From an uncultured Brevundimonas sp. (GTDB lineage: Bacteria; Pseudomonadota; Alphaproteobacteria; Caulobacterales; Caulobacteraceae), in assembly GCF_937863155.1 (NCBI RefSeq), contig NZ_CALMFB010000025.1:1-64000 (forward strand): a DNA stretch of 64,000 bases. The letters are read 5' to 3'. The position numbers were made by a program, and so were the translations under genes. Each line of letters opens with the position of its first letter. Position 1 is the stretch's first letter. Of this stretch, positions 1-64,000 are shown one piece after another. The notes beneath the pieces were generated by a model. It had not been told where the DNA came from. It saw only the letters and a program-made list of their open reading frames with translations, and ran no database searches.

Positions 1-62
1 TCTTCGTGCAACGGATCAAGGGCCTGCTGGAACACCCGGCGACGCTGTGGATGGGCGTGTGA
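1..62 (+). CDS. C-terminal end of a 2-oxoacid dehydrogenase E2 (dihydrolipoyl acyltransferase), partial
   Basis: The window opens inside a plus-strand gene in the frame beginning at base 3. Its last 19 residues contain VQRIKGLLEHPATLW and end at TGA 60-62. This pattern (a basic helix followed by LLE-P-A-L) is the usual C-terminus of lipoate-dependent E2 acyltransferases, and the wording is closer to branched-chain E2 than to succinyl E2. The position just upstream of lpdA supports the call, because E2 and the E3 dihydrolipoyl dehydrogenase are often co-transcribed. The catalytic and lipoyl domains lie outside the window, so the substrate class remains open. Confidence 0.6.
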   Translation, partial: FVQRIKGLLEHPATLWMGV

Positions 63-337
63 TGGACGCCATCTTAGTCGTATTTCTAGGCTGCCTGCTC
101 GACCCGGTCCGTCTCATTCCCAGCTTTTTTGCGGGCGCGATGGTCCAATCTTGGAAGGGCGTCTGGATCGCCACGACCATCATCGCGGCTTTGATGATCG
201 GGCTTGCATTCGGCCTCGGCGCTAATCCGAACCTCATTCTCGGGCCGCTCGCAACACTCGCCACTATCGCCGGCATTTTTGCAGTCAAGACGCGCGTCAA
301 GAGGTCGAAGAACCCCCAACGTGATGTAGCCCAATGA
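62..337 (+). CDS. Small membrane protein between E2 and Lpd
   Basis: This 91-residue protein starts at the ATG overlapping the E2 stop (TGATG) and ends in an ATGA overlap with lpdA, so the three genes are very probably translated as one operon. A GTG 15 bases upstream is in frame, but the overlapping ATG is preferred. Hydrophobic stretches at about residues 2-25, 33-52 and 55-75 suggest two or three membrane segments, followed by a basic tail rich in Lys and Arg. I do not recognise the family. Its position in the operon suggests a link to the dehydrogenase complex, or simply hitch-hiking; the sequence does not decide. Confidence 0.75.
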   Translation: MDAILVVFLGCLLDPVRLIPSFFAGAMVQSWKGVWIATTIIAALMIGLAFGLGANPNLILGPLATLATIAGIFAVKTRVKRSKNPQRDVAQ

Positions 338-1734
338 CCACCCAATCTCTCACCACCAAAGTCCTCATCATCGGCGCCGGGACCGGCGGCTATGTCGCGG
401 GCATCCGTTGCGGCCAGCTGGGGCTGGAGACCGTGCTGGTCGATGCGTCCGAGGGGCTGGGCGGGACCTGCCTGAACGTCGGCTGCATTCCGTCCAAGGC
501 GGTGATCCACGCGGCCAACAAGTTCGAGACCGTGGCCAAGGCGGCGAACGGCGGGACGCTGGGCATCACGGCGTCCAAGCCGTCGGTTGATCTGAAACAG
601 ACGGTCGAGTGGAAGAACGGGATCGTCAAAAAGCTGAACGCCGGGGTCGCGGGCCTGCTGAAGAAGGCCAAGGTCAAGGTCATCAAGGGCTGGGCGACCT
701 TCTCGGACGCCAAGACCTGCACCGTCAAAACCGATGACGGCGAGATCACGATAAGCGCCGAACACGTCATCCTGGCCACGGGGTCGGAGCCGGTCGAACT
801 GCCCTTCCTGCCGTTCGGCGGCGACGTCATCTCCTCGACCGAGGCCCTGTCGCTCGACAAGGTTCCTGGGAAACTCGTGGTCGTCGGCGGCGGCTATATC
901 GGGCTGGAGCTGGGCATCGCCTACCGCAAGCTGGGCGCCGAGGTCACGGTGGTCGAAATGGCCGAGCGCATCCTGCCGCTCTACGACAAGGCCCTGACCG
1001 ATCCCGTCGCCAAATGGATGGAGAAGCATGGCGTCACCCTGATGCTGGGCGCCAAGGCCGGCGGCTTCGAAAAGGGCCAACTGAACGTCACCGACAAGGA
1101 CGGCCAGGCCGTCAAGCTCAAGGCCGACAAGGTTCTGGTCACCGTCGGCCGCCGTCCGCGCACCAAGGGCTGGGGACTGGAGAACATGGGCGTGGCCATG
1201 GCCGGGCCGTTCGTGAAGATCGACGACCTCTGCGCCACCAGCATGAAGAACGTCTGGGCCATCGGCGACCTGACCGGCGAACCCATGCTGGCCCACAAGG
1301 GTTCGGCCCAGGGCGAGGTGGTGGCCGAAATCATCGCCGGCCATGACCGCCGGTTCGATCCGGTGACCATCGCGGCCGTCTGTTTCACCGAGCCGGAGAT
1401 CGTCTCGTCCGGCCTGGGTCCGAACGATGTCGAGGGCCGCGACGACGTGATCCAGGCGGTCTTTCCCCTGATGGCCATCGGCCGCGCCCTGGCCATCGAG
1501 GCGGGCGACGACGGCGGCTTCGTGCGGGTGATCGCGTCCAAGACCGACCACCGCCTGCTGGGCGTCCAGGCCGTGGGCCAGCACGTGTCGGAACTGTCCA
1601 ACAGCTTCGCCCAGATGCTGGAGATGGGGGCGGTGCTGGAGGATGTGGCCGGCGTCATCCACGTCCACCCGACCCTGGGCGAGGCCTTCCACGAGGCGTC
1701 CCTGCGCGCCCTGGGCCACGCCATCCACATCTGA
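334..1734 (+). CDS. lpdA: Dihydrolipoyl dehydrogenase (E3)
   Basis: This flavoprotein reoxidises dihydrolipoamide on the E2 subunit with NAD+ as acceptor. The 466-residue length is normal. The FAD-binding GAGTGGY motif is at residues 14-20. The redox disulfide motif GGTCLNVGCIPSK contains Cys46 and Cys51. The NAD-binding VVGGGYIGLELG motif lies near residue 190. The C-terminal HPTLGE segment supplies the catalytic His445 and Glu450. The start overlaps the upstream small membrane protein by ATGA. Because it follows an E2 gene, it probably serves that complex, although one E3 often serves several. No key residue is missing. Confidence 0.97.
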   Translation: MTTQSLTTKVLIIGAGTGGYVAGIRCGQLGLETVLVDASEGLGGTCLNVGCIPSKAVIHAANKFETVAKAANGGTLGITASKPSVDLKQTVEWKNGIVKKLNAGVAGLLKKAKVKVIKGWATFSDAKTCTVKTDDGEITISAEHVILATGSEPVELPFLPFGGDVISSTEALSLDKVPGKLVVVGGGYIGLELGIAYRKLGAEVTVVEMAERILPLYDKALTDPVAKWMEKHGVTLMLGAKAGGFEKGQLNVTDKDGQAVKLKADKVLVTVGRRPRTKGWGLENMGVAMAGPFVKIDDLCATSMKNVWAIGDLTGEPMLAHKGSAQGEVVAEIIAGHDRRFDPVTIAAVCFTEPEIVSSGLGPNDVEGRDDVIQAVFPLMAIGRALAIEAGDDGGFVRVIASKTDHRLLGVQAVGQHVSELSNSFAQMLEMGAVLEDVAGVIHVHPTLGEAFHEASLRALGHAIHI

Positions 1735-1738
1735 CCAA

Positions 1739-1777
1739 ACGGCAATTGCCGTCGGGTATCTTAAGGCGATTTAAGAT
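1739..1777. promoter_or_regulatory. Two consecutive inverted repeats downstream of lpdA
   Basis: ACGGCAATTGCCGT (1739-1752) is a perfect 14-base palindrome just after the lpdA stop. It is followed by ATCTTAA (1758-1764), a 6-base spacer and TTAAGAT (1771-1777), a perfect inverted repeat. The second lies about 57 bases before the next start codon and could be an operator or part of a promoter. The TTAA spacing is 6, not the 7 of a CtrA box. The function is inferred from symmetry alone. Confidence 0.3.
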
Positions 1778-1833
1778 GATCCCGGCGCGGAAAGCCGCTT
1801 CCCTTACGGCAATGTCGAGGGGGAGAAACGGGC

Positions 1834-2943
1834 ATGACGAAGCGCGCATGGGGCTTGGCGGCTCTTATGCTGGGATTGAGCCTGGGCCAGGCCCAGGCCC
1901 AGGTTCAGGATCCTGACCGACCGTTCGACCCGCGCGAGTACCAGTCGCGGCTGCATGGCGAGAAGACGCAGATCCTGGTCCTGGGGTCGCCACACCTGTC
2001 AAACGCCGCCGAAGGGTTCGATCCGGCGGTGCTGGAGCCGGTGCTTGAACGGCTGGCGGCCTATGCGCCCGACGTCATCGTGATCGAGAATCTGTCGGGG
2101 GAATCGGTTCACGCCTTGCGGGCGTGGCGCGCCCTTTATCCCGGCGCGGCTGACATGTTCGGGCGGCATCTGCTGGTGGCCGCGGCCCTGGGCCAGTCCG
2201 GCACTGGGCTGGAGGTACCCGAGGCCGAGGCCGAGGCCCGGCGCCTTCTGCGCGAAGACTGGCCGCAAGCGCCGACCCCGGCCCAGCGCCGACGCCTGGC
2301 GGCCGTGCTGGCCTCGGCCGGCGACCTGTATTCGGCCTTGATCCAATGGTGGCGTCTGGACGCCAGCGAGCGCAAGCCGGGCGACGGCCTGGGGCGCGGC
2401 CTGGCCGACTATCTGGATCGCGTGGGGTCGGGGCGGAACGAATCGCACCTGATCGGCGCCCGGCTGGCGGCCCGATTGGGGCATGACCGCGTGCACGCCA
2501 GCGACGACCAGGCCTATGGCGATGTGGTCCAGCCCCGCGTCCAACTGCTGATGGACTTCATCGAACAGCCCGAGTTGCAGGCCGTGTTCAACGCCCCGGC
2601 CTTCCGCGATCCGGCGTCCTCGGCCCAGCGGATGACCACGGCCCAGGCGACGCTGGACATCTATCGCATGGTCAACAGCCCGCGCATCGGCCGGCTGGAC
2701 GCCGACACCCAATGGCTGACGATGATGGATCGTCCGTCACCGGAGAATATCGGCCGGTCCCAGGTCGCCGCCTGGGAGGCGCGCAATCTGCGCCAGGCGG
2801 GCAATATCCGCGAAGTCACGGCCCACCATCCCGGCGCGCGGGTTCTGGTCATCGTCGGCTATTCGCACAAGCCGTGGTTCGACGCCTATCTGTCCATGAT
2901 GTCGGACGTGCAGATGGTGGACGCCGAAACCGTACTGCGTTGA
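1834..2943 (+). CDS. Secreted DUF5694-like protein of unknown function
   Basis: This 369-residue protein has a clear signal peptide ending near AQAQA (residues 1-23), so it is exported. The mature part begins with a strand-turn motif ILVLGSPHLSN. It has VIVIENL around residue 75 and closes with VLVIVGYSHKPWF near residue 345. These conserved ends, with a His after the first strand and GYSH near the C-terminus, match the DUF5694 family, which resembles TraB-like hydrolase folds; that assignment is from memory. The gene stands alone, 99 bases after lpdA and convergent with thrS, whose end lies 4 bases away. The substrate is unknown. Confidence 0.75.
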   Translation: MTKRAWGLAALMLGLSLGQAQAQVQDPDRPFDPREYQSRLHGEKTQILVLGSPHLSNAAEGFDPAVLEPVLERLAAYAPDVIVIENLSGESVHALRAWRALYPGAADMFGRHLLVAAALGQSGTGLEVPEAEAEARRLLREDWPQAPTPAQRRRLAAVLASAGDLYSALIQWWRLDASERKPGDGLGRGLADYLDRVGSGRNESHLIGARLAARLGHDRVHASDDQAYGDVVQPRVQLLMDFIEQPELQAVFNAPAFRDPASSAQRMTTAQATLDIYRMVNSPRIGRLDADTQWLTMMDRPSPENIGRSQVAAWEARNLRQAGNIREVTAHHPGARVLVIVGYSHKPWFDAYLSMMSDVQMVDAETVLR

Positions 2944-2947
2944 CCGA

Positions 2948-4873
2948 TCAGGCGGGGCGCAGGTCCGGCGGGGTGGCCTCCAGCGTCAGGACGGCGATGG
3001 CCTCTTCGACGGTCAGCAGTTCCTGCGCCTGGCTGCCCAGACGGCGGATGGCGACCTTGCCTTCGGCGGCCTCGTTGCGGCCGACCACGGCGATGACCGG
3101 AACCTTGGCCACCGAGTGTTCGCGCACCTTGTAGCCGACCTTCTCGTTGCGCAGGTCGGTCTCGACCCGCAGGCCGGCGGCGCGGAACCTGGCGGCCACG
3201 TCCTCCGCATACGGATCGGCGTCCGAAGTGATGGTCGCCACCACGGCCTGCACCGGAGACAGCCACAGCGGGAAGGCCCCGGCGTAGTTCTCGATCATGA
3301 TGCCGATGAACCGCTCGAAGCTGCCCAGGATGGCCCGGTGCAGCATGACCGGCCGGTGCTTCTGGCCGTCTTCGGCGATGTATTCGGCGCCCAGGCGGTC
3401 GGGCAGCACATAGTCCAGCTGGATGGTGCCGCAGGTCCATTCGCGGCCGATGGCGTCCTTGACCACAAAGTCCAGCTTGGGCGCATAGAAGGCGCCGTCG
3501 CCCTCGGCGATCACCGGTTCGACGCCCGCCGCGCGGGCCGCTTCGGCCATCTGGGCCTCGGCCTTGTCCCAGAATTCGTCTGAACCGGCGCGGGTCTCGG
3601 GCCGGGTGGCCAGGTTGATGTAGGCCGTCTCCATGCCCAGGTCGGCGTGGACCGACCGGGCCAGTTCGATGAACCGCGCCGTCTCCTCGACGATCTGGTC
3701 CTCGCGGCAGAAGATGTGGGCGTCGTCCTGGGTGAAGCCGCGCACCCGCATCAGGCCGTGCAGGGCGCCCGACGGCTCATAGCGGTGGCAGGCGCCGAAC
3801 TCGGCCATGCGCAACGGCAGTTCGCGATACGACCGCTGGCCCTGATCGAAGATCTGGACGTGGCCGGGGCAGTTCATGGGCTTCAGGCTGAGGGTTTCGC
3901 CCTCGACCGTCTCGCACACGAACATATTGGGCCGGTATTTGTCCCAGTGGCCCGAGGCCTCCCAGAACTTCCGGTCCAGCACCTGGGGCGTCTTGACCTC
4001 GACATAGCCGGCGGCCGTCAGGCGGCGGCGCATATAGGCCTCGATCACCTGCCACAGCACCCAGCCCTTGGGGTGCCAGAAGACCATGCCGCGGCCTTCC
4101 TCCTGCATGTGGAACAGCTCCATGGCGCGGCCCAGCTTGCGGTGGTCGCGCTTCTCGGCCTCTTCCAGGCGGTGCAGATAGGCGTCCAGGTCCGCCTGAT
4201 TGGCCCAGGCGGTCGCATAGATGCGCTGAAGCTGGGGATTGCGGGCGTCGCCGCGCCAATAGGCCCCGGCCAGCTTGGTCAGCTTGAAGGCCTTGCCGAC
4301 GAATTTCGTCGTCGGGAAATGCGGCCCGCGGCACAGGTCCAGCCAGTTCCCGGTGCGATAGACGGTGATGGTCTCGCTCTCGGGCAGGTCGCGGATCAGC
4401 TCGGCCTTGAAGCTTTCGCCGATGGTTTCGAAATGGGCGATCGCCTCGTTCCGCTCCCAGACCTCGCGGACCAGCTTCTCGTCGCGGTCGACGATCTCGG
4501 CCATCCGCTTTTCGATGGCGGTGAAGTCGTCGGTCGAAAACGGCTCGTCGCGGGCGAAGTCGTAATAGAAGCCGTCTTCGATGGCCGGGCCGATGGTGAC
4601 CTGGGTTCCGGGGAACAGCTCCTGCACCGCCTGGGCCAGGATGTGGGCCGCGTCGTGGCGGATGGTCTCCAGCGCGTCAGGGTCTTCGCGGGTCAGCAGG
4701 CGGAAGTCGCCGCCGGTCTCCAGCGGCCGGTCCAGGTCGCGCTGCTGGCCGTTCAGTTCGACCAGGGCCACACGCTTGGCCAGGCTGGGCGAGATGGAGG
4801 CCGCCACGTCGCGGCCCGTGGCCGTGGCCGGGAACTGGCGCACGGCGCCGTCGGGAAACTTCAGGTCGATCAT
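2948..4873 (-). CDS. thrS: Threonyl-tRNA synthetase
   Basis: This class II synthetase charges tRNA-Thr and edits mischarged Ser. Its 641 residues show an N-terminal TGS domain (about 1-62). The editing domain carries [11 protein letters not shown] (near residue 74) and the zinc-like CRGPHFP motif (near residue 181). The catalytic core has the MNCPGH motif with its Cys and the later His ligands. A C-terminal anticodon-binding domain follows from about residue 535. The start ATG overlaps the stop of yidD by ATGA, so the two are translationally coupled. It converges with the DUF5694-like gene, with only 4 bases between. Confidence 0.98.
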
Positions 4874-5166
4874 CAGTCTGTCTTCACGGAGGGCGGCGGA
4901 ACGGGATCATAGCCCGACCCGCCCCAGGGGTGGCATTTACAGAGGCGCCGCACCGTCAGCCATCCCCCCCGCGCCGCGCCGTGCTGGATCAGCGCATCAC
5001 GCGCATAGTCCGAACAGGTCGGCAGGAATCGGCACGACTGGCCGATCAGGGGCGACAGCGTCAGCTTATAGGCCCGGTGGGCCGTGCGGACGCCGCGTTC
5101 ATAGAGAGAGCCGGTGCGGGCCATGTCGCCGGGCTTATCCCCCGCCGGGCCGGCCGGGGCAACCAT
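4873..5166 (-). CDS. yidD: Membrane protein insertion efficiency factor YidD
   Basis: YidD is a small amphipathic protein at the inner membrane that aids YidC-dependent insertion. The 97-residue sequence has the family signature: a basic amphipathic helix, then [21 protein letters not shown] with paired Cys, then [17 protein letters not shown]. The first ATG is at 5166. A second ATG at 5124 would give a length closer to typical YidD and cannot be excluded, since neither has a strong ribosome site. It sits between the IscU-like gene (7 bases upstream) and thrS (4-base overlap), suggesting one transcript. Confidence 0.93.
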
Positions 5167-5172
5167 CCGGGA

Positions 5173-5643
5173 TCACGCCGCGCCGGCGAGACTAGTTCGC
5201 GTGTCCGGCGCGCGGCGCGCCATCGCCTGCTCCACGGCTTCAAGTGTCGCCTCCACCGCCACCAGGGTGGAGGCGTGGCGGGCGGGATAGTCGGCGACCT
5301 GTTTCAGGGCGCGCAGGCCCTCGAACCGGCCGCTGGGGCCGTCGCCGCCGGATTTCAGCATGTCGATCATGGCGTCGCGGGCGGCGCGGATTTCCGCGAC
5401 ATCGGCGCCGATCACCGCCTGGCCCAGCACCCCCGCCGCTGCCTGGCCCAGGGCGCAGGCCTTGACCTCCTGGGCGAAGGTTTCGATCTGCCCGGCGCCG
5501 TCCAGGGTCACATCGACTACGGCGCGCGATCCGCACAGCTTGGCCACGCGCTCGCCCGTGCCGTGCGGGGCGGCAAGGCGGCCCGCATGCGGCATGTTGG
5601 CCGCCAGCGCCAGGATGCGCGCGCTGTACAGGTCGTCGATCAT
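5173..5643 (-). CDS. IscU/NifU-N-like iron-sulfur scaffold-family protein lacking the third cysteine
   Basis: The 156-residue sequence fits the IscU/NifU N-terminal fold that carries nascent Fe-S clusters. It begins IDDLYS, has Cys37 in KLCGS and Cys63 in VKACALGQ, matching the first two IscU ligand cysteines. The position that in IscU reads H-C-S is H-A-S here (Ala124), so the third cysteine ligand is missing. An alphaproteobacterial subgroup of such stand-alone scaffold-like proteins is common, and whether they hold clusters is unclear. It heads a probable operon with yidD and thrS. It also has an Ala/Arg-rich tail after residue 135. Confidence 0.85.
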   Translation of the reverse strand: MIDDLYSARILALAANMPHAGRLAAPHGTGERVAKLCGSRAVVDVTLDGAGQIETFAQEVKACALGQAAAGVLGQAVIGADVAEIRAARDAMIDMLKSGGDGPSGRFEGLRALKQVADYPARHASTLVAVEATLEAVEQAMARRAPDTRTSLAGAA

Positions 5644-5677
5644 GGCCGGAACATAGGCGATGGCGCCCCGAAACGGG

Positions 5678-5714
5678 AGGCCCCTATTGCAGGGAAGCCC
5701 CCTACTGCAGAGAG
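5678..5714. repeat. Imperfect tandem 17-18 base duplication
   Basis: Two adjacent copies of roughly AGGCCCCTATTGCAGGG are visible. The downstream copy contains the last codons and stop of the TPR gene. The upstream copy lies in the short gap before the IscU-like gene. It looks like a small local duplication. Confidence 0.55.
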
Positions 5715-6523
5715 GCCCAGGTGCGGGCCGTGTCGGCGACGGGCGCCGCGCGCGCTTCCTGCAGCCGCGCGTTCAGCCATTGCAGGTTGCGGTCGGCCGC
5801 CTCGGGCGGCAGGTCGCGGCGCAGCATCTGTTCCGCCTCGGCCGTCTTGCCCTGCAGGCCCAGCACCATGGCCAGGTTCAGCCGGGTCTTCAGCGTCGCC
5901 TCGGGGCGGGCGACGGCCCGGCGCAGCAGGGTCTCGGCCGACGCCGCCTCGCCCGAGGCGGCCAGAGCCATGGCGGCGTTGGTCAGGATGGAGGGATTGT
6001 CGGGCGACAGGCGCAGGCCCTCGTTCCAGGCGGCGCGGGCGTCGTCGGTGCGACGCACCTGCTGATAGGCCACGCCCAGCAGCGACAGGGGCCGCCAGTC
6101 GTCTGGCGCCAGGCCACGCGCCTTCTCCAGCGCGGCGATGCCATAGAAGGCCTGGCCCCGCGCGATATGGGCGCGCCCGGCCAGCATCAGGGCGTCGACA
6201 TTGTCGGGCTGCAGCACCAGCATCCGCTGGGCCGCATCGACCGCCTGGTCGTTGGCCCCCATCTCCAGCAGAGCCTGGGTCAGCTTGACCCCCGCCTCGG
6301 CGTCGGCGGGATTGATCTCATGCTGCGCGGCCCAGAAGACCGAGCGCGACAGCGGGTCCATGCGGTCATAGGCGGCCCGCTCCTGGGCGCCGGCCGGCGC
6401 GCGCGGCGCGGGCGCGGGCTGGGCGGCAGGCTGGGCGGCCGCAGGCGGCTGCTGGGCCAGGGCCGGGGCGGCGATCATCATCAGCCCGGCGACGGTTGCG
6501 AGATGAAGGGCGGTGCGCGACAT
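5702..6523 (-). CDS. Exported tetratricopeptide-repeat protein
   Basis: This protein of 273 residues starts at the ATG at 6523, which gives a good signal peptide ending in APALAQ. An upstream ATT/ATG extension would bury that signal and is rejected. After an Ala/Pro/Gln-rich linker (to about residue 55) come at least three to four TPR-like helical pairs, seen in segments such as AEAGVKLTQALLEMGANDQA and NPSILTNAAMALAASGEAAS. It resembles the Flp-pilus-associated TPR proteins of alphaproteobacteria, but no tad genes are nearby, so this is only suggestive. It probably acts as a periplasmic protein-interaction scaffold. Confidence 0.85.
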   Translation of the reverse strand: MSRTALHLATVAGLMMIAAPALAQQPPAAAQPAAQPAPAPRAPAGAQERAAYDRMDPLSRSVFWAAQHEINPADAEAGVKLTQALLEMGANDQAVDAAQRMLVLQPDNVDALMLAGRAHIARGQAFYGIAALEKARGLAPDDWRPLSLLGVAYQQVRRTDDARAAWNEGLRLSPDNPSILTNAAMALAASGEAASAETLLRRAVARPEATLKTRLNLAMVLGLQGKTAEAEQMLRRDLPPEAADRNLQWLNARLQEARAAPVADTARTWASLQ

Positions 6524-6618
6524 GGGGGGATGATCCTGACGATCCGGCGGTCGCGTTAAGAATCGCCCGCCCGCGTCAATCACTGGTTAACGACCGACCG
6601 GTCCGAAAGGCTGTCTGC

Positions 6619-8013
6619 ATGAGCGCCCACGCCCCCGTCCTGATCCCCGCCGATGCCGCCGAAGCGGCCGACGCCACACCCGTCCGTTTCCTGGGCGCCC
6701 AGGCGCCGATCCCGGCCGATGTCGCCGCCTGGGCCGGGCTGAACGCCTTTGCCGGCAAGGCCGGGCAGATGCTGCTGGTCCCCGGCGCGGGCGGCGGGTT
6801 GGATCAGGTGCTGGTCGGAACGGGCAAGGCGTTCGACCCCCAGGCCGTGCGCGCCCTGGCCGGAAAACTGCCGACCGGCCTTTATCGGCTGGAACTGGCG
6901 GGCGATGAGGCCGCGCCCGCCGCCCTGGCCTTCGCCCTGGGGGCCTATGTGTTCGATCGCTACAAGGACCGGTCCGAGCGTCCGCGTCCGCGTCTGGTCG
7001 CGCCGCCGGAACTGGATGTGGCCGAGGCCCTGCGCATCGTCGCCGCCTGCGATCTGGCGCGCGAGATGATCGACACCCCGGCCGCCGACATGGGGCCGCT
7101 GCAGATCGAGACCATCGCCCGCGAGATCGCCGAGGCGCACGGGGCGGCCTTCACCGTCGTCACCGGCGACGACCTGCTGGAGCAGAACTATCCGGCCGTC
7201 CACGCCGTGGGCCGCGCCGCCGCCCCGCACCGGGCGCCGCGCCTGATCGAGATCGGCTGGAACCTGGATCGGACCGACGCCCCCCTGGTGGCCCTGGTGG
7301 GCAAGGGGGTGGTGTTCGACACCGGCGGTCTAGACCTGAAGGCCGCCGCGGGCATGCGGTTCATGAAGAAGGACATGGGCGGGTCGGCGCACGTCCTGGC
7401 CCTGGCGCGGCTGGTGATGCAGGCGGACCTGCCGGTGCGGCTGGTGGTGCTGGTCGCTGCGGTCGAGAATGCGGTGTCGGGCGACGCCTTCCGCCCCGGC
7501 GACATCCTGTCGAGCCGCAAGGGCCTGACGATCGAGGTCGGCAACACCGACGCCGAGGGGCGTCTGATCCTGGCCGACGCCCTGACGCGGGCGGCCGAGC
7601 ATGGGCCGGACCTGACGCTGGACTACGCCACCCTGACCGGGGCGGCGCGCATCGCCCTGGGGCCGGAGCTGCCGCCCCTGTTCACCGACGACGAAGCCCT
7701 GGCGCGCGACTTGCTGGCGGCGGCGGGGCGGGTGGGCGATCCCCTGTGGCGCATGCCGCTGTGGCCCGGCTATCGCGCCGCCCTGGACAGCGAGATCGCC
7801 GACACCAAGAACGATTCCGCCGCCTGGGCCCAGGCGGGCTGCGTCACCGCCGCCCTGTTCCTGCAGAAATTCGCGCCGACGACCGGCGCCTGGGCGCACC
7901 TGGACGTGTTCGGCTGGAACCCCAAGGCCGGGCCGGGCCGCCCCGAGGGGGCCGAGGTCTATGGCGTGCGCGCCGCCTACGCCATGCTGAAGGCGAGGTA
8001 CGCGAAGGCGTGA
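6619..8013 (+). CDS. M17-family leucyl aminopeptidase
   Basis: This cytosolic di-metal aminopeptidase removes N-terminal residues from peptides. Of 464 residues, the C-terminal two thirds carry the M17 active site. GKGVVFDTGGLDLK and the following MKKDMGGSAHVL supply metal ligands. NTDAEGRL is the family signature with the catalytic Arg. The N-terminal domain (to about residue 150) is less conserved, as usual. The ATG at 6619 is chosen because the longer frame runs into the upstream divergent promoter. A strong hairpin follows the stop at 8024-8048. The next gene, an NlpC/P60 hydrolase, is often found beside this peptidase in Caulobacterales (recalled). Confidence 0.95.
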   Translation: MSAHAPVLIPADAAEAADATPVRFLGAQAPIPADVAAWAGLNAFAGKAGQMLLVPGAGGGLDQVLVGTGKAFDPQAVRALAGKLPTGLYRLELAGDEAAPAALAFALGAYVFDRYKDRSERPRPRLVAPPELDVAEALRIVAACDLAREMIDTPAADMGPLQIETIAREIAEAHGAAFTVVTGDDLLEQNYPAVHAVGRAAAPHRAPRLIEIGWNLDRTDAPLVALVGKGVVFDTGGLDLKAAAGMRFMKKDMGGSAHVLALARLVMQADLPVRLVVLVAAVENAVSGDAFRPGDILSSRKGLTIEVGNTDAEGRLILADALTRAAEHGPDLTLDYATLTGAARIALGPELPPLFTDDEALARDLLAAAGRVGDPLWRMPLWPGYRAALDSEIADTKNDSAAWAQAGCVTAALFLQKFAPTTGAWAHLDVFGWNPKAGPGRPEGAEVYGVRAAYAMLKARYAKA

Positions 8014-8023
8014 CGCTTTTCTT

Positions 8024-8048
8024 CTCCCTCCCCACAAGGGGGAGGGAG
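8024..8048 (+). terminator. Strong hairpin after the M17 gene
   Basis: CTCCCTCCCC and GGGGAGGGAG form a perfect 10-base stem with loop ACAAG, 11 bases after the stop codon. No long T-run follows, so it may be a terminator or one of the GC-rich palindromes scattered in these genomes. Confidence 0.5.
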
Positions 8049-8134
8049 AATCGGCGCCCGTTCTCGTTTTGCTGTTAACGGGACTCTAGGGCCTGGCATG
8101 TCACGGTGCCGTCTCAACCGGACGAGCCTTTCGT

Positions 8135-8998
8135 TTGACCGACGTTTCCGCCCTGATCCCTGCGCGCCCTCTGGCGCGGCCCGACCTGGCCGAACAGGCG
8201 GTCGAAGGGCTGGTGCGCGCCACCGCCTATCGGCCCACGACCGGCTTCCAGATCGTCACGCCCCAGGCCGAGGTGCGCGACGGGTCGGATCCCGACGCCG
8301 CCCGGATCAGCGAAATCGTGTTCGGCGAAGCCTTCGACGTGCTGGAAAGCCGCGGGCCGCGCGCCTGGGGCCGCGCCCGCCGCGACGGGGCCGTGGGCTG
8401 GATCGACCGCGCGGCCCTGGGGCCGGTGGCGGCGCCCGACGCCCGCATCAACGCCCCGCGCACCCCGGTGCGCCGCACCGCATCGCCCGAAGCCGAGGTG
8501 GTGCTGACCCTGCCGTGGAACGCCCTGGTGCAGACGCGCGCCCGGCGTGACGGCTTCATCGAAATCGTCGGCGCGGGCTGGGTCGAAGAGGCGGTCGTGG
8601 CGTCATTCGGCGTGTTCGACGCCGATCCCGCCACGGCGGCCGAGCGCCTGCTGGGAACGCCGCATGTTCTGGGCGGGCGCACGGATCGCGCAACCGACTG
8701 TTCCGGCCTGGTTCAGCAGGCCCTGACCGCCTGCGGCCTGCCGGGCGCCCGCTATACGCCCGATCAGGCCCTGTTGGGCCGCGCGGTGGATGCGGACCAG
8801 GCACGGCGCGGCGATCTGGTGCTGTGGCTCAAGCCGGGCCTGGCGACCTGGGGCGGCCATTCGGCCCTTCTGTACGACGCCGACCATGTGATCCACGCCA
8901 CGGGCCATGCCGGCGCGGTGGTTGTCGAACCGCTGGTCCAGGCCAGGGCTCGTTACGCCGACGACGGCTTCTCTTCACCGATGTGCCGCCGGGTCTGA
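8135..8998 (+). CDS. NlpC/P60 peptidoglycan endopeptidase with SH3-like domains (C40)
   Basis: This 287-residue protein probably cleaves D-Glu to diamino-acid links in peptidoglycan peptides. Two SH3-like segments span about residues 30-150. The C40 domain follows, with the catalytic Cys in RATDCSGLVQ (near residue 189) and the catalytic His in WGGHSALLYD (near residue 250). The start is TTG at 8135, with little ribosome-site support. No signal peptide is visible, as in the YgjB-like C40 proteins that follow leucyl aminopeptidases. Its stop codon lies in the loop of a hairpin (8988-9004). Confidence 0.9.
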   Translation: MTDVSALIPARPLARPDLAEQAVEGLVRATAYRPTTGFQIVTPQAEVRDGSDPDAARISEIVFGEAFDVLESRGPRAWGRARRDGAVGWIDRAALGPVAAPDARINAPRTPVRRTASPEAEVVLTLPWNALVQTRARRDGFIEIVGAGWVEEAVVASFGVFDADPATAAERLLGTPHVLGGRTDRATDCSGLVQQALTACGLPGARYTPDQALLGRAVDADQARRGDLVLWLKPGLATWGGHSALLYDADHVIHATGHAGAVVVEPLVQARARYADDGFSSPMCRRV

Positions 8999-9004
8999 CC
9001 CGGC
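8988..9004 (+). terminator. Hairpin spanning the NlpC/P60 stop codon
   Basis: GCCGGGT and ACCCGGC form a 7-base perfect stem with a 3-base loop. The sequence beyond (ACGTTGTTTTGCATCGTTTT) is T-rich, so this could end the transcript. The rest of 9005-9159 shows no other clear signal except the ribosome site of the next gene. Confidence 0.4.
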
Positions 9005-9159
9005 ATCACGTTGTTTTGCATCGTTTTCACTGGCGTTCGACGGGGCGTCGCGCTAGGGTTGAGGCATCGCAAGCACGAGACTCTCCGGGCGCCTGCGGCT
9101 GGAAGAGATCGGTAGCGCACGCCGCACACTCCCGCCTTTTGAGGTTCTGGGAGAGGCCT

Positions 9160-9354
9160 GTGACCTATTTCTGCTTTATCGAATCCGACATTCTGAGCGT
9201 CCCGCATATGGAGCCTCTGGTGGCCCAGACGGCGGACGAGGCGCGCCTGGAGGCCGAGGCTTTGTTGCGCCAGCACGCCAGCGGCGTCGCCGCCCATGTC
9301 TTTGCGGGCGAGGAGCGGATTCACAGCATCCGCGCCGACGAACAGGCCGCCTGA
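9160..9354 (+). CDS. Small soluble acidic protein of 64 residues, unknown function
   Basis: The GTG at 9160 has a good ribosome site (GGGAGAGG, about 5 bases upstream). The protein begins TYFCFIES, contains VPHMEPL and an Ala/Glu-rich helix with EARLEAEALLRQHA, and ends in FAGEERIHSIRAD. No membrane segment is present. The fold looks like a beta-alpha-beta unit of the kind seen in small Caulobacterales hypotheticals. The adjacent bidirectional hairpin separates it from the convergent cytochrome c gene. The gene is short, so the call rests on the ribosome site and codon use. Confidence 0.65.
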   Translation: MTYFCFIESDILSVPHMEPLVAQTADEARLEAEALLRQHASGVAAHVFAGEERIHSIRADEQAA

Positions 9355-9356
9355 CG

Positions 9357-9384
9357 AAAAAAGGGCGGCCCGAAGACCGCCCTT
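9357..9384 (-). terminator. Rho-independent terminator of the cytochrome c gene
   Basis: On the minus strand GGGCGG and CCGCCC form a stem around a short loop, followed by six T residues (AAAAAA at 9357-9362 on plus). It lies about 25 bases past the cytochrome stop. On the plus strand it could also end the 64-residue gene, but the T-run there is weak. Confidence 0.75.
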
Positions 9385-9408
9385 CAAATCCTCAGTCGTG
9401 ACCGGGCG

Positions 9409-10101
9409 TCAGGCGGCGGGGGCCGCCGGCGTGGCCTGGGTCGTGGCCGGGGCGGCCGCAGCGGGGGCCGCGCCGCCGTCCGCTTCCGTCGCGGCGGCGC
9501 CCTCGGCGGCCGGGGCCTCGCCTTCGGCCGGGGCGGCGGCGCCCGGCTGGCGGGCCGGATCGGGCGCGGGCACGCCCAGCGACGAACCCTGGCTGCGCAG
9601 ATAAGCGATCAGATTGATGCGGGTCTGCTCGTCCCGGATGCCGGCGAACGACATCTTGGTGCCCGGCACATAGCGGCCCGGCGCCGTCAGGAAATGATCC
9701 ATCTCGTCATAGCCCCAGCTCGGGGCTTCGGCCTTGTGCTTGGCCATGGCGTCCGAATAGGCGAAACCGGCGGCGTGCATCACCGGCCCGCCCAGAACGG
9801 CCCACAGATTCGGGCCGATGCCGTTGGGGCCGCCGGTGTTGACCGTGTGACAGGCCTTGCAGCGCGCAAAGGCCGCCTCGCCCGCCGCCACGTCGGCGGT
9901 CGGCAGGACGGTGCCCCAGTCGATCGGCAGGGCCGCCGCCTCGGCGCCGGCGGACTCTTCCGGCGCATCGACGAAATAGCCCATCTTTTCAGGCTTCTTG
10001 GTGTGATACACCGCGCCCGTGACCTGTTGCAGGCCGACGATGGCGAAGGCGGTCGCCAGACCGGCGCCGAAAATCTTGTTCCACTTCAGATCGCCGCTCA
10101 T
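9409..10101 (-). CDS. Membrane-anchored class I cytochrome c (CycM-like)
   Basis: This electron carrier probably links the bc1 complex to a terminal oxidase. The start is the ATG at 10101, giving 230 residues. An uncleaved N-terminal anchor (about residues 9-31) precedes a linker. The haem motif CKACH is at residues 81-85, followed by GPNLWAVLG, and the axial Met lies in GTKMSFAG. After the haem domain (to about residue 185) is a low-complexity Ala/Pro/Glu tail of about 45 residues, which is longer than in classical cytochrome c. A terminator follows at 9357-9384. Confidence 0.92.
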   Translation of the reverse strand: MSGDLKWNKIFGAGLATAFAIVGLQQVTGAVYHTKKPEKMGYFVDAPEESAGAEAAALPIDWGTVLPTADVAAGEAAFARCKACHTVNTGGPNGIGPNLWAVLGGPVMHAAGFAYSDAMAKHKAEAPSWGYDEMDHFLTAPGRYVPGTKMSFAGIRDEQTRINLIAYLRSQGSSLGVPAPDPARQPGAAAPAEGEAPAAEGAAATEADGGAAPAAAAPATTQATPAAPAA

Positions 10102-10248
10102 CGCGTCGTCGCATCCCTGATCAGTGCCCGGCCGCACGTTCGGCGCGGGCGTATCCTTGCGTGGGCGTCTCTGACACGCTAGCGCCGCCTTCGCAACCGG
10201 GCCGAAGGCAGCAACCGCCCGCGCGACGCCTAAAGGAGCGATCCCCCC

Positions 10249-10983
10249 ATGGCCGCAACGCCCAATCCGCTGGTCCTGATCCCCGCCCGCATGGCCGCGA
10301 CGCGCCTGCCGGGCAAGCCGCTGGCCGACATCGGCGGCAAGCCGATGATCGTGCGCGCCTATGAAGCCGCCGCCGCCTCGGGCCTGCCGGTCGCGGTGGC
10401 GGCGGGCGACGCTGAGATCGTCGATGCGGTCCAGGCGGCGGGCGGTCGCGCCGTCCTGACCGATCCGGCCCTGCCCAGCGGTTCGGACCGCATCATGGCG
10501 GCGCTGGAGGCGATCGACCCGGACGGGCGGCACGACGCCGTCATCAATCTGCAGGGCGACATGCCGTTCGCCCCGCCGTCCATCGCGGCCACCTGCGCCC
10601 GGCTGCTGGCCGATCAGCCGTCGTGCGACATCGCCACCCTGGTGGCGGCCGAGGCGGACGCTTCGGATCGGTCAAACCCCGACGTCGTCAAGGCGGTGCT
10701 GGCCCTGGCGCCGGGCGCGGTGACCGGCCGGGCGCTGTATTTCACGCGCTCGACCCTGTACGGCGACGGCCCCGTCTGGCGGCACATAGGCGTCTATGGC
10801 TATCGCCGCGAGGCGCTGAAACGGTTCTGCGCCGCCCCGCCATCGCCGCTGGAGACGCGCGAGAAGCTGGAGCAGCTGCGGGCGCTGGAGATGGGCCTGT
10901 CGATCTGGGGCGCGGTGATCGATGCGGCGCCCCTGTCGGTCGACAATCCGGCCGATCTGGAGGCGGCGCGGGCGCTGGTTTGA
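10249..10983 (+). CDS. kdsB: 3-deoxy-manno-octulosonate cytidylyltransferase (CMP-Kdo synthetase)
   Basis: This enzyme activates Kdo with CTP for lipid A core assembly. The 244-residue length is typical. It starts LIPARMAATRLPGKPL, the nucleotide-binding signature, followed by INLQGDMPFAPP (the QGD motif) and HIGVYGYRREAL near residue 185. The gene has a good ribosome site (AAAGGAG) before the ATG. Its stop is immediately followed by the left arm of the G-rich inverted repeat that flanks the four-helix-bundle gene. It is divergent from the cytochrome c gene. Confidence 0.96.
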   Translation: MAATPNPLVLIPARMAATRLPGKPLADIGGKPMIVRAYEAAAASGLPVAVAAGDAEIVDAVQAAGGRAVLTDPALPSGSDRIMAALEAIDPDGRHDAVINLQGDMPFAPPSIAATCARLLADQPSCDIATLVAAEADASDRSNPDVVKAVLALAPGAVTGRALYFTRSTLYGDGPVWRHIGVYGYRREALKRFCAAPPSPLETREKLEQLRALEMGLSIWGAVIDAAPLSVDNPADLEAARALV

Positions 10984-11016
10984 GGGACTGGGGATTAGGG
11001 ACTAGGGATTAGGGGG
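10984..11016 (+). repeat. Left heptad array (GGGACT/GGGATTA type)
   Basis: The arm reads GGGACTG, GGGATTA, GGGACTA, GGGATTA, then GGGGG. Five G-runs separated by 3-4 bases fit a G-quadruplex motif on the plus strand. It ends about 5 bases before the ATG of the four-helix-bundle gene and so contains its ribosome-binding region. Confidence 0.9.
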
Positions 11017-11020
11017 CGTG

Positions 11021-11386
11021 ATGGGGGTGCAGTCCTACAGGGATCTGACGGTCTGGAAGAAAAGCGTCGATCTGGCCTGTGATATCTACGCGCTGACACG
11101 CCTGATGCCCAAGGAGGAGACTTATCGTCTTTCGGGCCAGATCATTCGCGCGTCCACATCGATCGCTGCCAATATCGCCGAGGGCAACGGGCGCGCGACA
11201 CGTCGCGACTATGCCCATTTCATCAGCATCGCCCGGGGATCGGCGGCGGAGCTGGAAACCTTCCTGATCGTCATCGGCCGACTGAATCTGGCGCCGACCG
11301 ATCACCTGGATGCTCTGCTGAGCCGAACGGAAGAGATCGCACGCATGTTGAACGCCCTACGATCCAAACTCTCCGATCCCACCTAG
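11021..11386 (+). CDS. Four helix bundle protein (23S rRNA intervening-sequence protein family)
   Basis: This protein of 121 residues belongs to the S23 family first seen in intervening sequences of 23S rRNA genes, whose members form pentameric barrels of four-helix bundles and may bind nucleic acid. Diagnostic segments are YRDLTVWKKSVDLACDIY, IIRASTSIAANIAEGNGR (the most conserved part) and the helix around YAHFISIARGSAAELETFL. A GTG three bases earlier is also in frame; the ATG is preferred. No reverse transcriptase is near, so it is not an Avd of a diversity-generating retroelement. The gene is boxed by inverted G-rich heptad repeats and its TAG stop abuts the right arm. Confidence 0.9.
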   Translation: MGVQSYRDLTVWKKSVDLACDIYALTRLMPKEETYRLSGQIIRASTSIAANIAEGNGRATRRDYAHFISIARGSAAELETFLIVIGRLNLAPTDHLDALLSRTEEIARMLNALRSKLSDPT

Positions 11387-11412
11387 CCCCTAGTCCCTAA
11401 TCCCTAGTCCCC
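11387..11412 (-). repeat. Right heptad array, inverted copy
   Basis: Read on the minus strand this is GGGACTA GGGATTA GGGACTA GGGG, the same heptads as the left arm in opposite orientation. It starts directly after the stop codon of the four-helix-bundle gene. On the minus strand it encodes Gly-Thr-Arg-Asp-stop of nudC. It is also G-quadruplex-compatible. Confidence 0.9.
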
Positions 11413-12338
11413 ACTTCGAACCCCTCCACCCAGGCCCGGATCAGGGTGCGAGCGATGGCTACGGGCGGGGGCGGCTTGATGGGATGGGCGCCCGCCAGAC
11501 AGGCGGCGGCCTCGTCGCGGGTCAGCCAGGCGACGGATTCCAGCTCGGTCTGGTCCGGCCGCGCCTGGTCCGAATCGACCGTGCAGATCAGGCCGATCAT
11601 CAGTTGCGACGGAAATGGCCACGGCTGGCTGGAGTGATAGCGCACGGCGGTGACGGTCAGGCCCGCCTCTTCGGCGATCTCGCGGGCGCAGGCCTCTTCG
11701 ATGCTTTCGCCCGGCTCCAGAAAGCCGGCCAGGGCCGACATCCGCCCGGCGGGCCAGGCGGCCTGACGGCCCAGCAGGCAGCGCGGCCCTTCGGGGCCGT
11801 CATGGATGGCCAGCATGATGACCACCGGATCGACGCGCGGGAAATGTTCGGTCCCGCAGGCCTCGCAGGCGCGTTTCCAGCCTCCGGCGGCGTCGCGGGT
11901 AGCCCGGCCGCAGGCGGCGCAGAAGCCATGACGCCGGCGCCAGTCGAACAGGCTCTTGGCCCCGCCCGCCATGGCCGCATCCGGTCCCGACAACATCGCC
12001 GCCGCCGCGCGCATCTCGTGAAAATCGCCCAGGCCCTGAACCGGTCCCTGCGCGGGATCGACCGAACCTTCGATCTCGACCGCGAACACCGGCGCGTCCT
12101 TCCACAGGCCCAGGAAGATCTCCCGGTCCGGGACCAGGTCGCGCGCATGGTCCAGCGGCAGCCACGCCAGGCGCGGGCCTTCGGCGTGATCCTCGATCAG
12201 CGGCCGGCCTTCCCACAGCACCAGGGCCAGGGCCTCGGGATTGGCCTCCTGCTGGGCCAGCCAGTCGGGGTCGCTACGGCGATCGCCGGCGCGGTCCAGC
12301 GGGTTTCCGGCGAAGGTGTTGGTGGCGGTCAGGGTCAT
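11397..12338 (-). CDS. nudC: NAD(+) diphosphatase / NADH pyrophosphatase (Nudix)
   Basis: NudC hydrolyses NAD(H) to NMN(H) and AMP and can remove NAD caps from RNA. The 313-residue sequence has an N-terminal domain, a four-Cys zinc ribbon (FCAACGR and CEACGTEHFP, about residues 145-170) and the Nudix box GFLEPGESIEEACAREIAEE followed by AGL (near residue 210). A downstream SQPWPFPSQLM segment is the NudC-specific SQPWPFPxS signature. The last residues, GTRD, and the TAG stop are encoded by the inverted heptad repeat, so the natural C-terminus may have been altered by insertion. Confidence 0.95.
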   Translation of the reverse strand: MTLTATNTFAGNPLDRAGDRRSDPDWLAQQEANPEALALVLWEGRPLIEDHAEGPRLAWLPLDHARDLVPDREIFLGLWKDAPVFAVEIEGSVDPAQGPVQGLGDFHEMRAAAAMLSGPDAAMAGGAKSLFDWRRRHGFCAACGRATRDAAGGWKRACEACGTEHFPRVDPVVIMLAIHDGPEGPRCLLGRQAAWPAGRMSALAGFLEPGESIEEACAREIAEEAGLTVTAVRYHSSQPWPFPSQLMIGLICTVDSDQARPDQTELESVAWLTRDEAAACLAGAHPIKPPPPVAIARTLIRAWVEGFEVGTRD

Positions 12339-12382
12339 GAGGAGATTGTAGCTAGAGGATTCCGACGCCGTGCGACATGGCC

Positions 12383-14269
12383 TCAGCCCTTATGGAAGAA
12401 ATCGTGGATGCGCTGGGCCAGGGCCTGGCTGACGCCGTCCACCTTGACCAGATCGGCGATACTGGCGCGCGACACCCCCTTGGCCGAGCCGAAGGCGTGC
12501 AGCAGGGCCTTCTTGCGCCCCGGCCCCACGCCCTCGATCTCGTCCAGCGGATTGCGCGTGATGTCCATCGACCGGCGCTTGGCGTGGGCGCCGTTGGCGA
12601 AGCGGTGCGCCTCGTCCCGCAGCCGTTGCAGGTAATAAAGGGCCGGCGACTTCAGCGGCAGCATGAAGGGCGGCTTGCCGGGCATGAAGAATTTCTCCAT
12701 CCCCGCGTCCCGATCCGGCCCCTTGGCCACCCCGACCACGGCGATGTCATCGACGCCCAGATCGGCCATGACCTTCAGCACCTCGGCCAGCTGTCCCGCC
12801 CCGCCGTCGATCAGCAGCAGGTCCGGCCGCTCGACCGCCTCGCCCTCGTCCTCGTCCTTGACCAGTCGGCTGAACCGGCGGCGCATCACCTCGCGCATCA
12901 TGCCGTAGTCGTCGCCCGGGGTCAGGTCGGCGCCCTTGATGTTGAACTTGCGGTACTGGCTTTTCCTGAAACCCTCTGGCCCCGCCACCACCATGCCGCC
13001 GACCGCATTGGTCCCCTGGATGTGGGCGTTGTCGTAGATCTCGATCCGCTCGGGCCGGGCGTCCAGGCCGAAGGCCTCGCACACCTCGTCCAGAATCTTG
13101 CCCTGGGCCGAACTCTCGGCCAGGCGCCGCCCCAGGGCCTCTTTGGCGTTGGTCAGGGCGTGGTCCACCAGGGCCTTGCGGTCGCCGCGCCGGGGCTGTT
13201 CGATCGAGACCACGCGTCGGCCGTCGTCCTGCTTGGCCTTCAGCGAGAACGCCTCTTCCAGCAGCGCCTGCTCCAGCGGCAGGACATTGGCCAGGATCAG
13301 GCGCGGGACCGGCTTGTCCTCATAGAACTGGCCCAGGAAGGCCGACAGGATGGCGGCGTCGGCGTCGCTCTTGTCCACGCGCGGGAAATAGGCCCGGCCG
13401 CCCCAGTTCTGGCCCCCGCGATAGAAGAAGACCTGGACGCAGGCCTGTCCCCCCTCGGCGTGCAGGGCGAAGACGTCGGCCTCGGCCAGGCCCTCGGCGC
13501 TGACGGAATTCTCCATGCTGATGGCCGAAAGCGCCCGGATACGGTCGCGCACCCGGGCGGCGCGTTCGAAATCCATATCGTCGGACGCCGCCTGCATCTC
13601 GGCCGACAGTCGGCCGATCACCGCCCGCGACTTGCCGCGCAGAAAGGCCTCGGCCTCGTCCACCAGCGCCCCGTATTCGTCCAGCCCGATCAGGCCGGTG
13701 CAGGGCGCCGAGCATCGCTTGATCTGATGCAGCATGCAGGGGCGGGTGCGGGTCTCGTAGACGCTGTCCGAACACGAGCGCAGCAGAAAGGCCTTCTGCA
13801 GGGTGTTCAGCGTCCGGTTCACCGCCCAGGTCGAGGCGAAGGGGCCGAAATAGTCGCCCTTGATCGTGTGGGCGCCGCGATGTTTGCGCACCTGGGGCGC
13901 GCGATGGTCCTTGCGGATCATCAGCTCGGCGAACGACTTGTCGTCGCGCAGCACCACATTGAAGCGCGGCTTCAGCTGTTTGATGAAGTTGGATTCCAGC
14001 AGCAGGGCCTCGGTCTCGGTCGCCGTGACCACCAGTTGCATCGACCGGGTCTGCGACACCATCAGGCCGATGCGCTGGGTGTGGAACCGCCCCTGGGCGT
14101 ATTGCAGGATGCGCTTCTTCAGGCTGCGCGCCTTGCCGACGTACAGGCACGACCCGTCCTCGCCATACATGCGATAGACGCCCGGCTTGTCCGGCGCGCG
14201 GCGCGCCTCGTCGCGGATCAGATCGGCCGCCTTCAGGGTAGATTCGGTTTCGGGCGTCGCCTCGGTCAT
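12383..14269 (-). CDS. uvrC: Excinuclease ABC subunit C
   Basis: UvrC makes both incisions around DNA lesions during nucleotide excision repair. The protein has 628 residues from the ATG at 14269; a TTG 9 bases further upstream is less likely. The N-terminal GIY-YIG nuclease shows [20 protein letters not shown] Cys-rich stretch ([13 protein letters not shown]) and a UVR region follow. The C-terminal RNase H-like nuclease contains [17 protein letters not shown] and [10 protein letters not shown]. Tandem helix-hairpin-helix motifs close the protein ([18 protein letters not shown]). It lies 44 bases beyond the nudC start and on the same strand. Confidence 0.98.
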
Positions 14270-14309
14270 CGCCGCCAATATAGGCCCAGCCGCGCCGCCG
14301 TGCAGCGGG

Positions 14310-14756
14310 TCAGAACCGGCGCACCATCACCACCCCGGCGATGACCAGGGCGACGCCGGCGATCCGGCCCAGGTTCAGCGGCTGCACCGGCTGGCCGAAG
14401 GCGCCGAAATGGTCCAGCACCAGTCCGACCAGCAACTGCCCAGCCACCATCAGGGTGATGGTCAGGGCCACGCCCAGGCGCGGCACGCCCCAGGTCGCCG
14501 CCACCACGAAGATCGCCCCATACAGCCCCCCGATCCAGGCATACCAGGGCAGGGCGCGCGCCGCCGTCATGTCCGGCCGCGCCTGCATCATCAGCGCCAG
14601 CACGCCCAGCGCCACAGTCCCCACGGCGAAGGAGACGAAGGCGGCGTTCACCGGCGATCCGACGGCCGTCATCAGCTTGGCGTTGGTCGGCGCCTGCAGG
14701 GCCGTGGCGCCGCCCGCCAGCACGACAGCGATCAGGGAGAAGATCATGGGATTCAT
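14310..14756 (-). CDS. DUF606/YdcZ-family DMT transporter
   Basis: This 148-residue integral membrane protein has about five hydrophobic segments covering almost the whole chain. It begins [23 protein letters not shown], contains [24 protein letters not shown] and ends [17 protein letters not shown], which is the YdcZ (DUF606) pattern of small drug/metabolite-type transporters. Proteins of this length pair as dimers or with a sister gene, and no sister is visible here. It shares the strand with uvrC but has its own start 40 bases before it. The substrate is unknown. Confidence 0.88.
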
Positions 14757-14812
14757 GGGGGCAGGATTAGCCCAATGCGGCGCGTGAGAGTAGCGCCCAT
14801 ACCCTCTCCATC

Positions 14813-14841
14813 GTCATCCTCGGGCTTGACCCGAGGATCAG
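14813..14841 (+). repeat. 29-base palindromic repeat, copy 1 of an inverted pair
   Basis: It contains ATCCTCGGG, a CTTGA loop and CCCGAGGAT. A copy in the opposite orientation lies at 14915-14943 with one mismatch. This sequence is a common interspersed palindrome in alphaproteobacterial genomes, as I recall. Confidence 0.75.
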
Positions 14842-14914
14842 ACCATCCGCGCGCTGGGCGGCGCCCGTTTGCCCCGCCGGCGCCACTCCTCCTTCACTGC
14901 GTTGGCAGCCGCCT

Positions 14915-14943
14915 CTGATCCTCGGGGCAAGCCCGAGGATGAC
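14915..14943 (-). repeat. 29-base palindromic repeat, copy 2 (inverted)
   Basis: The reverse complement matches copy 1 (14813-14841) at 28 of 29 positions. The two copies and the 73 bases between them could fold as a bipartite REP/BIME-like unit in the gap after the DUF606 gene. Nothing else is evident in 14757-15000. Confidence 0.75.
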
Positions 14944-15018
14944 GGAGCCGGGAGCATCCCTCTGCTTGAACCCCCGCGTCCGCCGCTTTATTGCGGGCGA
15001 AAGACAGGAGTGCTTCCC

Positions 15019-15099
15019 ATGCTGGCCATCGCCGTCATCCTCGGCTTCGTCGCCGTTCTGGCCCTGATCAACTTCGTCGAGTTCGGCCGGGTTGACTGA
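15019..15099 (+). CDS. 26-residue single-span membrane peptide
   Basis: An ATG at 15019 is preceded by CAGGAG with good spacing (about 8 bases). The peptide has a hydrophobic core (LAIAVILGFVAVLALINFV) and a polar tail EFGRVD, so it could be one short membrane helix. The stop TGA overlaps the TTG start of the SDR gene by 8 bases in another frame, which suggests translational coupling. It could be a genuine small protein or a leader peptide controlling the SDR-folB pair. The short length keeps confidence moderate. Confidence 0.55.
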   Translation: MLAIAVILGFVAVLALINFVEFGRVD

Positions 15100-15856
15100 G
15101 GCCGCCGTCCGTCGCGGCTCTGCGCTCGTCACGGGCGGGGCGCGGCGCATCGGCCGTTCGATCGTCCTGACCCTGGCGCGCGCCGGGTGGGACGTCGCCG
15201 TTCATCATCACCAGTCGCAAGCCGAGGCCGAACAGACGGCCGACGACGCCCGCGCTCTGGGCGTGCGCGCCGCCGTGCTGCGCGCCGACCTGGCGGACGA
15301 GACGCAGGCGCGCGATCTGGTTCCCCAGGCGGTCCAGGCGCTGGGGCCGCTGTCGGCCCTGGTCAACAACGCCTCGGTGTTCCGCGACGACCGCGTCGGC
15401 GCCCTGGATCGCGCCACCTGGGATGCGCATCTTCAGACCAATCTGCGCGCGCCGGTGGTCCTAGCCGAGGCCTTTGCAGCCCAGGCCCCGGACGGATCGG
15501 CCATCGTCAATCTGCTGGACCAGCGCGTTCTCAAGCCGGATCCGCGCTTCTTCTCCTACGCCCTGTCGCGCAATGGCCTGTGGTGGGTGACGCGAACCCT
15601 GGCCCAGGCCCTGGCGCCGCGCATCCGCGTCAATGGCGTCGGCCCCGGCCCGACACTGCCGTCCGTGTATCAGACGCCCGAAGAGTTCGCCGCCGAGGCC
15701 GCCGGCGCCCTGTTGCAGCGCCCGGTCGATCCCGAGGCGGTGGCGCGGGCGGTGTCGTGGCTGATTGACGCCGAACACGTCACCGGCCAGATGATCGCCG
15801 TCGATGGGGGCCAGCACCTGGCCTGGCGCACCCCCGACATCCTGGACCCGGAGTGA
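15092..15856 (+). CDS. SDR oxidoreductase, pteridine-reductase-like (FolM-type)
   Basis: This 254-residue short-chain dehydrogenase probably reduces a pterin or dihydrofolate. The NADP-binding TGGARRIGRS motif with the PTR1-type Arg follows the N-terminal strand. NNAS is near residue 91. The catalytic Asp region is NLLDQR, and the Tyr sits in SYALSRNGLW. The usual YxxxK is YxxxR here. VNGVGPGPTLPS and the C-terminal TGQMIAVDGGQHL also fit the pteridine reductase group. The TTG start overlaps the upstream peptide gene. A FolB-family aldolase follows 7 bases later, reinforcing a pterin/folate role. Confidence 0.85.
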   Translation: MTEAAVRRGSALVTGGARRIGRSIVLTLARAGWDVAVHHHQSQAEAEQTADDARALGVRAAVLRADLADETQARDLVPQAVQALGPLSALVNNASVFRDDRVGALDRATWDAHLQTNLRAPVVLAEAFAAQAPDGSAIVNLLDQRVLKPDPRFFSYALSRNGLWWVTRTLAQALAPRIRVNGVGPGPTLPSVYQTPEEFAAEAAGALLQRPVDPEAVARAVSWLIDAEHVTGQMIAVDGGQHLAWRTPDILDPE

Positions 15857-15863
15857 CCCGCGC

Positions 15864-16256
15864 GTGAGCCAGCCCGTCGCCGCCTTTCCCGCCCCGGACA
15901 GCCCGCGCGCCGAAGCCTTGACCGTGCATGTGCGCGGCCTGCGGATCGAGGCGGGCATCGGCGTCTATGACCACGAACAGGGGCGGCTTCAGACCCTGGT
16001 GGTGTCGGCCGTCCTGACCCTGGCGCCGGGGCGGGTCGAACGCCTGTCCGACACCGTCAACTATGAGGCCGTGGCCGCCGCCGCCCGCGCCATCGCCGCC
16101 GAAGGCCATGTCGGCCTGGTCGAGACCTTCGCCCAAAGGCTGGCCCTGGCCTGCCTGGACGATCCGCGCGTCCAGCGGGTCGAGGTGGTCATCGACAAGC
16201 CCGGCGCCCTGGACGGCGCCGAGGCGGCGGGCTGTACGGTCGCCTTCGCCCGCTGA
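15864..16256 (+). CDS. folB: Dihydroneopterin aldolase family protein
   Basis: The 130-residue protein fits FolB, which converts dihydroneopterin to 6-hydroxymethyl-dihydropterin in folate synthesis. Visible signatures are VRGLRIEAGIGVYDHEQ (the family start), LSDTVNYEAV, GHVGLVETFAQRLA and VEVVIDKPGAL. The start is GTG at 15864, 7 bases after the SDR stop. The roughly 20-residue N-terminal extension before the fold is not unusual. Together with the SDR it forms a compact pterin module; folE lies elsewhere in the window at 39093-39668. Alternative activities in the family (epimerase, oxygenase) cannot be excluded. Confidence 0.88.
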   Translation: MSQPVAAFPAPDSPRAEALTVHVRGLRIEAGIGVYDHEQGRLQTLVVSAVLTLAPGRVERLSDTVNYEAVAAAARAIAAEGHVGLVETFAQRLALACLDDPRVQRVEVVIDKPGALDGAEAAGCTVAFAR

Positions 16257-16325
16257 ACGGTTGCGCCCGGCGCGCGCGGCCGCCATTGTCGGCTGTGTCG
16301 CGTGGCGATGTGTTTGAGGACCATG

Positions 16326-16973
16326 ATGGCCGAACCCGGCGATCCGAACCGACCCGCCTCCACGGCGGCCCCCGACTGGGACGACGACCAGATCGGTTTC
16401 TGCACGCCCGCCAGTCTGAAGGCGGCGGCCGTTCCCGAGCCGGAACCCGAACCCGAGCCTGACGCCGCGCCTGAAGCCGAGCCTGAGCCTGAGCCCGCGG
16501 CGCCCGTCATCGCGGCCGAGCCGGAGCCTGATCTGTTCGACCCGGCGCCCCGGCCCGCCATCGACCCGGCCCCCGCCGCCATGGCCGCCGCGACGCCGGC
16601 ATGGGCGGTCGAAACGCCCGCGCCCGATCGCCGGCCGGTCCAGCCGCAGGGCGTGCTGGGCCTGTACAGCATCTATGTGCTGATCCTGTTCGCGGTGCCG
16701 ACCCTGGGCGTGTCGGCGGCTATCGGCCTGCTGGCGGTGACGGGGCGCGAGCCGCCAGCCGATCCGGTGGCCCGCAGCCATTTCATCTATCAGCAGCGCA
16801 CCCTGTGGGCGGCGGCGCTGGCGGCCCTGCTGGGCGCCATACTGATCGTGGTCAATATCGGCGTCTTCGTGCTGTTCGTGCTGGCGCTGTGGATGATGGC
16901 GCGCGGCGCGGTCGGCGTGATGCGCCTGAAGGCCGGACAGGCCATCGCCGATCCCCGCCACTGGCTGTTCTGA
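16326..16973 (+). CDS. Membrane protein with Glu-Pro-rich N-terminus, DUF4870-like
   Basis: The protein has 215 residues. Two ATGs are adjacent (16323 and 16326); the second is better spaced from GAGGA. Residues 1-110 are acidic and low in complexity, with runs of Glu-Pro repeats. Residues 115-205 hold two hydrophobic helical hairpins, with the segments IYVLILFAVPTLGVSAAIGL and AALAALLGAILIVVNIGVF and a final WMMARGAVGVMRL. The C-terminal half resembles the DUF4870 membrane fold found in the next gene. The Pro-rich part may span part of the cytoplasm as a binding region. Function is unknown. Confidence 0.8.
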   Translation: MAEPGDPNRPASTAAPDWDDDQIGFCTPASLKAAAVPEPEPEPEPDAAPEAEPEPEPAAPVIAAEPEPDLFDPAPRPAIDPAPAAMAAATPAWAVETPAPDRRPVQPQGVLGLYSIYVLILFAVPTLGVSAAIGLLAVTGREPPADPVARSHFIYQQRTLWAAALAALLGAILIVVNIGVFVLFVLALWMMARGAVGVMRLKAGQAIADPRHWLF

Positions 16974-16990
16974 ACGCGAAAGGCCCCGCC

Positions 16991-17374
16991 ATGACCGACC
17001 AACCCCGGTTCCAGTCCGGCCACGACAGCGAAGGCAAGGCCGCCGCCCTGGTGGCCTGGGCGCTGTACATCCTATCGATTCCCAGCGCCAACATCCTGGT
17101 GCTGGTGGGCCTGGTGGTCGCCTATGCGGCGCGCGGCCAGGCGGTCGGCGTCGCCCGCGCCCACATGGACGCCCAGATCCAGCTGTTCTGGTCGGTCTTC
17201 TGGTGGACCGTGGCCCTGTGGATCCTGATCCTGATCAGCGGCGTGCTGTCGCTGGTGCTGATCGGCATTCCCTTCCTGCTGCTCTTCATCGCGCTGTGGT
17301 TCCTGGTCAGCGTCTGGTTCACGGTGAAGAGCGTGCTGGGCCTGCTGGCGCTGTTGAACGACCGGGCGCCCTGA
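16991..17374 (+). CDS. DUF4870-family membrane protein
   Basis: The 127-residue protein has three to four membrane segments. After a short polar N-terminus, KAAALVAWALYILSIPSANI and a segment ending in YAARGQA form the first hairpin. An amphipathic stretch with HMDAQIQLFW precedes two further helices (ALWILILISGVLSLVLIG, LLLFIALWFLVSVWF). This is the pattern of DUF4870/Tic20-like small membrane proteins. It lies 17 bases after the Glu-Pro-rich protein and is probably co-transcribed with it. The pair may interact, since both carry the same type of membrane domain. Confidence 0.85.
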   Translation: MTDQPRFQSGHDSEGKAAALVAWALYILSIPSANILVLVGLVVAYAARGQAVGVARAHMDAQIQLFWSVFWWTVALWILILISGVLSLVLIGIPFLLLFIALWFLVSVWFTVKSVLGLLALLNDRAP

Positions 17375-17402
17375 TCGGACGGACGCCCGGCCTCGGTCGT
17401 CG

Positions 17403-18014
17403 TCAGGTCGCCGGCTTGGGCGGGGCCATCTTGGCCGCCATGTCGGCCATTTCCAGCATGTTGAACTTCATGCCGCCGGGAATGACTATGTCGCCCGGCT
17501 TCATGTCGGCCGGACAGGCGCCTTCATAGGTTCCTTCGCCCACCACGGTGATCGTGCCGTTCATGTGCGCCACCGAAGCGCCGGTGGTGGTGACGGTCGA
17601 GCGGCTGGTGTAGCGGGTTTTCATGTCGCCGGTCATGACGCCTTCGCTGACGCTGACGCCGCCGCCGCTGGCCGAATAGTCGCAGGTGGTGCGATAGCGC
17701 CAGCCGCCGCCGGGGTTCGGAATCAGGGTGGTCTTGTCGCACGATCCGCCGGCGGCTTGGGCGCCGAAGACGCTCATCCGTTCCTGCACATCGTCGTTCA
17801 GGCACATGCGGGTGGCGCCGGTCTGGCCCTCGCCGGTGACCGAGACGCTCCACACCCCGGCGCGCAGCTTGGGCGTCTGGGCCGTGGCGGGGGCCTGATC
17901 GCCGCGGGCGGCGGCGTCGCCGGCCTTGTCCGCCTCGTCCTTCTTGCTGCAGCTAATCACGGCCAGGGCGGCCGTCATGGCCACGGCTCCGGCGATCATC
18001 TTGCGTTTCGGCAT
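17403..18014 (-). CDS. DUF3617 lipoprotein
   Basis: The 203-residue protein carries a lipobox (AVISC, Cys near residue 22), so it should be lipidated after export. After a charged Ala-rich linker, the domain begins LRAGVWSVSVTGEG and contains RMCLNDDVQERM, GGSCDKTTLIPN and RYRTTCDYSASGG, all standard for DUF3617 with its paired Cys. It ends with ACPADMKPGDIVIPGG. The function of the family is unknown. The gene faces DUF4870 across 28 bases and is divergent from the small acetyltransferase. Confidence 0.88.
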   Translation of the reverse strand: MPKRKMIAGAVAMTAALAVISCSKKDEADKAGDAAARGDQAPATAQTPKLRAGVWSVSVTGEGQTGATRMCLNDDVQERMSVFGAQAAGGSCDKTTLIPNPGGGWRYRTTCDYSASGGGVSVSEGVMTGDMKTRYTSRSTVTTTGASVAHMNGTITVVGEGTYEGACPADMKPGDIVIPGGMKFNMLEMADMAAKMAPPKPAT

Positions 18015-18107
18015 TCTTCCCTCCAGTTCGCGGTTTCGTCAGACGCCGTCATGGAACGCCCGCGCGGCCACTCTGTTCGATAGTGCAGACTAACCCAGGA
18101 CCCTGCC

Positions 18108-18398
18108 ATGACCACACAGTTCCGCGATGTGCCCGCCGCCCAGAGGTTCGAGCAGGGTTTCACCGACGCCCAGGGCCAGACCCGCGCCGTCTTCGCCGAC
18201 TATGCCGTCCAGGGACAGACGCGGCTGATCCTGCATGTCGAGGCCGATCCGGCCCTGCGCGGCGGCGGCGCCTCGGGCCGGTTCATGCAGGCCCTGGCCG
18301 AGCATGCGCGCGCCGAGGGGCTGAAGCTGCACCCTGTCTGCGGTTATGCCGTCGCCTGGTTGAAGCGCCACCCCGAGTACGGCGACGTCATGGCCTGA
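18108..18398 (+). CDS. Small GNAT-like N-acetyltransferase (NATD1/YidJ type)
   Basis: The 96-residue protein matches the short acetyltransferase-like family that contains only the acetyl-CoA core. It has LILHVEADPALRGGGASGRFM, the motif A loop that binds the pyrophosphate of acetyl-CoA, followed by LHPVCGYAVAWLKRHPEY, the typical ending with Cys and a conserved Tyr. The length is normal for the group. The substrate is unknown. The gene is alone, 9 bases before the end of the convergent SDR gene. Confidence 0.88.
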   Translation: MTTQFRDVPAAQRFEQGFTDAQGQTRAVFADYAVQGQTRLILHVEADPALRGGGASGRFMQALAEHARAEGLKLHPVCGYAVAWLKRHPEYGDVMA

Positions 18399-18410
18399 GG
18401 CGGTTTCGAC

Positions 18411-19400
18411 CTAGCCGCCGCCATAGCCGCCGATGATCGGCAGCACCTCGCCGGTGATGTAGCTGGAGCATTGCGGGGAGGCCAGGAAGACGAAGGCCGG
18501 GGCGATCTCTTCGGGCTGGGCGGGGCGCTTCATCACCGTCTGCGATCCGAAGTGAGCCGTCTTCTCCGCATCCTTGTCGGCGGGGTTCAGTGGCGTCCAG
18601 ACCGGGCCGGGCGCGACCACGTTCACGCGGATTCCACGCGGCGCCAGATGGGTTCCCAGTGAACGGGCGAAGGCGTGGATGCCGCCCTTGGTCAGGGAAT
18701 AGTCCAGCAGATCCTTGTTGCCGTCGATGCCGGTGATCGAGCCGGTCATGACGATGGCCGCCCCCGTCTTCAGGTGCGGGACCGCCGCCTTCACCAGGTT
18801 GAAATAGCCATAGAGATTGGTCTTCAGCGTCCGGTCGAAATGCTCGTAGGTCAGGTCTTCCAGCGCGGGCACATGCTCCTGGAAGGCGGCGTTGGGAACC
18901 ACGACGTCAAGCCGGCCGAACGCTTGCACCGTCGCCTCCACCGCAGTCTGGCAGAAGGCGGGATCGGACACGTCGCCCTTCAGAACGATCGCCGTGCGTC
19001 CCTCGGCCTCGACCGCCGCCCGGGTCGTTTCGGCGTCGCGGTCTTCGTCCAGATGACAGATGGCGACGTCACAGCCTTCGCGCGCGAACAGCACAGCCAC
19101 CGCCCGGCCGATGCCGCTGTCTGCGCCGGTGATGAGGGCGGCCATCCCCTCCAGCTTGCCCGACCCCTTCCAGAAGGGGGCGTCGTACATCGGAGCGGGG
19201 TCCAGCTGCCATTCCTGGCCCGGTTTTTTCTGGTGCTGTTTGGGGAAGGGCGGTTCGGGATATCTGCGCGCGCCGGCCTGAACGGCGCCGTCGTTCTTTT
19301 CTTCCTCTTCGGACTTCGCGTCCTTGGCGTCGATGGGCGCTTGAATGGCGCGCTGGCGTTCAGCGATGTCTTCGGCGCGGTCGGCGTGGCGGTCGTCCAT
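18411..19400 (-). CDS. SDR oxidoreductase with long N-terminal extension (YghA-like)
   Basis: The 329-residue protein starts at the ATG at 19400, preceded by AGGAG. The first 85 residues are charged (Asp/Glu/Lys rich, with EEEEKN), followed by PFPKQHQKKPGQEWQLDP, a typical lead-in of the YghA group of general-stress SDRs. The Rossmann core has TGADSGIGRA, NAAFQ and the catalytic YSLTKGG (YxxxK), ending SSYITGEVLPIIGG. It probably reduces aldehydes or ketones with NADPH. It is divergent from the DUF4126 gene. A longer upstream frame lacks a ribosome site and is rejected. Confidence 0.92.
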   Translation of the reverse strand: MDDRHADRAEDIAERQRAIQAPIDAKDAKSEEEEKNDGAVQAGARRYPEPPFPKQHQKKPGQEWQLDPAPMYDAPFWKGSGKLEGMAALITGADSGIGRAVAVLFAREGCDVAICHLDEDRDAETTRAAVEAEGRTAIVLKGDVSDPAFCQTAVEATVQAFGRLDVVVPNAAFQEHVPALEDLTYEHFDRTLKTNLYGYFNLVKAAVPHLKTGAAIVMTGSITGIDGNKDLLDYSLTKGGIHAFARSLGTHLAPRGIRVNVVAPGPVWTPLNPADKDAEKTAHFGSQTVMKRPAQPEEIAPAFVFLASPQCSSYITGEVLPIIGGYGGG

Positions 19401-19472
19401 AGTCGGGTCTCCTGAAGGGCTTGCCGGAACAAGCGGCTGGAGCCGAACCGGGTTCCGGCGCATTGTGCGGGC

Positions 19473-20090
19473 ATGGATGCGATCCCGACGGCGTTTCTGA
19501 CCACCTGGGTTCTGCCCGTTCTGCTGGGGCTGGGCCTGGCCTCGGCGACGGGGCTGCGCACCTTTCTGCCGCTCTTGATGCTGGCGCTGGCGGCCAAGTT
19601 CGAGTTCGCGGGCGTCCGTCTGAACGACCAGATGGCCTGGCTGGCGGGATGGCCGACCATCGCCGCCCTGGCCATCGCCGCCACGGTCGAGTTCGCGGGC
19701 GACAAGATTCCGGCCGTCGATCATGCGCTGAACGCCCTGGGCTTCGTCACCCGGCCGGTCGCGGGCGCGGTGGCGGCCGGCAGCGTGCTGTGGAGCATGG
19801 ACCCCACGGTCGCCGCCGTCGCCGGGGTGATCGTGGGCGCCCCGGCCGCCCTGGCCTTCAATGCGGCCCAGGGCGGAATGCGCGCGGCCTCGACCGCCAC
19901 GACCGGCGGCCTGGGCAATCCGGTGGTCAGTCTGGTCGAGGACGTGCTGGCCTTCTTCACCGCCATCCTGGCCCTGCTGGCGCCGATCCTGGTGCCGGTG
20001 CTTCTGGTGCTGCTGATGATCGTGGTGTTCCGCATCGGCCGGCGTCTCAGGATGGCCAGCGGCGGGGCCGCGCCCGTTTCGGACGGCTGA
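19473..20090 (+). CDS. DUF4126 membrane protein
   Basis: This 205-residue integral membrane protein has five to six hydrophobic segments. The start TTWVLPVLLGLGLASATGLRT and the Gly-rich ASTATTGGLGNPVVSLVEDV are the conserved parts of DUF4126. The C-terminus has a strong segment (LAPILVPVLLVLLMIVVF) followed by basic residues. The family is widespread and uncharacterised, sometimes suggested to be transporter-like. It stands between divergent SDR and yceI, with no operon partner evident. Confidence 0.85.
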   Translation: MDAIPTAFLTTWVLPVLLGLGLASATGLRTFLPLLMLALAAKFEFAGVRLNDQMAWLAGWPTIAALAIAATVEFAGDKIPAVDHALNALGFVTRPVAGAVAAGSVLWSMDPTVAAVAGVIVGAPAALAFNAAQGGMRAASTATTGGLGNPVVSLVEDVLAFFTAILALLAPILVPVLLVLLMIVVFRIGRRLRMASGGAAPVSDG

Positions 20091-20132
20091 AGACGGTGTC
20101 GCACTTGCATTGCGCGAAGGCGCGCCAATCTG

Positions 20133-20152
20133 TAACGGTGTCGATTACGTTA
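20133..20152. promoter_or_regulatory. Inverted repeat before the YceI gene
   Basis: TAACG (20133-20137) and CGTTA (20148-20152) are mirror images with a 10-base spacer, in an AT-richer patch about 36 bases before the start codon. It could be an operator or overlap promoter elements. No regulator is identified. Confidence 0.25.
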
Positions 20153-20187
20153 TCGCCTTTTCCCCTCAACACCCAGAAAGCCACACC

Positions 20188-20832
20188 ATGCATTCCATGA
20201 TCCGTTCCACCGCCCTGGCGCTGGCCCTGACCGTCTCGGGCGGCGTGCTGCTGACGGCCGGCGGCGTCGTCGCCCGCGCTGAACTGACCCGCACTCCGGC
20301 CGAGGTGCGCGCCGGCGCCTACAAGCTGGATTCCGACCACGGCAAGATCACCTGGGGCGTCAGCCACCTGGGCTTCTCGACCTATTTCGGCCAGTTCGTG
20401 AACGTGCAGGCCGAACTGGTGCTGGACCCGGCCAATCCGTCGGCCAGCCGCCTGACCGCCACCATCCCGCTGACCGATGTGGACTCCAACTCGGACGGTC
20501 TGGACGGCCACCTGCAGACGGCGGACTTCTTCGACACCGCCAACCATCCGACCGCCACCTTCGTCTCGCGCTCGATCACCGTGGACGCCGATGATCCGAC
20601 CGAGGCGACCGTGGTCGGCGACCTGACCCTGCGCGGGGTCACCAGGCCGGTGACCATGGAGGTCCAGTTCAACCAGGCCGGCCCGTCGATGGGCGGGGTC
20701 TACAAGGCCGGCTTCGACGGCGAGGCGGTGATCAAGCGGTCGGACTTCGGCATCTCCTACGCCCTGCCGGTGCTGGGCGACGAGGTGAAGCTGCATATCG
20801 AAGGCGAGTTCGTGCTTCAGCCTTCGGCCTGA
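20188..20832 (+). CDS. YceI-family periplasmic lipid-binding protein
   Basis: The 214-residue protein has a signal peptide ending near VVARA (start ATG 20188; the upstream frame extension would spoil it). The mature part begins GAYKLDSDHGKITWGVSHLGFSTY, the standard first strands of the YceI lipocalin-like barrel that holds a polyisoprenoid. It continues with LQTADFFDTANHPTATFVS and GDLTLRGVTRPV. The C-terminus has RSDFGISYALPVLGDEVKL. Its last 16 bases overlap the end of the convergent S4-domain gene. Confidence 0.95.
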   Translation: MHSMIRSTALALALTVSGGVLLTAGGVVARAELTRTPAEVRAGAYKLDSDHGKITWGVSHLGFSTYFGQFVNVQAELVLDPANPSASRLTATIPLTDVDSNSDGLDGHLQTADFFDTANHPTATFVSRSITVDADDPTEATVVGDLTLRGVTRPVTMEVQFNQAGPSMGGVYKAGFDGEAVIKRSDFGISYALPVLGDEVKLHIEGEFVLQPSA

Positions 20833-21107
20833 TCCACGGGCAGATAAAGGGCGCGCGCCTCGCTGGCGGGGCCGCGCCTTTCGCCCAGGGCTAGAACCCG
20901 CACCTGGGTCAAACGTCCGCCCAGGACGATCAGCACCTGGTCGCCGATGTGGACGCTGCGGCTGGGCTTGTCGACGCGGCCCTGGCGGCCCTGGTGGGTC
21001 AGGCGCACGGCCCCGCCCTCGACCAGGGCGGCGGCCAGGCTGCGGCTCTTGGCGAAGCGGGCGCGCCACAGCCAGACGTCGATGCGGCAGGACGCGGCCT
21101 CGGTCAT
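20817..21107 (-). CDS. S4-domain RNA-binding protein (HslR-like)
   Basis: The 96-residue protein is almost only an S4 domain. It begins RIDVWLWRARFAKSRSLAAALVEGG, the classic S4 helix-loop that binds structured RNA, then DKPSRSVHIGDQVLIV. Relatives such as HslR recycle stalled 50S subunits. The start overlaps the MFS stop by ATGA. In Caulobacterales this gene often follows the Suv3-like helicase (recalled); here an exporter and a lectin gene separate them. It converges with and overlaps yceI. Confidence 0.93.
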   Translation of the reverse strand: MTEAASCRIDVWLWRARFAKSRSLAAALVEGGAVRLTHQGRQGRVDKPSRSVHIGDQVLIVLGGRLTQVRVLALGERRGPASEARALYLPVDQAEG

Positions 21108-22411
21108 GAAGGCTTAGCGTAGGCGGCCGACAGCCTGCGATACTGGGGCGAGTTGAAGGCGATCACGGTGGCGATCAGACCCACCAGGCCCGCCACGGTG
21201 AAGACCAGGGCCATGCCGCGCGCCGGCCCCGTCCCGAACCAGCCGCCGATAGCCTGGGCGCCCCAGCCGTCGGTCATGAAGGGGATGACGATGAACTGGG
21301 TCAGCGGCCCGATCAGAAACGCCGTCAGGGGCGAGGCCGCCTGCTCGACCGACTGAGCAAAGCCGAACACCCGGCCCTGACGCTCATAGGGCACGACCTT
21401 CTGCAAGGTCGTCTGTTCCGCCGCCTCGGCGAATGGCCCCAGGAACATCCAGACCACTAGGCCGGCGGTCATCAGCAGGATCGACGGCTGGATCGTGAAG
21501 ACGCAGGCCACCGACCAGGCGATCAGATTGGCCACCATCAGGGTGCGCAGGGGCCGTGACCCCAGGCCGGTGCGCGCGATCACGACGCCGCTGACGATGA
21601 AGGACATCGAGACGAAGCCCCACAGCATGCCCCAGTGCTGAACCTTCATCAGTGACAGGCCATAGGGGTCCATCAGCGCCATGAAGACCCCGCCCAGCAG
21701 ATTGTTGAAGGTGGCGAAGAAGATTAAGGCGAACAGGCCCGGCACCCCGGCGATGACGGCGATGGTGCCGCGCAGATCGACCTTGCGTTTCGGCGCCCGC
21801 TGGTCGTCCGACGTCGGATGCGGCTCCGGCTCGTCCAGCGGCGTGAACCGCAGATGCAGGAAGACCAGGACCGTCAGAGCCATCGACACCGACAGGGCCG
21901 CCGTCATCCCGCCCCAGGCGACCAGGAATCCCGAAATGACCGAGGTGGTCAGAAAGCCGATGCCGGTGACCATGCCCACCAGGCCGTTAGCCTTGTCGCG
22001 CGCATCCTCAGGCACCAGCAGGGTGACCAGGGTCGGCAGGGCGATGGCGCGGACATTGCCGGCGATGACCCCCAGCATGACCAGTCCGATCAGCAGCCAC
22101 AGCCATGGGCTGGCGACGCCGCTCAGACCGTCGGGCGGCGCGGCCCTCAGCACGGCGAAGGACAGGACATAGAAGGTCAGGGACACCAGGCTGGAGCCCA
22201 GCATCACCCGCTTCTTCCTGTGGTGATCGACCAGGCTGCCGAACCAGAAGGCCAGGCCCGCCGTCAGCACCAGATAGAGGCCCGCGATCACCCCGGTGGC
22301 GAAGACCGAGCGCGTCTCCAGATAGACCCAGAAGGTCAGGGCGAACCACACCGTGAAATTGGTGATGTTGGCGACCAGATTATTGGCCAGCAGGTGATGA
22401 AAGACGCGCAT
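21104..22411 (-). CDS. MFS exporter (MFS_3/EntS-like)
   Basis: The 435-residue protein has about 12 hydrophobic segments. It begins FHHLLANNLVANITNFTVW, and the first cytoplasmic loop has GSLVDHHRKKRVMLG, the MFS motif A equivalent of the EntS/MFS_3 group that exports siderophores or macrolides. A charged central loop (near residues 205-225) separates the two halves. The end overlaps the S4 gene by 4 bases, and the lectin-like gene is 57 bases upstream on the same strand. The substrate cannot be told from the sequence. Confidence 0.93.
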   Translation of the reverse strand: MRVFHHLLANNLVANITNFTVWFALTFWVYLETRSVFATGVIAGLYLVLTAGLAFWFGSLVDHHRKKRVMLGSSLVSLTFYVLSFAVLRAAPPDGLSGVASPWLWLLIGLVMLGVIAGNVRAIALPTLVTLLVPEDARDKANGLVGMVTGIGFLTTSVISGFLVAWGGMTAALSVSMALTVLVFLHLRFTPLDEPEPHPTSDDQRAPKRKVDLRGTIAVIAGVPGLFALIFFATFNNLLGGVFMALMDPYGLSLMKVQHWGMLWGFVSMSFIVSGVVIARTGLGSRPLRTLMVANLIAWSVACVFTIQPSILLMTAGLVVWMFLGPFAEAAEQTTLQKVVPYERQGRVFGFAQSVEQAASPLTAFLIGPLTQFIVIPFMTDGWGAQAIGGWFGTGPARGMALVFTVAGLVGLIATVIAFNSPQYRRLSAAYAKPS

Positions 22412-22468
22412 GTCCGCATCAATGCAGGCGCGTCGCGTTTGGCAAGGGTATCGTCGACCGGATGGCCT

Positions 22469-22981
22469 TTAGCGGACGGGATTGAACGTCCAGGCCTCGT
22501 TCGGTTCGTCGCTGCATCGCCAGGCGATCACGCGGGTTCCGCGCGTCTGGCGTTGTCCCTCGATGTTGATGCAGAACCCATAGGCGCCGCGAATGGCAAA
22601 GGGTTCGCGACCCGTGAACCGCCAGGTCTGGGCGGGCGAGCCGGACTGACAGCGCGCCAGACGCAACTGCTGACCCTGCTGCCACGGCGTATCGACGCAG
22701 AACAGGCCGTCGCGGCCGGCGATGGTCAGCCGCATGTCGCCGTCGGGTCCGACCCGTTCGGCGCGAAACCGCTCATTGTCGGTGCCGACGCAGTCCCAGG
22801 TGATCAGGACCGCGCCTTCATGTATGCGACCGCCCGAGACGTTCAGGCACAGGTCGTTCATCCGGCTGATGATCTGATAGTCGCCGCCATAGAAGCCCCG
22901 CTCATGCGACCCCATTTCCTGGGCCGAAGACGGCGTGGCGAGTGCGGCCAGCAGCAGGCTGGGCAGGATGGCGCGGATCAT
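22469..22981 (-). CDS. Secreted ricin-type beta-trefoil lectin-domain protein
   Basis: The 170-residue protein has a signal peptide (IRAILPSLLLAALATPSSAQ) from the ATG at 22981. The mature part is a single beta-trefoil with three repeats, each ending in a QxW-like box: DCVGTDNERF, RCQSGSPAQTWRF and RCSDEPNEAWTF. Paired Cys in each repeat could form disulfides. Such domains bind galactose-type sugars. Unusually, no catalytic domain is attached, so the protein is a free exported lectin. It lies between the helicase and the MFS exporter on the same strand. Confidence 0.88.
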   Translation of the reverse strand: MIRAILPSLLLAALATPSSAQEMGSHERGFYGGDYQIISRMNDLCLNVSGGRIHEGAVLITWDCVGTDNERFRAERVGPDGDMRLTIAGRDGLFCVDTPWQQGQQLRLARCQSGSPAQTWRFTGREPFAIRGAYGFCINIEGQRQTRGTRVIAWRCSDEPNEAWTFNPVR

Positions 22982-23061
22982 GTGGAAGCCCCCTGTGGTC
23001 GCGGGGCAGGTTAAGCCTGATTGCGGAACAGCGATAGGCGTAACGTCGCCGACGCCGGTCG

Positions 23062-25551
23062 TCATCCGCCTGGGGCGCGGGCGGCCGGCTTGCGTTTCGG
23101 GCGTCGGCGTCGCGGCGGCGCCGGCGCGGCCGTCAGTTCGGCCAGCCTGGCGAATGGAGAGTCCCTGACCACGGCCGGCCGCCCCTCGCGGTCGGGCATC
23201 TGGGCGCGGACGGTCTTCAGCGCCGCCCAGATCGCCTTGGCCTCACTGGCGGTCCAGCCCAGGGACGTCAGGGCCGCGTCCGACAGCGTTCCCTTGCCTT
23301 CGCGACGCAGGTCGGCGGCGCGCTCCAGATCCTCGACGGGCACGGCCCACCGCCCGGCGGCCCGCATCCCGAAGGCCGACAGCGCCCCCATCGACGGCGC
23401 GGGGTCCGGCAGCGGCGTCAGCCCGACCGATGTCGCCCGGAACGGCTCGGCGGCGCGGAAGGCCTGGGCCATCATGCGGGCGCGGGGCTTCAGCACCCCC
23501 GGCAGCCAGACCGAATGGGTTCCGACGCGCACGGCGAAGGCCTTCAGGGTGCGCCGCTCGACCTGGCTCAGGGCATGCAGGTCGCGCTCGACCTCGCGTC
23601 GGTCGATGACGCCGCCGGCTTCCAGCAGTCGGAAGGCGATACCCCGCGGCAGGCCCTTCAGCGTGCCGCTCTCGACCGCCTGTTTCAGCCGCCGCAGATC
23701 ACGCAGGGCGCGCCCGGCCTCGGCCGCCAGCCAGGCCTCGATGCGCCGCCGCGCCCGCTCGCGCGCCGGTTCCGGCCCCAGGTCGCCTAGCAGGCGTATG
23801 CGCGGTGAAAACGGATCGCCGCCCGTGATCTGGGCCGCCAGGGCGCCGCGCCACATCACCGCGCCGTCGGGCGCCACCGAAAAGGCCGCGTCCTCATCCC
23901 CCGCCAGCCGGCCCAGACGCCGCGCGATCTCTGGCCCCACGGCGTGGCGGGCGGCGGCGCGCAGGGCCCTGTCGGCCAAGACCGATCCCCCCGTGGCCGG
24001 GGCGAACCGCACCCCGTCCAGCCGCCCCACCGACTGGCCCTCGACCAGAACCTCGCCGTCGTCGGCGATCTCGGTCCCCATGTCGGCCCGGTCGTTCAGG
24101 GCGCGCATCAGGGCGGTGGTCTTGCGATCCACGAAGCGGGCGGTCAGCCGCTCGTGCAGCACGTCCGACAGACGGTCCTCCAGCGCGCGGGCCGCCTCGC
24201 GCCATTCCTGCGGTCGATCCAGCCAGTCGGGGCGGGCGGCGATATAGGCCAGGGTCCGAACGCCGGACAGCCGGGCCGACAGCTGGTCGATCTGACCGTC
24301 GTCGCGGTCCAGATCCTTGAACCGGGCGCCGAACCAGTCGTGGGTCAGGCGGCCGCGCTTGCCCGTCAGGGCCTGGAAGATGTCGCGCGCCAGCCGGGCG
24401 TGTTCGTCGGGCGTGGTCTTCTGGAAGTCCGGCAGCTGGCAGGTCTCCCACAGACGCATGACGGCCCCGCGCGAACGGGCGATCTTCTGGATATCCGGGT
24501 CGGCGGCGGCGCGGCGCAGCAGGGTCTCGTCCAGCGCCTGGGCCGTCAGGGTCAGGCCGGGCACGCCGGACAGGACCGTCAGCGACCGCAACAGGTCCGG
24601 CAGGGTGTCGAAATCCAGCCGGGCGTTGCGCCATTGCGCGGCCTCCAGCGGATCGAACCGGTGCTCGACCACCTGTTCGACCAGATCGGGGTCCAGATCC
24701 TCCGCCTCGCCCGTCACGCCGAAGGTGCCGTCACGCAGATGCCGCCCGGCCCGCCCGGCGATCTGGCCGATCTCATGCGCGTGCAGCCAGCGGGTGCGGC
24801 GGCCGTCGAACTTCCTCAGGCCCGCGAAGGCGACATGGTCCACGTCCATGTTCAGCCCCATGCCGATGGCGTCGGTGGCGACCAGGAAGTCCACCTCGCC
24901 CGACTGGAACAGGGCCACCTGGGCGTTGCGGGTGCGGGGGCTGAGCGACCCCATGACCACGGCGGCCCCGCCCCTCTGGCGCCGGATCAGTTCGGCGATG
25001 GCGTAGACCTGCTCGGCGCTGAAGGCGACGATGGCGCTGCGGCGGGGCAGGCGGGTGATCTTCTTGGACCCGGCATAGCTCAGGTTCGACAGCCGCTCGC
25101 GCGACACCACCTCCACATCCGGGACCAGACGCCGGATCAGCGGCGCGGCCGTCCCGGCGCCCAGGAACATGGTCTCGAACCGACCGCGCGCATGCAGCAA
25201 TCTCTGCGTGAAGACATGGCCGCGCTCGGGGTCGGCGATCAGCTGGATCTCGTCGATGGCCAGGAAGTCGACCGACCGCTCCATCGGCATGGCCTCGACG
25301 GTCGAGACGACATAGGCCGGGCGCGGCGGAACGATTTTCTCCTCGCCGGTGATCAGGGCGACGGCGGCCGCGCCGCGCCGCGCCACGATCCGTTCATAGA
25401 CCTCGCGCGCCAGCAGACGCAGCGGCAGGCCGATCATGCCCGAGGCGTGACCCAGCATCCGCTCGACCGCCAGATGGGTCTTGCCGGTGTTGGTGGGCCC
25501 CAGGACGGCGGTGACGCGCGACGGGGCCATGCCTGCGGAACGGTCGCTCAT
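23062..25551 (-). CDS. Suv3/MgpS-like DExH RNA helicase
   Basis: The 829-residue protein resembles mitochondrial Suv3 helicase, which unwinds RNA for degradation. Walker A is GPTNTGKT (residues 18-25). VVSTVEAMPM and DEIQLIADPERGHVF (motif II) follow, then GSLSPRTRNAQVALF and VATDAIGMGLNMDVDHV (motifs IV-V) and IGQIAGRAGR (motif VI). A large C-terminal region from about residue 330 is rich in Arg and ends in a basic tail with RRRRPKRKP. The start ATG 25551 fits the family. It probably acts in RNA turnover. The promoter region upstream is shared with tRNA-Arg. Confidence 0.93.
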   Translation of the reverse strand: MSDRSAGMAPSRVTAVLGPTNTGKTHLAVERMLGHASGMIGLPLRLLAREVYERIVARRGAAAVALITGEEKIVPPRPAYVVSTVEAMPMERSVDFLAIDEIQLIADPERGHVFTQRLLHARGRFETMFLGAGTAAPLIRRLVPDVEVVSRERLSNLSYAGSKKITRLPRRSAIVAFSAEQVYAIAELIRRQRGGAAVVMGSLSPRTRNAQVALFQSGEVDFLVATDAIGMGLNMDVDHVAFAGLRKFDGRRTRWLHAHEIGQIAGRAGRHLRDGTFGVTGEAEDLDPDLVEQVVEHRFDPLEAAQWRNARLDFDTLPDLLRSLTVLSGVPGLTLTAQALDETLLRRAAADPDIQKIARSRGAVMRLWETCQLPDFQKTTPDEHARLARDIFQALTGKRGRLTHDWFGARFKDLDRDDGQIDQLSARLSGVRTLAYIAARPDWLDRPQEWREAARALEDRLSDVLHERLTARFVDRKTTALMRALNDRADMGTEIADDGEVLVEGQSVGRLDGVRFAPATGGSVLADRALRAAARHAVGPEIARRLGRLAGDEDAAFSVAPDGAVMWRGALAAQITGGDPFSPRIRLLGDLGPEPARERARRRIEAWLAAEAGRALRDLRRLKQAVESGTLKGLPRGIAFRLLEAGGVIDRREVERDLHALSQVERRTLKAFAVRVGTHSVWLPGVLKPRARMMAQAFRAAEPFRATSVGLTPLPDPAPSMGALSAFGMRAAGRWAVPVEDLERAADLRREGKGTLSDAALTSLGWTASEAKAIWAALKTVRAQMPDREGRPAVVRDSPFARLAELTAAPAPPRRRRPKRKPAARAPGG

Positions 25552-25644
25552 GACCCCTGGAAGGTGGCGATTCCCGGCGGCTTCCTCAAGCGTCGCCGCG
25601 CCCGGTTAATGCGGCCGTTCATGGCGGCGGAACAGGCGCGAAAC

Positions 25645-25705
25645 GAATCAGGACCGAATCGCTGACACGGCCCGATTCGGGATTTGTTCCCTACAAGGTA
25701 TTGTA
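25645..25705. promoter_or_regulatory. GANTC cluster and palindrome between the helicase and tRNA-Arg
   Basis: Three GANTC sites (25645, 25656 and 25674) lie within 34 bases, followed by a perfect inverted repeat TACAA-GGTA-TTGTA at 25692-25705 in a locally AT-rich patch. GANTC is the CcrM methylation site, and clusters in promoters are typical of GcrA/CcrM-controlled genes in Caulobacterales. The region could serve the helicase leftward and the tRNA rightward. No sigma-factor hexamer pair is convincing. Confidence 0.35.
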
Positions 25706-25745
25706 TCTTAAAGCGCATTAACCACAACTGAGGACGTGCGTCGCG

Positions 25746-25832
25746 ATGTTGGGGCTAGGCGGCGGCGGCAACAGCCGCTACGTCGGCGCCCGTGGCCCCG
25801 TAGCTCAGCTGCATAGAGCAAGGCTTTCCTAA
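25746..25832 (+). other. Short reading frame leading into tRNA-Arg
   Basis: An ATG at 25746 opens 28 codons (beginning LGLGGGGNSRYVGARG) that end at a TAA inside the anticodon loop region of the tRNA. GAGGA lies about 12 bases before the ATG, which is rather far. The last 12 residues are simply the tRNA read as codons. It may be a chance frame, a short leader peptide, or the remnant of a gene disrupted at the tRNA. Confidence 0.2.
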
Positions 25833-25870
25833 AGCCGAGGTCGCAGGTTGGAGTCCTGCCGGGGTCGCCA
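25794..25870 (+). tRNA. tRNA-Arg (anticodon CCT), unusual C19/G56
   Basis: The 77-base cloverleaf has acceptor GGCCCCG/CGGGGTC, D-stem GCTC/GAGC, anticodon stem AGGCT/AGCCG with loop TTCCTAA (CCT at 34-36, reading AGG), T-stem GCAGG/CCTGC, discriminator G and encoded CCA. The D-loop is AGCTGCATA, where AGCTGGATA is usual, and the T-loop is TTGGAGT, where TTCGAGT is usual. So positions 19 and 56 are C and G, not G and C, a compensatory swap of the tertiary pair. The 27-43 pair is an A-G mismatch. The stems are otherwise intact, so the gene is probably functional. Confidence 0.95.
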
Positions 25871-25886
25871 CCCCTCCTTTATGCAA

Positions 25887-25924
25887 GGCTGACCCGCAGC
25901 GCAGCGCTCTTGCGCCGGTCAGCC
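25887..25924. terminator. Hairpin between tRNA-Arg and phoD
   Basis: GGCTGACC (25887-25894) pairs with GGTCAGCC (25917-25924), with a further GC-rich inner hairpin. The stop codon of the PhoD gene lies within it. It could stop transcription from either side; no clear T-run is seen. Confidence 0.35.
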
Positions 25925-27610
25925 CGGCTGCAGCGGCCCCAGGCCCGTGTCCGTGCGCGGCACGGTGTAGCGGGCGACGGTGCTCACCTCGAACGGCTTG
26001 GCGCGGATGGTCGAGACGGCGCGCAGTTCGGCGGTGGCGTGGTCGGGGGTGAGCGTCAGCAGGATGAAGCCCTTGGACGCCTGGTCGCAGAAGCGGACCT
26101 CTTCCGGGTTGGCCATCATCAGGGCCGGGCCCAGCGGCAGGCCGCCGACCTGATCGCCGGGCGAGGGGCTGGAGATGGCGCTGGTCCCGAACTCGACGGC
26201 GGCGCGGCGGCCGCTGTCGTCGTGCAGTTCATTGACCCAGAAGGCGTGGCTGTCGCCGGCCAGCATGATGGGTTCGACCCCCGCCTCCTGGAAGGTCTGG
26301 TACAGGCGCTCGCGCCCGGCCGGATAGCCGTCCCAGCTGTCCAGGTTGAACGGCAGGCCCAGGCGGAACAGGCCGATGGCGGCCTCCACCTGGCCGCGCA
26401 CATCGTCGGGCAGGGTGGTCAGCAGGGCCGAGATCTGTTCGGCCGGCAGCATCTTGGTGACGTCGGGGCCGCGCACGCGGGCGGTGACGACCTGATTGCC
26501 CAGCACCTGCCACGGGCGGCCCGCCTGACGCGAGGCGGCCAGTTCGGCGCCCAGCCAGCGGCGCTGATCCTCGCCCAGCAGGTCGCGCGACGGTTCGGCG
26601 CGGCGGGCCAGGAAGGCGGCCACATCGGGCGCGCCGTCGGGCTGGAGCGTCAGTTGCCCATAGCTGAGGGCCTCGGTGCGGCCCAGAAGCCGCGTCTCGA
26701 CCATGATCAGCGACACCAGGTCGCCGAAGTGGAAGGACCGGTTGATCGCCTCCTTCAGCCGGCCGGGCGCGGCCTCGCGGATCGGCATCCATTCGTAATA
26801 GGCGCGCAGGGCCGCCGCCTTGCGTTGGGCGAAGTCGCCTTCGGTCTCGGGCTGGTGGTTCTGGGCGCCGCCCATCCAGGTGTCATTGGCGACCTCATGG
26901 TCGTCCCAGACGCAGATGAAGGCCGCGCGCGCGTGGGCGGCCTGAAGGTCCGGGTCCGATTTGTAGAGGGCGTGGCGCGTCCGATAGTCGGCCAGGGTGA
27001 CGATCTCGTGCGGCGGCTGGGGAATGCGGCCCAGGGCGGCGCCGGTGGTCATGCCGTAGTCGTCGGCCTCGGCCCCGTATTCGTAGATGTAGTCGCCCAG
27101 GTGGACCACGGCGTCCAGCCGCTCCAGCCCGGCCATGGCCTCATAGGCGTTGAACAGGCCGCCGGGATAAAGCTGGCACGAGGCGACGGCCAGAACGACA
27201 TCGGCCGTCGCGCCCTCCGGCAGGGTCCGCACCTGCCCGACCGGCGAGGTCACGCCCGCGGCCGTGAAGCGATAGTGATAGGTCAGGCCCGGCTGCAGGC
27301 CGCGCCCGTCCAGGTCGGTCTTGACCGTGAAATCCCGTTCCGCCGAGGCGATCAGGTCGTCGCGGCGCACGACGATGTCGGCAAAGCCGGGATCGCGCGC
27401 CACCTCCAGCCCCACGACGATGTCGCCGGCGTCGGGGGCCGAGGGCGTGACGCGCGTCCAGAAGACGGCCGAGGTCTGGTCCGGATCGCCGCTGGCCACC
27501 CCGTGAGAAAAGGCGACGGTGGCGTCGGCGGCCTGGGTCGGCGTCGTGGCGCAGGCGCCGCCGGCGCTGGCGCCCAGAAGACCCAGAAGACTGCGGCGAT
27601 CCAGTTTCAT
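25919..27610 (-). CDS. PhoD-like alkaline phosphatase/phosphodiesterase, Tat-exported
   Basis: The 563-residue protein starts at the ATG at 27610, where a Tat signal (DRRSLLGLLGASAGG) is visible. PhoD enzymes are periplasmic Ca/Fe-dependent phosphatases acting on phosphomono- and diesters. Family landmarks are FSHGVASGDPDQTSAVFWTR (N-terminal Fn3-like domain), VHLGDYIYEYG and ICVWDDHEVANDTW in the metallophosphatase core, and AGDSHAFWVNEL with the distal metal His. The upstream TonB-dependent receptor ends only 8 bases away, so the two are surely co-transcribed and probably handle the same phosphorylated substrate. Confidence 0.95.
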   Translation of the reverse strand: MKLDRRSLLGLLGASAGGACATTPTQAADATVAFSHGVASGDPDQTSAVFWTRVTPSAPDAGDIVVGLEVARDPGFADIVVRRDDLIASAERDFTVKTDLDGRGLQPGLTYHYRFTAAGVTSPVGQVRTLPEGATADVVLAVASCQLYPGGLFNAYEAMAGLERLDAVVHLGDYIYEYGAEADDYGMTTGAALGRIPQPPHEIVTLADYRTRHALYKSDPDLQAAHARAAFICVWDDHEVANDTWMGGAQNHQPETEGDFAQRKAAALRAYYEWMPIREAAPGRLKEAINRSFHFGDLVSLIMVETRLLGRTEALSYGQLTLQPDGAPDVAAFLARRAEPSRDLLGEDQRRWLGAELAASRQAGRPWQVLGNQVVTARVRGPDVTKMLPAEQISALLTTLPDDVRGQVEAAIGLFRLGLPFNLDSWDGYPAGRERLYQTFQEAGVEPIMLAGDSHAFWVNELHDDSGRRAAVEFGTSAISSPSPGDQVGGLPLGPALMMANPEEVRFCDQASKGFILLTLTPDHATAELRAVSTIRAKPFEVSTVARYTVPRTDTGLGPLQPG

Positions 27611-27618
27611 ATCAGGCC

Positions 27619-30186
27619 TCAGTACCGGACCGTGAAGCCGACGCCCCAGGTGGCGCCCCGGCCGGCGATGAAGGTCGGCATGGCCAGGTTGTCGCCCGTA
27701 TTGCCGGCGTCCTTGATGTATTCCTCGTCCAGGATGTTGTCGCCGAAGGCTTCCACGGCCCAGGCGCCCGACTGGGGCCGATAGCGGACCCGCAGGTTCA
27801 GCAGGCCATAGCTGTCCTGATATTCGTCGACGATCAAGTCGGCGACCAGGTTGCCGGCCTGCAGGTCGATGCGGTCGTTGTCGTCGTCGAAGAAGACCTT
27901 GGACTGCCAGGTGTAGGTCGGCTGGATCTCGATCTGGCCGCCCGGCGCCGTGACGCGCCACATCGCGCCGACCGAGGCCATGTGATCCGGCGACAGGCGG
28001 AAGCTGTTGCCGTCACGCGCGCCGGTGGTGAAGCGCGAGTGGTTGTAGCCATAGGCGCCGAACAGTTCGAAGTCCGGGGTCACGTCGAAGGCGAACTGCG
28101 CTTCCAGACCATAGGCCTGGGCCTCGCCGGCGTTGATCGTGTCCAGCTTGGCGCCGTTCCATTGGGTGGTCTGGAAATTGTCGTAGGCGTAATAGAAGAC
28201 CGCGCCGTCCAGCCGCAGACGGCCGTCCATGCGCACCGACTTGCCGCCGATCTCGAAGCTGTCGACGGTTTCGGCTTCGACCACCTTGAACTCGGGGGCG
28301 CCGAACGGCGTGCGGGGGCTGCTGGCGTTCAGGACCTCGGGACGGCGACCGCGCGCATAGTTGGCGTACAGATTGGTGTCGTCCGACAGGGCGTAGCGCG
28401 CCGTCAGACGCCAGGTCAGGCCGTCATCCTCGTGGTCGGCATAGACGAAGTCGCCATTGTTGATCGTCGGCTGGGCGCTGGGGTTCAGGCCGAACAGCGG
28501 CAGGCCGGCGCGGGTGGCGTAGCCGGGCTGGACCAGCACGCCCGGAACGCCCAGGGGGCTGAGGATGAAGTCGGTCGGAACCAGGCCTTCCTGCAACGCC
28601 AGCAGGGTGCCCAGGGCCGAACGGCCGTTGACGACGCGGCCCGAATAGCCGGTGGTCTTGTCGTCGCGGGTCCAGCGCAGGCCGGCGGCGAACTCCCACT
28701 GATCGTTCGGGCGGAAGTTCACGTCGCCGAACAGGTCGTAGGACGTCAGCTCGCTGCTGTTGGTGTATTCCTCGATGTGGGCCGACTTCAGGTTGCCGGC
28801 CATGCCGGCCGCCAGCGTGGGGGCCATCGGCCGGGCCGGGGCCGGCAGCAGGCTTTGCAGAATGCCCGTCAGCACGGTGGTGGCGACGCCCGGATAGGCG
28901 GCCAGCGGCAGGGTGTTGCGACCGACCACGCCCGGTTGACCGTCCAGCAGGCTGCCGACGGCCGGATTGATCCGCGCCATCAGGTGGGCCAGGGCGATGC
29001 GCTCGTCATACTGGCTGATGAAGCGTTGCGAGCCTTCTTCGCGGAACCAACCCGCGCCGACGAAGGCCGAGATGGCGCCGCCGTTGTCGTAGTTCAGGCG
29101 GAACTCCTGGCTCCACTGTTCGCCGCGGGCGTCTTCGCCACCCATCATGATCGGCAGGGAGACGCCGTCCGGGTCGAAGGTCTCGAAGGACGAGAACTCG
29201 CGGTAGGCGGTGGTCGAGTTCAGCGTCAGCGCGTCCGACAGATCGATGCGGGCCAGGCCGGTCACGCCCCAGACTTCGCGGTCCAGGCCCAGGCTCTTGC
29301 CGCCGTCGAATTCGGCGCTCGGCGTCAGGGCCGCGCCGTCCCAGGGCGCGCGACCGCCCAGAACGGCCCCGGTGGCGGGATCGGCGGGATCAAAGGCGAT
29401 GGACTTGAACGAAGTGCCCGAAGCGTCGTCCTGCTGATAGTTGGCGATCAGGTCGAACCGCATGGCGTCCGACGGCGCCCAGGCCCCCGACAGGCGCAAG
29501 GCGTTGGTCTCGATGGCGTTGTAGTCCTCGCCGCCCAGCAGGTTCTCGACCGAGCCGTCACGGGTCTTCAGGCGACCGGCCAGACGCAGGCCCGCCGTGT
29601 CGCCCAGCGACAGGTTCAGCGATCCGTCGGCCATGACATAGCCCAGGCTGCCGGCCTCGATGCGGGCTTCGGCCGAGGTCTGGCCCGGACGCGCGCGGTT
29701 CTGCACCAGATTGACCGCGCCGATCAGGGCTCCTCGACCGTAAAGCGTCGATTGCGGCCCCTTGGCCACCTCGATGCGCTCCATGTCGAACAGCTCGACA
29801 TAGGAGCCGCGCGACTTGGAGATCGACACGCCGTCCTGGAACACCGAAACGCGCGGCTCGGTCGTGGCCTCGCCGGAATCCGAAGTGATGCCGCGCATCA
29901 CGAAGCCCGGATTGTTCGGCGACTGGTTCTGAACCAGGAAGCCGGGCGTGAAGGCCGACAGCTGGTCGAACTCCTGAATGCCCAGGGCGTCCAGCTGCTC
30001 GCCCGAGAAGGCGCTCAGGGCGAACGGCACTTCGATGGCGCGCTGTTCGCGCAGCTGGGCGGTGACGATGATTTCGTCGACCTGGATCGGCTGCTGGGGG
30101 TCCTGCGCCTGGGCAGGGCCGGCCGTCAGGCCCAGGGCGGCGGCCGTGGCGGCGCCAGCGAGAAGGTGCAGTCGGAAGTCGGCCAT
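27619..30186 (-). CDS. TonB-dependent outer-membrane receptor
   Basis: The 855-residue protein starts at the ATG at 30186 with a signal peptide ending in GPAQAQ. A TonB-box-like segment (VDEIIVTAQ) precedes the plug domain (LREQRAIEVPFALSAFSG to about residue 165). The remainder is a 22-strand barrel with long loops, ending FTVRY with the typical C-terminal aromatic. Segments such as YANYARGRRPEVLNASSP are characteristic of Caulobacterales receptors. The PhoD gene follows by 8 bases, implying uptake of a phosphate-containing or phosphatase-released compound. No convincing Pho box is seen in 30187-30349, where I note nothing else. Confidence 0.94.
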   Translation of the reverse strand: MADFRLHLLAGAATAAALGLTAGPAQAQDPQQPIQVDEIIVTAQLREQRAIEVPFALSAFSGEQLDALGIQEFDQLSAFTPGFLVQNQSPNNPGFVMRGITSDSGEATTEPRVSVFQDGVSISKSRGSYVELFDMERIEVAKGPQSTLYGRGALIGAVNLVQNRARPGQTSAEARIEAGSLGYVMADGSLNLSLGDTAGLRLAGRLKTRDGSVENLLGGEDYNAIETNALRLSGAWAPSDAMRFDLIANYQQDDASGTSFKSIAFDPADPATGAVLGGRAPWDGAALTPSAEFDGGKSLGLDREVWGVTGLARIDLSDALTLNSTTAYREFSSFETFDPDGVSLPIMMGGEDARGEQWSQEFRLNYDNGGAISAFVGAGWFREEGSQRFISQYDERIALAHLMARINPAVGSLLDGQPGVVGRNTLPLAAYPGVATTVLTGILQSLLPAPARPMAPTLAAGMAGNLKSAHIEEYTNSSELTSYDLFGDVNFRPNDQWEFAAGLRWTRDDKTTGYSGRVVNGRSALGTLLALQEGLVPTDFILSPLGVPGVLVQPGYATRAGLPLFGLNPSAQPTINNGDFVYADHEDDGLTWRLTARYALSDDTNLYANYARGRRPEVLNASSPRTPFGAPEFKVVEAETVDSFEIGGKSVRMDGRLRLDGAVFYYAYDNFQTTQWNGAKLDTINAGEAQAYGLEAQFAFDVTPDFELFGAYGYNHSRFTTGARDGNSFRLSPDHMASVGAMWRVTAPGGQIEIQPTYTWQSKVFFDDDNDRIDLQAGNLVADLIVDEYQDSYGLLNLRVRYRPQSGAWAVEAFGDNILDEEYIKDAGNTGDNLAMPTFIAGRGATWGVGFTVRY

Positions 30187-30349
30187 GATCGTATCCCCAG
30201 TCAGGCGTTTTGAAGTCCTGCCTAGGCGGTGACGAAGACGCTGCTGCGAAGCTTGAAAGGCGCGCAAACGACGGAATCGGCGCAGTCCCGTGACGTTTCG
30301 TCCGAACACGACGCGCCGATCTTTGATCCTTGTCTTGAGGCGGCCGGCC

Positions 30350-30943
30350 ATGCAGAAACTGGCCCTGCATCATGTGCGTGGGGGGACGCCGTTGAAGAAG
30401 TTTCTGGCCAATCCGGGCGTCCGGTATCTGCTGACGTTCGCGATCGTGGCGCTGGCCCTGTTCAGCGTGCTGTCGACCCCCTGGGCCGACAAGGGATTCA
30501 CCCAGCCCTTCACCCGCATGTTGGTCGATCTGTGCGCGGCGCTGATCGGTCCGTTCGATAGCCGGGTGCTGGCCGAGGGCGACATCCTGCGGTTCAGCGA
30601 CGGTCGCGGCGCGGTGCAGGTTCTGGCCGGCTGCAATGCGGTGGAGGTGTGCGCCCTGCTGGTCGCCGCCATTCTGGCCTTCCCGGGTCGGCTGCAGGAC
30701 GGGCTGATCGGGGCGGCGGCCGGGGTGGTGGCGCTTCAGGTCGTCAATCTGGGCCGGATCATCAGCCTGCTTTATCTGTCGCGCGGCTCGGAACACTTGT
30801 TCGAGTTCTTCCACGCCTATGTCTGGGACGCGATGATCGGGCTGGAGGGCCTGCTGATCTTCTTCTTCTGGACCCGCTGGCAGGAGCGTCAGGGGCGCAA
30901 GGCGGCCGCGGCCAAGGCCGCCGCCGAAGGCGGTGCGGCATGA
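30350..30943 (+). CDS. xrtH: Exosortase H
   Basis: Exosortases are polytopic membrane cysteine transpeptidases that cut C-terminal sorting signals (for XrtH, IPTLxxWG-CTERM). The protein has 197 residues from the ATG at 30350 (GAGG upstream); a GTG at 30290 would add 20 basic residues. The catalytic residues are visible: Cys in LAGCNAVEV, Arg in VVNLGRIISL and His in EFFHAYVWD. Several membrane segments flank them. The stop overlaps the next gene by ATGA, and that gene is the family-specific partner. No substrate with the sorting tail is seen in the window. Confidence 0.88.
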   Translation: MQKLALHHVRGGTPLKKFLANPGVRYLLTFAIVALALFSVLSTPWADKGFTQPFTRMLVDLCAALIGPFDSRVLAEGDILRFSDGRGAVQVLAGCNAVEVCALLVAAILAFPGRLQDGLIGAAAGVVALQVVNLGRIISLLYLSRGSEHLFEFFHAYVWDAMIGLEGLLIFFFWTRWQERQGRKAAAAKAAAEGGAA

Positions 30944-31617
30944 ACCGGCTGGCCCAGGCGCTGAAAGCCCGGACGCCCGAGGAACAGGCGCGCCGGCGGT
31001 TCGGTCTGTGGGCGCTGGTCGCCCTGGTGGTTCTGTTGCCGGCCTGGTGGTGGATCGGGGCCGATCTGGCGGCGGCGGTTCTGAAGCCTGTGGCGGCCCT
31101 GTTCCTGCGGCTGTTCGGCCTGAACGGTCAGATCGGCGCGCTGGAAGACGGGGGCTGGGCCATCGGCACCGATCTGACCCATGCCGACGGGCGGCCCTAT
31201 GTCTTCGGCATGCCGCACGAGATGGTGAAGCGGCTGCTGTTCGGCGTGCCCCTGTTCGCCGCCTTCATGATCGCGCCGCCGCGCACCGACCGTCCCGTGC
31301 GGGCCGTTCTGATCGGCGCCGGTGTGATCCTTGTGGTCTTCCTGCTGTCGGTGGCGGGCGTCGTGTGGGGTGAAACCGCCCCGATGCTGAACCCCGCCCT
31401 GGCGGGTCAGGCGGGCGCCGGCGGGCGTCTGAGCGGCGAGCCGCTGCATCCGCTGGCGGCGCAGGTCGCCATCCTGGGCCGGTATCTGGCGCTGTCAGTG
31501 GCGCCGCTGATCCTGGCGGTGGTGACCTGGGCGGCGGTCAATCCGGCGGGGCGCGAAACCCTGCTGGGCGGCCTGGGTGATGACCAGGGTGAGGATCCGG
31601 CGGACGCCGAAACCTAA
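30940..31617 (+). CDS. Exosortase H-associated membrane protein
   Basis: The 225-residue protein has about four membrane segments: LWALVALVVLLPAWWWIGAD, VKRLLFGVPLFAAFMIAPP, AVLIGAGVILVVFLLSVAG and a C-terminal LALSVAPLILAVVTWAAV. It starts in a 4-base overlap with xrtH, as does the conserved partner protein named after this association in other genomes. It may help the exosortase or release the processed substrate. The end overlaps the convergent DUF983 gene by 4 bases. Confidence 0.82.
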   Translation: MNRLAQALKARTPEEQARRRFGLWALVALVVLLPAWWWIGADLAAAVLKPVAALFLRLFGLNGQIGALEDGGWAIGTDLTHADGRPYVFGMPHEMVKRLLFGVPLFAAFMIAPPRTDRPVRAVLIGAGVILVVFLLSVAGVVWGETAPMLNPALAGQAGAGGRLSGEPLHPLAAQVAILGRYLALSVAPLILAVVTWAAVNPAGRETLLGGLGDDQGEDPADAET

Positions 31618-32045
31618 CGCGGGTCGCGGCTCTTCCAAGGCGAGCCTTCGCCGTGGGCGCCGACGCTGGTGAACTCCGGCTCGGCGGCCTTGTGCACATA
31701 TTGCTCGGACACCAACCAGCCCTTCAAGGGGCGCAACACGGCCAGACACGCCACCGCCAGCAGCGGCAGGGTGACGACCATATGCACCCAGATCGGCGGG
31801 TGGACCGTGAACTCGAACCACATGAACAGGGCCATGCCCACCACGCCGACCAGGCTCATGCCGAAGAAGGCCGGGCCGTCGGCCGGATCGGCGAAACCAT
31901 AATCCAGCCCGCACTCGGTGCAGGCCTCGCGGATGGTCAAAAAGCCCTTCAGCAGCGGCCCCTGGCCACAGCGGGGGCAGCGACAGGCCAGGCCCGTCTT
32001 CAGGGTGTTCAGCGGCGGCCAGGCGGGATCGGACATGATCCGCAT
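31614..32045 (-). CDS. DUF983 membrane protein
   Basis: The 143-residue protein starts at the ATG at 32045 with AGGGG upstream. It has a zinc-ribbon-like N-terminus (CRCPRCGQG and CTECGLDYGF, about residues 23-58) followed by two membrane helices (FFGMSLVGVVGMALFMWFEF and WVHMVVTLPLLAVACLAVL). This is the standard DUF983 arrangement, common in alphaproteobacteria beside cytochrome oxidase or Nudix genes. The function is not established. It converges with the exosortase partner and is divergent from the large TPR gene. Confidence 0.9.
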   Translation of the reverse strand: MRIMSDPAWPPLNTLKTGLACRCPRCGQGPLLKGFLTIREACTECGLDYGFADPADGPAFFGMSLVGVVGMALFMWFEFTVHPPIWVHMVVTLPLLAVACLAVLRPLKGWLVSEQYVHKAAEPEFTSVGAHGEGSPWKSRDPR

Positions 32046-32118
32046 GTCGGCCCCTGGCGACGTTTGCGCAAGCGTCGCCTTTTGTCGCAGCCGTTTGGCC
32101 GCTCGCCGGCAAAACAAT

Positions 32119-32133
32119 GAATCGGCGTTAACC
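32119..32133 (+). promoter_or_regulatory. GANTC site and TTAACC half-site before the AMIN/TPR gene
   Basis: GAATC (32119-32123) and TTAACC (32128-32133) lie 35-50 bases before the start. TTAACC matches half of a CtrA box, but no second TTAA at the 7-base spacing is present. It suggests, weakly, cell-cycle control. Confidence 0.25.
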
Positions 32134-32167
32134 GCGATGAAAGGCCCACGCGCGAGCATGCGCGCGC

Positions 32168-35062
32168 ATGTCCGGGGCCAGACCGACCCAGCGAATCCTG
32201 AAGTCGACCGTGGCCGTGGCCGCGGCGAGCGCTGTCGTGCTGTCGCCGATGACCCCGCTGGCCCAGGAGCCGGGCGGCTCGGGCGATCCGATCGAGATCC
32301 GCGTCGGGGCTAATGACGCCTTCACCCGCGTGGAGTTCGCCGGGGTGATCGGCGCCCGCTCGCGCATCCGCCGCGAAGGCCAGGCGGTGATCGTGCGCCT
32401 GGGATCGACCGCCGCGCCGGACGTGTCGCGCCTGCGGGTCGATCCGCCCAAGGGGGTGGCCTCGGTCGAGACGCGCGCCGTCCAGGGGGCGACCGAACTG
32501 GTCCTGACTCTGGCCGAAGGGTCCGACATCCGCACCGGTACGGCAGACGGCGCGGTGTGGCTGAACCTCTATTCCGCCGAACAGGCGCCGGCCGCGCCCG
32601 CTCCCGCCGCCGAGGTGGCGCGCGTGGCGCCGGTCAAGGCCGTGGCGGCCGACGACCGGGTGACGCTGAGTTTCGACTGGACCACGCCGGTGGGCGCGGC
32701 CGTGTTCCGGCGCGGCGAGGCGGTGTGGATCGTCTTCGACGCCGCCGCCCGCATGGACCTGAGCGGGGCCAAGGCCCTGGGGCCTGCGCGCGAGGCGCGC
32801 TGGGCGGCCGGGCCGGACTATACGGTCGTGCGGGTCGCGGCGCCCGAGAATCTGTCGGTCTCGGCCGTGGCCGAAGGCTCGACCTGGAAGGTGCAGATCG
32901 GCGGCGTGGCCCAGACGGCGGGCGGCGTTCAGGTGGTGCGCGACGACACCGGTTCGGACGCCCTTGTGGCGCGGATGGCGGGCGCGACGCGGGCCATCTG
33001 GCTGACCGATCCCATGGTCGGCGACCGGTTCGCCGTCGTCACCGCCCGAGCGCCGGGCAAGGGATTCGCCGGGCGGCGCGAGACGGTGGACCTGACCCTT
33101 CTGCCCACGGCCCAGGGCCTGGCTATCGAAAGCCGGGTCGGCGACCTGACCCTGACGGCCGAGACGGATCGGGTGACCATGGCGCGGCCCAAGGGCCTGA
33201 CGCTGTCGGCGCCCTCGGCGGCGTTGGAGATCGCGCCGGCCGACCAGACGGCGCCGCAGAAGGCTGCTCATCCGGCGCTGATCCTGACCCAATGGGCGGA
33301 TGTGGGGGCGGACGGCTTTTCGGCCCGTTATCACGCCCTGCAGACCGCGGCGTCCGAGGAAACCATACACGCGGGCGACGATCCGCGCGCGCCGGTCGAG
33401 GCGCGGCTGGCGCTGGCGCGGTTTCTGGTCGGATCGGGCCTGGCCTATGAAGCCATCGGCGTCCTGAACGCCTTGACGACCAAGACCCCCAACATGCTGG
33501 GCGAACCGGAGGTTCGCGGCCTGCGCGGCGCCGCCCGCGCCCAGATCGGACGACTGGAGGAAGCCCAGGCCGACTTCTCGGCCGCCGCCGTGGCGGGCGA
33601 TCCGGCGACCAAGGTCTGGCTGGGCTATATCGCCGCCGAACAGGGCGACTGGGCCGGCGCGCGCCAGGCGTTCGCCGCCGGCGCCAGCGTCATCGACAGC
33701 TTCCCGGCCGAATGGCGCGCCCGGTTCGGCGCCGCCCACGCCCTGGCGGCGCTGGAGACCGGGGACATGGCGGCGGCGGCCTCGCTGCTGGAGTACGGCT
33801 TCAGCCAGAACGCCCCGGCCGCCGACCAGCTGGCGGCGCGGTTGGTCCAGGCGCGGATGTTCGAGGTGCAGGGCCAGACCGAAAGGGCCGCGCGCATCTA
33901 TCAGGCCGTGGGCCGGGCGCCGCTGGACGCCGTGGCCACGCCGGCGAAACTGGGCCTGGTGCGTCTGGGCCTGGCCAATGGCACGATGAAGCCGGACGTG
34001 GCGGCGGCCGAGCTGGAATCGCTGAAATGGCGCTGGCGCGGCGATGCGACCGAACTGGCGGTGATCCGCACCCTGGGCGAGCTTTATCTGTCGCAGGGCC
34101 GCTATCGCGAGGCGCTGGACGCCCTGCGCGGCGCGGGCAAGCGCATGGGCCAGATGCCGGGCGCCGCCCAGATCCAGACCGATCTGAACGAGGCGTTCAA
34201 GAGCCTGTTCCTGGACGGGGCGGCCGATGGGCTGCAGCCGATCCAGGCCCTGGCGCTGTTCTATGATTTCCGCGACCTGACGCCGGTGGGGGCCGATGGC
34301 GACGAAATGGTGCGGCGCCTGGCGCGGCGCCTGATCGATGTGGACCTGCTGAAACAGGCGGCGGAACTGCTGAAATACCAGGCCGACAACCGGCTGGAAG
34401 GCGTGGCCAAGGCCCAGGTCTCGACCGATCTGGCCACCGTCTATCTGATGGATCGCCAGCCCGAGGCGGCATTGCAGGCCCTGTGGAACTCGCGCACCAC
34501 CCTGTTGCCCGCCGCCATGACGGCCGAGCGCCGGGCGCTGGAAGCGCGGGCCCTGATGACGCTGGGCCGTTACGATCACGCGCTGGATCTGCTGGAGCGC
34601 GACAATGGTCCGGCCGCGCGCGAAGTGCGGGCCGACGTCTTCTGGAAGCAGGAGAAATGGGCCCAGGCCGCGGCCCTGTACGAAGCGCGGCTGGGCGAAC
34701 GCTATCGCGATGCGGCCACGCCGCTGACGCCGGATGAAGAGGCGCGGCTGCTGCGGGCGGGGGTCGGCTATTCGCTGGGCCGCGACGCGGGCGCCCTGGC
34801 GCGGCTGTCGCGGAACTATCGCCCGTTCGTCGCCGGGGCGCGCAACGCCGATGGCCTGCGCATCGCCCTGGACGGGCTGGACGGCATGGGCGGCACGGCC
34901 GACGCCGGCGACTTCGCGGCCCTGGCGGCCGGGGTGGACACCTTCAACGGCTGGGTCGCCGGCATGAAGGCCCAGATCAGACAGAAAACGGGCGGGAACC
35001 GACCTGCGGCCCCCGCCCGTCCTGCATCGTCGGCGCCGGCCCCTGCGAGGCCGGCGGCCTGA
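32168..35062 (+). CDS. Large exported protein with two AMIN-like domains and TPR repeats
   Basis: The 964-residue protein has a signal-like N-terminus (hydrophobic to about residue 33). Residues 38-140 (GANDAFTRVEFAGV to AVWLNLYSAE) and about 155-250 (DDRVTLSFDWTTPVGAAVF to WKVQIGG) look like two beta-rich AMIN-type domains, which bind peptidoglycan or secretin components. From about residue 400 on, helical repeats of TPR type run to residue 880 (for example ARAQIGRLEEAQADFSAAAV). The tail is Ala/Pro-rich. The gene lies next to flagellar genes, so a role in envelope or flagellar assembly is possible, but I do not recognise a named family. Confidence 0.85.
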   Translation: MSGARPTQRILKSTVAVAAASAVVLSPMTPLAQEPGGSGDPIEIRVGANDAFTRVEFAGVIGARSRIRREGQAVIVRLGSTAAPDVSRLRVDPPKGVASVETRAVQGATELVLTLAEGSDIRTGTADGAVWLNLYSAEQAPAAPAPAAEVARVAPVKAVAADDRVTLSFDWTTPVGAAVFRRGEAVWIVFDAAARMDLSGAKALGPAREARWAAGPDYTVVRVAAPENLSVSAVAEGSTWKVQIGGVAQTAGGVQVVRDDTGSDALVARMAGATRAIWLTDPMVGDRFAVVTARAPGKGFAGRRETVDLTLLPTAQGLAIESRVGDLTLTAETDRVTMARPKGLTLSAPSAALEIAPADQTAPQKAAHPALILTQWADVGADGFSARYHALQTAASEETIHAGDDPRAPVEARLALARFLVGSGLAYEAIGVLNALTTKTPNMLGEPEVRGLRGAARAQIGRLEEAQADFSAAAVAGDPATKVWLGYIAAEQGDWAGARQAFAAGASVIDSFPAEWRARFGAAHALAALETGDMAAAASLLEYGFSQNAPAADQLAARLVQARMFEVQGQTERAARIYQAVGRAPLDAVATPAKLGLVRLGLANGTMKPDVAAAELESLKWRWRGDATELAVIRTLGELYLSQGRYREALDALRGAGKRMGQMPGAAQIQTDLNEAFKSLFLDGAADGLQPIQALALFYDFRDLTPVGADGDEMVRRLARRLIDVDLLKQAAELLKYQADNRLEGVAKAQVSTDLATVYLMDRQPEAALQALWNSRTTLLPAAMTAERRALEARALMTLGRYDHALDLLERDNGPAAREVRADVFWKQEKWAQAAALYEARLGERYRDAATPLTPDEEARLLRAGVGYSLGRDAGALARLSRNYRPFVAGARNADGLRIALDGLDGMGGTADAGDFAALAAGVDTFNGWVAGMKAQIRQKTGGNRPAAPARPASSAPAPARPAA

Positions 35063-35068
35063 TCCGTC

Positions 35069-35347
35069 TTACTTGTTGACGGCGTCCTTCAGCGGCTTGG
35101 AGACGCGGAAGCGGACGGCCTTCGAAGCCGGGATCTTGATGGTGGCGCCGGTGGCCGGGTTGCGGCCTTCGCGCGCGGCGCGGGCCGCGGTGTCGAACAC
35201 GCCCAGGTTCGAGATGCGGACGTCGCCGCCCGACTTCAGCGAGGCGTGGATGTTCTCGACGATGGCGGTCAGAACCTTGCCGGCGTCGGCTTGGCTGACG
35301 CCCGCGTCCTTGGCGACGGCGGCGATGAGTTCAGCTTGAGTGGTCAT
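35069..35347 (-). CDS. HU-family DNA-binding protein
   Basis: The 92-residue histone-like protein bends and compacts DNA as a dimer. It begins TTQAELIAAVAKDAGVSQADA, with the GRNPATGATIKIPASKAVRF signature of the beta arms near residues 61-80, and ends VSKPLKDAVNK. The length and Pro at the arm tip are typical. It is monocistronic, convergent with the AMIN/TPR gene (6 bases apart), with fliP 111 bases upstream on the same strand. Confidence 0.96.
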   Translation of the reverse strand: MTTQAELIAAVAKDAGVSQADAGKVLTAIVENIHASLKSGGDVRISNLGVFDTAARAAREGRNPATGATIKIPASKAVRFRVSKPLKDAVNK

Positions 35348-35458
35348 GTTGGCGTTTCCAGTTGGTCGCCCGATTCAGGGCGAAGACCGGAGGATCAACA
35401 CGCTTTTCGGGCGACTTGGCAAGCGCCCTTGCGACGGAAAGCCTTTGAGGCTGGGGAT

Positions 35459-36268
35459 TCAGCCCCCGCCGGCCGCCCTCTGGAAGCTCTCGACCAGGCT
35501 GCCGGCGACCAGTCTCCAGCCGTCCACCAGCACGAAGAAGATCAGCTTGAACGGCAGGGAAACCACCACCGGCGGCAGCATCATCATGCCCATGGACATC
35601 AGCACGCTGGCGACCACCAGATCGATCACAAGGAACGGAAGAAAAAGCATAAATCCGATCGAGAAGGCGGTCTTCAGCTCACTGATCATGAAGGCCGGGG
35701 TGATGACCCGCAGCGGCAGTTCGGCCAGGGGGGTGTCGGCCTCGACCCGCGACAGCCGGGTGAACAGCGCCAGGTCCGATCGGTCCACCTGGGACAGCAT
35801 GAAGGTCTTGACCGGTTCGGAGGCCGCATCGAACGCCTGGGGCAGCTCCATCTGCTGGTCCATCAGGGGTCTGATCCCCGAATCATAGGCGTCCTGCCAG
35901 GTCGGGGCCATGACGATGGCCGACAGGAACAGGGCCAGGGACACCAGAACGGCGTTGGGCGGCGACTGCTGCATGCCCAGGGCGGTGCGCAGCAGCGACA
36001 GCACCACCACGATGCGCACGAAGCTGGTGGTCATGATCACGATCGACGGCGCCAGCGACAGCACGGTCATCAGGCCGACCAGCTGCACCACCCGTTCCGA
36101 CAGGCCGGCGCCCGAGCCCAGGTCGATGTTGATCGCGCTGCCGGTCGCCGCCGTCTCCTGGGCCAGGGCCGCCAGCGGGAAGACCAGGCAGGCCAGGGTG
36201 GCGACCAGCGACAGCAAGGCCGCGCGCTTCAGCTCCGCGCGCGTGGGGATGGCGAACAGGGCCTTCAT
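35459..36268 (-). CDS. fliP: Flagellar export apparatus protein FliP
   Basis: FliP forms the core of the export gate of the flagellar type III secretion system with FliQ and FliR. The protein has 269 residues from the ATG at 36268, with a cleavable signal-like start (about residues 1-37). Conserved segments are SFVRIVVVLSLLRTALGMQQ, PPNAVLVSLALFLS, TPAFMISELKTAFSIGF and MMMLPPVVVSLPFKLIFFVL. Four membrane segments fit the family. It overlaps fliO by ATGA and ends in a Gly tail. Confidence 0.97.
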   Translation of the reverse strand: MKALFAIPTRAELKRAALLSLVATLACLVFPLAALAQETAATGSAINIDLGSGAGLSERVVQLVGLMTVLSLAPSIVIMTTSFVRIVVVLSLLRTALGMQQSPPNAVLVSLALFLSAIVMAPTWQDAYDSGIRPLMDQQMELPQAFDAASEPVKTFMLSQVDRSDLALFTRLSRVEADTPLAELPLRVITPAFMISELKTAFSIGFMLFLPFLVIDLVVASVLMSMGMMMLPPVVVSLPFKLIFFVLVDGWRLVAGSLVESFQRAAGGG

Positions 36269-36540
36269 TTCAGCGGTCCCGGCTGGCGCGGCTCGATCAG
36301 TTCGCGGCCTTCGCCCAGCAGGATCAGCCGCTCCTCGTCGTCGACGCGGACCAGGACCAGCCGTCGGGCGGGGTCCAGCACCAGGGTCTCGACCACCTGA
36401 AGCCGCCGCTCGCCCCGTTCGGCGCCCATGCGGGCCATCAGTTGCGGCGCATAGCGGCGCGCGGCCCAGGCGCACAGGCCGATGATCCCCACGGTGAAGG
36501 CCAGGCCGAAGACGGCGCGGGCGAGGTCGAGGAAATTCAT
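36265..36540 (-). CDS. fliO: Flagellar biosynthesis protein FliO
   Basis: FliO is a small single-span protein that helps assemble the FliP-FliR gate. The 91-residue sequence has one membrane helix (LARAVFGLAFTVGIIGLCAW) and a cytoplasmic beta domain with LQVVETLVLDPARRLVLVRVD, the FliO signature. It overlaps fliP by 4 bases. The divergent flgB operon begins 163 bases away, across a region with TTAA-type sites. Confidence 0.93.
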   Translation of the reverse strand: MNFLDLARAVFGLAFTVGIIGLCAWAARRYAPQLMARMGAERGERRLQVVETLVLDPARRLVLVRVDDEERLILLGEGRELIEPRQPGPLK

Positions 36541-36589
36541 GCGCGGCCCCGATTTGGCGCGCAGGTGACGGCGCCGGTCGCGGGCGACT

Positions 36590-36639
36590 GTTAACCGCCA
36601 GGGTTAACGGCCGGTTTAGGGAAACCACTCCTTAACCAT
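36590..36639. promoter_or_regulatory. Candidate CtrA sites between fliO and flgB
   Basis: GTTAACC-GCCAG-GGTTAAC (36590-36608) is a perfect inverted repeat. TTAA (36604) is followed at the 7-base CtrA spacing by TTTA (36615), one mismatch from the TTAA-N7-TTAA box. A further TTAACCAT half-site lies at 36632-36639. The cluster sits in the shared promoter of the divergent fliOP and flgBC-fliE operons, both classed as CtrA-dependent in Caulobacter. Confidence 0.45.
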
Positions 36640-36703
36640 GAAGGCGGCATTTTTCGCCGGGTGTTGGATGGGCGCACGGCTGCGCCCGCACGGGAAACGG
36701 GCC

Positions 36704-37111
36704 ATGGGCGTCGCCGACCTGCCGCTGCTGAACCAGATCAAGGGCCGCCTGGGCTGGCTGGACGAACGCCAGCGGGTGATCGCCCAGAACGTGGCCAATT
36801 CGGACACGCCCGGTTACGCCGCGCGCGACCTGGCCCAACCGCGCGACTTCGCCGCCGCCCTGCGTGGCCAGGGCGGGCCGCTGCAGATGACGCGCACGGC
36901 GCCGAATCACATCGCCCCGGCCGGGCCGGTGGCGCGGTATGCCTCGAACGACGCGCCGGATTCGGAAACCACGCTGGACGGCAATTCGGTCGTGGTCGAA
37001 GAGCAGATGCTGAAGATGGCCGAGAGCCGCATGGCCTATGACGCCGCCATCGGCTTCTACCAGAAATCCATGCAGATGATCCGGCTGGCGGCCAAGCCGC
37101 CGGGCCGCTGA
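36704..37111 (+). CDS. flgB: Flagellar basal-body rod protein FlgB
   Basis: FlgB is part of the proximal rod. From the ATG at 36704 the protein has 135 residues, the family length; an upstream ATG at 36638 lies in the candidate CtrA half-site and is rejected. The N-terminus carries the rod signature (ERQRVIAQNVANSDTPGYAARDL). The C-terminus has the coiled segment (LKMAESRMAYDAAIGFYQKS) that all rod proteins share. It is followed by flgC 13 bases later and then fliE, a standard export-ready rod operon. Confidence 0.96.
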   Translation: MGVADLPLLNQIKGRLGWLDERQRVIAQNVANSDTPGYAARDLAQPRDFAAALRGQGGPLQMTRTAPNHIAPAGPVARYASNDAPDSETTLDGNSVVVEEQMLKMAESRMAYDAAIGFYQKSMQMIRLAAKPPGR

Positions 37112-37124
37112 AGGGGGCTGAGCC

Positions 37125-37544
37125 ATGCCTGATCCCATCCCGCCCCGGAACCCGGCCATGGCCGCGGCCGCCTCGGCCCTGAAGGCCCAGCAGTCGCGCA
37201 TGCGGGTGATCGCGGAAAACATCGCCAACGCCGAATCGACCGCGACCACGGCGGGCGGCCAGCCCTATCGCCGCCAGCTGCCGGTGTTTCAGGCGCGCGA
37301 GATCGACGGCGCCACCGGGGTCGCCCTGGCCCAGGTGCGGCCCGACATGAGCGACTTCCGCACCGAATACGACCCCAGCCACCCGGCCGCCAACGCCGAG
37401 GGCTATGTCACCCGGCCCAATGTCGACACCCTGATCGAGGCCATGGACATGCGCGAGGCGCAGCGGGCCTATGAGGCGAACCTAAACGTGATCGAGACGG
37501 CGCGCGCCATGGAGACGCGCACTCTCGACCTGCTGAAGAAATAG
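37125..37544 (+). CDS. flgC: Flagellar basal-body rod protein FlgC
   Basis: FlgC is the second proximal-rod protein. The 139-residue sequence has the N-terminal signature QQSRMRVIAENIANAEST, the FlgC-specific YDPSHPAANAEGYVTRPNV and the C-terminal EAQRAYEANLNVIETARAM helix. The ribosome site is GGGGGCTGAG before the ATG. Its place between flgB and fliE is the conserved order. Confidence 0.97.
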   Translation: MPDPIPPRNPAMAAAASALKAQQSRMRVIAENIANAESTATTAGGQPYRRQLPVFQAREIDGATGVALAQVRPDMSDFRTEYDPSHPAANAEGYVTRPNVDTLIEAMDMREAQRAYEANLNVIETARAMETRTLDLLKK

Positions 37545-37554
37545 GGGCTGAGCG

Positions 37555-37866
37555 ATGAATCCCTTGATGGCGGCGCGGGCCTATCAGGCGGTGCAGGGCG
37601 GCGGCGCTGCGGCGCCCGGCGCGGCGGGCGAAGCCGGGGCGGCCACCGGCCCGGGCTTCGGCGAACTGTTGCAGAACGTCATGGACGGGGCGGTCGGCCA
37701 GACCCGCGCAGCCGAGACTCAGATGGCCCAGGTGGTCCAGGGCCAGGGCAGTCTGATCGACGTGGTCACGGCCGTCAGCTCGGCCGAGGCGTCGCTGGAA
37801 ACCGTCATGGCCGTGCGGGATCAGGTGATCCAGGCGTACCAGGAAATCATGCGCATGCCCATCTGA
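37555..37866 (+). CDS. fliE: Flagellar hook-basal body protein FliE
   Basis: FliE links the MS ring to the rod and is one of the first exported subunits. The 103-residue protein has an Ala/Gly-rich N-terminus and the conserved helical end ([20 protein letters not shown] and [12 protein letters not shown]). The last residues match the FliE signature. It ends the flgB-flgC-fliE operon; the acyltransferase gene that follows is on the other strand. Confidence 0.95.
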
Positions 37867-37882
37867 CGGCGGCGCCGGCGGA

Positions 37883-39034
37883 TCAGCCTTCCAGCGACAC
37901 CACCGGCTGGGTCGGCGCCGCGACGGGGCGGCGGGCGCGGCCCTTCATCCAGCGACGCAGGCGCGCCTGGATCGGCTCGTCGATCCACTGGTGGAAGGCG
38001 AAGGCGAAGCCGATGGCCGCCGCCATGCCCAGGGTCCACAGGCCCCATTGCGCGGTCTCCGACAGGTTCAGGCGCGGCGCGGCGACATTGACGGCGCCGA
38101 ACCAGGCGATGCGCACGACTTCGTTGGAAATGAAGATGGCGAACGAGACGACGGCCGCCTTTTCCACCAGGCGCGACGGGCGGATCACCGGCACGGCCCC
38201 GGCCGCCACGATGATGACGGCGATCAGCGCCACCGAGGCCAGGCCGAACTTGCCCGCCAGCTGAAGCCCGAAGAAACCGACGGACGACGCCAGCAGGCTC
38301 CATCCCGCCAGGCGCGGATCGATCCGCACGCCTTCCGCAAACCGGGCCAGGCACATCCCCAGGAAGAACAGCGGCAGGGCGCGGAAGAAGCCGTACTTCA
38401 TCGGCATCTGCCACACCGGCAGATCCAGCAGCAGCCAGGCGGCCTGATTGGCCAGCAGATAGACGCCGACGCCCCAGGCCAGGGCCGTCACCGGATGGGC
38501 GCGGCTGAGCCGGCGCACGATCCACGGGAAGGCCAGGTAACAGCCGATCAGGGCCGAGATCGACCAGGTGGGCGCATTCCAGCCCAGGCCGCCATGCAGG
38601 CCGAACGACTGGACCAGCAGGGCCTGGGCCGGCAGCTGGTCCCAGGCGAACCATTCGGGATTGCGCGGCGCGGCGCCCAGGCTGCTGGCCACCAGCACCA
38701 GTGCGACCAGGCCGGTCAGCATGATCAGATGCGCCGGCACGACGCGCAGCACGCGCTTCAGCACGAAATCGCCGGCCGACATCGACCCCTTGCGCACCTG
38801 CTCGCCATAGACCCGCATCAGCACATAGCCGGAGTCCATCAGGAAGAAGTTGGTCAGCAGGAAGCCCGACACCTCGAACATCGGGTGCACGGTCTCGGCC
38901 AGGGCGTGCGGACCGGCGGCCTGGAAATGATGCACCACGATCAGGCAGGCCACGATGAAACGCAGCGCGTCCAGCCAACCGCCACGGGCGATGGGCGTTG
39001 TGCCGTTCTGGGTCGAAATCGCGGTCCAAGCCAT
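37883..39034 (-). CDS. Membrane acyltransferase (acyltransferase 3 family)
   Basis: The 383-residue protein has about 10 hydrophobic segments. The start LDALRFIVACLIVVHHFQAAG is the acyltransferase-3 signature with its conserved His (near residue 37), and Arg follows in the first cytoplasmic loop. These proteins O-acylate periplasmic glucans, exopolysaccharides or lipids. SFLPW-type SGNH partners are absent. It lies alone between fliE and folE, inserted into the flagellar block. The acceptor is unknown. Confidence 0.92.
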   Translation of the reverse strand: MAWTAISTQNGTTPIARGGWLDALRFIVACLIVVHHFQAAGPHALAETVHPMFEVSGFLLTNFFLMDSGYVLMRVYGEQVRKGSMSAGDFVLKRVLRVVPAHLIMLTGLVALVLVASSLGAAPRNPEWFAWDQLPAQALLVQSFGLHGGLGWNAPTWSISALIGCYLAFPWIVRRLSRAHPVTALAWGVGVYLLANQAAWLLLDLPVWQMPMKYGFFRALPLFFLGMCLARFAEGVRIDPRLAGWSLLASSVGFFGLQLAGKFGLASVALIAVIIVAAGAVPVIRPSRLVEKAAVVSFAIFISNEVVRIAWFGAVNVAAPRLNLSETAQWGLWTLGMAAAIGFAFAFHQWIDEPIQARLRRWMKGRARRPVAAPTQPVVSLEG

Positions 39035-39092
39035 GTCACAGCCCCTTTCAGGGCCGCAGGCCGCAAGGATCAGGCCGTGTGGGCGCTCAATC

Positions 39093-39668
39093 TCAGCCGC
39101 GAACCAGGCGCAGGAATTCTTCCCGCGTGCGGGCGTCGTCGCGCACCACGCCGATCAGGTGGCTGGTGGTCAGACTGGCGCCCGGGGCATTGACGCCGCG
39201 CAGGGTCATGCAGCTGTGTTCCGCCTCGATGACCACGCCGACGCCCTGAGGCTTCAGCACCTCGTTGATGGCGGTGGCGATCTCGGACGTCATCTTTTCC
39301 TGGATCTGCAGCCGGCGGGCGTAACCGCGCACCACCCGCGCCAGCTTCGAGATGCCCACCACCCGGTCGGTCGGCAGATAGGCGACGTGCGCCTTGCCCA
39401 CGACCGGCAGCATGTGATGCTCGCAGAAGCTGACGAAGCGGATGTCCTTCAGCACCACCAGCTGGTTGTAGCCGCCGACCTCTTCGAAGGTCTTTTCCAG
39501 ATAGGCGCGCGGATCGCTCTCATAGCCTTCGAACAGCTCGCGATAGCTGCGGGCGACGCGGGCGGGGGTTTCCAGCAGGCCCTCGCGATCGGGGTTGTCG
39601 CCGGCCCAGCGGATCAGGGTGCGGACGGCGGCTTCGGCCTCGGACTGGGAAACGGGGGTGTCGGTCAT
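39093..39668 (-). CDS. folE: GTP cyclohydrolase I
   Basis: FolE converts GTP to dihydroneopterin triphosphate, the first step of folate synthesis. The protein has 191 residues from the ATG at 39668. Zinc ligands are in FVSFCEHHMLP (Cys and His) and in EAEHSCMTLRGV (Cys). VGISKLARVV and QEKMTSEIA are also standard. Its N-terminus is shorter than the E. coli protein. It feeds the pathway represented by FolB and the pterin SDR at 15092-16256. The gene is divergent from fliQ and shares its control region. Confidence 0.96.
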   Translation of the reverse strand: MTDTPVSQSEAEAAVRTLIRWAGDNPDREGLLETPARVARSYRELFEGYESDPRAYLEKTFEEVGGYNQLVVLKDIRFVSFCEHHMLPVVGKAHVAYLPTDRVVGISKLARVVRGYARRLQIQEKMTSEIATAINEVLKPQGVGVVIEAEHSCMTLRGVNAPGASLTTSHLIGVVRDDARTREEFLRLVRG

Positions 39669-39719
39669 GCAGGGGCATATAGACCCGACCTTCGTCAAAG
39701 GGGAGGGCGGCCGCGTTCG

Positions 39720-39776
39720 TTATCGCGGCGTTAACCATGCACCCGGCAAATTCGGCCCAGTACCCGGGAGCGAGTC
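39720..39776 (+). promoter_or_regulatory. Candidate CtrA box and GANTC site before fliQ
   Basis: TTAT (39720-39723), 7 bases and TTAAC (39731-39735) fit the CtrA box TTAA-N7-TTAAC with one mismatch, continuing as TTAACCATG. GAGTC, a CcrM site, is at 39772-39776 just before the fliQ start. In Caulobacter the fliQR operon is a well-known direct CtrA target, so the site fits by position and sequence. Confidence 0.6.
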
Positions 39777-39779
39777 TTA

Positions 39780-40043
39780 ATGAACGGCGCCGAAGTTCTG
39801 GACGTGGGGCGTGACGCCCTGTGGCTGACCATCCAGCTGTGTCTGCCGGCGCTGGTGGTGGCGCTGGTGGTCGGCGTGGTGATCGGCCTGTTCCAGGCCC
39901 TGACCCAGATCCAGGAACAGACCCTGGTCTATGCGCCCAAGATCATCGCCATCTTCATGTCCCTGCTGTTGTTCCTGCCGCTGATGGGCGCCCTGCTGGG
40001 CGGCTTCATGCAGCAGATCGCCGCCCGCATCGCGGGCATGTAG
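39780..40043 (+). CDS. fliQ: Flagellar export apparatus protein FliQ
   Basis: FliQ is one of the helical gate subunits. The 87-residue protein has two membrane helices (LWLTIQLCLPALVVALVVGV and IIAIFMSLLLFLPLMGALLG) joined by the conserved QALTQIQEQTLVYAPK loop. The ribosome site is GGGAGCGAG. It is followed by fliR 12 bases later. The upstream candidate CtrA box marks it as the first gene of a class II operon. Confidence 0.97.
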   Translation: MNGAEVLDVGRDALWLTIQLCLPALVVALVVGVVIGLFQALTQIQEQTLVYAPKIIAIFMSLLLFLPLMGALLGGFMQQIAARIAGM

Positions 40044-40055
40044 GGGCGCCGCCGG

Positions 40056-40835
40056 GTGGAGCCCTGGGCCACAGCCGATCAGGTCTGGTCCGCCGGCCTG
40101 ATCTTCGCGCGGATCGGCGCGATCATCCTGATGCTGCCCGGCATCGGCGAAAGCTATGTGCCGCCGCGCGTGCGCCTGTCGCTGGCGCTGGTCGTAACCC
40201 TGGCGTTGTGGCCGATGCTGGCGGGCGTTCTGCCGGCCCTGCCGGCGACCCTGGGCGGGGTGGTCGGCTGGGTGCTGCGCGAGGTGATCGTGGGCCTGGC
40301 CATCGGCGCGGTGCTGCGGTCCTTCATGACCGCCCTGGGAACGGCGGGCGAGATCGTGTCGCTGCAGACCACCCTGGGCTTCTCGCAGACCGCCAACCCC
40401 TTGCAGGCCCAGCCGGGCACGACCCTGTCGGCCTTTCTGGCCCTGCTGGGCGTGACGCTGGTGTTCGCCACCAACACCCATCATCTGTTCGTGGCCGGCA
40501 TGGTGGGGTCGTATGAGCTGATCGCCCCGGCGCGGCCGCTGGTCACCGGCGATTTCGTGACCCTGGCGGTGCGCACCCTGGGCGATTCCTTCATGCTGGG
40601 GGTGCAGCTGGCCGGACCGGTCCTGGTCTTCGCCCTGGTGTTCAACATCGCCACGGGCCTGATCGGCCGGGTGATGCCGCAGTTTCAGGTCTTCTTCGCC
40701 GCCGCCCCGCTCAGCGTGATCCTGGGGCTGTCGGTGTTCGCGCTCAGCCTCGGGGTGGCCGGGACGGTCTTCATCGACCGCTATCGCCGCCTGGCCGAGG
40801 TGTTCGCGTCGGGTTCGGGAGGCGTCCTTGGCTGA
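40056..40835 (+). CDS. fliR: Flagellar export apparatus protein FliR
   Basis: FliR completes the FliPQR export gate. The 259-residue protein starts at GTG 40056 and has about six membrane helices. Conserved segments are FARIGAIILMLPGIGESYVP, LREVIVGLAIGAVL and FNIATGLIGRVMPQFQVFF, with the final LSVFALSLGVAG. Its end overlaps the flhB start by 8 bases, so flhB is translationally coupled. Confidence 0.97.
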   Translation: MEPWATADQVWSAGLIFARIGAIILMLPGIGESYVPPRVRLSLALVVTLALWPMLAGVLPALPATLGGVVGWVLREVIVGLAIGAVLRSFMTALGTAGEIVSLQTTLGFSQTANPLQAQPGTTLSAFLALLGVTLVFATNTHHLFVAGMVGSYELIAPARPLVTGDFVTLAVRTLGDSFMLGVQLAGPVLVFALVFNIATGLIGRVMPQFQVFFAAAPLSVILGLSVFALSLGVAGTVFIDRYRRLAEVFASGSGGVLG

Positions 40836-41904
40836 AGGCGCCGATCCCGAATCCAAAACAGAAGAGGCGACCCCGCGAAAACTTGAGGACGCCCGCAAGA
40901 AGGGCGATGTCGCCAAGTCGCCCGATGTCGGCTCGGCCCTGGCTCTGATGGGGGCCTCGGGGGTGATCCTGATGGGCGGCAGCTGGTTCGCCAGCAGCCT
41001 GGCGGAACAGCTGGTCCCCTTCATCGCCGCGCCGCACGCCATGCTGGGCGCGTTGGAAGGCGACGGCGGCATGGCCCTGGGCGCCCAGGTCCTGTGGGCG
41101 GCGGCGCCCCTGTTCGCGGCGGTGATGTTCGCGGTGATCCTGGGCGGGGCGGGCGGCAATCTGGCCCAGTCGGGCCTGGTGTTCAGCGCCGAGAAGATGA
41201 AGCCCAAATGGGACAAGGTCAGCCCCATGGCCGGCTTCAAGCGCATCTTCGGCCCCGACGGCCTGATGCAGTTCGTCAAGACCTTCGCCAAGCTGATCGC
41301 CATCGCCGCCGTCTGCTGGTGGGTGCTGAAGCCGCATGCGGGCGAGATCCAGATGCTGGCGGCGCTCAGTCCCGTCAGCCTGCTGCCGCTGGCGCGCGAT
41401 CTGGTGGCGGCGCTGCTGGCGGCGGCGCTGGTGTTCCTGGGGCTGACGGCGGGCGCCGACTATCTGTGGCAGCGGATGCGCTTCGCCAAGCGGATGCGCA
41501 TGACCAAGGAAGAGCTGAAGGAAGACTACAAGCAGTCCGAGGGCGATCCCCACGTCAAGGCGCGGCTGAAGCAGATCCGCATGCAGCGCAGCCGCAAGCG
41601 GATGATGCAGGCGGTGCCCACCGCCACCGTCATCGTCACCAACCCGACCCACTATTCGGTCGCCCTGCGCTATGAGCCGGACAAGGGCGACGCCGCGCCC
41701 GTGTGCGTGGCCAAGGGGGTCGACGCCCTGGCCATGAAGATCCGCGAGGTGGCGCGCGAACATTCGGTGCCGATCGTCGAGAACGTGCCCCTGGCCCGCG
41801 CCCTGTACGCCGCGGTCGAGGTGGACGAGATCATCCCGCGCGAACATTTCGAGGCTGCGGCCAAGGTGATCGGCTTCGTCATGCAGAAGCGGAAACGCCG
41901 CTGA
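40828..41904 (+). CDS. flhB: Flagellar export switch protein FlhB
   Basis: FlhB sets export specificity and switches from hook to filament substrates after autocleavage. The 358-residue protein starts at TTG 40828 (GGGAGG upstream). KTEEATPRKLEDARKKG is the conserved start. Four membrane helices follow, then a cytoplasmic domain with the self-cleaving NPTH at residues 272-275. Conserved VPIVENVPLARALYAAVEVDE follows near the C-terminus. It precedes cckA, as in Caulobacter. Confidence 0.97.
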   Translation: MAEGADPESKTEEATPRKLEDARKKGDVAKSPDVGSALALMGASGVILMGGSWFASSLAEQLVPFIAAPHAMLGALEGDGGMALGAQVLWAAAPLFAAVMFAVILGGAGGNLAQSGLVFSAEKMKPKWDKVSPMAGFKRIFGPDGLMQFVKTFAKLIAIAAVCWWVLKPHAGEIQMLAALSPVSLLPLARDLVAALLAAALVFLGLTAGADYLWQRMRFAKRMRMTKEELKEDYKQSEGDPHVKARLKQIRMQRSRKRMMQAVPTATVIVTNPTHYSVALRYEPDKGDAAPVCVAKGVDALAMKIREVAREHSVPIVENVPLARALYAAVEVDEIIPREHFEAAAKVIGFVMQKRKRR

Positions 41905-41945
41905 AACAGGGTATCATCGCCCGAATCATTCGCGCGCGAGGCGAA

Positions 41946-43985
41946 ATGGAAGCGCACAGCCCCCGACGCTCATTCGACCTGCTGGCGGGGCTGATGGTGG
42001 TCGGCTTCATCGTGGCGGTGGCGGCCCTGGCCTATCCGGCCTTCCGGTCCGATCCCTGGTCGGCGCCGGGACTGATGCTGATCGGCACGGCGGGGGCGGT
42101 GGCGCTGATCGGCCTGTTCGCCTTTGGTCGCGGCCTGACGCCGCGCCGGCCCAGCGGCGATGCGGCGGTCGAGATGCTGGACGCCCTCAGCGAACCGGCG
42201 GCCCTGGTCTGGGCCTCGGGCCAGGTGCTGGCCTTCAACGCGGCCTGGGTCGAGGCGAACGGCGCCACCACCGCCCTGCCGCGCGGCCGTCTGGGCCAGG
42301 CGCTGTACATGGCCTTCGCCCAGGCGAAACAGGGGCACGAGGGCCGCGCCATCGTCACCATCGGCGCGCGCGAGGTCGAGGTGGCCATCGGCCGCGCCGG
42401 ACCCGATCGCTTCCTGGTGCGCCAGGCGCCCGATCTGCATCCCGCCGCGCCCGCGCCGGCCGCCGCCCCGGTCGCACAGACCGGCGACGCGCGCGCCATG
42501 GCCGCCGGGGCGCCGTTCGGTTCGGCCGTGATCGAGGGCGAGGATCTGTTCGCCGGCCGCGCCCAGGAGGCCAATGCCGCGCTGGCGGTTCTGACCGGTC
42601 CGGCGGCGGCGCGCGATGCGGCCTTCGGCCATCTGTTCGAACCGACGGGCGTGGCCGAGGCGCGGGCGCGTCTGGCGGCCGGATCGTCGGGCCCGATCGA
42701 ACTGGTGGCCCGCGCCTATCCCGACCGGATGCTGCATCTGTACGTCGCGCCCGAAGGGCAGGCGCGTCGCGTCTGGCTGTTCGACGTCTCGGCCCAGAAG
42801 TCGATGGAGCTGCAGCTGTCGCAGGCCCAGAAAATGCAGGCCGTGGGCCAGCTGGCCGGCGGGGTGGCGCACGACTTCAACAATCTGCTGACGGCGATCC
42901 AGCTGCAGCTGTCGGGCCTGCTGGAACGGCACCCGGTCGGCGACCCGTCGTACGAGGGGCTGAACGAGATCCGCCAGACGGCCATTCGCGCCGCCGACCT
43001 GGTGCGCAAGCTGCTGGCCTTCTCGCGCAAGTCCACGGTGCGGCGCGAGCGGCTGGACCTGGGCGAACTGGTGGGCGAATTCGCCGTCCTGCTGCGCCGC
43101 CTGCTGCGCGAGGATGTGCGGCTGGAGACCGACTATGGCCGCGATCTGCCGGTGGTGGTGGCCGACAAGAGCCAGCTGGAGACGGCGGTGATGAACCTGG
43201 CCGTCAACGCCCGCGACGCCATGCGCGGCGTGACGCCCCCCGGCGACGCCGTGGTCACCATCCGCACCGCCCGCCTGACCCGCGACCAGGCGCGCGAGAT
43301 GGGCTGGCTGGAGGCGCCGACCGAGGATGTGGCCCTGATCGAGGTGTCGGACACCGGGCCTGGGGTTCCGGCCGAACTGGTCGACAAGATCTTCGAACCC
43401 TTCTTCACCACCAAGGCGGTGAACGAGGGCACGGGCATGGGTCTGGCCACCGTCTATGGCATCGTCCAGCAGGCGGGCGGGCATATCGCCGTGGCCAACA
43501 TCGACGGCGCGGGCGCGGCCTTCCGCATCTTCCTGCCGGCCGCCGGCGAGGCCGAACTGGCCGAGGCCGCCCCGGTCGAGGTCAAGACGGTGCGCCAGCC
43601 GCGCGACCTGTCGGGCGCCGGCCGCATCCTGTTCGTCGAGGACGAGGCCGCCGTGCGCGGCATCGCCGCCCGTCTGCTGCGCCAGCGCGGCTATGAGGTG
43701 ATCGAGGCGGCCGACGGCGAGGAAGCCCTGGTCTTGGCCGAGGAATGGGCGGGTCAGATCGACATGCTGATCTCGGACGTCATCATGCCGGGGCTGGACG
43801 GGCCGTCGCTGCTGAAGAAGGCGCGCAAATATCTGGGCGATGCGCCGGTGATGTTCATCTCGGGCTATGCCGAGAGCGACTTCTCGGACCTGCTGGCCGA
43901 CGAGGTGGGGGTGTCCTTCCTGCCCAAGCCGCTGGACATCAAGACCCTGGCCGAACGGGTGAAACAGGAACTGCACGCGGCCTGA
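41946..43985 (+). CDS. cckA: Hybrid histidine kinase/phosphatase CckA
   Basis: CckA is the membrane kinase at the top of the relay to ChpT and then CtrA and CpdR. The 679-residue protein starts at the ATG at 41946. Two membrane segments (about residues 10-65) precede a PAS-like region (70-290, low similarity). The dimerisation domain has His309 in GGVAHDFNNLLT. The catalytic domain shows NLAVNARDAM, SDTGPGVPAELV and GTGMGLATVYG. The receiver domain (about 565-675) has Asp611 in LISDVIMPG. The gene follows flhB by 41 bases, the order seen in Caulobacter. A GAATC site (41923) lies between. Confidence 0.96.
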   Translation: MEAHSPRRSFDLLAGLMVVGFIVAVAALAYPAFRSDPWSAPGLMLIGTAGAVALIGLFAFGRGLTPRRPSGDAAVEMLDALSEPAALVWASGQVLAFNAAWVEANGATTALPRGRLGQALYMAFAQAKQGHEGRAIVTIGAREVEVAIGRAGPDRFLVRQAPDLHPAAPAPAAAPVAQTGDARAMAAGAPFGSAVIEGEDLFAGRAQEANAALAVLTGPAAARDAAFGHLFEPTGVAEARARLAAGSSGPIELVARAYPDRMLHLYVAPEGQARRVWLFDVSAQKSMELQLSQAQKMQAVGQLAGGVAHDFNNLLTAIQLQLSGLLERHPVGDPSYEGLNEIRQTAIRAADLVRKLLAFSRKSTVRRERLDLGELVGEFAVLLRRLLREDVRLETDYGRDLPVVVADKSQLETAVMNLAVNARDAMRGVTPPGDAVVTIRTARLTRDQAREMGWLEAPTEDVALIEVSDTGPGVPAELVDKIFEPFFTTKAVNEGTGMGLATVYGIVQQAGGHIAVANIDGAGAAFRIFLPAAGEAELAEAAPVEVKTVRQPRDLSGAGRILFVEDEAAVRGIAARLLRQRGYEVIEAADGEEALVLAEEWAGQIDMLISDVIMPGLDGPSLLKKARKYLGDAPVMFISGYAESDFSDLLADEVGVSFLPKPLDIKTLAERVKQELHAA

Positions 43986-44063
43986 CGCGGCCTCTCAGCC
44001 TTGCAATCGTCGGCCTCGCGGGCGACGGTCCGGCTCCTCGGAGTTCAGGGTGCAAGGGTGATG

Positions 44064-45938
44064 ATGATGCGACGGATGCGTGCGGCGGCGATGGCGGCGT
44101 TTCTGGTGCTGGCGGCCGGTCCGGCCCTGTCGCAGAGCCGAGGCGCGACGGCGGCCCCCGTGGCGCCCGCACCCGTCGAATACGATCTGCGCTTCGACAA
44201 CGCCGTGCACCATGAAGCGCGGATCGCCGTCACCTATCGCGGGCTGGAGCCGGGGCCGGTGCGGTTTCAGATGTCGCGGTCGTCACCGGGCCGCTATGCG
44301 ATCCACGAGTTCGCCAAGAACGTCTATTCCGTCGCCGCCGCCGATGGGGCCGGTCGGCCGCTGACCGTCCGGCGCGACGACCCCTATGGCTGGACGGTCG
44401 AGGGGCACGACGGGGCGATCACCGTCACCTACACCCTGTTCGCCGACCGGGGCGACGGCACATACGCCCAGATCGACGCCACCCACGCCCATCTGAACAT
44501 GCCCGCGACCCTGATGTGGGCCAGCGGTTATGACGACCGGCCGGTGCGCCTGAGATTCAACCGCCTGACCCCCGACTGGCGCATCGCCACCCAGTTGGCG
44601 CCGACGTCGGACGCCGATGTCTTCACCGCGCCGAACCTGCAGTATCTGATGGACAGCCCGGTGGAGATCAGCGCCCACGTCGTGCGCGAATGGCAGGTGG
44701 ACGATGCGGGCACGCCGCGCACCATCCGCATCGCCCTGCATCACGCCGGAACCGACGCCGAGGCCGACGAATTCGCCGCGCGCGCCCGTCGTGTGGTGGA
44801 CGCCCAGATCGCCGTCTTCGGCGACGTGCCGGATTTCGAGAACGGCGCCTACACCTTCCTGGCCGACTATCTGCCGCACGTCAGCGGCGACGGCATGGAG
44901 CATCGCAACTCGACCATCATCACCTCGACACGGGGTCTGGCCGAGGCGAACTATGGCCAGATCGGCACCCTGAGCCACGAATTCTTCCACGCCTGGAACG
45001 TCGAGCGGTTGCGCCCGGCCGAGTTGGAGCCGTTCGACTACACCCGCGCCAATCCCACGCCGTCGCTGTGGCTGGCCGAGGGGTTCACCAGCTATTACGG
45101 GCCGCTGACCATCCGTCGGGCGGGGGTGTCGACCACGGATGCCTTCCTGCGCGAAATGGGCGCCCAGGTGAATTTCGTGCTGAACAGCCCGGCCCGCGCC
45201 TATGGCTCGCCGCAAGAAATGAGCCTGCGGGCGCCCTTCGTCGATGCGGCGGCGGCGATCGACCCGACCAATCCGAACATCTTCGTCTCCTACTACACCC
45301 ATGGCGCCGTGCTGGGACTGGCGCTGGACCTGACGCTGCGCCAGCGGTTCCCCGGCGTGACGCTGGACGACTACATGCGGCGGTTGTGGCGCGATCATGG
45401 GGTGACGGAACGCCCCTATACGCCCGACGACCTGCGGGCGGCCCTGGCGGCGGTGACGGGAGACGAGGCGTTCGCGGCCGATTTCTTTGCTCGCAGCGTT
45501 CAGGACAGCCAGCTGCCGGACTTCGCCCCCCTGTTCGCCCAGGCCGGCCTGGTGCTGAAACGCAGCGCGCCGCAACGCGCCTGGGCCGGGCCGGTGCGGC
45601 TGGAGTTCGCCGGAACCACCGCGCGCCTGGCCGGGGCCACGGCGCCGGGCACGGCCCTTTATGACGCGGGCATGGACCGGGGCGACGAGATCGTGGCCGT
45701 CGGCGACATCCAGATCGACGCCCAGGCCGACTGGGACCGGGTGATCGAGCGGGCCCGCCCCGGCGACGAGGTGGTGGTGCGCTTTCTTCAGCGCGGCCGC
45801 GAAGGCCGGGCGCGCATCCGCTTCGCCGGCGATCCCTCGGTCGAACTGGTCCGCATCGAGACCGACGGCGGCGAGGTGACGGCCGAGCAGATGGCCTTCC
45901 GCGCCGCCTGGCTGGGCGCCGAACCCGCCGCCGACTGA
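44064..45938 (+). CDS. M61-family metallopeptidase with PDZ domain
   Basis: This exported protein of 624 residues resembles glycyl aminopeptidase. Several start codons are close (GTG 44058, ATG 44061, 44064 and 44067); 44064 is chosen for spacing from AAGGG. A signal peptide ends near AGPALSQ. The N-terminal beta domain (to about residue 225) has FQMSRSSPGRYAIHEFA. The catalytic HEFFH is at residues 305-309, followed by WLAEGFTSYYG with the third ligand Glu. A PDZ domain closes the protein (about 520-610, GDEIVAVGDIQIDAQ). It acts in the periplasm, trimming peptides. Confidence 0.93.
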   Translation: MMRRMRAAAMAAFLVLAAGPALSQSRGATAAPVAPAPVEYDLRFDNAVHHEARIAVTYRGLEPGPVRFQMSRSSPGRYAIHEFAKNVYSVAAADGAGRPLTVRRDDPYGWTVEGHDGAITVTYTLFADRGDGTYAQIDATHAHLNMPATLMWASGYDDRPVRLRFNRLTPDWRIATQLAPTSDADVFTAPNLQYLMDSPVEISAHVVREWQVDDAGTPRTIRIALHHAGTDAEADEFAARARRVVDAQIAVFGDVPDFENGAYTFLADYLPHVSGDGMEHRNSTIITSTRGLAEANYGQIGTLSHEFFHAWNVERLRPAELEPFDYTRANPTPSLWLAEGFTSYYGPLTIRRAGVSTTDAFLREMGAQVNFVLNSPARAYGSPQEMSLRAPFVDAAAAIDPTNPNIFVSYYTHGAVLGLALDLTLRQRFPGVTLDDYMRRLWRDHGVTERPYTPDDLRAALAAVTGDEAFAADFFARSVQDSQLPDFAPLFAQAGLVLKRSAPQRAWAGPVRLEFAGTTARLAGATAPGTALYDAGMDRGDEIVAVGDIQIDAQADWDRVIERARPGDEVVVRFLQRGREGRARIRFAGDPSVELVRIETDGGEVTAEQMAFRAAWLGAEPAAD

Positions 45939-45996
45939 TCTTGCGAAAGGCGCCGACGCAGGCCTAGCGTGGCGGCCTGAAAATCGGAGCGCCCCC

Positions 45997-47862
45997 ATGA
46001 TCGACCGTCGCCGCCTGCTGATGACCGCCGCCGCCGCCGGGGCGGCCGCCACCGGCGCCTGCGCCGCCATGCCCAGGGGCGCGCAAGGGGCCGCGCCGGT
46101 CGCCGGGCCGGCGGCTTCGGACCCGGCGACCAAGGCCTTGCTGGACGCCTATATGGATCGGGTGTTCGAGCGCACCCTGGATGAATCGCCCGAAACGGTC
46201 ACCGCCTTCGGCCTGGACACCGGCGCCCGCGCCGCCGCCAAGTCGCAACTGGTCGCCCCCACCCGCGAAGAGGAGGAGAAGGGCCGCGCCCTGATCCGCG
46301 GCTTCCGCGCCGAACTGGCCGCCATCGACCGGTCGAAACTGAGCGGCGTGGACGCCATCCGCTATGATTCCATCGCCGCCAACTATGATGCGGTGATCGC
46401 CACCTTCGACATCCCCTATGGCCAGGGCGGCTGGCCTCAGATCTATCGCGTCAGCCAGCAGTCGGGCGCCTGGCAGACCACGCCCGACTTCCTGAACACC
46501 CAGCACACCATCGAGACGGCCGCCGACGCCGAGGCCTATGTGGCGCGCATCGACGCCTTCGCCGACGTGCTGAACGCCGAGACCGACCGGATGCTGGAAG
46601 ACTACGCCCTGGGCGTGGTTCCGCCGGACTTCATCCTGTCGAACGTGATCGGGTCGCAGCGCGGCATGTTGCGCACCGCCCCGGCGGACTCGTCGATGGT
46701 CGCCTCGGTCGTCAATCGGGCCCAGGCCAAGGGGCTGAGCGGCGACTGGGGCGCCCGCGTCGCGCGCCTGATCGAGACGCGCATCTATCCGGCCCTGACC
46801 CGTCAGGTCGAGGCGATGGAGGCCCGGCTGCCCACCGCCGGGCACGCGGCCGGCGTCTCGCGCCTGCCCCAGGGCGAGGCCTATTACGCCAACAGCCTGC
46901 ACTACATCACCACCACGCGGCTGAGCGCCGACGAGATCCACCGCATCGGCCGCCAGCAGGTGGCCGAACTGACGGCCCAGGCGGATGGCCTGTTGAAGGC
47001 CCAGGGTCTGACCCAGGGCACGGTGGCCCAGCGCATCTCGGCCCTGGGCGACGACGCCCGCTATCTGTACGCCAACACTGACGAGGGCCGGACCCAGCTG
47101 CTGGCCGATCTGAACCGCCAGATGCAGGACATGCAGGCCCGCCTGCCCCAGTATTTCGGCCACCTGCCGCGCTCGCCGGTCGAAATCCGCCGCGTGCCGG
47201 TCGAGATCGAGGCGGGCGCCGCCCTGGGCTACTACAACAGCCCCAGCCTGGATGGGACGCGGCCGGGCATCTACTACATCAACCTGCGCGACACCTCCGA
47301 ATGGCCGCGCTGGACCCTGCCGACCCTGACCTATCACGAGGCGGCGCCGGGCCATCACCTGCAGATCGCCCTGCAGCAGGAAAGCGCGGCGGCGCCCAAG
47401 CTGATGAACCTGCTGTTCTTCTCCAGCTATGTCGAAGGCTGGGGCCTGTACGCCGAACAGCTGGCGGACGAGATGGGCGTCTATGCCGACGATGCCGCCG
47501 GGCGCATCGGCTATCTGCAGTCGATGATGTTCCGCGCCGCCCGCCTGGTGGTGGACACCGGCCTGCATTCCAAGGGCTGGAGCCGCGAACAGGCCATCCG
47601 CTACATGGTCGAGACCCTGGGCGATCAGGAAAGCGCCTCGACGTCCGAGGTGGACCGCTACTGCGGCTGGCCGGGCCAGGCCTGCGCCTACATGGTGGGT
47701 AAGCTGGAGTGGGTGCGCCTGCGCGAAAAGGCGCGTGCGGCCCTGGGCGACCGGTTCGACATCAAGGGCTTCCACGATGCCGGTCTGGCGGGCGGGGGCG
47801 TGCCTCTGACCGTGCTGGAACGGGTGATCGACGACTGGACCGCCGGGGTGCGCCGGGGCTGA
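45997..47862 (+). CDS. DUF885 metallopeptidase-like exported protein
   Basis: The 621-residue protein has a Tat-like N-terminus (DRRRLLMTAAAAGAAATGAC), where the Cys at residue 22 may also serve as a lipidation site. The DUF885 body is alpha-helical. It carries TYHEAAPGHHLQIALQQE (His447, like gluzincins) and FFSSYVEGWGLYAEQLADE with Glu ligands. It ends in GFHDAGLAGGGVPLTVLERV. The family is annotated as peptidase-like with little experimental work. It follows the M61 gene by 58 bases on the same strand, a common pair in Caulobacterales as I recall. Confidence 0.9.
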   Translation: MIDRRRLLMTAAAAGAAATGACAAMPRGAQGAAPVAGPAASDPATKALLDAYMDRVFERTLDESPETVTAFGLDTGARAAAKSQLVAPTREEEEKGRALIRGFRAELAAIDRSKLSGVDAIRYDSIAANYDAVIATFDIPYGQGGWPQIYRVSQQSGAWQTTPDFLNTQHTIETAADAEAYVARIDAFADVLNAETDRMLEDYALGVVPPDFILSNVIGSQRGMLRTAPADSSMVASVVNRAQAKGLSGDWGARVARLIETRIYPALTRQVEAMEARLPTAGHAAGVSRLPQGEAYYANSLHYITTTRLSADEIHRIGRQQVAELTAQADGLLKAQGLTQGTVAQRISALGDDARYLYANTDEGRTQLLADLNRQMQDMQARLPQYFGHLPRSPVEIRRVPVEIEAGAALGYYNSPSLDGTRPGIYYINLRDTSEWPRWTLPTLTYHEAAPGHHLQIALQQESAAAPKLMNLLFFSSYVEGWGLYAEQLADEMGVYADDAAGRIGYLQSMMFRAARLVVDTGLHSKGWSREQAIRYMVETLGDQESASTSEVDRYCGWPGQACAYMVGKLEWVRLREKARAALGDRFDIKGFHDAGLAGGGVPLTVLERVIDDWTAGVRRG

Positions 47863-47871
47863 GGCCGCGGG

Positions 47872-48975
47872 TCAGTCCGTCCGGCTGCGCCAGCGGGTCG
47901 GCCACAGTTCGCTGGGCACGCCCCAGCATTCGCCCATCGCCGCCTCGTGGCTGAGGACAAAGCCGTGCGCCGTCCAGGTCCAGGTCTGGAAGACGCCGCA
48001 GTCGCCGATGCCGCGCCCCTTGGCGAACTGGCTCAGGGTACGGGCGACGGGATCGTAGGCGGCGTTGGTCAGCTCGGCCTGGGCTTCGCCGTCCAGCCCC
48101 CGGAAGGCCGCCGCGCGGGGATTGGCGCCGTTGGGTCCGGTGATCCAGTACAGCATGGTCAGATTATAGGCGCCCGCATCGCACGGCACGCCCCACAGCT
48201 CGGACCTCGCATCCAGCCGGTAGCGGGTGACGGCGCCGGACAGGCCGGGGTTCCAACTCAGATTGGCCGCGCACTGTTTGACCTCGGCCAGGCCGGCCAG
48301 AGCGGCGGGCAGGGCGGGCGCGGCGCCATCCGGTCCGGGCATGCCGGTCTGATCGACCGCAACGGCGGGCCGGATACGCGGCAGGACGGGCGCGGCGGGA
48401 ACGCCATCTGTCGCGCGTTCGCCACGTCGGATCAGGGCGGTCGGCGTGTCCAGGCGCCCCTGGCGTTCGTCGATCCACAACAGGGCGGCCGAGGCGCCGT
48501 TGGGCGACAGATCGACGCTGTCCGACCCCTTGACCAGTTTCAGCGACCGCGCCGCCGCCAGGGCGGCCAGGGCCGCGCGCGCCTGATCGGCCGCCAGGAC
48601 GCCGACACCCGCCTCGCCCAGTTCGCCATGCGGCGTCAGCCCGAAGCTCCGGCCGTCGATCTGGATCGTCAGGGGCGCGGCGGCGTTCTCGGGGCCATTG
48701 GACCACAGGCCGGCCATGATCGCGGGGCGGGCGTCCGGCCCGGCGCCCAGGGCCACCCGCAGCCAGCCGGCGCTGCCGTCCACCGGGCCGGCGATGGCCA
48801 CGCAGTCGTCGCCGTTGTCGCAACCGACCATCCAGTCGCGGAAGCTGCGCGAGGCGGGCTGAACCGTGCGTTCAGTCCCTGCGCGGTCGCCAGCCGCCGC
48901 TTCGCCGCCGTTCGCCGGCGCCTGAGACCCGCAGGCCGCCAGCAGGGCCGTGCCGGCCAGGATCATCTTGCGCAT
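47872..48975 (-). CDS. DUF1176 lipoprotein
   Basis: The 367-residue protein starts at the ATG at 48975, giving a short lipoprotein signal (ILAGTALLAACGS; Cys near residue 14). The conserved DUF1176 elements are FRDWMVGCDNGDDCVAIA (about residues 50-66), GLTPHGELGEAGVGVLAAD and the C-terminal GECWGVPSELWPTRWR, with a TWTAHGFVLSHEA segment. The family is periplasmic and uncharacterised. The gene converges with DUF885 (9 bases) and is divergent from icd. A longer upstream start has no ribosome site and spoils the signal. Confidence 0.9.
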   Translation of the reverse strand: MRKMILAGTALLAACGSQAPANGGEAAAGDRAGTERTVQPASRSFRDWMVGCDNGDDCVAIAGPVDGSAGWLRVALGAGPDARPAIMAGLWSNGPENAAAPLTIQIDGRSFGLTPHGELGEAGVGVLAADQARAALAALAAARSLKLVKGSDSVDLSPNGASAALLWIDERQGRLDTPTALIRRGERATDGVPAAPVLPRIRPAVAVDQTGMPGPDGAAPALPAALAGLAEVKQCAANLSWNPGLSGAVTRYRLDARSELWGVPCDAGAYNLTMLYWITGPNGANPRAAAFRGLDGEAQAELTNAAYDPVARTLSQFAKGRGIGDCGVFQTWTWTAHGFVLSHEAAMGECWGVPSELWPTRWRSRTD

Positions 48976-49123
48976 CGTGCCGTCTCCGTCTGTCCGTGCG
49001 GCCATAGTCTCCATTCGGGGGCGTCGGGCAAGGGCGCGGTCGGCGGCGCCCTTTGCGTGGCGGGCGTCGGCTCGCTATACCCGCCGCCGAACCCGAACCT
49101 CCCCTCGCTGACAGAGAGACACC

Positions 49124-50335
49124 ATGGCCAAGATCAAGGTCGACAACCCCATCGTCGACATCGACGGCGACGAGATGACCCGCATCATCTGGCAGATGAT
49201 CAAGGACAAGCTGGTCTTCCCGTTCCTGGACCTGGAGCTGGACTATTACGACCTGGGCATGGAACACCGCGACGCCACCGACGATCAGGTGACGATCGAC
49301 GCCGCCCACGCGATCCAGAAGCACGGCGTCGGCGTGAAATGCGCCACCATCACCCCCGACGAAGCCCGCGTGGCCGAGTTCGGCCTGAAGAAGATGTGGA
49401 AGTCGCCCAACGGCACCATCCGCAACATCCTGGGCGGCGTGGTTTTCCGCGAGCCGATCATCTGCTCGAACGTGCCGCGCCTGGTGCCGGGCTGGACCCA
49501 GCCCATCGTCGTCGGCCGCCACGCCTTCGGCGACCAGTACAAGGCCACCGACTTCCTGATGCCGGGCGCCGGAACCCTGTCGATCAAATTCGTCGGTGAA
49601 GACGGCGCCGTGATCGAGCACGAGGTGTTCAAGTCGCCGGGCGCCGGCGTGGCCATGGGCATGTACAACCTGGACGACTCGATCCGCGACTTCGCCCACG
49701 CCTCGTTCAGCTATGGCCTGAACCGCGGCTATCCGGTCTATCTGTCGACCAAGAACACCATCCTGAAAGCCTATGACGGCCGCTTCAAGGACATCTTCCA
49801 GGAGGTGTTCGACGCCGAATACGCCGACAAGTTCAAGGCGGCGGGCCTGACCTATGAGCACCGCCTGATCGACGACATGGTGGCGGCCGCCATCAAATGG
49901 TCCGGCGGCTTCGTCTGGGCGTGCAAGAACTACGACGGCGACGTTCAGTCGGACGTGGTGGCGCAAGGCTTCGGCTCGCTGGGCCTGATGACCTCGGTGC
50001 TGATGACGCCCGACGGCAAGGTGATGGAGACCGAGGCCGCCCACGGCACCGTGACCCGCCACTATCGCCAGCATCAGAAGGGCGAGGCCACCTCGACCAA
50101 CTCCATCGCCTCGATCTTCGCCTGGACCCGCGGCTTCAAGCACCGCGCCAAGCTGGATGGCAACGCCGCCCTGGGGACGTTCGCGGACACCCTGGAAAAG
50201 GTGGTGGTCGACACCGTCGAGGCCGGCTTCATGACCAAGGATCTGGCCCTGCTGGTCGGCGATCAGCAGTCGTGGCTGACCACCGAAGGCTTCATCGACA
50301 AGGTGGCCGAGAATCTGAAGGCGGCGATGGCCTGA
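49124..50335 (+). CDS. icd: NADP-dependent isocitrate dehydrogenase
   Basis: Icd converts isocitrate to 2-oxoglutarate with NADP+. The 403-residue length and sequence are of the eukaryotic-like type II form common in alphaproteobacteria: [20 protein letters not shown] at the start, [21 protein letters not shown] for substrate binding, [20 protein letters not shown] for the metal Asp, and [15 protein letters not shown] for NADP. The ribosome site is AGAGAGA. It is followed by a GC-rich palindromic element at 50340-50455. Confidence 0.97.
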
Positions 50336-50339
50336 TTAA

Positions 50340-50455
50340 ATCCTCCCCCATCGGGGGAGGTGGATCGGCGGCGCGGCCGTCGAGACGGAGGGGGCCAGTG
50401 CGCGCCAGCCCCCTCCACCGCTGCGCGGTCCCCCTCCCCCGATGGGGGAGGATCG
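50340..50455. repeat. Composite palindromic element after icd
   Basis: CCTCCCCC-ATC-GGGGGAGG (50342-50360) and its exact inverse CCTCCCCC-GAT-GGGGGAGG (50433-50451) frame an inner hairpin of GGAGGGGGC with GCCCCCTCC. The whole could fold into a three-stem structure. This is a common type of interspersed repeat in Caulobacterales and Sphingomonads, as recalled. It may end icd transcription. Confidence 0.7.
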
Positions 50456-50508
50456 CTTTCGTCCGGCCTTGGTTCGTGCATTGATGGCGGCCTGACGCGG
50501 AGGGACGC

Positions 50509-51090
50509 ATGGGCAAGCTGCTGTTCAATCTGGTGCTGACGGCCATCGTGGTGGCGGTGGTCTGCTTCTTCGCGGCGCCGGGCGTGGCCTTCTTCGCCAT
50601 CCGTTCGGCGGGGGACGCCAATGACGCGGCAGCCCTGTCGCGGCTGGTCGATTTCGGGGCGGTGCGCCAGTCGTTGAGGCCCCAGATGGGCGGCGATCCG
50701 CGCGCGCTGCAACCCGCCCCGTCCTTTCTGGAAGACCCCATCGGCGCCGTGCGGCATCAACTGGAACAGGCGCCGACCGTGCGCGCGCCCGACGTGGACG
50801 CTTATTTGACCCCGCGCGCCCTGTCGGCCCTGACGCGCGGCGAGGGGCGGCTGGCCTCGCAACGCAGCGCCCAGGGGGCCGCGCCCTCGACCGGCGATCC
50901 CATTCCCAGTCCCGTCTATTGGGGGATCAACAGCGCCCGCATGGCCGTGGCTGACCAGGGCGGATCGCGCACCGTCTTCACCTTCGCCCGCAAGGGGGTG
51001 TTCGAGTGGAAACTGGTCCATGTCGGCCTGCCCGACGGGGTGGCCCCGGCCACAGCTTCCATGCCGTCGGCGCCCGCCAAGGCCGACTGA
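50509..51090 (+). CDS. DUF2939 protein, first of a tandem pair
   Basis: The 193-residue protein has one N-terminal membrane helix or uncleaved signal (LLFNLVLTAIVVAVVCFFAA), then FFAIRSAGDANDAAALSRLVDF, the DUF2939 start, in which a helix pair lies next to the membrane. The C-terminal part (INSARMAVADQ to FEWKLVHVGLP) forms the beta part of the domain. The function is unknown. The neighbour 51172-51726 is a clear paralogue: both have A-I-R-G-D-A-A-L-LVDF and a final FxWKL. Confidence 0.85.
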   Translation: MGKLLFNLVLTAIVVAVVCFFAAPGVAFFAIRSAGDANDAAALSRLVDFGAVRQSLRPQMGGDPRALQPAPSFLEDPIGAVRHQLEQAPTVRAPDVDAYLTPRALSALTRGEGRLASQRSAQGAAPSTGDPIPSPVYWGINSARMAVADQGGSRTVFTFARKGVFEWKLVHVGLPDGVAPATASMPSAPAKAD

Positions 51091-51095
51091 CGACC

Positions 51096-51165
51096 GAATC
51101 CCTCTGGCGGGACGCCGCGAGTCACCGCTACCGTCGTCACGGGTAGGGTTGAGTAGGCGGGAGTC
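51096..51165. promoter_or_regulatory. Three GANTC sites between the DUF2939 genes
   Basis: GAATC (51096), GAGTC (51119) and GAGTC (51161) occur in the 81-base gap. GANTC is the CcrM methylation site. A cluster of this density in a promoter hints at methylation-sensitive control, but no other promoter element is evident. Confidence 0.3.
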
Positions 51166-51171
51166 GCGTAT

Positions 51172-51726
51172 ATGAGGCGCAAGCTGTGGGTCGGTGCGGC
51201 CGTGGCGGCCGTCGCCGTCTTCGTCGGGGCCTATGCCCTGTCGCCGGTGTTCGCGGCCCAGGCCCTGATCCGGGCCGGCAAGGCGGGGGATGCGGCGGCG
51301 CTGGAGCGGCTGGTCGATTTTCCCGCCTTTCGCGCCAGTCTGAAGGACGAACTGAACCAGGCCCTGGCCGACGAAATGCGTGACCAGGCGGGCGAGGCCG
51401 GCGATGTGCTGGCGGGACTGGGCATGTTGCTGGCGCCCGCGCTGGTGTCCGGCGCCGTGGACGCCCTGATCACGCCCGAGGCCGTCGGTGAAATGGTCCG
51501 CACCGGCCAGGCGCCGAACCCTGCGGACCCGGAGACGGCGCCTGCGTCAGCCGATGACGGCGGCGACGACATCCATCAGGCATGGGGCTATCGCAACCTG
51601 GACACCTTCGCCGTCACCCTGACGCGGAAGGATAAGCCGGACCGTCGCCTGGCCCTGGTCATGAGCCGGCGCGGCCTGTTCGACTGGAAACTGACCGGCG
51701 TGGATTTCCAGCGGGACCGGCGCTGA
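51172..51726 (+). CDS. DUF2939 protein, second of a tandem pair
   Basis: The 184-residue protein has an N-terminal hydrophobic helix (AAVAAVAVFVGAYALSPVF) and then AAQALIRAGKAGDAAALERLVDFPAF, matching the first copy in pattern. The middle region (DQAGEAGDVLAGLGMLLAPA) is longer, and the end has FDWKLTGVDFQRDRR. It converges with alaS, whose stop is 20 bases away. The two copies look like an old duplication since identity is limited to the motifs. Confidence 0.85.
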   Translation: MRRKLWVGAAVAAVAVFVGAYALSPVFAAQALIRAGKAGDAAALERLVDFPAFRASLKDELNQALADEMRDQAGEAGDVLAGLGMLLAPALVSGAVDALITPEAVGEMVRTGQAPNPADPETAPASADDGGDDIHQAWGYRNLDTFAVTLTRKDKPDRRLALVMSRRGLFDWKLTGVDFQRDRR

Positions 51727-51745
51727 ACCGGCCCCGCCGAAGGTC

Positions 51746-54391
51746 CTAGTTCAGAGCCGCGCGGATCGCCGCCAGTCCGGCCTCGGCCTTCGACCCGTCC
51801 GGCGCTCCGCCCTGGGCGAAGTCGGGCTTGCCGCCCGCGCCCTGGCCGCCCATGGCGAGGACCGCCGCGCGCGCCAGATCGGCGGCGTTGACACGGCCCG
51901 CCATGTCCGACGTCACAGCCACGGTGACCGCCGCCTTGCCGTCCGTCACGCCGATCAGGGCCACGACGCCCGAGCCGACCTGTTTGCGGAAGTCCTCGGC
52001 CACGCCGCGCAGGCCCTTGCCGTCCACTCCGTCCAGGACGCGGGCGATCAGCTTGACGCCGTTGATCTCTTCCGGGGCCGCATCGGCGCCCGAGCCGCCG
52101 CCCAGCGCCAGTTGCTTCTTCAGCTCGGCGACCTGTTTCTCCAGCGCCTTGACCGAGGTCTGCAGGCCCTCGACGCGCGCGGGCACGTCGGCGGGCTGGA
52201 CCTTGAAATCGCGGGCCAGGTTGCGGGCGACGCGGGCCTGGCCTTCGACATACAGGCGCGCGGCCTCGCCGGTCAGGGCCTCGATGCGGCGCACCCCAGC
52301 GGCGACGCCGCCCTCGGACACGATCTTGAACAGGCCGATGTCGCCGGTGCGCGACACATGGGTGCCGCCGCACAGTTCGACCGAATAGGGCTTGTTGTCG
52401 GTGGTCAGAGACCGACCGAGCGTCAGCACCCGCACCTCGTCGCCGTATTTCTCGCCGAACAGGGCGATGGCGCCGGCCTCGATGGCGGCCTGGGGCGCCA
52501 TCAGCCGGGTCTCGGCCGGGACGTTCTGGCGGATCACGGCGTTGACCTCGGCCTCCATGGCCGCCAGTTCGTCCTCGGTCACGGGGGCGTTGTGGCTGAA
52601 GTCGAAACGGGCGCGTTCGGCGTCGACCAGCTGGCCCTTCTGGGCCACGTGATCGCCCAGCACATTCTTCAGCGCCGTGTGCAGCAGGTGGGCGGCCGAA
52701 TGGTTGGCGCGCGTGGTCTGGCGCTTGGCCGGATCGACCGACTGGGCCGCGCGGTCGCCGATCTTCAGGGCGCCGGCGGTGATCTCGGCCGACAGGACGT
52801 GCAGGTCGCCCGCCTGTTTGCGCACATCGATGACCTCGGCCGCGCCGCCGGGCCATTCCAGCGTGCCGTGATCGCCCGCCTGGCCGCCGCTTTCGGCATA
52901 GAAGGGGGTGGTGTCGAACAGCACTTCGACGATGGCGCCGGTCTCAGCCGCATCGACCGCCTGGCCGTCCTTCATGATGGCCAGGACTTCGCCCGAGCCG
53001 TCGACGGCGTCATAGCCGCTGAACACCGTCGGCCCCAGCCGGTCGCGCACGGCCAGCCATTCGCCGGCGTTGGCGGTCTGGCCCGAGCCCTTCCAGTGTT
53101 CGCGCGACCGGGCGCGTTGCTGGGCCATGGCGTCCTGGAAACCCTCGACATTGACGCCGAAGCCGCGCCGGCGCGCCTCGTCCTGGGTCAGGTCCAGCGG
53201 GAAGCCGTAGGTGTCGTAAAGGGTGAAGGCCGTCTGGCCGTCCAGCATCTCGCCGGGGCGGAAGCCCTGAACCGCCGTGTCGAACAGGCTCATCCCCTTG
53301 GACAGGGTGGTGCGGAAACGGATTTCTTCCTGCTTCAGCGTGTCCTCGACAAAGGCCTGGGCGCGTTTCAACTCGGGGAAGGCGTCGCCCATTTCCGAGA
53401 TCAGGGTCGGGACCAGACGGTGCATCAGGGGTTCGGAGGCGCCCAGCAGGTGGGCGTGGCGCATGGCCCGACGCATGATGCGGCGCAGCACATAGCCGCG
53501 TCCCTCGTTCGACGGGGTGACGCCGTCGGCGATCAGGAAGGCGGACGAGCGCAGGTGGTCGGCGATGACGCGGTGACTGGGCGCGCGATCACCCTCGGCC
53601 TTGGTGTTCGTGGCGTCTTCGGACGCGGCGATCAGGGTCTGGAACAGGTCGGTGTCGAAGACCGAGTTCTTGCCCTGCAGCACCGAGGCGATCCGCTCCA
53701 GCCCCATGCCGGTGTCGACGCTGGGTTTGGGCAGGGAACGGACGATCTCGTCGTTCTCCTTCTCGAACTGCATGAAGACGTTGTTCCAGATCTCCACGAA
53801 CCGGTCGCCGTCCTCGTCGGGCGAACCCGGGGGGCCGCCGGGGACGTGGTCGCCGTAATCCCAGAAGATCTCGGTGCAGGGACCGCACGGACCGCTGTCG
53901 CCCATGGCCCAGAAATTGTCGCTGCCGGCGATGCGGATGATCTTGTCGTCGCCGAAACCGGTGACCTTCTTCCAGATCGCGGCGGCCTCATCGTCGTCGA
54001 TATAGACGGTGACCAGCAGGCGTTTGGGGTCCAGGCCGAAATCCTGGGTGACCAGCTGCCAGGCCCGTTCGATGGCGTGGTCCTTGAAATAGTCGCCGAA
54101 GCTGAAATTCCCCAGCATTTCGAAGAAGGTCAGGTGGCGGGCGGTGTAGCCGACATTGTCCAGGTCGTTGTGCTTGCCGCCGGCGCGGACGCATTTCTGA
54201 CTGCTGGTCGCACGCGGATAGGGGGGCGTGGCGGCGCCGGTGAAATAGTCCTTGAACGGCACCATGCCGGCGTTGACGAACATCAGCGTCGGATCGTTCT
54301 GCGGCACCAGGGGGGCCGAATGCACCCGCTCGTGGCCATCGGCCGCGAAGAAGTCGAGGAAGGTGGAGCGGATCTGCTTCAGGCTGGTCAT
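51746..54391 (-). CDS. alaS: Alanyl-tRNA synthetase
   Basis: AlaS charges tRNA-Ala and edits Ser or Gly mischarging. The protein has 881 residues from the ATG at 54391; an upstream ATG at 54433 is less likely. The N-terminal aminoacylation domain has LVPQNDPTLMFVNAGMVPFK (motif 1) and the class II core up to about residue 260. The editing domain shows HSAAHLLHTAL and CGGTHVSRTGDIG (zinc and editing). The C-terminal coiled coil and DHH-like C-Ala domain end with GGKPDFAQGGAPDGSK. All key motifs are present. Confidence 0.98.
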   Translation of the reverse strand: MTSLKQIRSTFLDFFAADGHERVHSAPLVPQNDPTLMFVNAGMVPFKDYFTGAATPPYPRATSSQKCVRAGGKHNDLDNVGYTARHLTFFEMLGNFSFGDYFKDHAIERAWQLVTQDFGLDPKRLLVTVYIDDDEAAAIWKKVTGFGDDKIIRIAGSDNFWAMGDSGPCGPCTEIFWDYGDHVPGGPPGSPDEDGDRFVEIWNNVFMQFEKENDEIVRSLPKPSVDTGMGLERIASVLQGKNSVFDTDLFQTLIAASEDATNTKAEGDRAPSHRVIADHLRSSAFLIADGVTPSNEGRGYVLRRIMRRAMRHAHLLGASEPLMHRLVPTLISEMGDAFPELKRAQAFVEDTLKQEEIRFRTTLSKGMSLFDTAVQGFRPGEMLDGQTAFTLYDTYGFPLDLTQDEARRRGFGVNVEGFQDAMAQQRARSREHWKGSGQTANAGEWLAVRDRLGPTVFSGYDAVDGSGEVLAIMKDGQAVDAAETGAIVEVLFDTTPFYAESGGQAGDHGTLEWPGGAAEVIDVRKQAGDLHVLSAEITAGALKIGDRAAQSVDPAKRQTTRANHSAAHLLHTALKNVLGDHVAQKGQLVDAERARFDFSHNAPVTEDELAAMEAEVNAVIRQNVPAETRLMAPQAAIEAGAIALFGEKYGDEVRVLTLGRSLTTDNKPYSVELCGGTHVSRTGDIGLFKIVSEGGVAAGVRRIEALTGEAARLYVEGQARVARNLARDFKVQPADVPARVEGLQTSVKALEKQVAELKKQLALGGGSGADAAPEEINGVKLIARVLDGVDGKGLRGVAEDFRKQVGSGVVALIGVTDGKAAVTVAVTSDMAGRVNAADLARAAVLAMGGQGAGGKPDFAQGGAPDGSKAEAGLAAIRAALN

Positions 54392-54494
54392 GGGCGCCGG
54401 TCGGTCGGGGGAGAAACGGGGAAGGGGCGTCATATAGGGTTTTCGCGCCCGGCGCATCACCCGGTCGTGATCGGCGCGGAAGGGCCGATCCACG

Positions 54495-54527
54495 AAAAAG
54501 GCCGCCCGACGCGAACGTCAGGCGGCC
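54495..54527 (-). terminator. Rho-independent terminator of recA
   Basis: On the minus strand GGCCGCC pairs with GGCGGCC across a loop, followed by TTTTT (AAAAA at 54495-54499 on plus). It lies about 90 bases after the recA stop. The rest of 54392-54615 shows no further feature apart from the alaS promoter region. Confidence 0.8.
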
Positions 54528-54615
54528 GCTCGGCCCAGGCCGATCCCGGCGGGGTCGGATGGCGGGTCGCAGGGACCAGCCGGGCGGAGTTTCGGGGAGG
54601 GTGTGGGGGGGCGGA

Positions 54616-55716
54616 TCAGCCCTCCAGGTCCTGACCCTCGTCGGGTTCGGGCGTGCCCAGCAGTTCGTCGGCGATCTTGTTGGTCGAGGCGCGCACGGCC
54701 TTTTCGATGCCGTCGGCGATGTCGGGATTGGCCTTGAGGAAGGCGCGCACATTCTCGCGCCCCTGGCCGATGCGCTGGCTGTCATAGGAGAACCAGCTGC
54801 CGGACTTCTCGATGATCCCGGCCTTGACGCCCAGGTCGATGACCTCGCCCAGCTTGGAGATGCCTTCGCCGTACATAATGTCGAAGATGACCTCGCGGAA
54901 CGGCGGGGCGACCTTGTTCTTGACCACCTTCACCCGCGTGGTGTTGCCCACCACTTCGTCGCGGTCCTTGATCGCGCCGGTGCGGCGGATGTCCAGGCGG
55001 ACCGAGGCGTAGAATTTCAGCGCATTGCCGCCCGTGGTCGTCTCGGGCGAACCGTACATCACCCCGATCTTGTGGCGGATCTGGTTGATGAACAGCACGA
55101 TGCATTTGGACTTGTTGATCGAGGCGGTCAGCTTGCGCAGCGCCTGGCTCATCAACCGCGCCTGAAGGCCCGGCAGGCTGTCGCCCATCTCGCCCTCGAT
55201 CTCGGCGCGCGGCGTCAGGGCGGCGACGGAATCGACCACCACAATGTCCACGGCGCCCGAACGCACCAGGGTGTCGACGATCTCCAGCGCCTGCTCGCCA
55301 TGGTCGGGCTGCGACACCAGAAGGTCGTCCAGATTGACCCCCAGCTTGCCGGCGTAGACCGGGTCCAGCGCGTGTTCGGCGTCGACGAAGGCGGCGACCC
55401 CGCCCTTCTTCTGCACCTCGGCCACGGTGTGCAGGGCCAGGGTGGTCTTGCCCGAGCTTTCCGGGCCGAACACCTCGATCACCCGCCCGACCGGCAGACC
55501 GCCGATGCCCAGGGCCATGTCCAGGCCCAGCGAGCCGGTCGAGACGCTCTCGATCTCGGCCACGACGCCGGCCTTGCCCAGCTTCATCACCGAGCCCTTG
55601 CCGAAGGCGCGGTCGATCTGGGCGATCGCCGCCTCCAGCGCGCGCTGCTTGTCGCCGTCTTCCTTGCCCACCAGTTTCAATGCCGCCTGTGCCACTGCCT
55701 TCGTCTCCCTTGCCAT
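54616..55716 (-). CDS. recA: Recombinase RecA
   Basis: RecA forms filaments on single-stranded DNA for recombination and triggers LexA cleavage. The chosen start (ATG 55716) gives 366 residues, close to other RecA proteins; in-frame ATGs at 55725 and 55749 add a few residues. Walker A is [14 protein letters not shown], followed by [11 protein letters not shown] and [19 protein letters not shown], then [20 protein letters not shown] (loop L2). The acidic C-terminus ends [11 protein letters not shown] candidate LexA site lies upstream and a terminator downstream. Confidence 0.98.
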
Positions 55717-55795
55717 GATTCCCATCTGGTTTCGGGAGAGACCCGCCATGGACCCGCTCCCTGTGTGAGACGGACTATGTGCACGGTTTGTTCCG

Positions 55796-55810
55796 GTTGC
55801 CAATATGTTC
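55796..55810 (-). promoter_or_regulatory. Candidate LexA (SOS) box before recA
   Basis: GTTG-CCAATAT-GTTC (plus strand) differs by one base from the alphaproteobacterial LexA box GTTC-N7-GTTC. It lies 80 bases upstream of the chosen recA start, where SOS regulation is expected. Confidence 0.55.
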
Positions 55811-55885
55811 TTTTCGTCGCGACCGATACCGTGGTGGCGGCCACGTCCGTTTCTGACGTTCGGTTCTCGGGGCGCAGAAGGCCGA

Positions 55886-56251
55886 TCAGACGACGAACAC
55901 CCTGACTTCGGCGGTGCGGGTGTCGGAACAGGTGCGTTGGCTGACGCGAATGCGGTTCGCCGACAGTCCCATGTTCGTCAGGCTGCGGACCACAGATTCC
56001 GCATTTCGGCGGACATTGGTCGCCGCCAGGGCTTGCGCGCCCGGGGTGCTGGCCTCGGGGCTACAGGCCACGACGTCGAACGAGGCGTTCGGCTGTCTAT
56101 CCAGGGCACCTTTCGCGGCGGCGTAGAGCGCGCCTTCATAGTTCACATTCGCTCTGTCGAAACGGATCGTGACCAGGGGCATGGCCAGGGCCGGCGTCGT
56201 CACGCACAGGGCCGCAACAGCGCCGGCCAGGAACAGGGATGCGTTTTTCAT
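55886..56251 (-). CDS. Small secreted OmpA-like protein
   Basis: The protein of 121 residues starts at the ATG at 56251 (AAAGG at 8 bases) with a signal peptide ending in TTPALA. An ATG 6 bases earlier is badly spaced. The mature part starts with a strand [21 protein letters not shown], then Cys-containing VVACSPEA, helix [20 protein letters not shown] and a last strand TAEVRVFV. The order and the GLSANRI turn resemble the OmpA C-terminal peptidoglycan-binding fold, but its Asp/Arg signature is not complete. The gene is unplaced, upstream of recA on the same strand. Confidence 0.75.
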
Positions 56252-56306
56252 CGTCATTGCCTTTCTGAAATCGAAACCGGGCGCCGTCCGTCTTTCAGTG
56301 GCGGGA

Positions 56307-56999
56307 TCAGGGAACCGTGGGGTTGCGAACCGCGATAACCGACTTGGTCAGCGGCCCCACCTTCTCGTCGTGGTGGGTCGCGTCGGGATACAGGAAGCGG
56401 AACTGGGTCTTGTCCAGCAGGCGCGCGTGCTGGACGTCGCGCATGGCCGCGCCGACGTCGGGCGCCTTTTGCGAAAAACCGTGGGCGCGGCGCATCAGGG
56501 CGCGGGCGCGGCTCTGTTCGCTGCGCCAATGGAAGAAGGGGGCCGAGAAGTGCGGCTCGATCGGGAACCAGAAATAGGGCGTCTGGACATAGTAGCGCGG
56601 GGCCAGGCGGCGGCATTCGGCGGCGAAGGCCTCCATCCGCACCCAGTCGCCGACGTGCTCGATGACCGAGTTGGAATGCACCAGGTCGAAGCTGTTGTCG
56701 GCGTATTGCGGCAGGGAACAGGCGTCGGCGTCGATCTCGTCGAACAGGTCCGTATCCCAGACGTCGCCGGTTCCGCCGGGATTTATCAGGGTGATGTGCA
56801 CCCGGTGCGACGTCAGCAGGTCCAGATCGAACAGACGCCAGTAATTGGCCTCACCCCCCAGGTCGATGATCCGCACCGCGCCCTTTTCGGCGTGGATCGC
56901 CTGGATCAGTTCGACGACGCGGCGGCTGCGGGCGCGGCGGAAGCGCGACACCAGCGAGTTGGGATTGTCGTTGTCCTGAAGGGCGTGGATCAGTTTCAT
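56307..56999 (-). CDS. Class I SAM-dependent methyltransferase
   Basis: The 230-residue protein starts at the ATG at 56999. Motif I is VRIIDLGGEANYW, with an unusual Glu-Ala after GG. Acidic and post-motif segments are SFDLVHSNSVIEHVGDWVRM, typical of methyltransferases acting on small molecules or sugars. YVQTPYFWFPIEPHFSAPFF is the aromatic motif near the end. It belongs with the group found in glycan or lipid clusters. It follows the M28 gene by 35 bases on the minus strand. The substrate is unknown. Confidence 0.85.
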   Translation of the reverse strand: MKLIHALQDNDNPNSLVSRFRRARSRRVVELIQAIHAEKGAVRIIDLGGEANYWRLFDLDLLTSHRVHITLINPGGTGDVWDTDLFDEIDADACSLPQYADNSFDLVHSNSVIEHVGDWVRMEAFAAECRRLAPRYYVQTPYFWFPIEPHFSAPFFHWRSEQSRARALMRRAHGFSQKAPDVGAAMRDVQHARLLDKTQFRFLYPDATHHDEKVGPLTKSVIAVRNPTVP

Positions 57000-57034
57000 G
57001 CGGCCTGACCTAACGGACGGGACTTCCGATCCGG

Positions 57035-58921
57035 TTAAGCCGGCGCGACCGGGGCGGGCGGGGCCGGTTCGGCCATGCGCGCCCAGCCGGATACGGCGCA
57101 GCCCAGCACCAGACAGGCCGCCGCCGCGATCAGCAGCGGCCGCGACAGGCTGAGCCGCGGAGCCAGCGGCCGCATCAGCATCAGGATCAGCAGCGCCATC
57201 AGCGCCAGGGCGCCGGGCATGTCCATGCCGACGCCCAGCCAGATCTGGTGCGACAGGGCCATCAGCCAGCCGCCGCCGAAGACCGCCGCCACGCCGACGG
57301 GAACCAGCGCCCGCGCATGGAACAGGCCGGACCCCAGTCCCGCCGCCAGCGCCGCCGCCAGCGCCGCCAGCAACACCGGCCAGACCAGGATCAGCGCCGC
57401 CTGGGGCGCCGCCGCCTGGACGGCGCAGCCCATCACGAACACCAGGGCGATGAGGCCCAGCCAGCCGCCCCAGACCGAGGCAGGCTCGCGCCGGATCATC
57501 CAACTCAGCGCAATGGCCGCCGCCGCGGCGCCCAGCACCACCGGATTGAAACCGCCCAGGATCAGGCTGACCGCCAGGGCCGCGCCCAGCACGCCGGTGA
57601 CGATGCGCCGCCCGGCCCGATCCCGCCCGGCCATCAGCGTCAGACAGGCGCCCAGCAGCGCCAGCGCCACCCCGGCCTCCATCCACGGCAGGCGCTTCAG
57701 CAGGGTGTAATAGACGTCGGGCGAGTCCACTCGCGCCGTCATCGGCCCGCCTAGAACGCGCACGGCCGACGCCAGCACCAGACCCGAGGCGACCAGCCAC
57801 AGACCGTCCAGCATACCGCGCCCGACGTCGGGCAGGGTCAGGTCGGCGCGCCGTCGCACCGTCCAGGCCGCATAGCCGCCCAGCAGGCCCGCCAGCCCTA
57901 GCAGCACCCAGCCCATGAAGGGCGGATGCCGGATCGTCAGCCGCCCGAACACGTCGGAATAGACGGCGTTGACCGTGGCGCGCGGCAGGTCGGGCGCGCG
58001 CAGCCAGGCGTCGGCCGATTCCAGCGCCTGTCCGCCCAGATGCTGCAGGCTGCCGATCTCCAGCGCTTCGGGGGTGGAGCCATGGGCGTGATACTGGTCC
58101 GGGCGGCCGATGAAGGCGAAGTTCAGACCGCCGATCCCGCGCCGCTTGGGAATGGTGAAGTCGGTGCCGTTGGGCATCATCTCATAGACGAAGACGGCCA
58201 GGGAGCTGGACGCCGCCCCGCCCGGCGCGCGGGACGCCGCATCGGCGAAACGGGCCACGGTTTCGGCGTTGCCGGGTCCGGTCTCGAACATGAAGGCCCG
58301 GCCGCCGCCGCCGCGCGCCTCCAGATTGATGACCGCGCCGACCCGGTCGCGCAGCGGATGGTCGCCGAAGAAGGCGCGCGCGCCGTCCAGGTTCAGTTCT
58401 TCGGCGTCTGTGATCAGCACCACCAGATCCCGCTCGGCCAGGCCGCGGGCGCGGATGGCGCGCACCGATTCCAGAATGGCGGCCACCCCCGCTGCATCGT
58501 CGGCGGCGCCGGGCGAACCGGGCACGGAATCATAGTGGGCCATCATCACGATGGGTTGCAGCGAGCGGTCGCGGCCGGGCAGGACGCCGACAAGATTGCG
58601 CACCTGATGGCCGGCGGCGGCCGGGTCGATGTCCCAGCGTTCCAGCCGACGCACTGCTTCGGGCGACAGGGGGCCGGTCTGGACCTGGGGCGACAGACCC
58701 AGCTGCGCCATGCGGGCGTTCAGATAGGCGCGGACGCGGTCATGTTCGGCTGAACCCAGCGGATGGGGCGCGCGGGCGATCTGGCGCAAGTCAGCCATGG
58801 CGCGCTGGGCCGAAAATTCGGTCGCCGGGGCGTCTGCCGGAAGCGGCGCGGGCGTGCGCAGCGACACGGCCGCCAGGGCCAGGGCGACCAGAAGCACGCC
58901 GAACAGCAGTCCAAGCCGCAT
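57035..58921 (-). CDS. M28-family metallopeptidase with C-terminal membrane domain
   Basis: The 628-residue protein starts at ATG 58921 (GGAGG at 8 bases; another ATG at 58927 is too close). One N-terminal membrane helix anchors it. The periplasmic M28 domain (about residues 40-320) has HYDSVPGSPGAADDAAGVAA, LITDAEELNLDGARAF and a final His in QYHAHGSTPEALE. The C-terminal 290 residues contain about eight hydrophobic helices. This architecture is like bacterial relatives of Fxna peptidases. It presumably cleaves peptides at the inner membrane outer face. Confidence 0.93.
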   Translation of the reverse strand: MRLGLLFGVLLVALALAAVSLRTPAPLPADAPATEFSAQRAMADLRQIARAPHPLGSAEHDRVRAYLNARMAQLGLSPQVQTGPLSPEAVRRLERWDIDPAAAGHQVRNLVGVLPGRDRSLQPIVMMAHYDSVPGSPGAADDAAGVAAILESVRAIRARGLAERDLVVLITDAEELNLDGARAFFGDHPLRDRVGAVINLEARGGGGRAFMFETGPGNAETVARFADAASRAPGGAASSSLAVFVYEMMPNGTDFTIPKRRGIGGLNFAFIGRPDQYHAHGSTPEALEIGSLQHLGGQALESADAWLRAPDLPRATVNAVYSDVFGRLTIRHPPFMGWVLLGLAGLLGGYAAWTVRRRADLTLPDVGRGMLDGLWLVASGLVLASAVRVLGGPMTARVDSPDVYYTLLKRLPWMEAGVALALLGACLTLMAGRDRAGRRIVTGVLGAALAVSLILGGFNPVVLGAAAAAIALSWMIRREPASVWGGWLGLIALVFVMGCAVQAAAPQAALILVWPVLLAALAAALAAGLGSGLFHARALVPVGVAAVFGGGWLMALSHQIWLGVGMDMPGALALMALLILMLMRPLAPRLSLSRPLLIAAAACLVLGCAVSGWARMAEPAPPAPVAPA

Positions 58922-59004
58922 GAGCATCCCCTCCCGAACCTTGGCGATTATAGGCCGCCGGGGGTGGGGCGGGGCAAGGGCGGATCGGCGACGATGGCGC
59001 CCAA

Positions 59005-59820
59005 TCAGGCCGCGCGCCGCACGAAGGCGGGCGATTTCACATAAAGACCGGGCCGCCCGGCCACGGCGCGGAAGGCGACGCTGTCGTCTTCCAGGCGTTC
59101 GTCCTGGCCCAGGAACAGGCAACCGTCATCGACCAGGCGCTGTTCCAGAAGCTCCAGCGCCTGCTGACGCTGGGCCGGAACCATGTCGTCCATCACATGG
59201 CGGCAGAAGATGATGTCGAAACGCCCCTCGTCGGCGGGCGGGTCCAGCAGGTTGACGGCGTCGAAGCGGACACGCTGGCGCAACTCGGCGCGCGCGCGCC
59301 ACTGGTCCTCGACCTGATCGAACCAGCGCAGCATGGCCGCCGCCGACAGTCCGCGCTGAATCTCGAAGCTGGTGTAGAGGCCGCTGCGGGCCTTCTCGAT
59401 GGCGCGGGGGTTCAGGTCGATGGCCGACAGCTCGAACTCGGCGCCCGCCTCCAGCGCGGCCATGGCCACGGAATAGGCTTCCTGCCCGGTCGAGCAGCCC
59501 GCCGACAGGATGCGCACCCGGCGGCCGTCGCGGGCCTTGGACAGGGCCGGCAGAAGATCGCGCGTCAGGGTCTGGAACGGCGCCCGGTCGCGGTTGAACC
59601 AGGTTTCGGGGTTCAGCAGGCTTTCGATCACCGACCACCCCAGGGAAGCGACCGGCCGCGCCCACAGGGACTGCAGCATGGCCGCCACCGTCTCGAAGCC
59701 TTCGCGGCGCGCCACCGGGCCCAGCCGATGCTCGGCCAGGGACAGGCGTTCGCGCGACAGACGATAACCCGCGCGCGAGGCCATCAGGGCCTGAAGTCTG
59801 TCGAAATCCTCGTCGGTCAT
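59005..59820 (-). CDS. cheR: Chemotaxis-type protein-glutamate methyltransferase CheR
   Basis: CheR methylates chemoreceptor Glu residues with SAM. The protein has 271 residues from the ATG at 59820; a GTG at 59829 overlapping the receiver stop is an alternative. The N-terminal helical domain is followed by the SAM-binding domain with ILSAGCSTGQEAYSVAM (motif I), FELSAIDLNPRAIEKARSG and RFDIIFCRHVMDDM. The end has FLGQDERLEDDS. It is 5 bases after the receiver gene and downstream of chpT. No receptor gene is present, so its partner is elsewhere. Confidence 0.95.
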   Translation of the reverse strand: MTDEDFDRLQALMASRAGYRLSRERLSLAEHRLGPVARREGFETVAAMLQSLWARPVASLGWSVIESLLNPETWFNRDRAPFQTLTRDLLPALSKARDGRRVRILSAGCSTGQEAYSVAMAALEAGAEFELSAIDLNPRAIEKARSGLYTSFEIQRGLSAAAMLRWFDQVEDQWRARAELRQRVRFDAVNLLDPPADEGRFDIIFCRHVMDDMVPAQRQQALELLEQRLVDDGCLFLGQDERLEDDSVAFRAVAGRPGLYVKSPAFVRRAA

Positions 59821-59825
59821 GGCGG

Positions 59826-60197
59826 TCACAGCACCCCCGCCCCGGACAGTTTGGATTCCAGGATCTGGCCGTCGAACGGCTTCATCACATAGTCGTCGGC
59901 CCCGGCGGTCAGGGCCTCGGCGATACGGTCCGCGCGGGTTTCGATGGTGCAGAACAGCACCTTGGGCGCATCGCCGCCGGGCAGGGCCCGCAGCCGCCGC
60001 AGAAAGGTCAGGCCGTCCATGACCGGCATGTTCCAGTCGACCAGAACCAGTTCCGGCAGGGTGGCGGCGCAATAGGCCAGGGCCTCGGACCCGTCGGCGG
60101 CCTCGTCGACCTCGAACCCCAGACCCTCGACGATGCGACGGGCCACCTTGCGGATGATCCGGCTGTCATCGACGATGAGGCAGGTTCTGACGGTCAA
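59826..60197 (-). CDS. Single-domain receiver protein (CheY-like)
   Basis: The 123-residue protein is only a receiver. It starts at TTG 60197. The acidic pocket has Asp10-Asp11, the phospho-acceptor is Asp54 in LVDWNMPVMDG, and the switch Thr is in VLFCTIETR (near residue 86). Lys is in VMKPFDG. It has no output domain. It lies between chpT and cheR, so it may receive phosphate from ChpT, or act at the flagellar motor as a CheY. Confidence 0.93.
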   Translation of the reverse strand: MTVRTCLIVDDSRIIRKVARRIVEGLGFEVDEAADGSEALAYCAATLPELVLVDWNMPVMDGLTFLRRLRALPGGDAPKVLFCTIETRADRIAEALTAGADDYVMKPFDGQILESKLSGAGVL

Positions 60198-60297
60198 GTC
60201 CGGGTTCCGGCGCCTGGCGAAATCATGGCGAATCGAGCGGCATGGCTCTGCGCGTCAGTGTGACCGGGGCGGGTTAACGAGCCGTTGGTGAACCGCC

Positions 60298-60936
60298 TTA
60301 AAGCGGCATGCGCGCCGTCAGGACCACACGGCCTCCCTCGGCCACGACCGTCAGGTCGCCGCCCGCCTCCTTGACCGTCAGCCACAGCCAGTAGGGCTGG
60401 ATCCACTGGCCTTGCAGGCCCTCGCTCAGCGGGCGACCGGCCAGACCCTCGGCGGCTTCGGGTTTCAGGCGCGCGCGGGCGCCCTCGGCCACGCCTTCCA
60501 GCACCAGGGCGCCGTCGTCTTCGCGCCCCGTGACCACGGCGATCCCGCCGGCGGGCAGGGCGGCGGCGGTCAGATAGGCCAGATTGACCAGGGCGCGGGC
60601 CTGGGGTTTGGAGAACGACCGATCATCGACCTGCCAGTCCACGGTCGAGCGGCCGCCCTCGGTCATGCCGGCGACCAGGCCCTGAAGCTCGCGCCCGTCG
60701 AACCGTTCGCTGGTGGTGGCGGCGCCGAAGGCCACGCGGGCGAAATGCACCAGGGCCACCATCTTGCGCGCGCTCTGGTCGATCAGGCCGATGGCGTCGT
60801 CGCGCATGTCCTGGGCCGACGGGTCGTTCAGCAGGTCCAGCCCGGAAACGATGGCGCCCGCGGGGCTGATGAAATCGTGGCACAGCTTGGCGGCGACCAG
60901 GGTGGCCAGGTCGGTGGAGGATGCGGTCTCGGTCAT
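60298..60936 (-). CDS. chpT: Histidine phosphotransferase ChpT
   Basis: ChpT carries phosphate from the CckA receiver to CtrA and CpdR. The protein has 212 residues from the ATG at 60936. The dimerisation helix contains the phospho-acceptor His20 in LVAAKLCHDFISPAGAIVSG, followed by DPSAQDMRDDAIGLI. The rest is a degenerate HATPase-like fold that lacks ATP-binding motifs (VNLAYLTAAALPAGGIAVV). This agrees closely with Caulobacter ChpT as I recall it. The receiver protein and CheR follow on the same strand, about 100 bases apart. Confidence 0.95.
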   Translation of the reverse strand: MTETASSTDLATLVAAKLCHDFISPAGAIVSGLDLLNDPSAQDMRDDAIGLIDQSARKMVALVHFARVAFGAATTSERFDGRELQGLVAGMTEGGRSTVDWQVDDRSFSKPQARALVNLAYLTAAALPAGGIAVVTGREDDGALVLEGVAEGARARLKPEAAEGLAGRPLSEGLQGQWIQPYWLWLTVKEAGGDLTVVAEGGRVVLTARMPL

Positions 60937-60960
60937 GGGGCGGCAAGCTGACGTGATTTG

Positions 60961-60977
60961 CCGGTTCTTGAAACCGG
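60961..60977. promoter_or_regulatory. Palindrome between chpT and cysQ
   Basis: CCGGTT-CTTGA-AACCGG is a perfect 6-base inverted repeat, 25 bases before chpT on the minus strand and 24 before cysQ on the plus. It might be an operator for one or both divergent genes. Confidence 0.25.
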
Positions 60978-61000
60978 GGGAACGGTTTAAGGCAGCGTCG

Positions 61001-61786
61001 ATGACGACCGAATTGATCCGCGACCTGGACAGCAGCGCCCTGGGCCCGGCCATCGCCGACATCGCCGAGGCGGCCGCACGGGTGATCCTGCCCTATTGGC
61101 GCACCGGCGTGGCGGCCGAAACCAAGGCCGACGCCAGCCCCGTGACCTGCGCCGACCGCGAGGCCGAGGCCCTGATCCTGACCGCCCTGGCCGACCGCTG
61201 GCCCGGCGTGCAGGCGGTGGGCGAAGAACAGGTCGAGGCCGGCGGCAAGCCCGGATCGCTGGCGTCCCTGTTCTGGCTGATCGATCCGCTGGACGGCACG
61301 CGCGGCTTCGTCCAGGGGCGCGAGGCCTATACGGTCAACATCGCCCTGATCCGCGACGGCGCGCCGGTGGCCGGGGTGGTGTCGGCGCCGGCCCTGGGCC
61401 TGACCTGGGCCACCACGCGGCCGGGCGAAGGCGCGGTCATGCGCGGCTATGGAGAGGACTGGCGGCCGATCAGCGTACGTGCCCGGCCCGAGCGCGCGGT
61501 CGCCCTGGTCAGTCACAGCATGGACGATGCGGCGGCCGAGCGACTGGCGACCCAGCATGGCTGTGTCGGCTGGCAGGGGATGGATAGTTCGCTGAAATTC
61601 TGCCTGGTCGCCGAAGGCCGCTTCGACGCCTATCCGCGCACCGGACCCACGTCGGAATGGGACACGGCGGCTGGCCAGGCGGTGCTGGAGGCGGCGGGCG
61701 GGCGCGTGCTGGCGCCGGACGGCCAACCCCTGCGCTATGGCAAGCCGGCCCTGCTGAACGGGCCGTTCACCGCCCTGGGCGGCTGA
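61001..61786 (+). CDS. cysQ: 3'(2'),5'-bisphosphate nucleotidase CysQ (inositol monophosphatase family)
   Basis: CysQ removes the 3' phosphate from PAP produced during sulfate assimilation. The 261-residue protein has the family metal motifs: GEEQVEAGG, WLIDPLDGTRGFVQGREAY (DPLDGT) and EWDTAAGQAVLEAAGG. The ATG at 61001 is chosen because earlier frames run into chpT control sequences. The family includes related phosphatases of inositol and fructose, so substrate is by nearest resemblance. Its last 20 bases overlap the convergent 61767-63026 gene. Confidence 0.9.
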   Translation: MTTELIRDLDSSALGPAIADIAEAAARVILPYWRTGVAAETKADASPVTCADREAEALILTALADRWPGVQAVGEEQVEAGGKPGSLASLFWLIDPLDGTRGFVQGREAYTVNIALIRDGAPVAGVVSAPALGLTWATTRPGEGAVMRGYGEDWRPISVRARPERAVALVSHSMDDAAAERLATQHGCVGWQGMDSSLKFCLVAEGRFDAYPRTGPTSEWDTAAGQAVLEAAGGRVLAPDGQPLRYGKPALLNGPFTALGG

Positions 61787-63026
61787 TCCCGACAGGCGTC
61801 ATCAGGGCCTCCGCCCGGCGGGCCAGGGTCGGGGCGCCCAGTTCGCCGGCGATGGCGGCGGCCTCGGCCAGGGCCAGTGCGACGCCCGGCGGGGCGTGGC
61901 CGCTGAGCCGCTCCACCGCGCGGCCGACGCGAGCCAGGGCGATCTGGTCGGCGGCCCAGTCCAGCGGCGCCTTGGCCGCATCCTCGGTCTGAAGCCGCAG
62001 ACGAACGCGCGCGGCGATGGCCGCCAGGGCCGCCAGGTCGCCCTGATCCTCGGCCTCGCGCACCCGCTGTTCGGCGCAGGCGTCGCGCGCCAGGGCGCCC
62101 AGGATCAGGCCGCCGCCGGCCGTCAGGGTCTCGGCCTGGGCCAGCGCCTTTTGCGGGGTGCGCGGATCGCCAGCTTGCAGGATCTGGATGGCGACCCAGT
62201 CCAGCGGGCTGTGGTCGGGGGTGAACTGGTCCACCGCGGCGTCGAACAGGGCCTGGCCCTGAAGGCGCGCGGCCTCGTCTTCGGCGATGGTCGCCAGGGC
62301 GCACAGGCCCGCCCCGCACAGGGCCAGGGCGCGGGCGCGGGTCAGGGGGCGATAGTCGGGCGAGGCGCCCTCCACCAGGGCGGTCAGGTCGCGGCCGGCC
62401 TGATCCAGCAGACGCGGATCGCGGCGCACGACCCCGGCCTCCAGCGCCAGGGCGGCGCGGTCCAGCCGCACATCCTCGACATGATCCGCCGGGGCGGATT
62501 GCAGGCCGTGCAGGGCGGCGTCCAACAGGGCGGCGGCGTCCAGCAGGGCCGCCGGATCGCCGCTCAGCCGCGCCTGGCGCGCGCTCAGCCGGGCATGCAG
62601 GGCGGCGGCGGCCGAGGCGTCCTGTTCCCGACGCGGACGACCCAGGTCGGCGATGACGCCCAGGGCGCGCTCCAGCAGATCGGGGCCGCCGCACAGGTCG
62701 AACCGCAGCATGTCGATGCGCACGGCTTCCATATGCGCCTCGATCCCCTGATGACCATTGGCGCGGGCGCGGGCCTCATCGACGGCGGCGGCGGCGCGAT
62801 CCAGGCTGGCCGTTGCGCCCCGGCGCCGCGCATGTTCGCGCCACAGGGCCGAGGCCCGCAGCGACGCCTCGAACGGGTGGCGGCAAGAGACGCGGCCGGC
62901 GTCGATCGCCTGTTGCCGGGCCTCGACCTCGACCAGATCGACGCCGATCAGCTCCAGCCAGCTCAGGTCGTCGCTTTCGCGCGCCTGGGCGAAAATCTTT
63001 CGCAGATCCTTGCCGAACTCGAACAT
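61767..63026 (-). CDS. Alpha-helical protein of unknown function
   Basis: The 419-residue protein starts at the ATG at 63026. The N-terminus FEFGKDLRKIFAQARESDD and LSWLELIGVDLVEVEARQQA is rich in conserved-looking residues. The rest is Ala/Leu/Arg-rich helical repeats (ARLQGQALFDAAVDQF, GLILGALARDA), possibly a TPR-like solenoid. No signal peptide or membrane segment is seen, so it is likely cytoplasmic. I do not recognise a family. It converges with cysQ and shares 20 bases with it. Caulobacterales homologs are likely but not checked. Confidence 0.8.
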   Translation of the reverse strand: MFEFGKDLRKIFAQARESDDLSWLELIGVDLVEVEARQQAIDAGRVSCRHPFEASLRASALWREHARRRGATASLDRAAAAVDEARARANGHQGIEAHMEAVRIDMLRFDLCGGPDLLERALGVIADLGRPRREQDASAAAALHARLSARQARLSGDPAALLDAAALLDAALHGLQSAPADHVEDVRLDRAALALEAGVVRRDPRLLDQAGRDLTALVEGASPDYRPLTRARALALCGAGLCALATIAEDEAARLQGQALFDAAVDQFTPDHSPLDWVAIQILQAGDPRTPQKALAQAETLTAGGGLILGALARDACAEQRVREAEDQGDLAALAAIAARVRLRLQTEDAAKAPLDWAADQIALARVGRAVERLSGHAPPGVALALAEAAAIAGELGAPTLARRAEALMTPVGISRPGR

Positions 63027-63119
63027 CGAACGCAGGCCCTTACGTCCCGTAACGGGACCGTTTGCACGCACTGAGCCTCCCTGTTGCAAGGGCAACGCCG
63101 TGCGGGGCCGGAAGTTCGA

Positions 63120-63455
63120 TCAGCCCAGGTCGGGCACGCGCTGACGGCAGGTCTGAAGGGCGGCGCGGGCCTCGGGCGCGCCGCTGCTGAGCAGGCGCAC
63201 CGACTGGATGCGGGCGCGGGTCTGGTCGGCTTCGGCGACGGTGGGCGATTTGCCGGCGGCGGTCGCGGCTTGAAGCGCCGTCAGCGACCAGTAAAGCGCC
63301 GCATCCATCAGGGCTTTGGCCTCGGCCCCTTCGCCGCCCGCCAGTTCGGACGCCGCCTGGGTCAGGCCGGCGCAGCGCACCATCTCCTCGTAAGAGGTCA
63401 GGGCCGGCGCCTGTTGCGCCGCCAGAACCAGGGCCAGGCCGAGGCCGAGCATCAT
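63120..63455 (-). CDS. Small exported helical protein of unknown function
   Basis: The protein of 111 residues has a signal peptide (GLGLALVLAAQQAPA) if read from the ATG at 63455; ATGs at 63461 and 63452 are alternatives. The mature protein is helical with a pair of Cys (VRCAGLTQAA and ALQTCRQRVP). It lies between the helical protein and prfC on the same strand. No family is recognised. The nearby gap 63456-63561 holds only a short hairpin. Confidence 0.65.
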   Translation of the reverse strand: MMLGLGLALVLAAQQAPALTSYEEMVRCAGLTQAASELAGGEGAEAKALMDAALYWSLTALQAATAAGKSPTVAEADQTRARIQSVRLLSSGAPEARAALQTCRQRVPDLG

Positions 63456-63556
63456 CGCCATTCTCCACGACGCCCCAGAAAACGCCCCCGAAGACGTTCC
63501 CAGCGTCGATCACGCCATCAGATCATGACGCGGTGACGGAGGGAAGACGGCGAAAG

Positions 63557-63570
63557 CGGGGTTATCCCCG
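63557..63570 (-). terminator. Short hairpin at the prfC stop codon
   Basis: CGGGG-TTAT-CCCCG forms a 5-base stem with the TAA stop in its loop. It is weak and has no T-run; it may just be compact GC-rich sequence. Confidence 0.25.
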
Positions 63571-64000
63571 TTCCTTGGTCTTGGTGAAGGCCACCTTGGG
63601 GAAGCGTTCCATGACATAGCCGGTCTCCCAGCTGGACTTGGCCAGGAAGACCGGGGCCTGGTCGATGTCGACGGCCATCTGGGGGCGGTATTTGCCCGCG
63701 AAATCCTCCAGGTCGGCCCGATCGCCGCCGATCCAGCGCGCCTCGGCGTAGGGGGATGGCTCGAAGATGACGTCCAGGCCGTATTCCTCGCCCAGACGGT
63801 CGGCCATGACCTCGAACTGCAGCTGGCCCACGGCGCCGACGATGAAGTCGGAGCCCAGTTCGGGGCGGAACAGCTGGGTCACGCCTTCCTCGGCCAGGCC
63901 TTCCAGCGCCTTCTTCAGATGCTTGGCCTTCAGCGGATCCTTGACCCGGACGCGTTGCAGGATCTCCGGCGCGAAATTGGGCAGGCCGGCGAAGCGGATC
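63562..64000 (-). CDS. prfC: Peptide chain release factor 3, C-terminal part (5' end outside window)
   Basis: RF3 is a GTPase that recycles RF1 and RF2 after termination. The frame stays open to the window edge at 64000. The visible 145 residues include FAGLPNFAPEILQRVRVKD and VTQLFRPELGSDFIVGAVGQ, then LQFEVMADRLGEEYGLDV and a final SSWETGYVMERFPKVAFT, all typical of the RF3 C-terminal domain. The G domain is missing only because of the window limit. An internal ATG is not the true start. Confidence 0.95.
   Translation of the reverse strand, partial: IRFAGLPNFAPEILQRVRVKDPLKAKHLKKALEGLAEEGVTQLFRPELGSDFIVGAVGQLQFEVMADRLGEEYGLDVIFEPSPYAEARWIGGDRADLEDFAGKYRPQMAVDIDQAPVFLAKSSWETGYVMERFPKVAFTKTKERG

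Follow-up and report, generated by a model that had tools for sequence, protein, structure and literature searches.

The 64,000-nucleotide stretch of DNA analyzed here (the window) carries between two protein-coding genes a 428-bp unit (positions 10984 to 11411) composed of a single S23/23S_rRNA_IVP four-helix-bundle gene (fhb) flanked by inverted arms of GGGAYTR heptads (Table 1). The gene comprises 122 codons if GTG at 11018 is the start and 121 if ATG at 11021 is used. In profile searches its product scored 124.5 bits against PF05635 (curated cut-off, 33.8) and 122 against TIGR02436 (cut-off, 24); PF05635 is the sole Pfam match of the enclosed gene, and the unit contains no Y1 (HUH) transposase. 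Each arm is 33 nt long, with an internal perfect match of 17 nt between the two, and the whole unit folds as RNA with a z score of -5.2. Neither outer repeats nor a flanking duplication was seen beyond the arms when the neighboring sequence was read by eye. The heptad series of the left arm is as an earlier note on this DNA had described it. The right arm, given there as an exact inverse beginning at the stop codon of the gene, is indeed of the inverse type but is not exact, since the stop codon lies inside its first heptad and the arms are 88% complementary.

Table 1. Features of the heptad-boxed unit and its neighbors in the window
Feature	Position	Strand	Remarks
kdsB (left neighbor)	10249..10983	+	Stop codon abuts left arm; name read from sequence
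Left arm	10984..11016	+	GGGACTG-GGGATTA-GGGACTA-GGGATTA-GGGGG; begins immediately 3' of kdsB stop codon
Four-helix-bundle gene (fhb), PF05635 / TIGR02436	11018..11386	+	Profile matches; stop TAG 11384-11386
Right arm	11379..11411	-	Inverted heptads; overlaps last codons of fhb and 3' end of nudC
nudC (right neighbor)	11397..12338	-	Convergent; last codons and stop supplied by right arm; name read from sequence

A survey of 121 genomes of the genus revealed PF05635 in 64 genomes, with up to 7 matches per genome; the loci compared below exclude fragmentary matches. The flanks of these genes repeated themselves at a period of 7 nt (self-match, ≥0.85) on the 5' side of 59 and the 3' side of 58 of the 103 fhb loci, compared with 3 of 561 control windows from the same loci. 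Of the remaining periods between 3 and 13, none reached this value at any of the 103 loci, and the double period of 14 was matched in 40 (5') and 24 (3') loci. Inverted arms were detected at 92 of the 101 loci with enough flank (two of the 103 had too little). The two arms of a locus matched each other in inverted orientation in 89 of the 101, against 10.8% of 1,000 swapped pairs, some of them drawn within one clade. Heptad arms around other copies of the gene, as the earlier note had envisaged, are thus present. The G-rich arm lay on the 5' side in 150 of 151 clear arms. The heptad itself (the word) varied among loci and included GGGATTA, GGCAGTA, GGCGAGT, GTGATTA, GGCTAGT, GGGCTTA, GGTGATT, GGTTCGA, GGGGTGT, GGCAACA, and others. 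The number of units per arm was unusable as support for a protein ring, because the arm detector requires a minimum of four units.

The earlier note had suggested that the arms might act as G-quadruplexes recruiting mobility machinery. The left arm of the window, with five G-runs and four G-tracts of three, agrees with this idea, as does the formation of quadruplexes in vitro by GGGNATC-type oligonucleotides, recorded in the consulted part of PMC4692102. However, 48 of the 151 genus arms fit the quadruplex motif, and several words found in this study contain no GGG (GGCGAGT, GTGATTA, GGCAACA, GCTAGAT, and GTAATAA). The motif is thus incidental, and we rejected it as the shared principle or common signal of the arms; G-quadruplex formation as a general mechanism is largely refuted, and recruitment by it is very improbable.

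The site occupied in the window exists in many states among relatives. From 79 loci, 71 kdsB-nudC gaps were parsed (7 loci had no neighbor, and one genome was represented twice, by L089 and L261); 15 measured at most 20 bp, 10 contained the unit, and 46 held other sequence, counts that are not frequencies because nine loci were included for carrying fhb. Several relatives thus have the empty version of the site anticipated in the earlier note, and gene-less heptad pairs of other words occur among the 46 remaining gaps (L252, L262, and L276). In seven of the ten occupied gaps, fhb lies in the opposite orientation, and the protein tree groups L112, a sense copy, with a pair of antisense copies as its sister; from this we infer that the core has probably flipped at this site, the outcome expected of recombination between the inverted arms. 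A different gene-less palindromic insert, with inverted arms resembling 9-mers (CACAACGAA) within an outer hairpin, was observed in the same gap at L242, L245, L251, L255, L263, L264, L267, and L269. The kinds of sites examined were stop/start junctions and convergent gene ends. Units of differing word, GGCGAGT or GTGAGTA-like, were also seen in the gap between agmatine deiminase and N-carbamoylputrescine amidase genes, named from their sequences (L044, L046, L047, L049, L051, L052, L056 and L045, L048, L053), where the right arm seemingly supplies the start of the downstream protein.

The word changes in step with the protein. A clear heptad was present at 84 of the 103 genus loci, of which 79 had both flanks. 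Between loci with unrelated flanks, the words agreed within one mismatch in 73 of 1,579 pairs at 40 to 50% protein identity, in 92 of 210 pairs at 60 to 70%, and in 22 of 30 pairs at 70 to 80%, and the correlation was equaled in none of 500 permutations; since the pairs are non-independent and the loci have common ancestry, the result amounts to a strong pattern but not to a formal coevolution test. Covariation of arm sequence with protein clade, raised in the earlier note, therefore extends to unrelated sites. Given this covariation, the empty sites, and the arms around other copies, a scenario in which all relatives carry the gene at this site and the arms occur nowhere else does not hold.

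Arms also occur apart from the gene. In the 2.79-Mb draft genome to which the window belongs, at least two consecutive GGGAYTR units were found at six places, each of them an inverted pair that begins with the G-rich strand; PF05635 was found once in this genome, and only the window pair encloses fhb, the other five being gene-less and folding strongly as RNA (z, -4.4 to -7.6). The left arm of one pair in this genome (C74) is degenerate. When three words were searched for in the 121 genus genomes (counts include each gene's own arms), arrays of the word were present in 10/10, 12/12, and 10/11 genomes with the matching fhb type, compared with 22/111, 14/109, and 31/110 genomes without it, the types being assigned by hand so that the GGGAYTR group contains one GGGATGA gene (L110) and the GGCAGTA group contains L062 (word in the right arm only) and L079 (variant right arm). 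Five of six mismatched combinations of word and gene type revealed no enrichment, while in the sixth, GGGAYTR arrays occurred in 8 of 12 GGCAGTA-type genomes and in 24 of 109 others; the reversed-pattern control in one of these searches was uninformative, as identical arrays satisfy the reversed pattern. Among the sites listed, an array site beyond the gene's own arms was present in at least 24 of the 32 cases in which genome and gene type matched. Genomes with a given fhb type are thus enriched in gene-less pairs of the matching word.

One gene-less pair of the window's own genome lies upstream of rppH, and the corresponding site was compared in the closest 30 of 117 matching genomes. Results revealed a heptad hairpin in 23 of the 30 relatives, a bare stop/start overlap in four, and a short hairpin-free gap in three. 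The hairpins comprised 8 word types when clustered at one mismatch, a threshold that places GGCAGTA and GGCAGCA, for example, in a single type. In 20 of 23 hairpins the left and right words differed by at most one mismatch, in contrast to 79 of 506 comparisons between hairpins. Moreover, some cores share CGACCTG although their word types differ (L415, L420, L429, and L439), so that the arms seem to be rewritten jointly and faster than the cores.

These observations bear on two alternative explanations. The arms might be a mutational by-product, homogenized by tandem slippage and quasi-palindrome correction, with the protein irrelevant to the word; left/right agreement within hairpins whose type differs between species, as well as cores shared by several word types, would be expected from such a process, and mutation could account for the changed arms seen at a single site. 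As an account of the whole pattern this is quite improbable, because heptad flanks are tied to fhb and nearly absent from control windows, related proteins have common words at unrelated sites, and arrays are enriched by gene type. Alternatively, the fhb protein may be an RNA-binding regulator of heptads in its own and other transcripts, the arms serving as regulatory or processing hairpins rather than as mobile ends; TRAP, a regulator with repeated triplets, is somewhat alike. The arms frame fhb in its own transcript with the G-rich arm almost always first, the gene-less pairs fold strongly as RNA and lie between genes, as between rppH and its upstream neighbor, and the covariation of word and protein fits this explanation equally well. 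However, a gap that is bare in four relatives and filled in most others by hairpins of 8 word types would be odd for a conserved regulon, and the gene is accompanied by its arms at sites unrelated to one another; we therefore consider this regulatory explanation unlikely.

The box of fhb within arms was found again in Planctomycetes, Cyanobacteria, Rhizobiales, Firmicutes, and Lysobacteraceae. For this comparison, the best 80 of 566 confirmed loci from a scan of species genomes were read, along with further sets of 30 loci (from nine of the scanned genomes), 29 loci (Lysobacteraceae), and 29 loci (Nostocaceae), each taken from a larger number of matches; the gene was present in 54 of 119 Lysobacteraceae genomes and 55 of 60 Nostocaceae genomes. 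With all sets pooled (269 loci including those of the genus; the sets overlap), a tandem unit was present in at least one flank at 232 loci and inverted arms at 198, and the unit length was 7 in 350 flanks, 8 in 19, and another value in 5. Arm detection was weaker outside the genus: inverted arms were found at 14 of 29 Lysobacteraceae loci (versus 16 of 214 swapped pairs) and at 16 of 29 Nostocaceae loci (versus 20 of 214). Octad arms occurred at certain loci of Rhizobiales, cyanobacteria, and Hydrogenedentota; since they surround the same gene family (L187, L193, L205, L222, L226, L227, L364, and L369), the unit length is also variable. A divergent member in the Candidatus Hydrogenedentota genome of L184 (L332) has arms of 6- or 12-nt units (GGCATCGCTATC-like), and AT-rich words such as GCTAGAT and GTAATAA were present in one Ruminococcus genome. 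In Lysobacteraceae, 13 of the 29 loci adjoin accC (named from translated ends), nine of these 13 with GGGATTC or GGGAATC arms. No rRNA match was found in 20 arm-poor loci chosen from the best 80 of 566, and fhb had no match in 50,697 phage records.

Plasmids carry such boxes as well, including one of Calothrix brevissima NIES-22 (word GGGTGTA), one of Nostoc edaphicum (GGGAGTA, between ribonucleotide reductase genes), and pANA02 of Anabaena sp. 90 (L444; GGTGACA), in which the box separates cas6 from cas4 in a CRISPR locus of type I-D. The Calothrix plasmid pair was set aside, as neighboring genes are also common to both plasmids. The four-helix-bundle family is listed among genes in cas loci in the portion of PMC3936711 consulted, and the heptad-boxed insert between cas6 and cas4 of Anabaena sp. 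90 may explain that listing.

Within the genus, 95 of 110 alignments of similar cores (≥75% over ≥250 nt) have flanks in common, indicating that inheritance is mostly vertical. Recent copies were traceable in cyanobacteria. One genome (G265) has seven nearly identical fhb copies without heptads, six of which have in common ~1 kb of upstream sequence resembling the end of a transposase; from their sequence, these copies appear to be passengers of an insertion sequence (IS). Divergent fhb genes in the same genome (L402 and L403) lie inside a long repeat, alike for hundreds of base pairs on either side, and short repeats of the CCCTCC type follow downstream. In another genome (G300), the flanks of two copies differ at a single base across 104 bp on the upstream and 83 bp on the downstream side, and outer terminal repeats with duplications of 8 to 9 bp, read by eye, lie outside the heptads, the appearance of a MITE-like unit enclosing gene and arms. 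A plasmid copy in Nostoc sp. HK-01 immediately follows an IS204/IS1001-type transposase gene. No copy with the heptads as its ends was seen among the traceable recent copies, which thus moved by conventional IS or MITE-like ends, and identical copies were ruled out as proof of self-mobility, being carried in such units.

All three cases would be expected if gene and arms were passengers without a role in movement, carried by conventional IS or MITEs whose ends were later lost. Even so, heptads persist inside the MITE-like unit, no outer repeats or duplication were seen in the sequence beyond the window arms, and passage in other elements leaves both the 7-nt period and the covariation of word and protein unexplained, so that we regard this explanation as rather unlikely. 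Mobility of the heptad unit itself is suggested by its distribution, the empty sites, and the joint occurrence of gene and word at unrelated sites.

The reading that we favor, at roughly even confidence, is that fhb between inverted heptad arms constitutes a unit whose protein recognizes its own heptad and helps arm-bounded hairpins to spread. Such recognition, to which the covariation of word and protein points, would be exerted by a protein that is probably a ring-forming nucleic-acid binder like Avd and that may bind single-stranded heptads as RNA or DNA. A ring of exactly five was not adopted, its basis being the five chains in each of the deposited structures 2gsc and 2rld and the wording of the title under which the Xcc0516 structure was published. 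The folded hairpin would be what is copied, and because the unit encodes neither nuclease nor polymerase, copying would fall to a reverse transcriptase or to host replication; the gene-less pairs would be the non-autonomous form. Weighing against this reading are the mostly vertical inheritance, the transport of the traced recent copies in IS or MITE-like units, the arrays of a word in genomes without the matching gene, and the abundance of GGGAYTR arrays in GGCAGTA-type genomes. More tentatively, and with less likelihood than the favored reading, there may be a class of transposase-free replicators in which each fhb protein forms a ring whose subunits each read one copy of the word particular to that protein, 7 nt or sometimes 8 nt long. 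Such a protein would copy any hairpin bounded by arrays of its word, protein and word coevolving; this is a class to which the 23S rRNA intervening sequences (IVS) and the heptamers of Xanthomonas and Nostoc would belong. The findings would link three puzzles, namely, the role of the widespread S23/four-helix-bundle proteins, the origin of the 23S IVS, and the heptamer repeats crowding some genomes, and they make a code-like prediction that each protein should bind its own heptad but none belonging to other clades.

The link to the 23S IVS drawn in the earlier note holds for architecture and protein family. An IVS with an S23 open reading frame (ORF) encodes the same family, and terminal inverted repeats pair to close a hairpin whose loop contains the ORF; that of Coxiella burnetii is 428 nt long with a 28-bp terminal stem according to the consulted part of PMC4990558, compared with 428 bp and 33-nt arms for the window unit. 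In contrast to the IVS, the window unit lies between two protein-coding genes, outside rRNA, and its arms are tandem heptads, a feature unmentioned for the IVS in that part of the source. The heptads themselves resemble the G-rich heptameric repeats described by Rehm et al. in 2015 (Xanthomonas GGGAATC and Nostoc GGGGAYT), of which two Xanthomonas genomes have 70 and 75 convergent pairs and whose function was left open, as far as the consulted part of PMC4692102 goes. The unit is likewise 7 nt, and GGGAATC also occurs in fhb arms of Lysobacteraceae, whereas the terms four helix, S23, and intervening are absent from PMC4692102. Searches of an open-access library, a coverage that leaves out subscription journals and preprints, gave no paper linking tandem heptads with the fhb family.

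Avd of diversity-generating retroelements resembles the window protein in its four-helix fold, which the latter shares. In REPIN/RAYT systems, one mostly vertical gene with flanking inverted repeats is accompanied by scattered gene-less inverted pairs, and the RAYT transposases are thought to help REPINs spread. Similarly, fhb is flanked by inverted repeats, and other parts of the genome contain pairs of that repeat with no gene inside; however, the fhb unit is without a Y1 transposase, having PF05635 as its only gene, and its arms are heptad arrays. By these comparisons, the best fit would be a REPIN/RAYT-like division of labor without a transposase, architecturally close to the 23S IVS.
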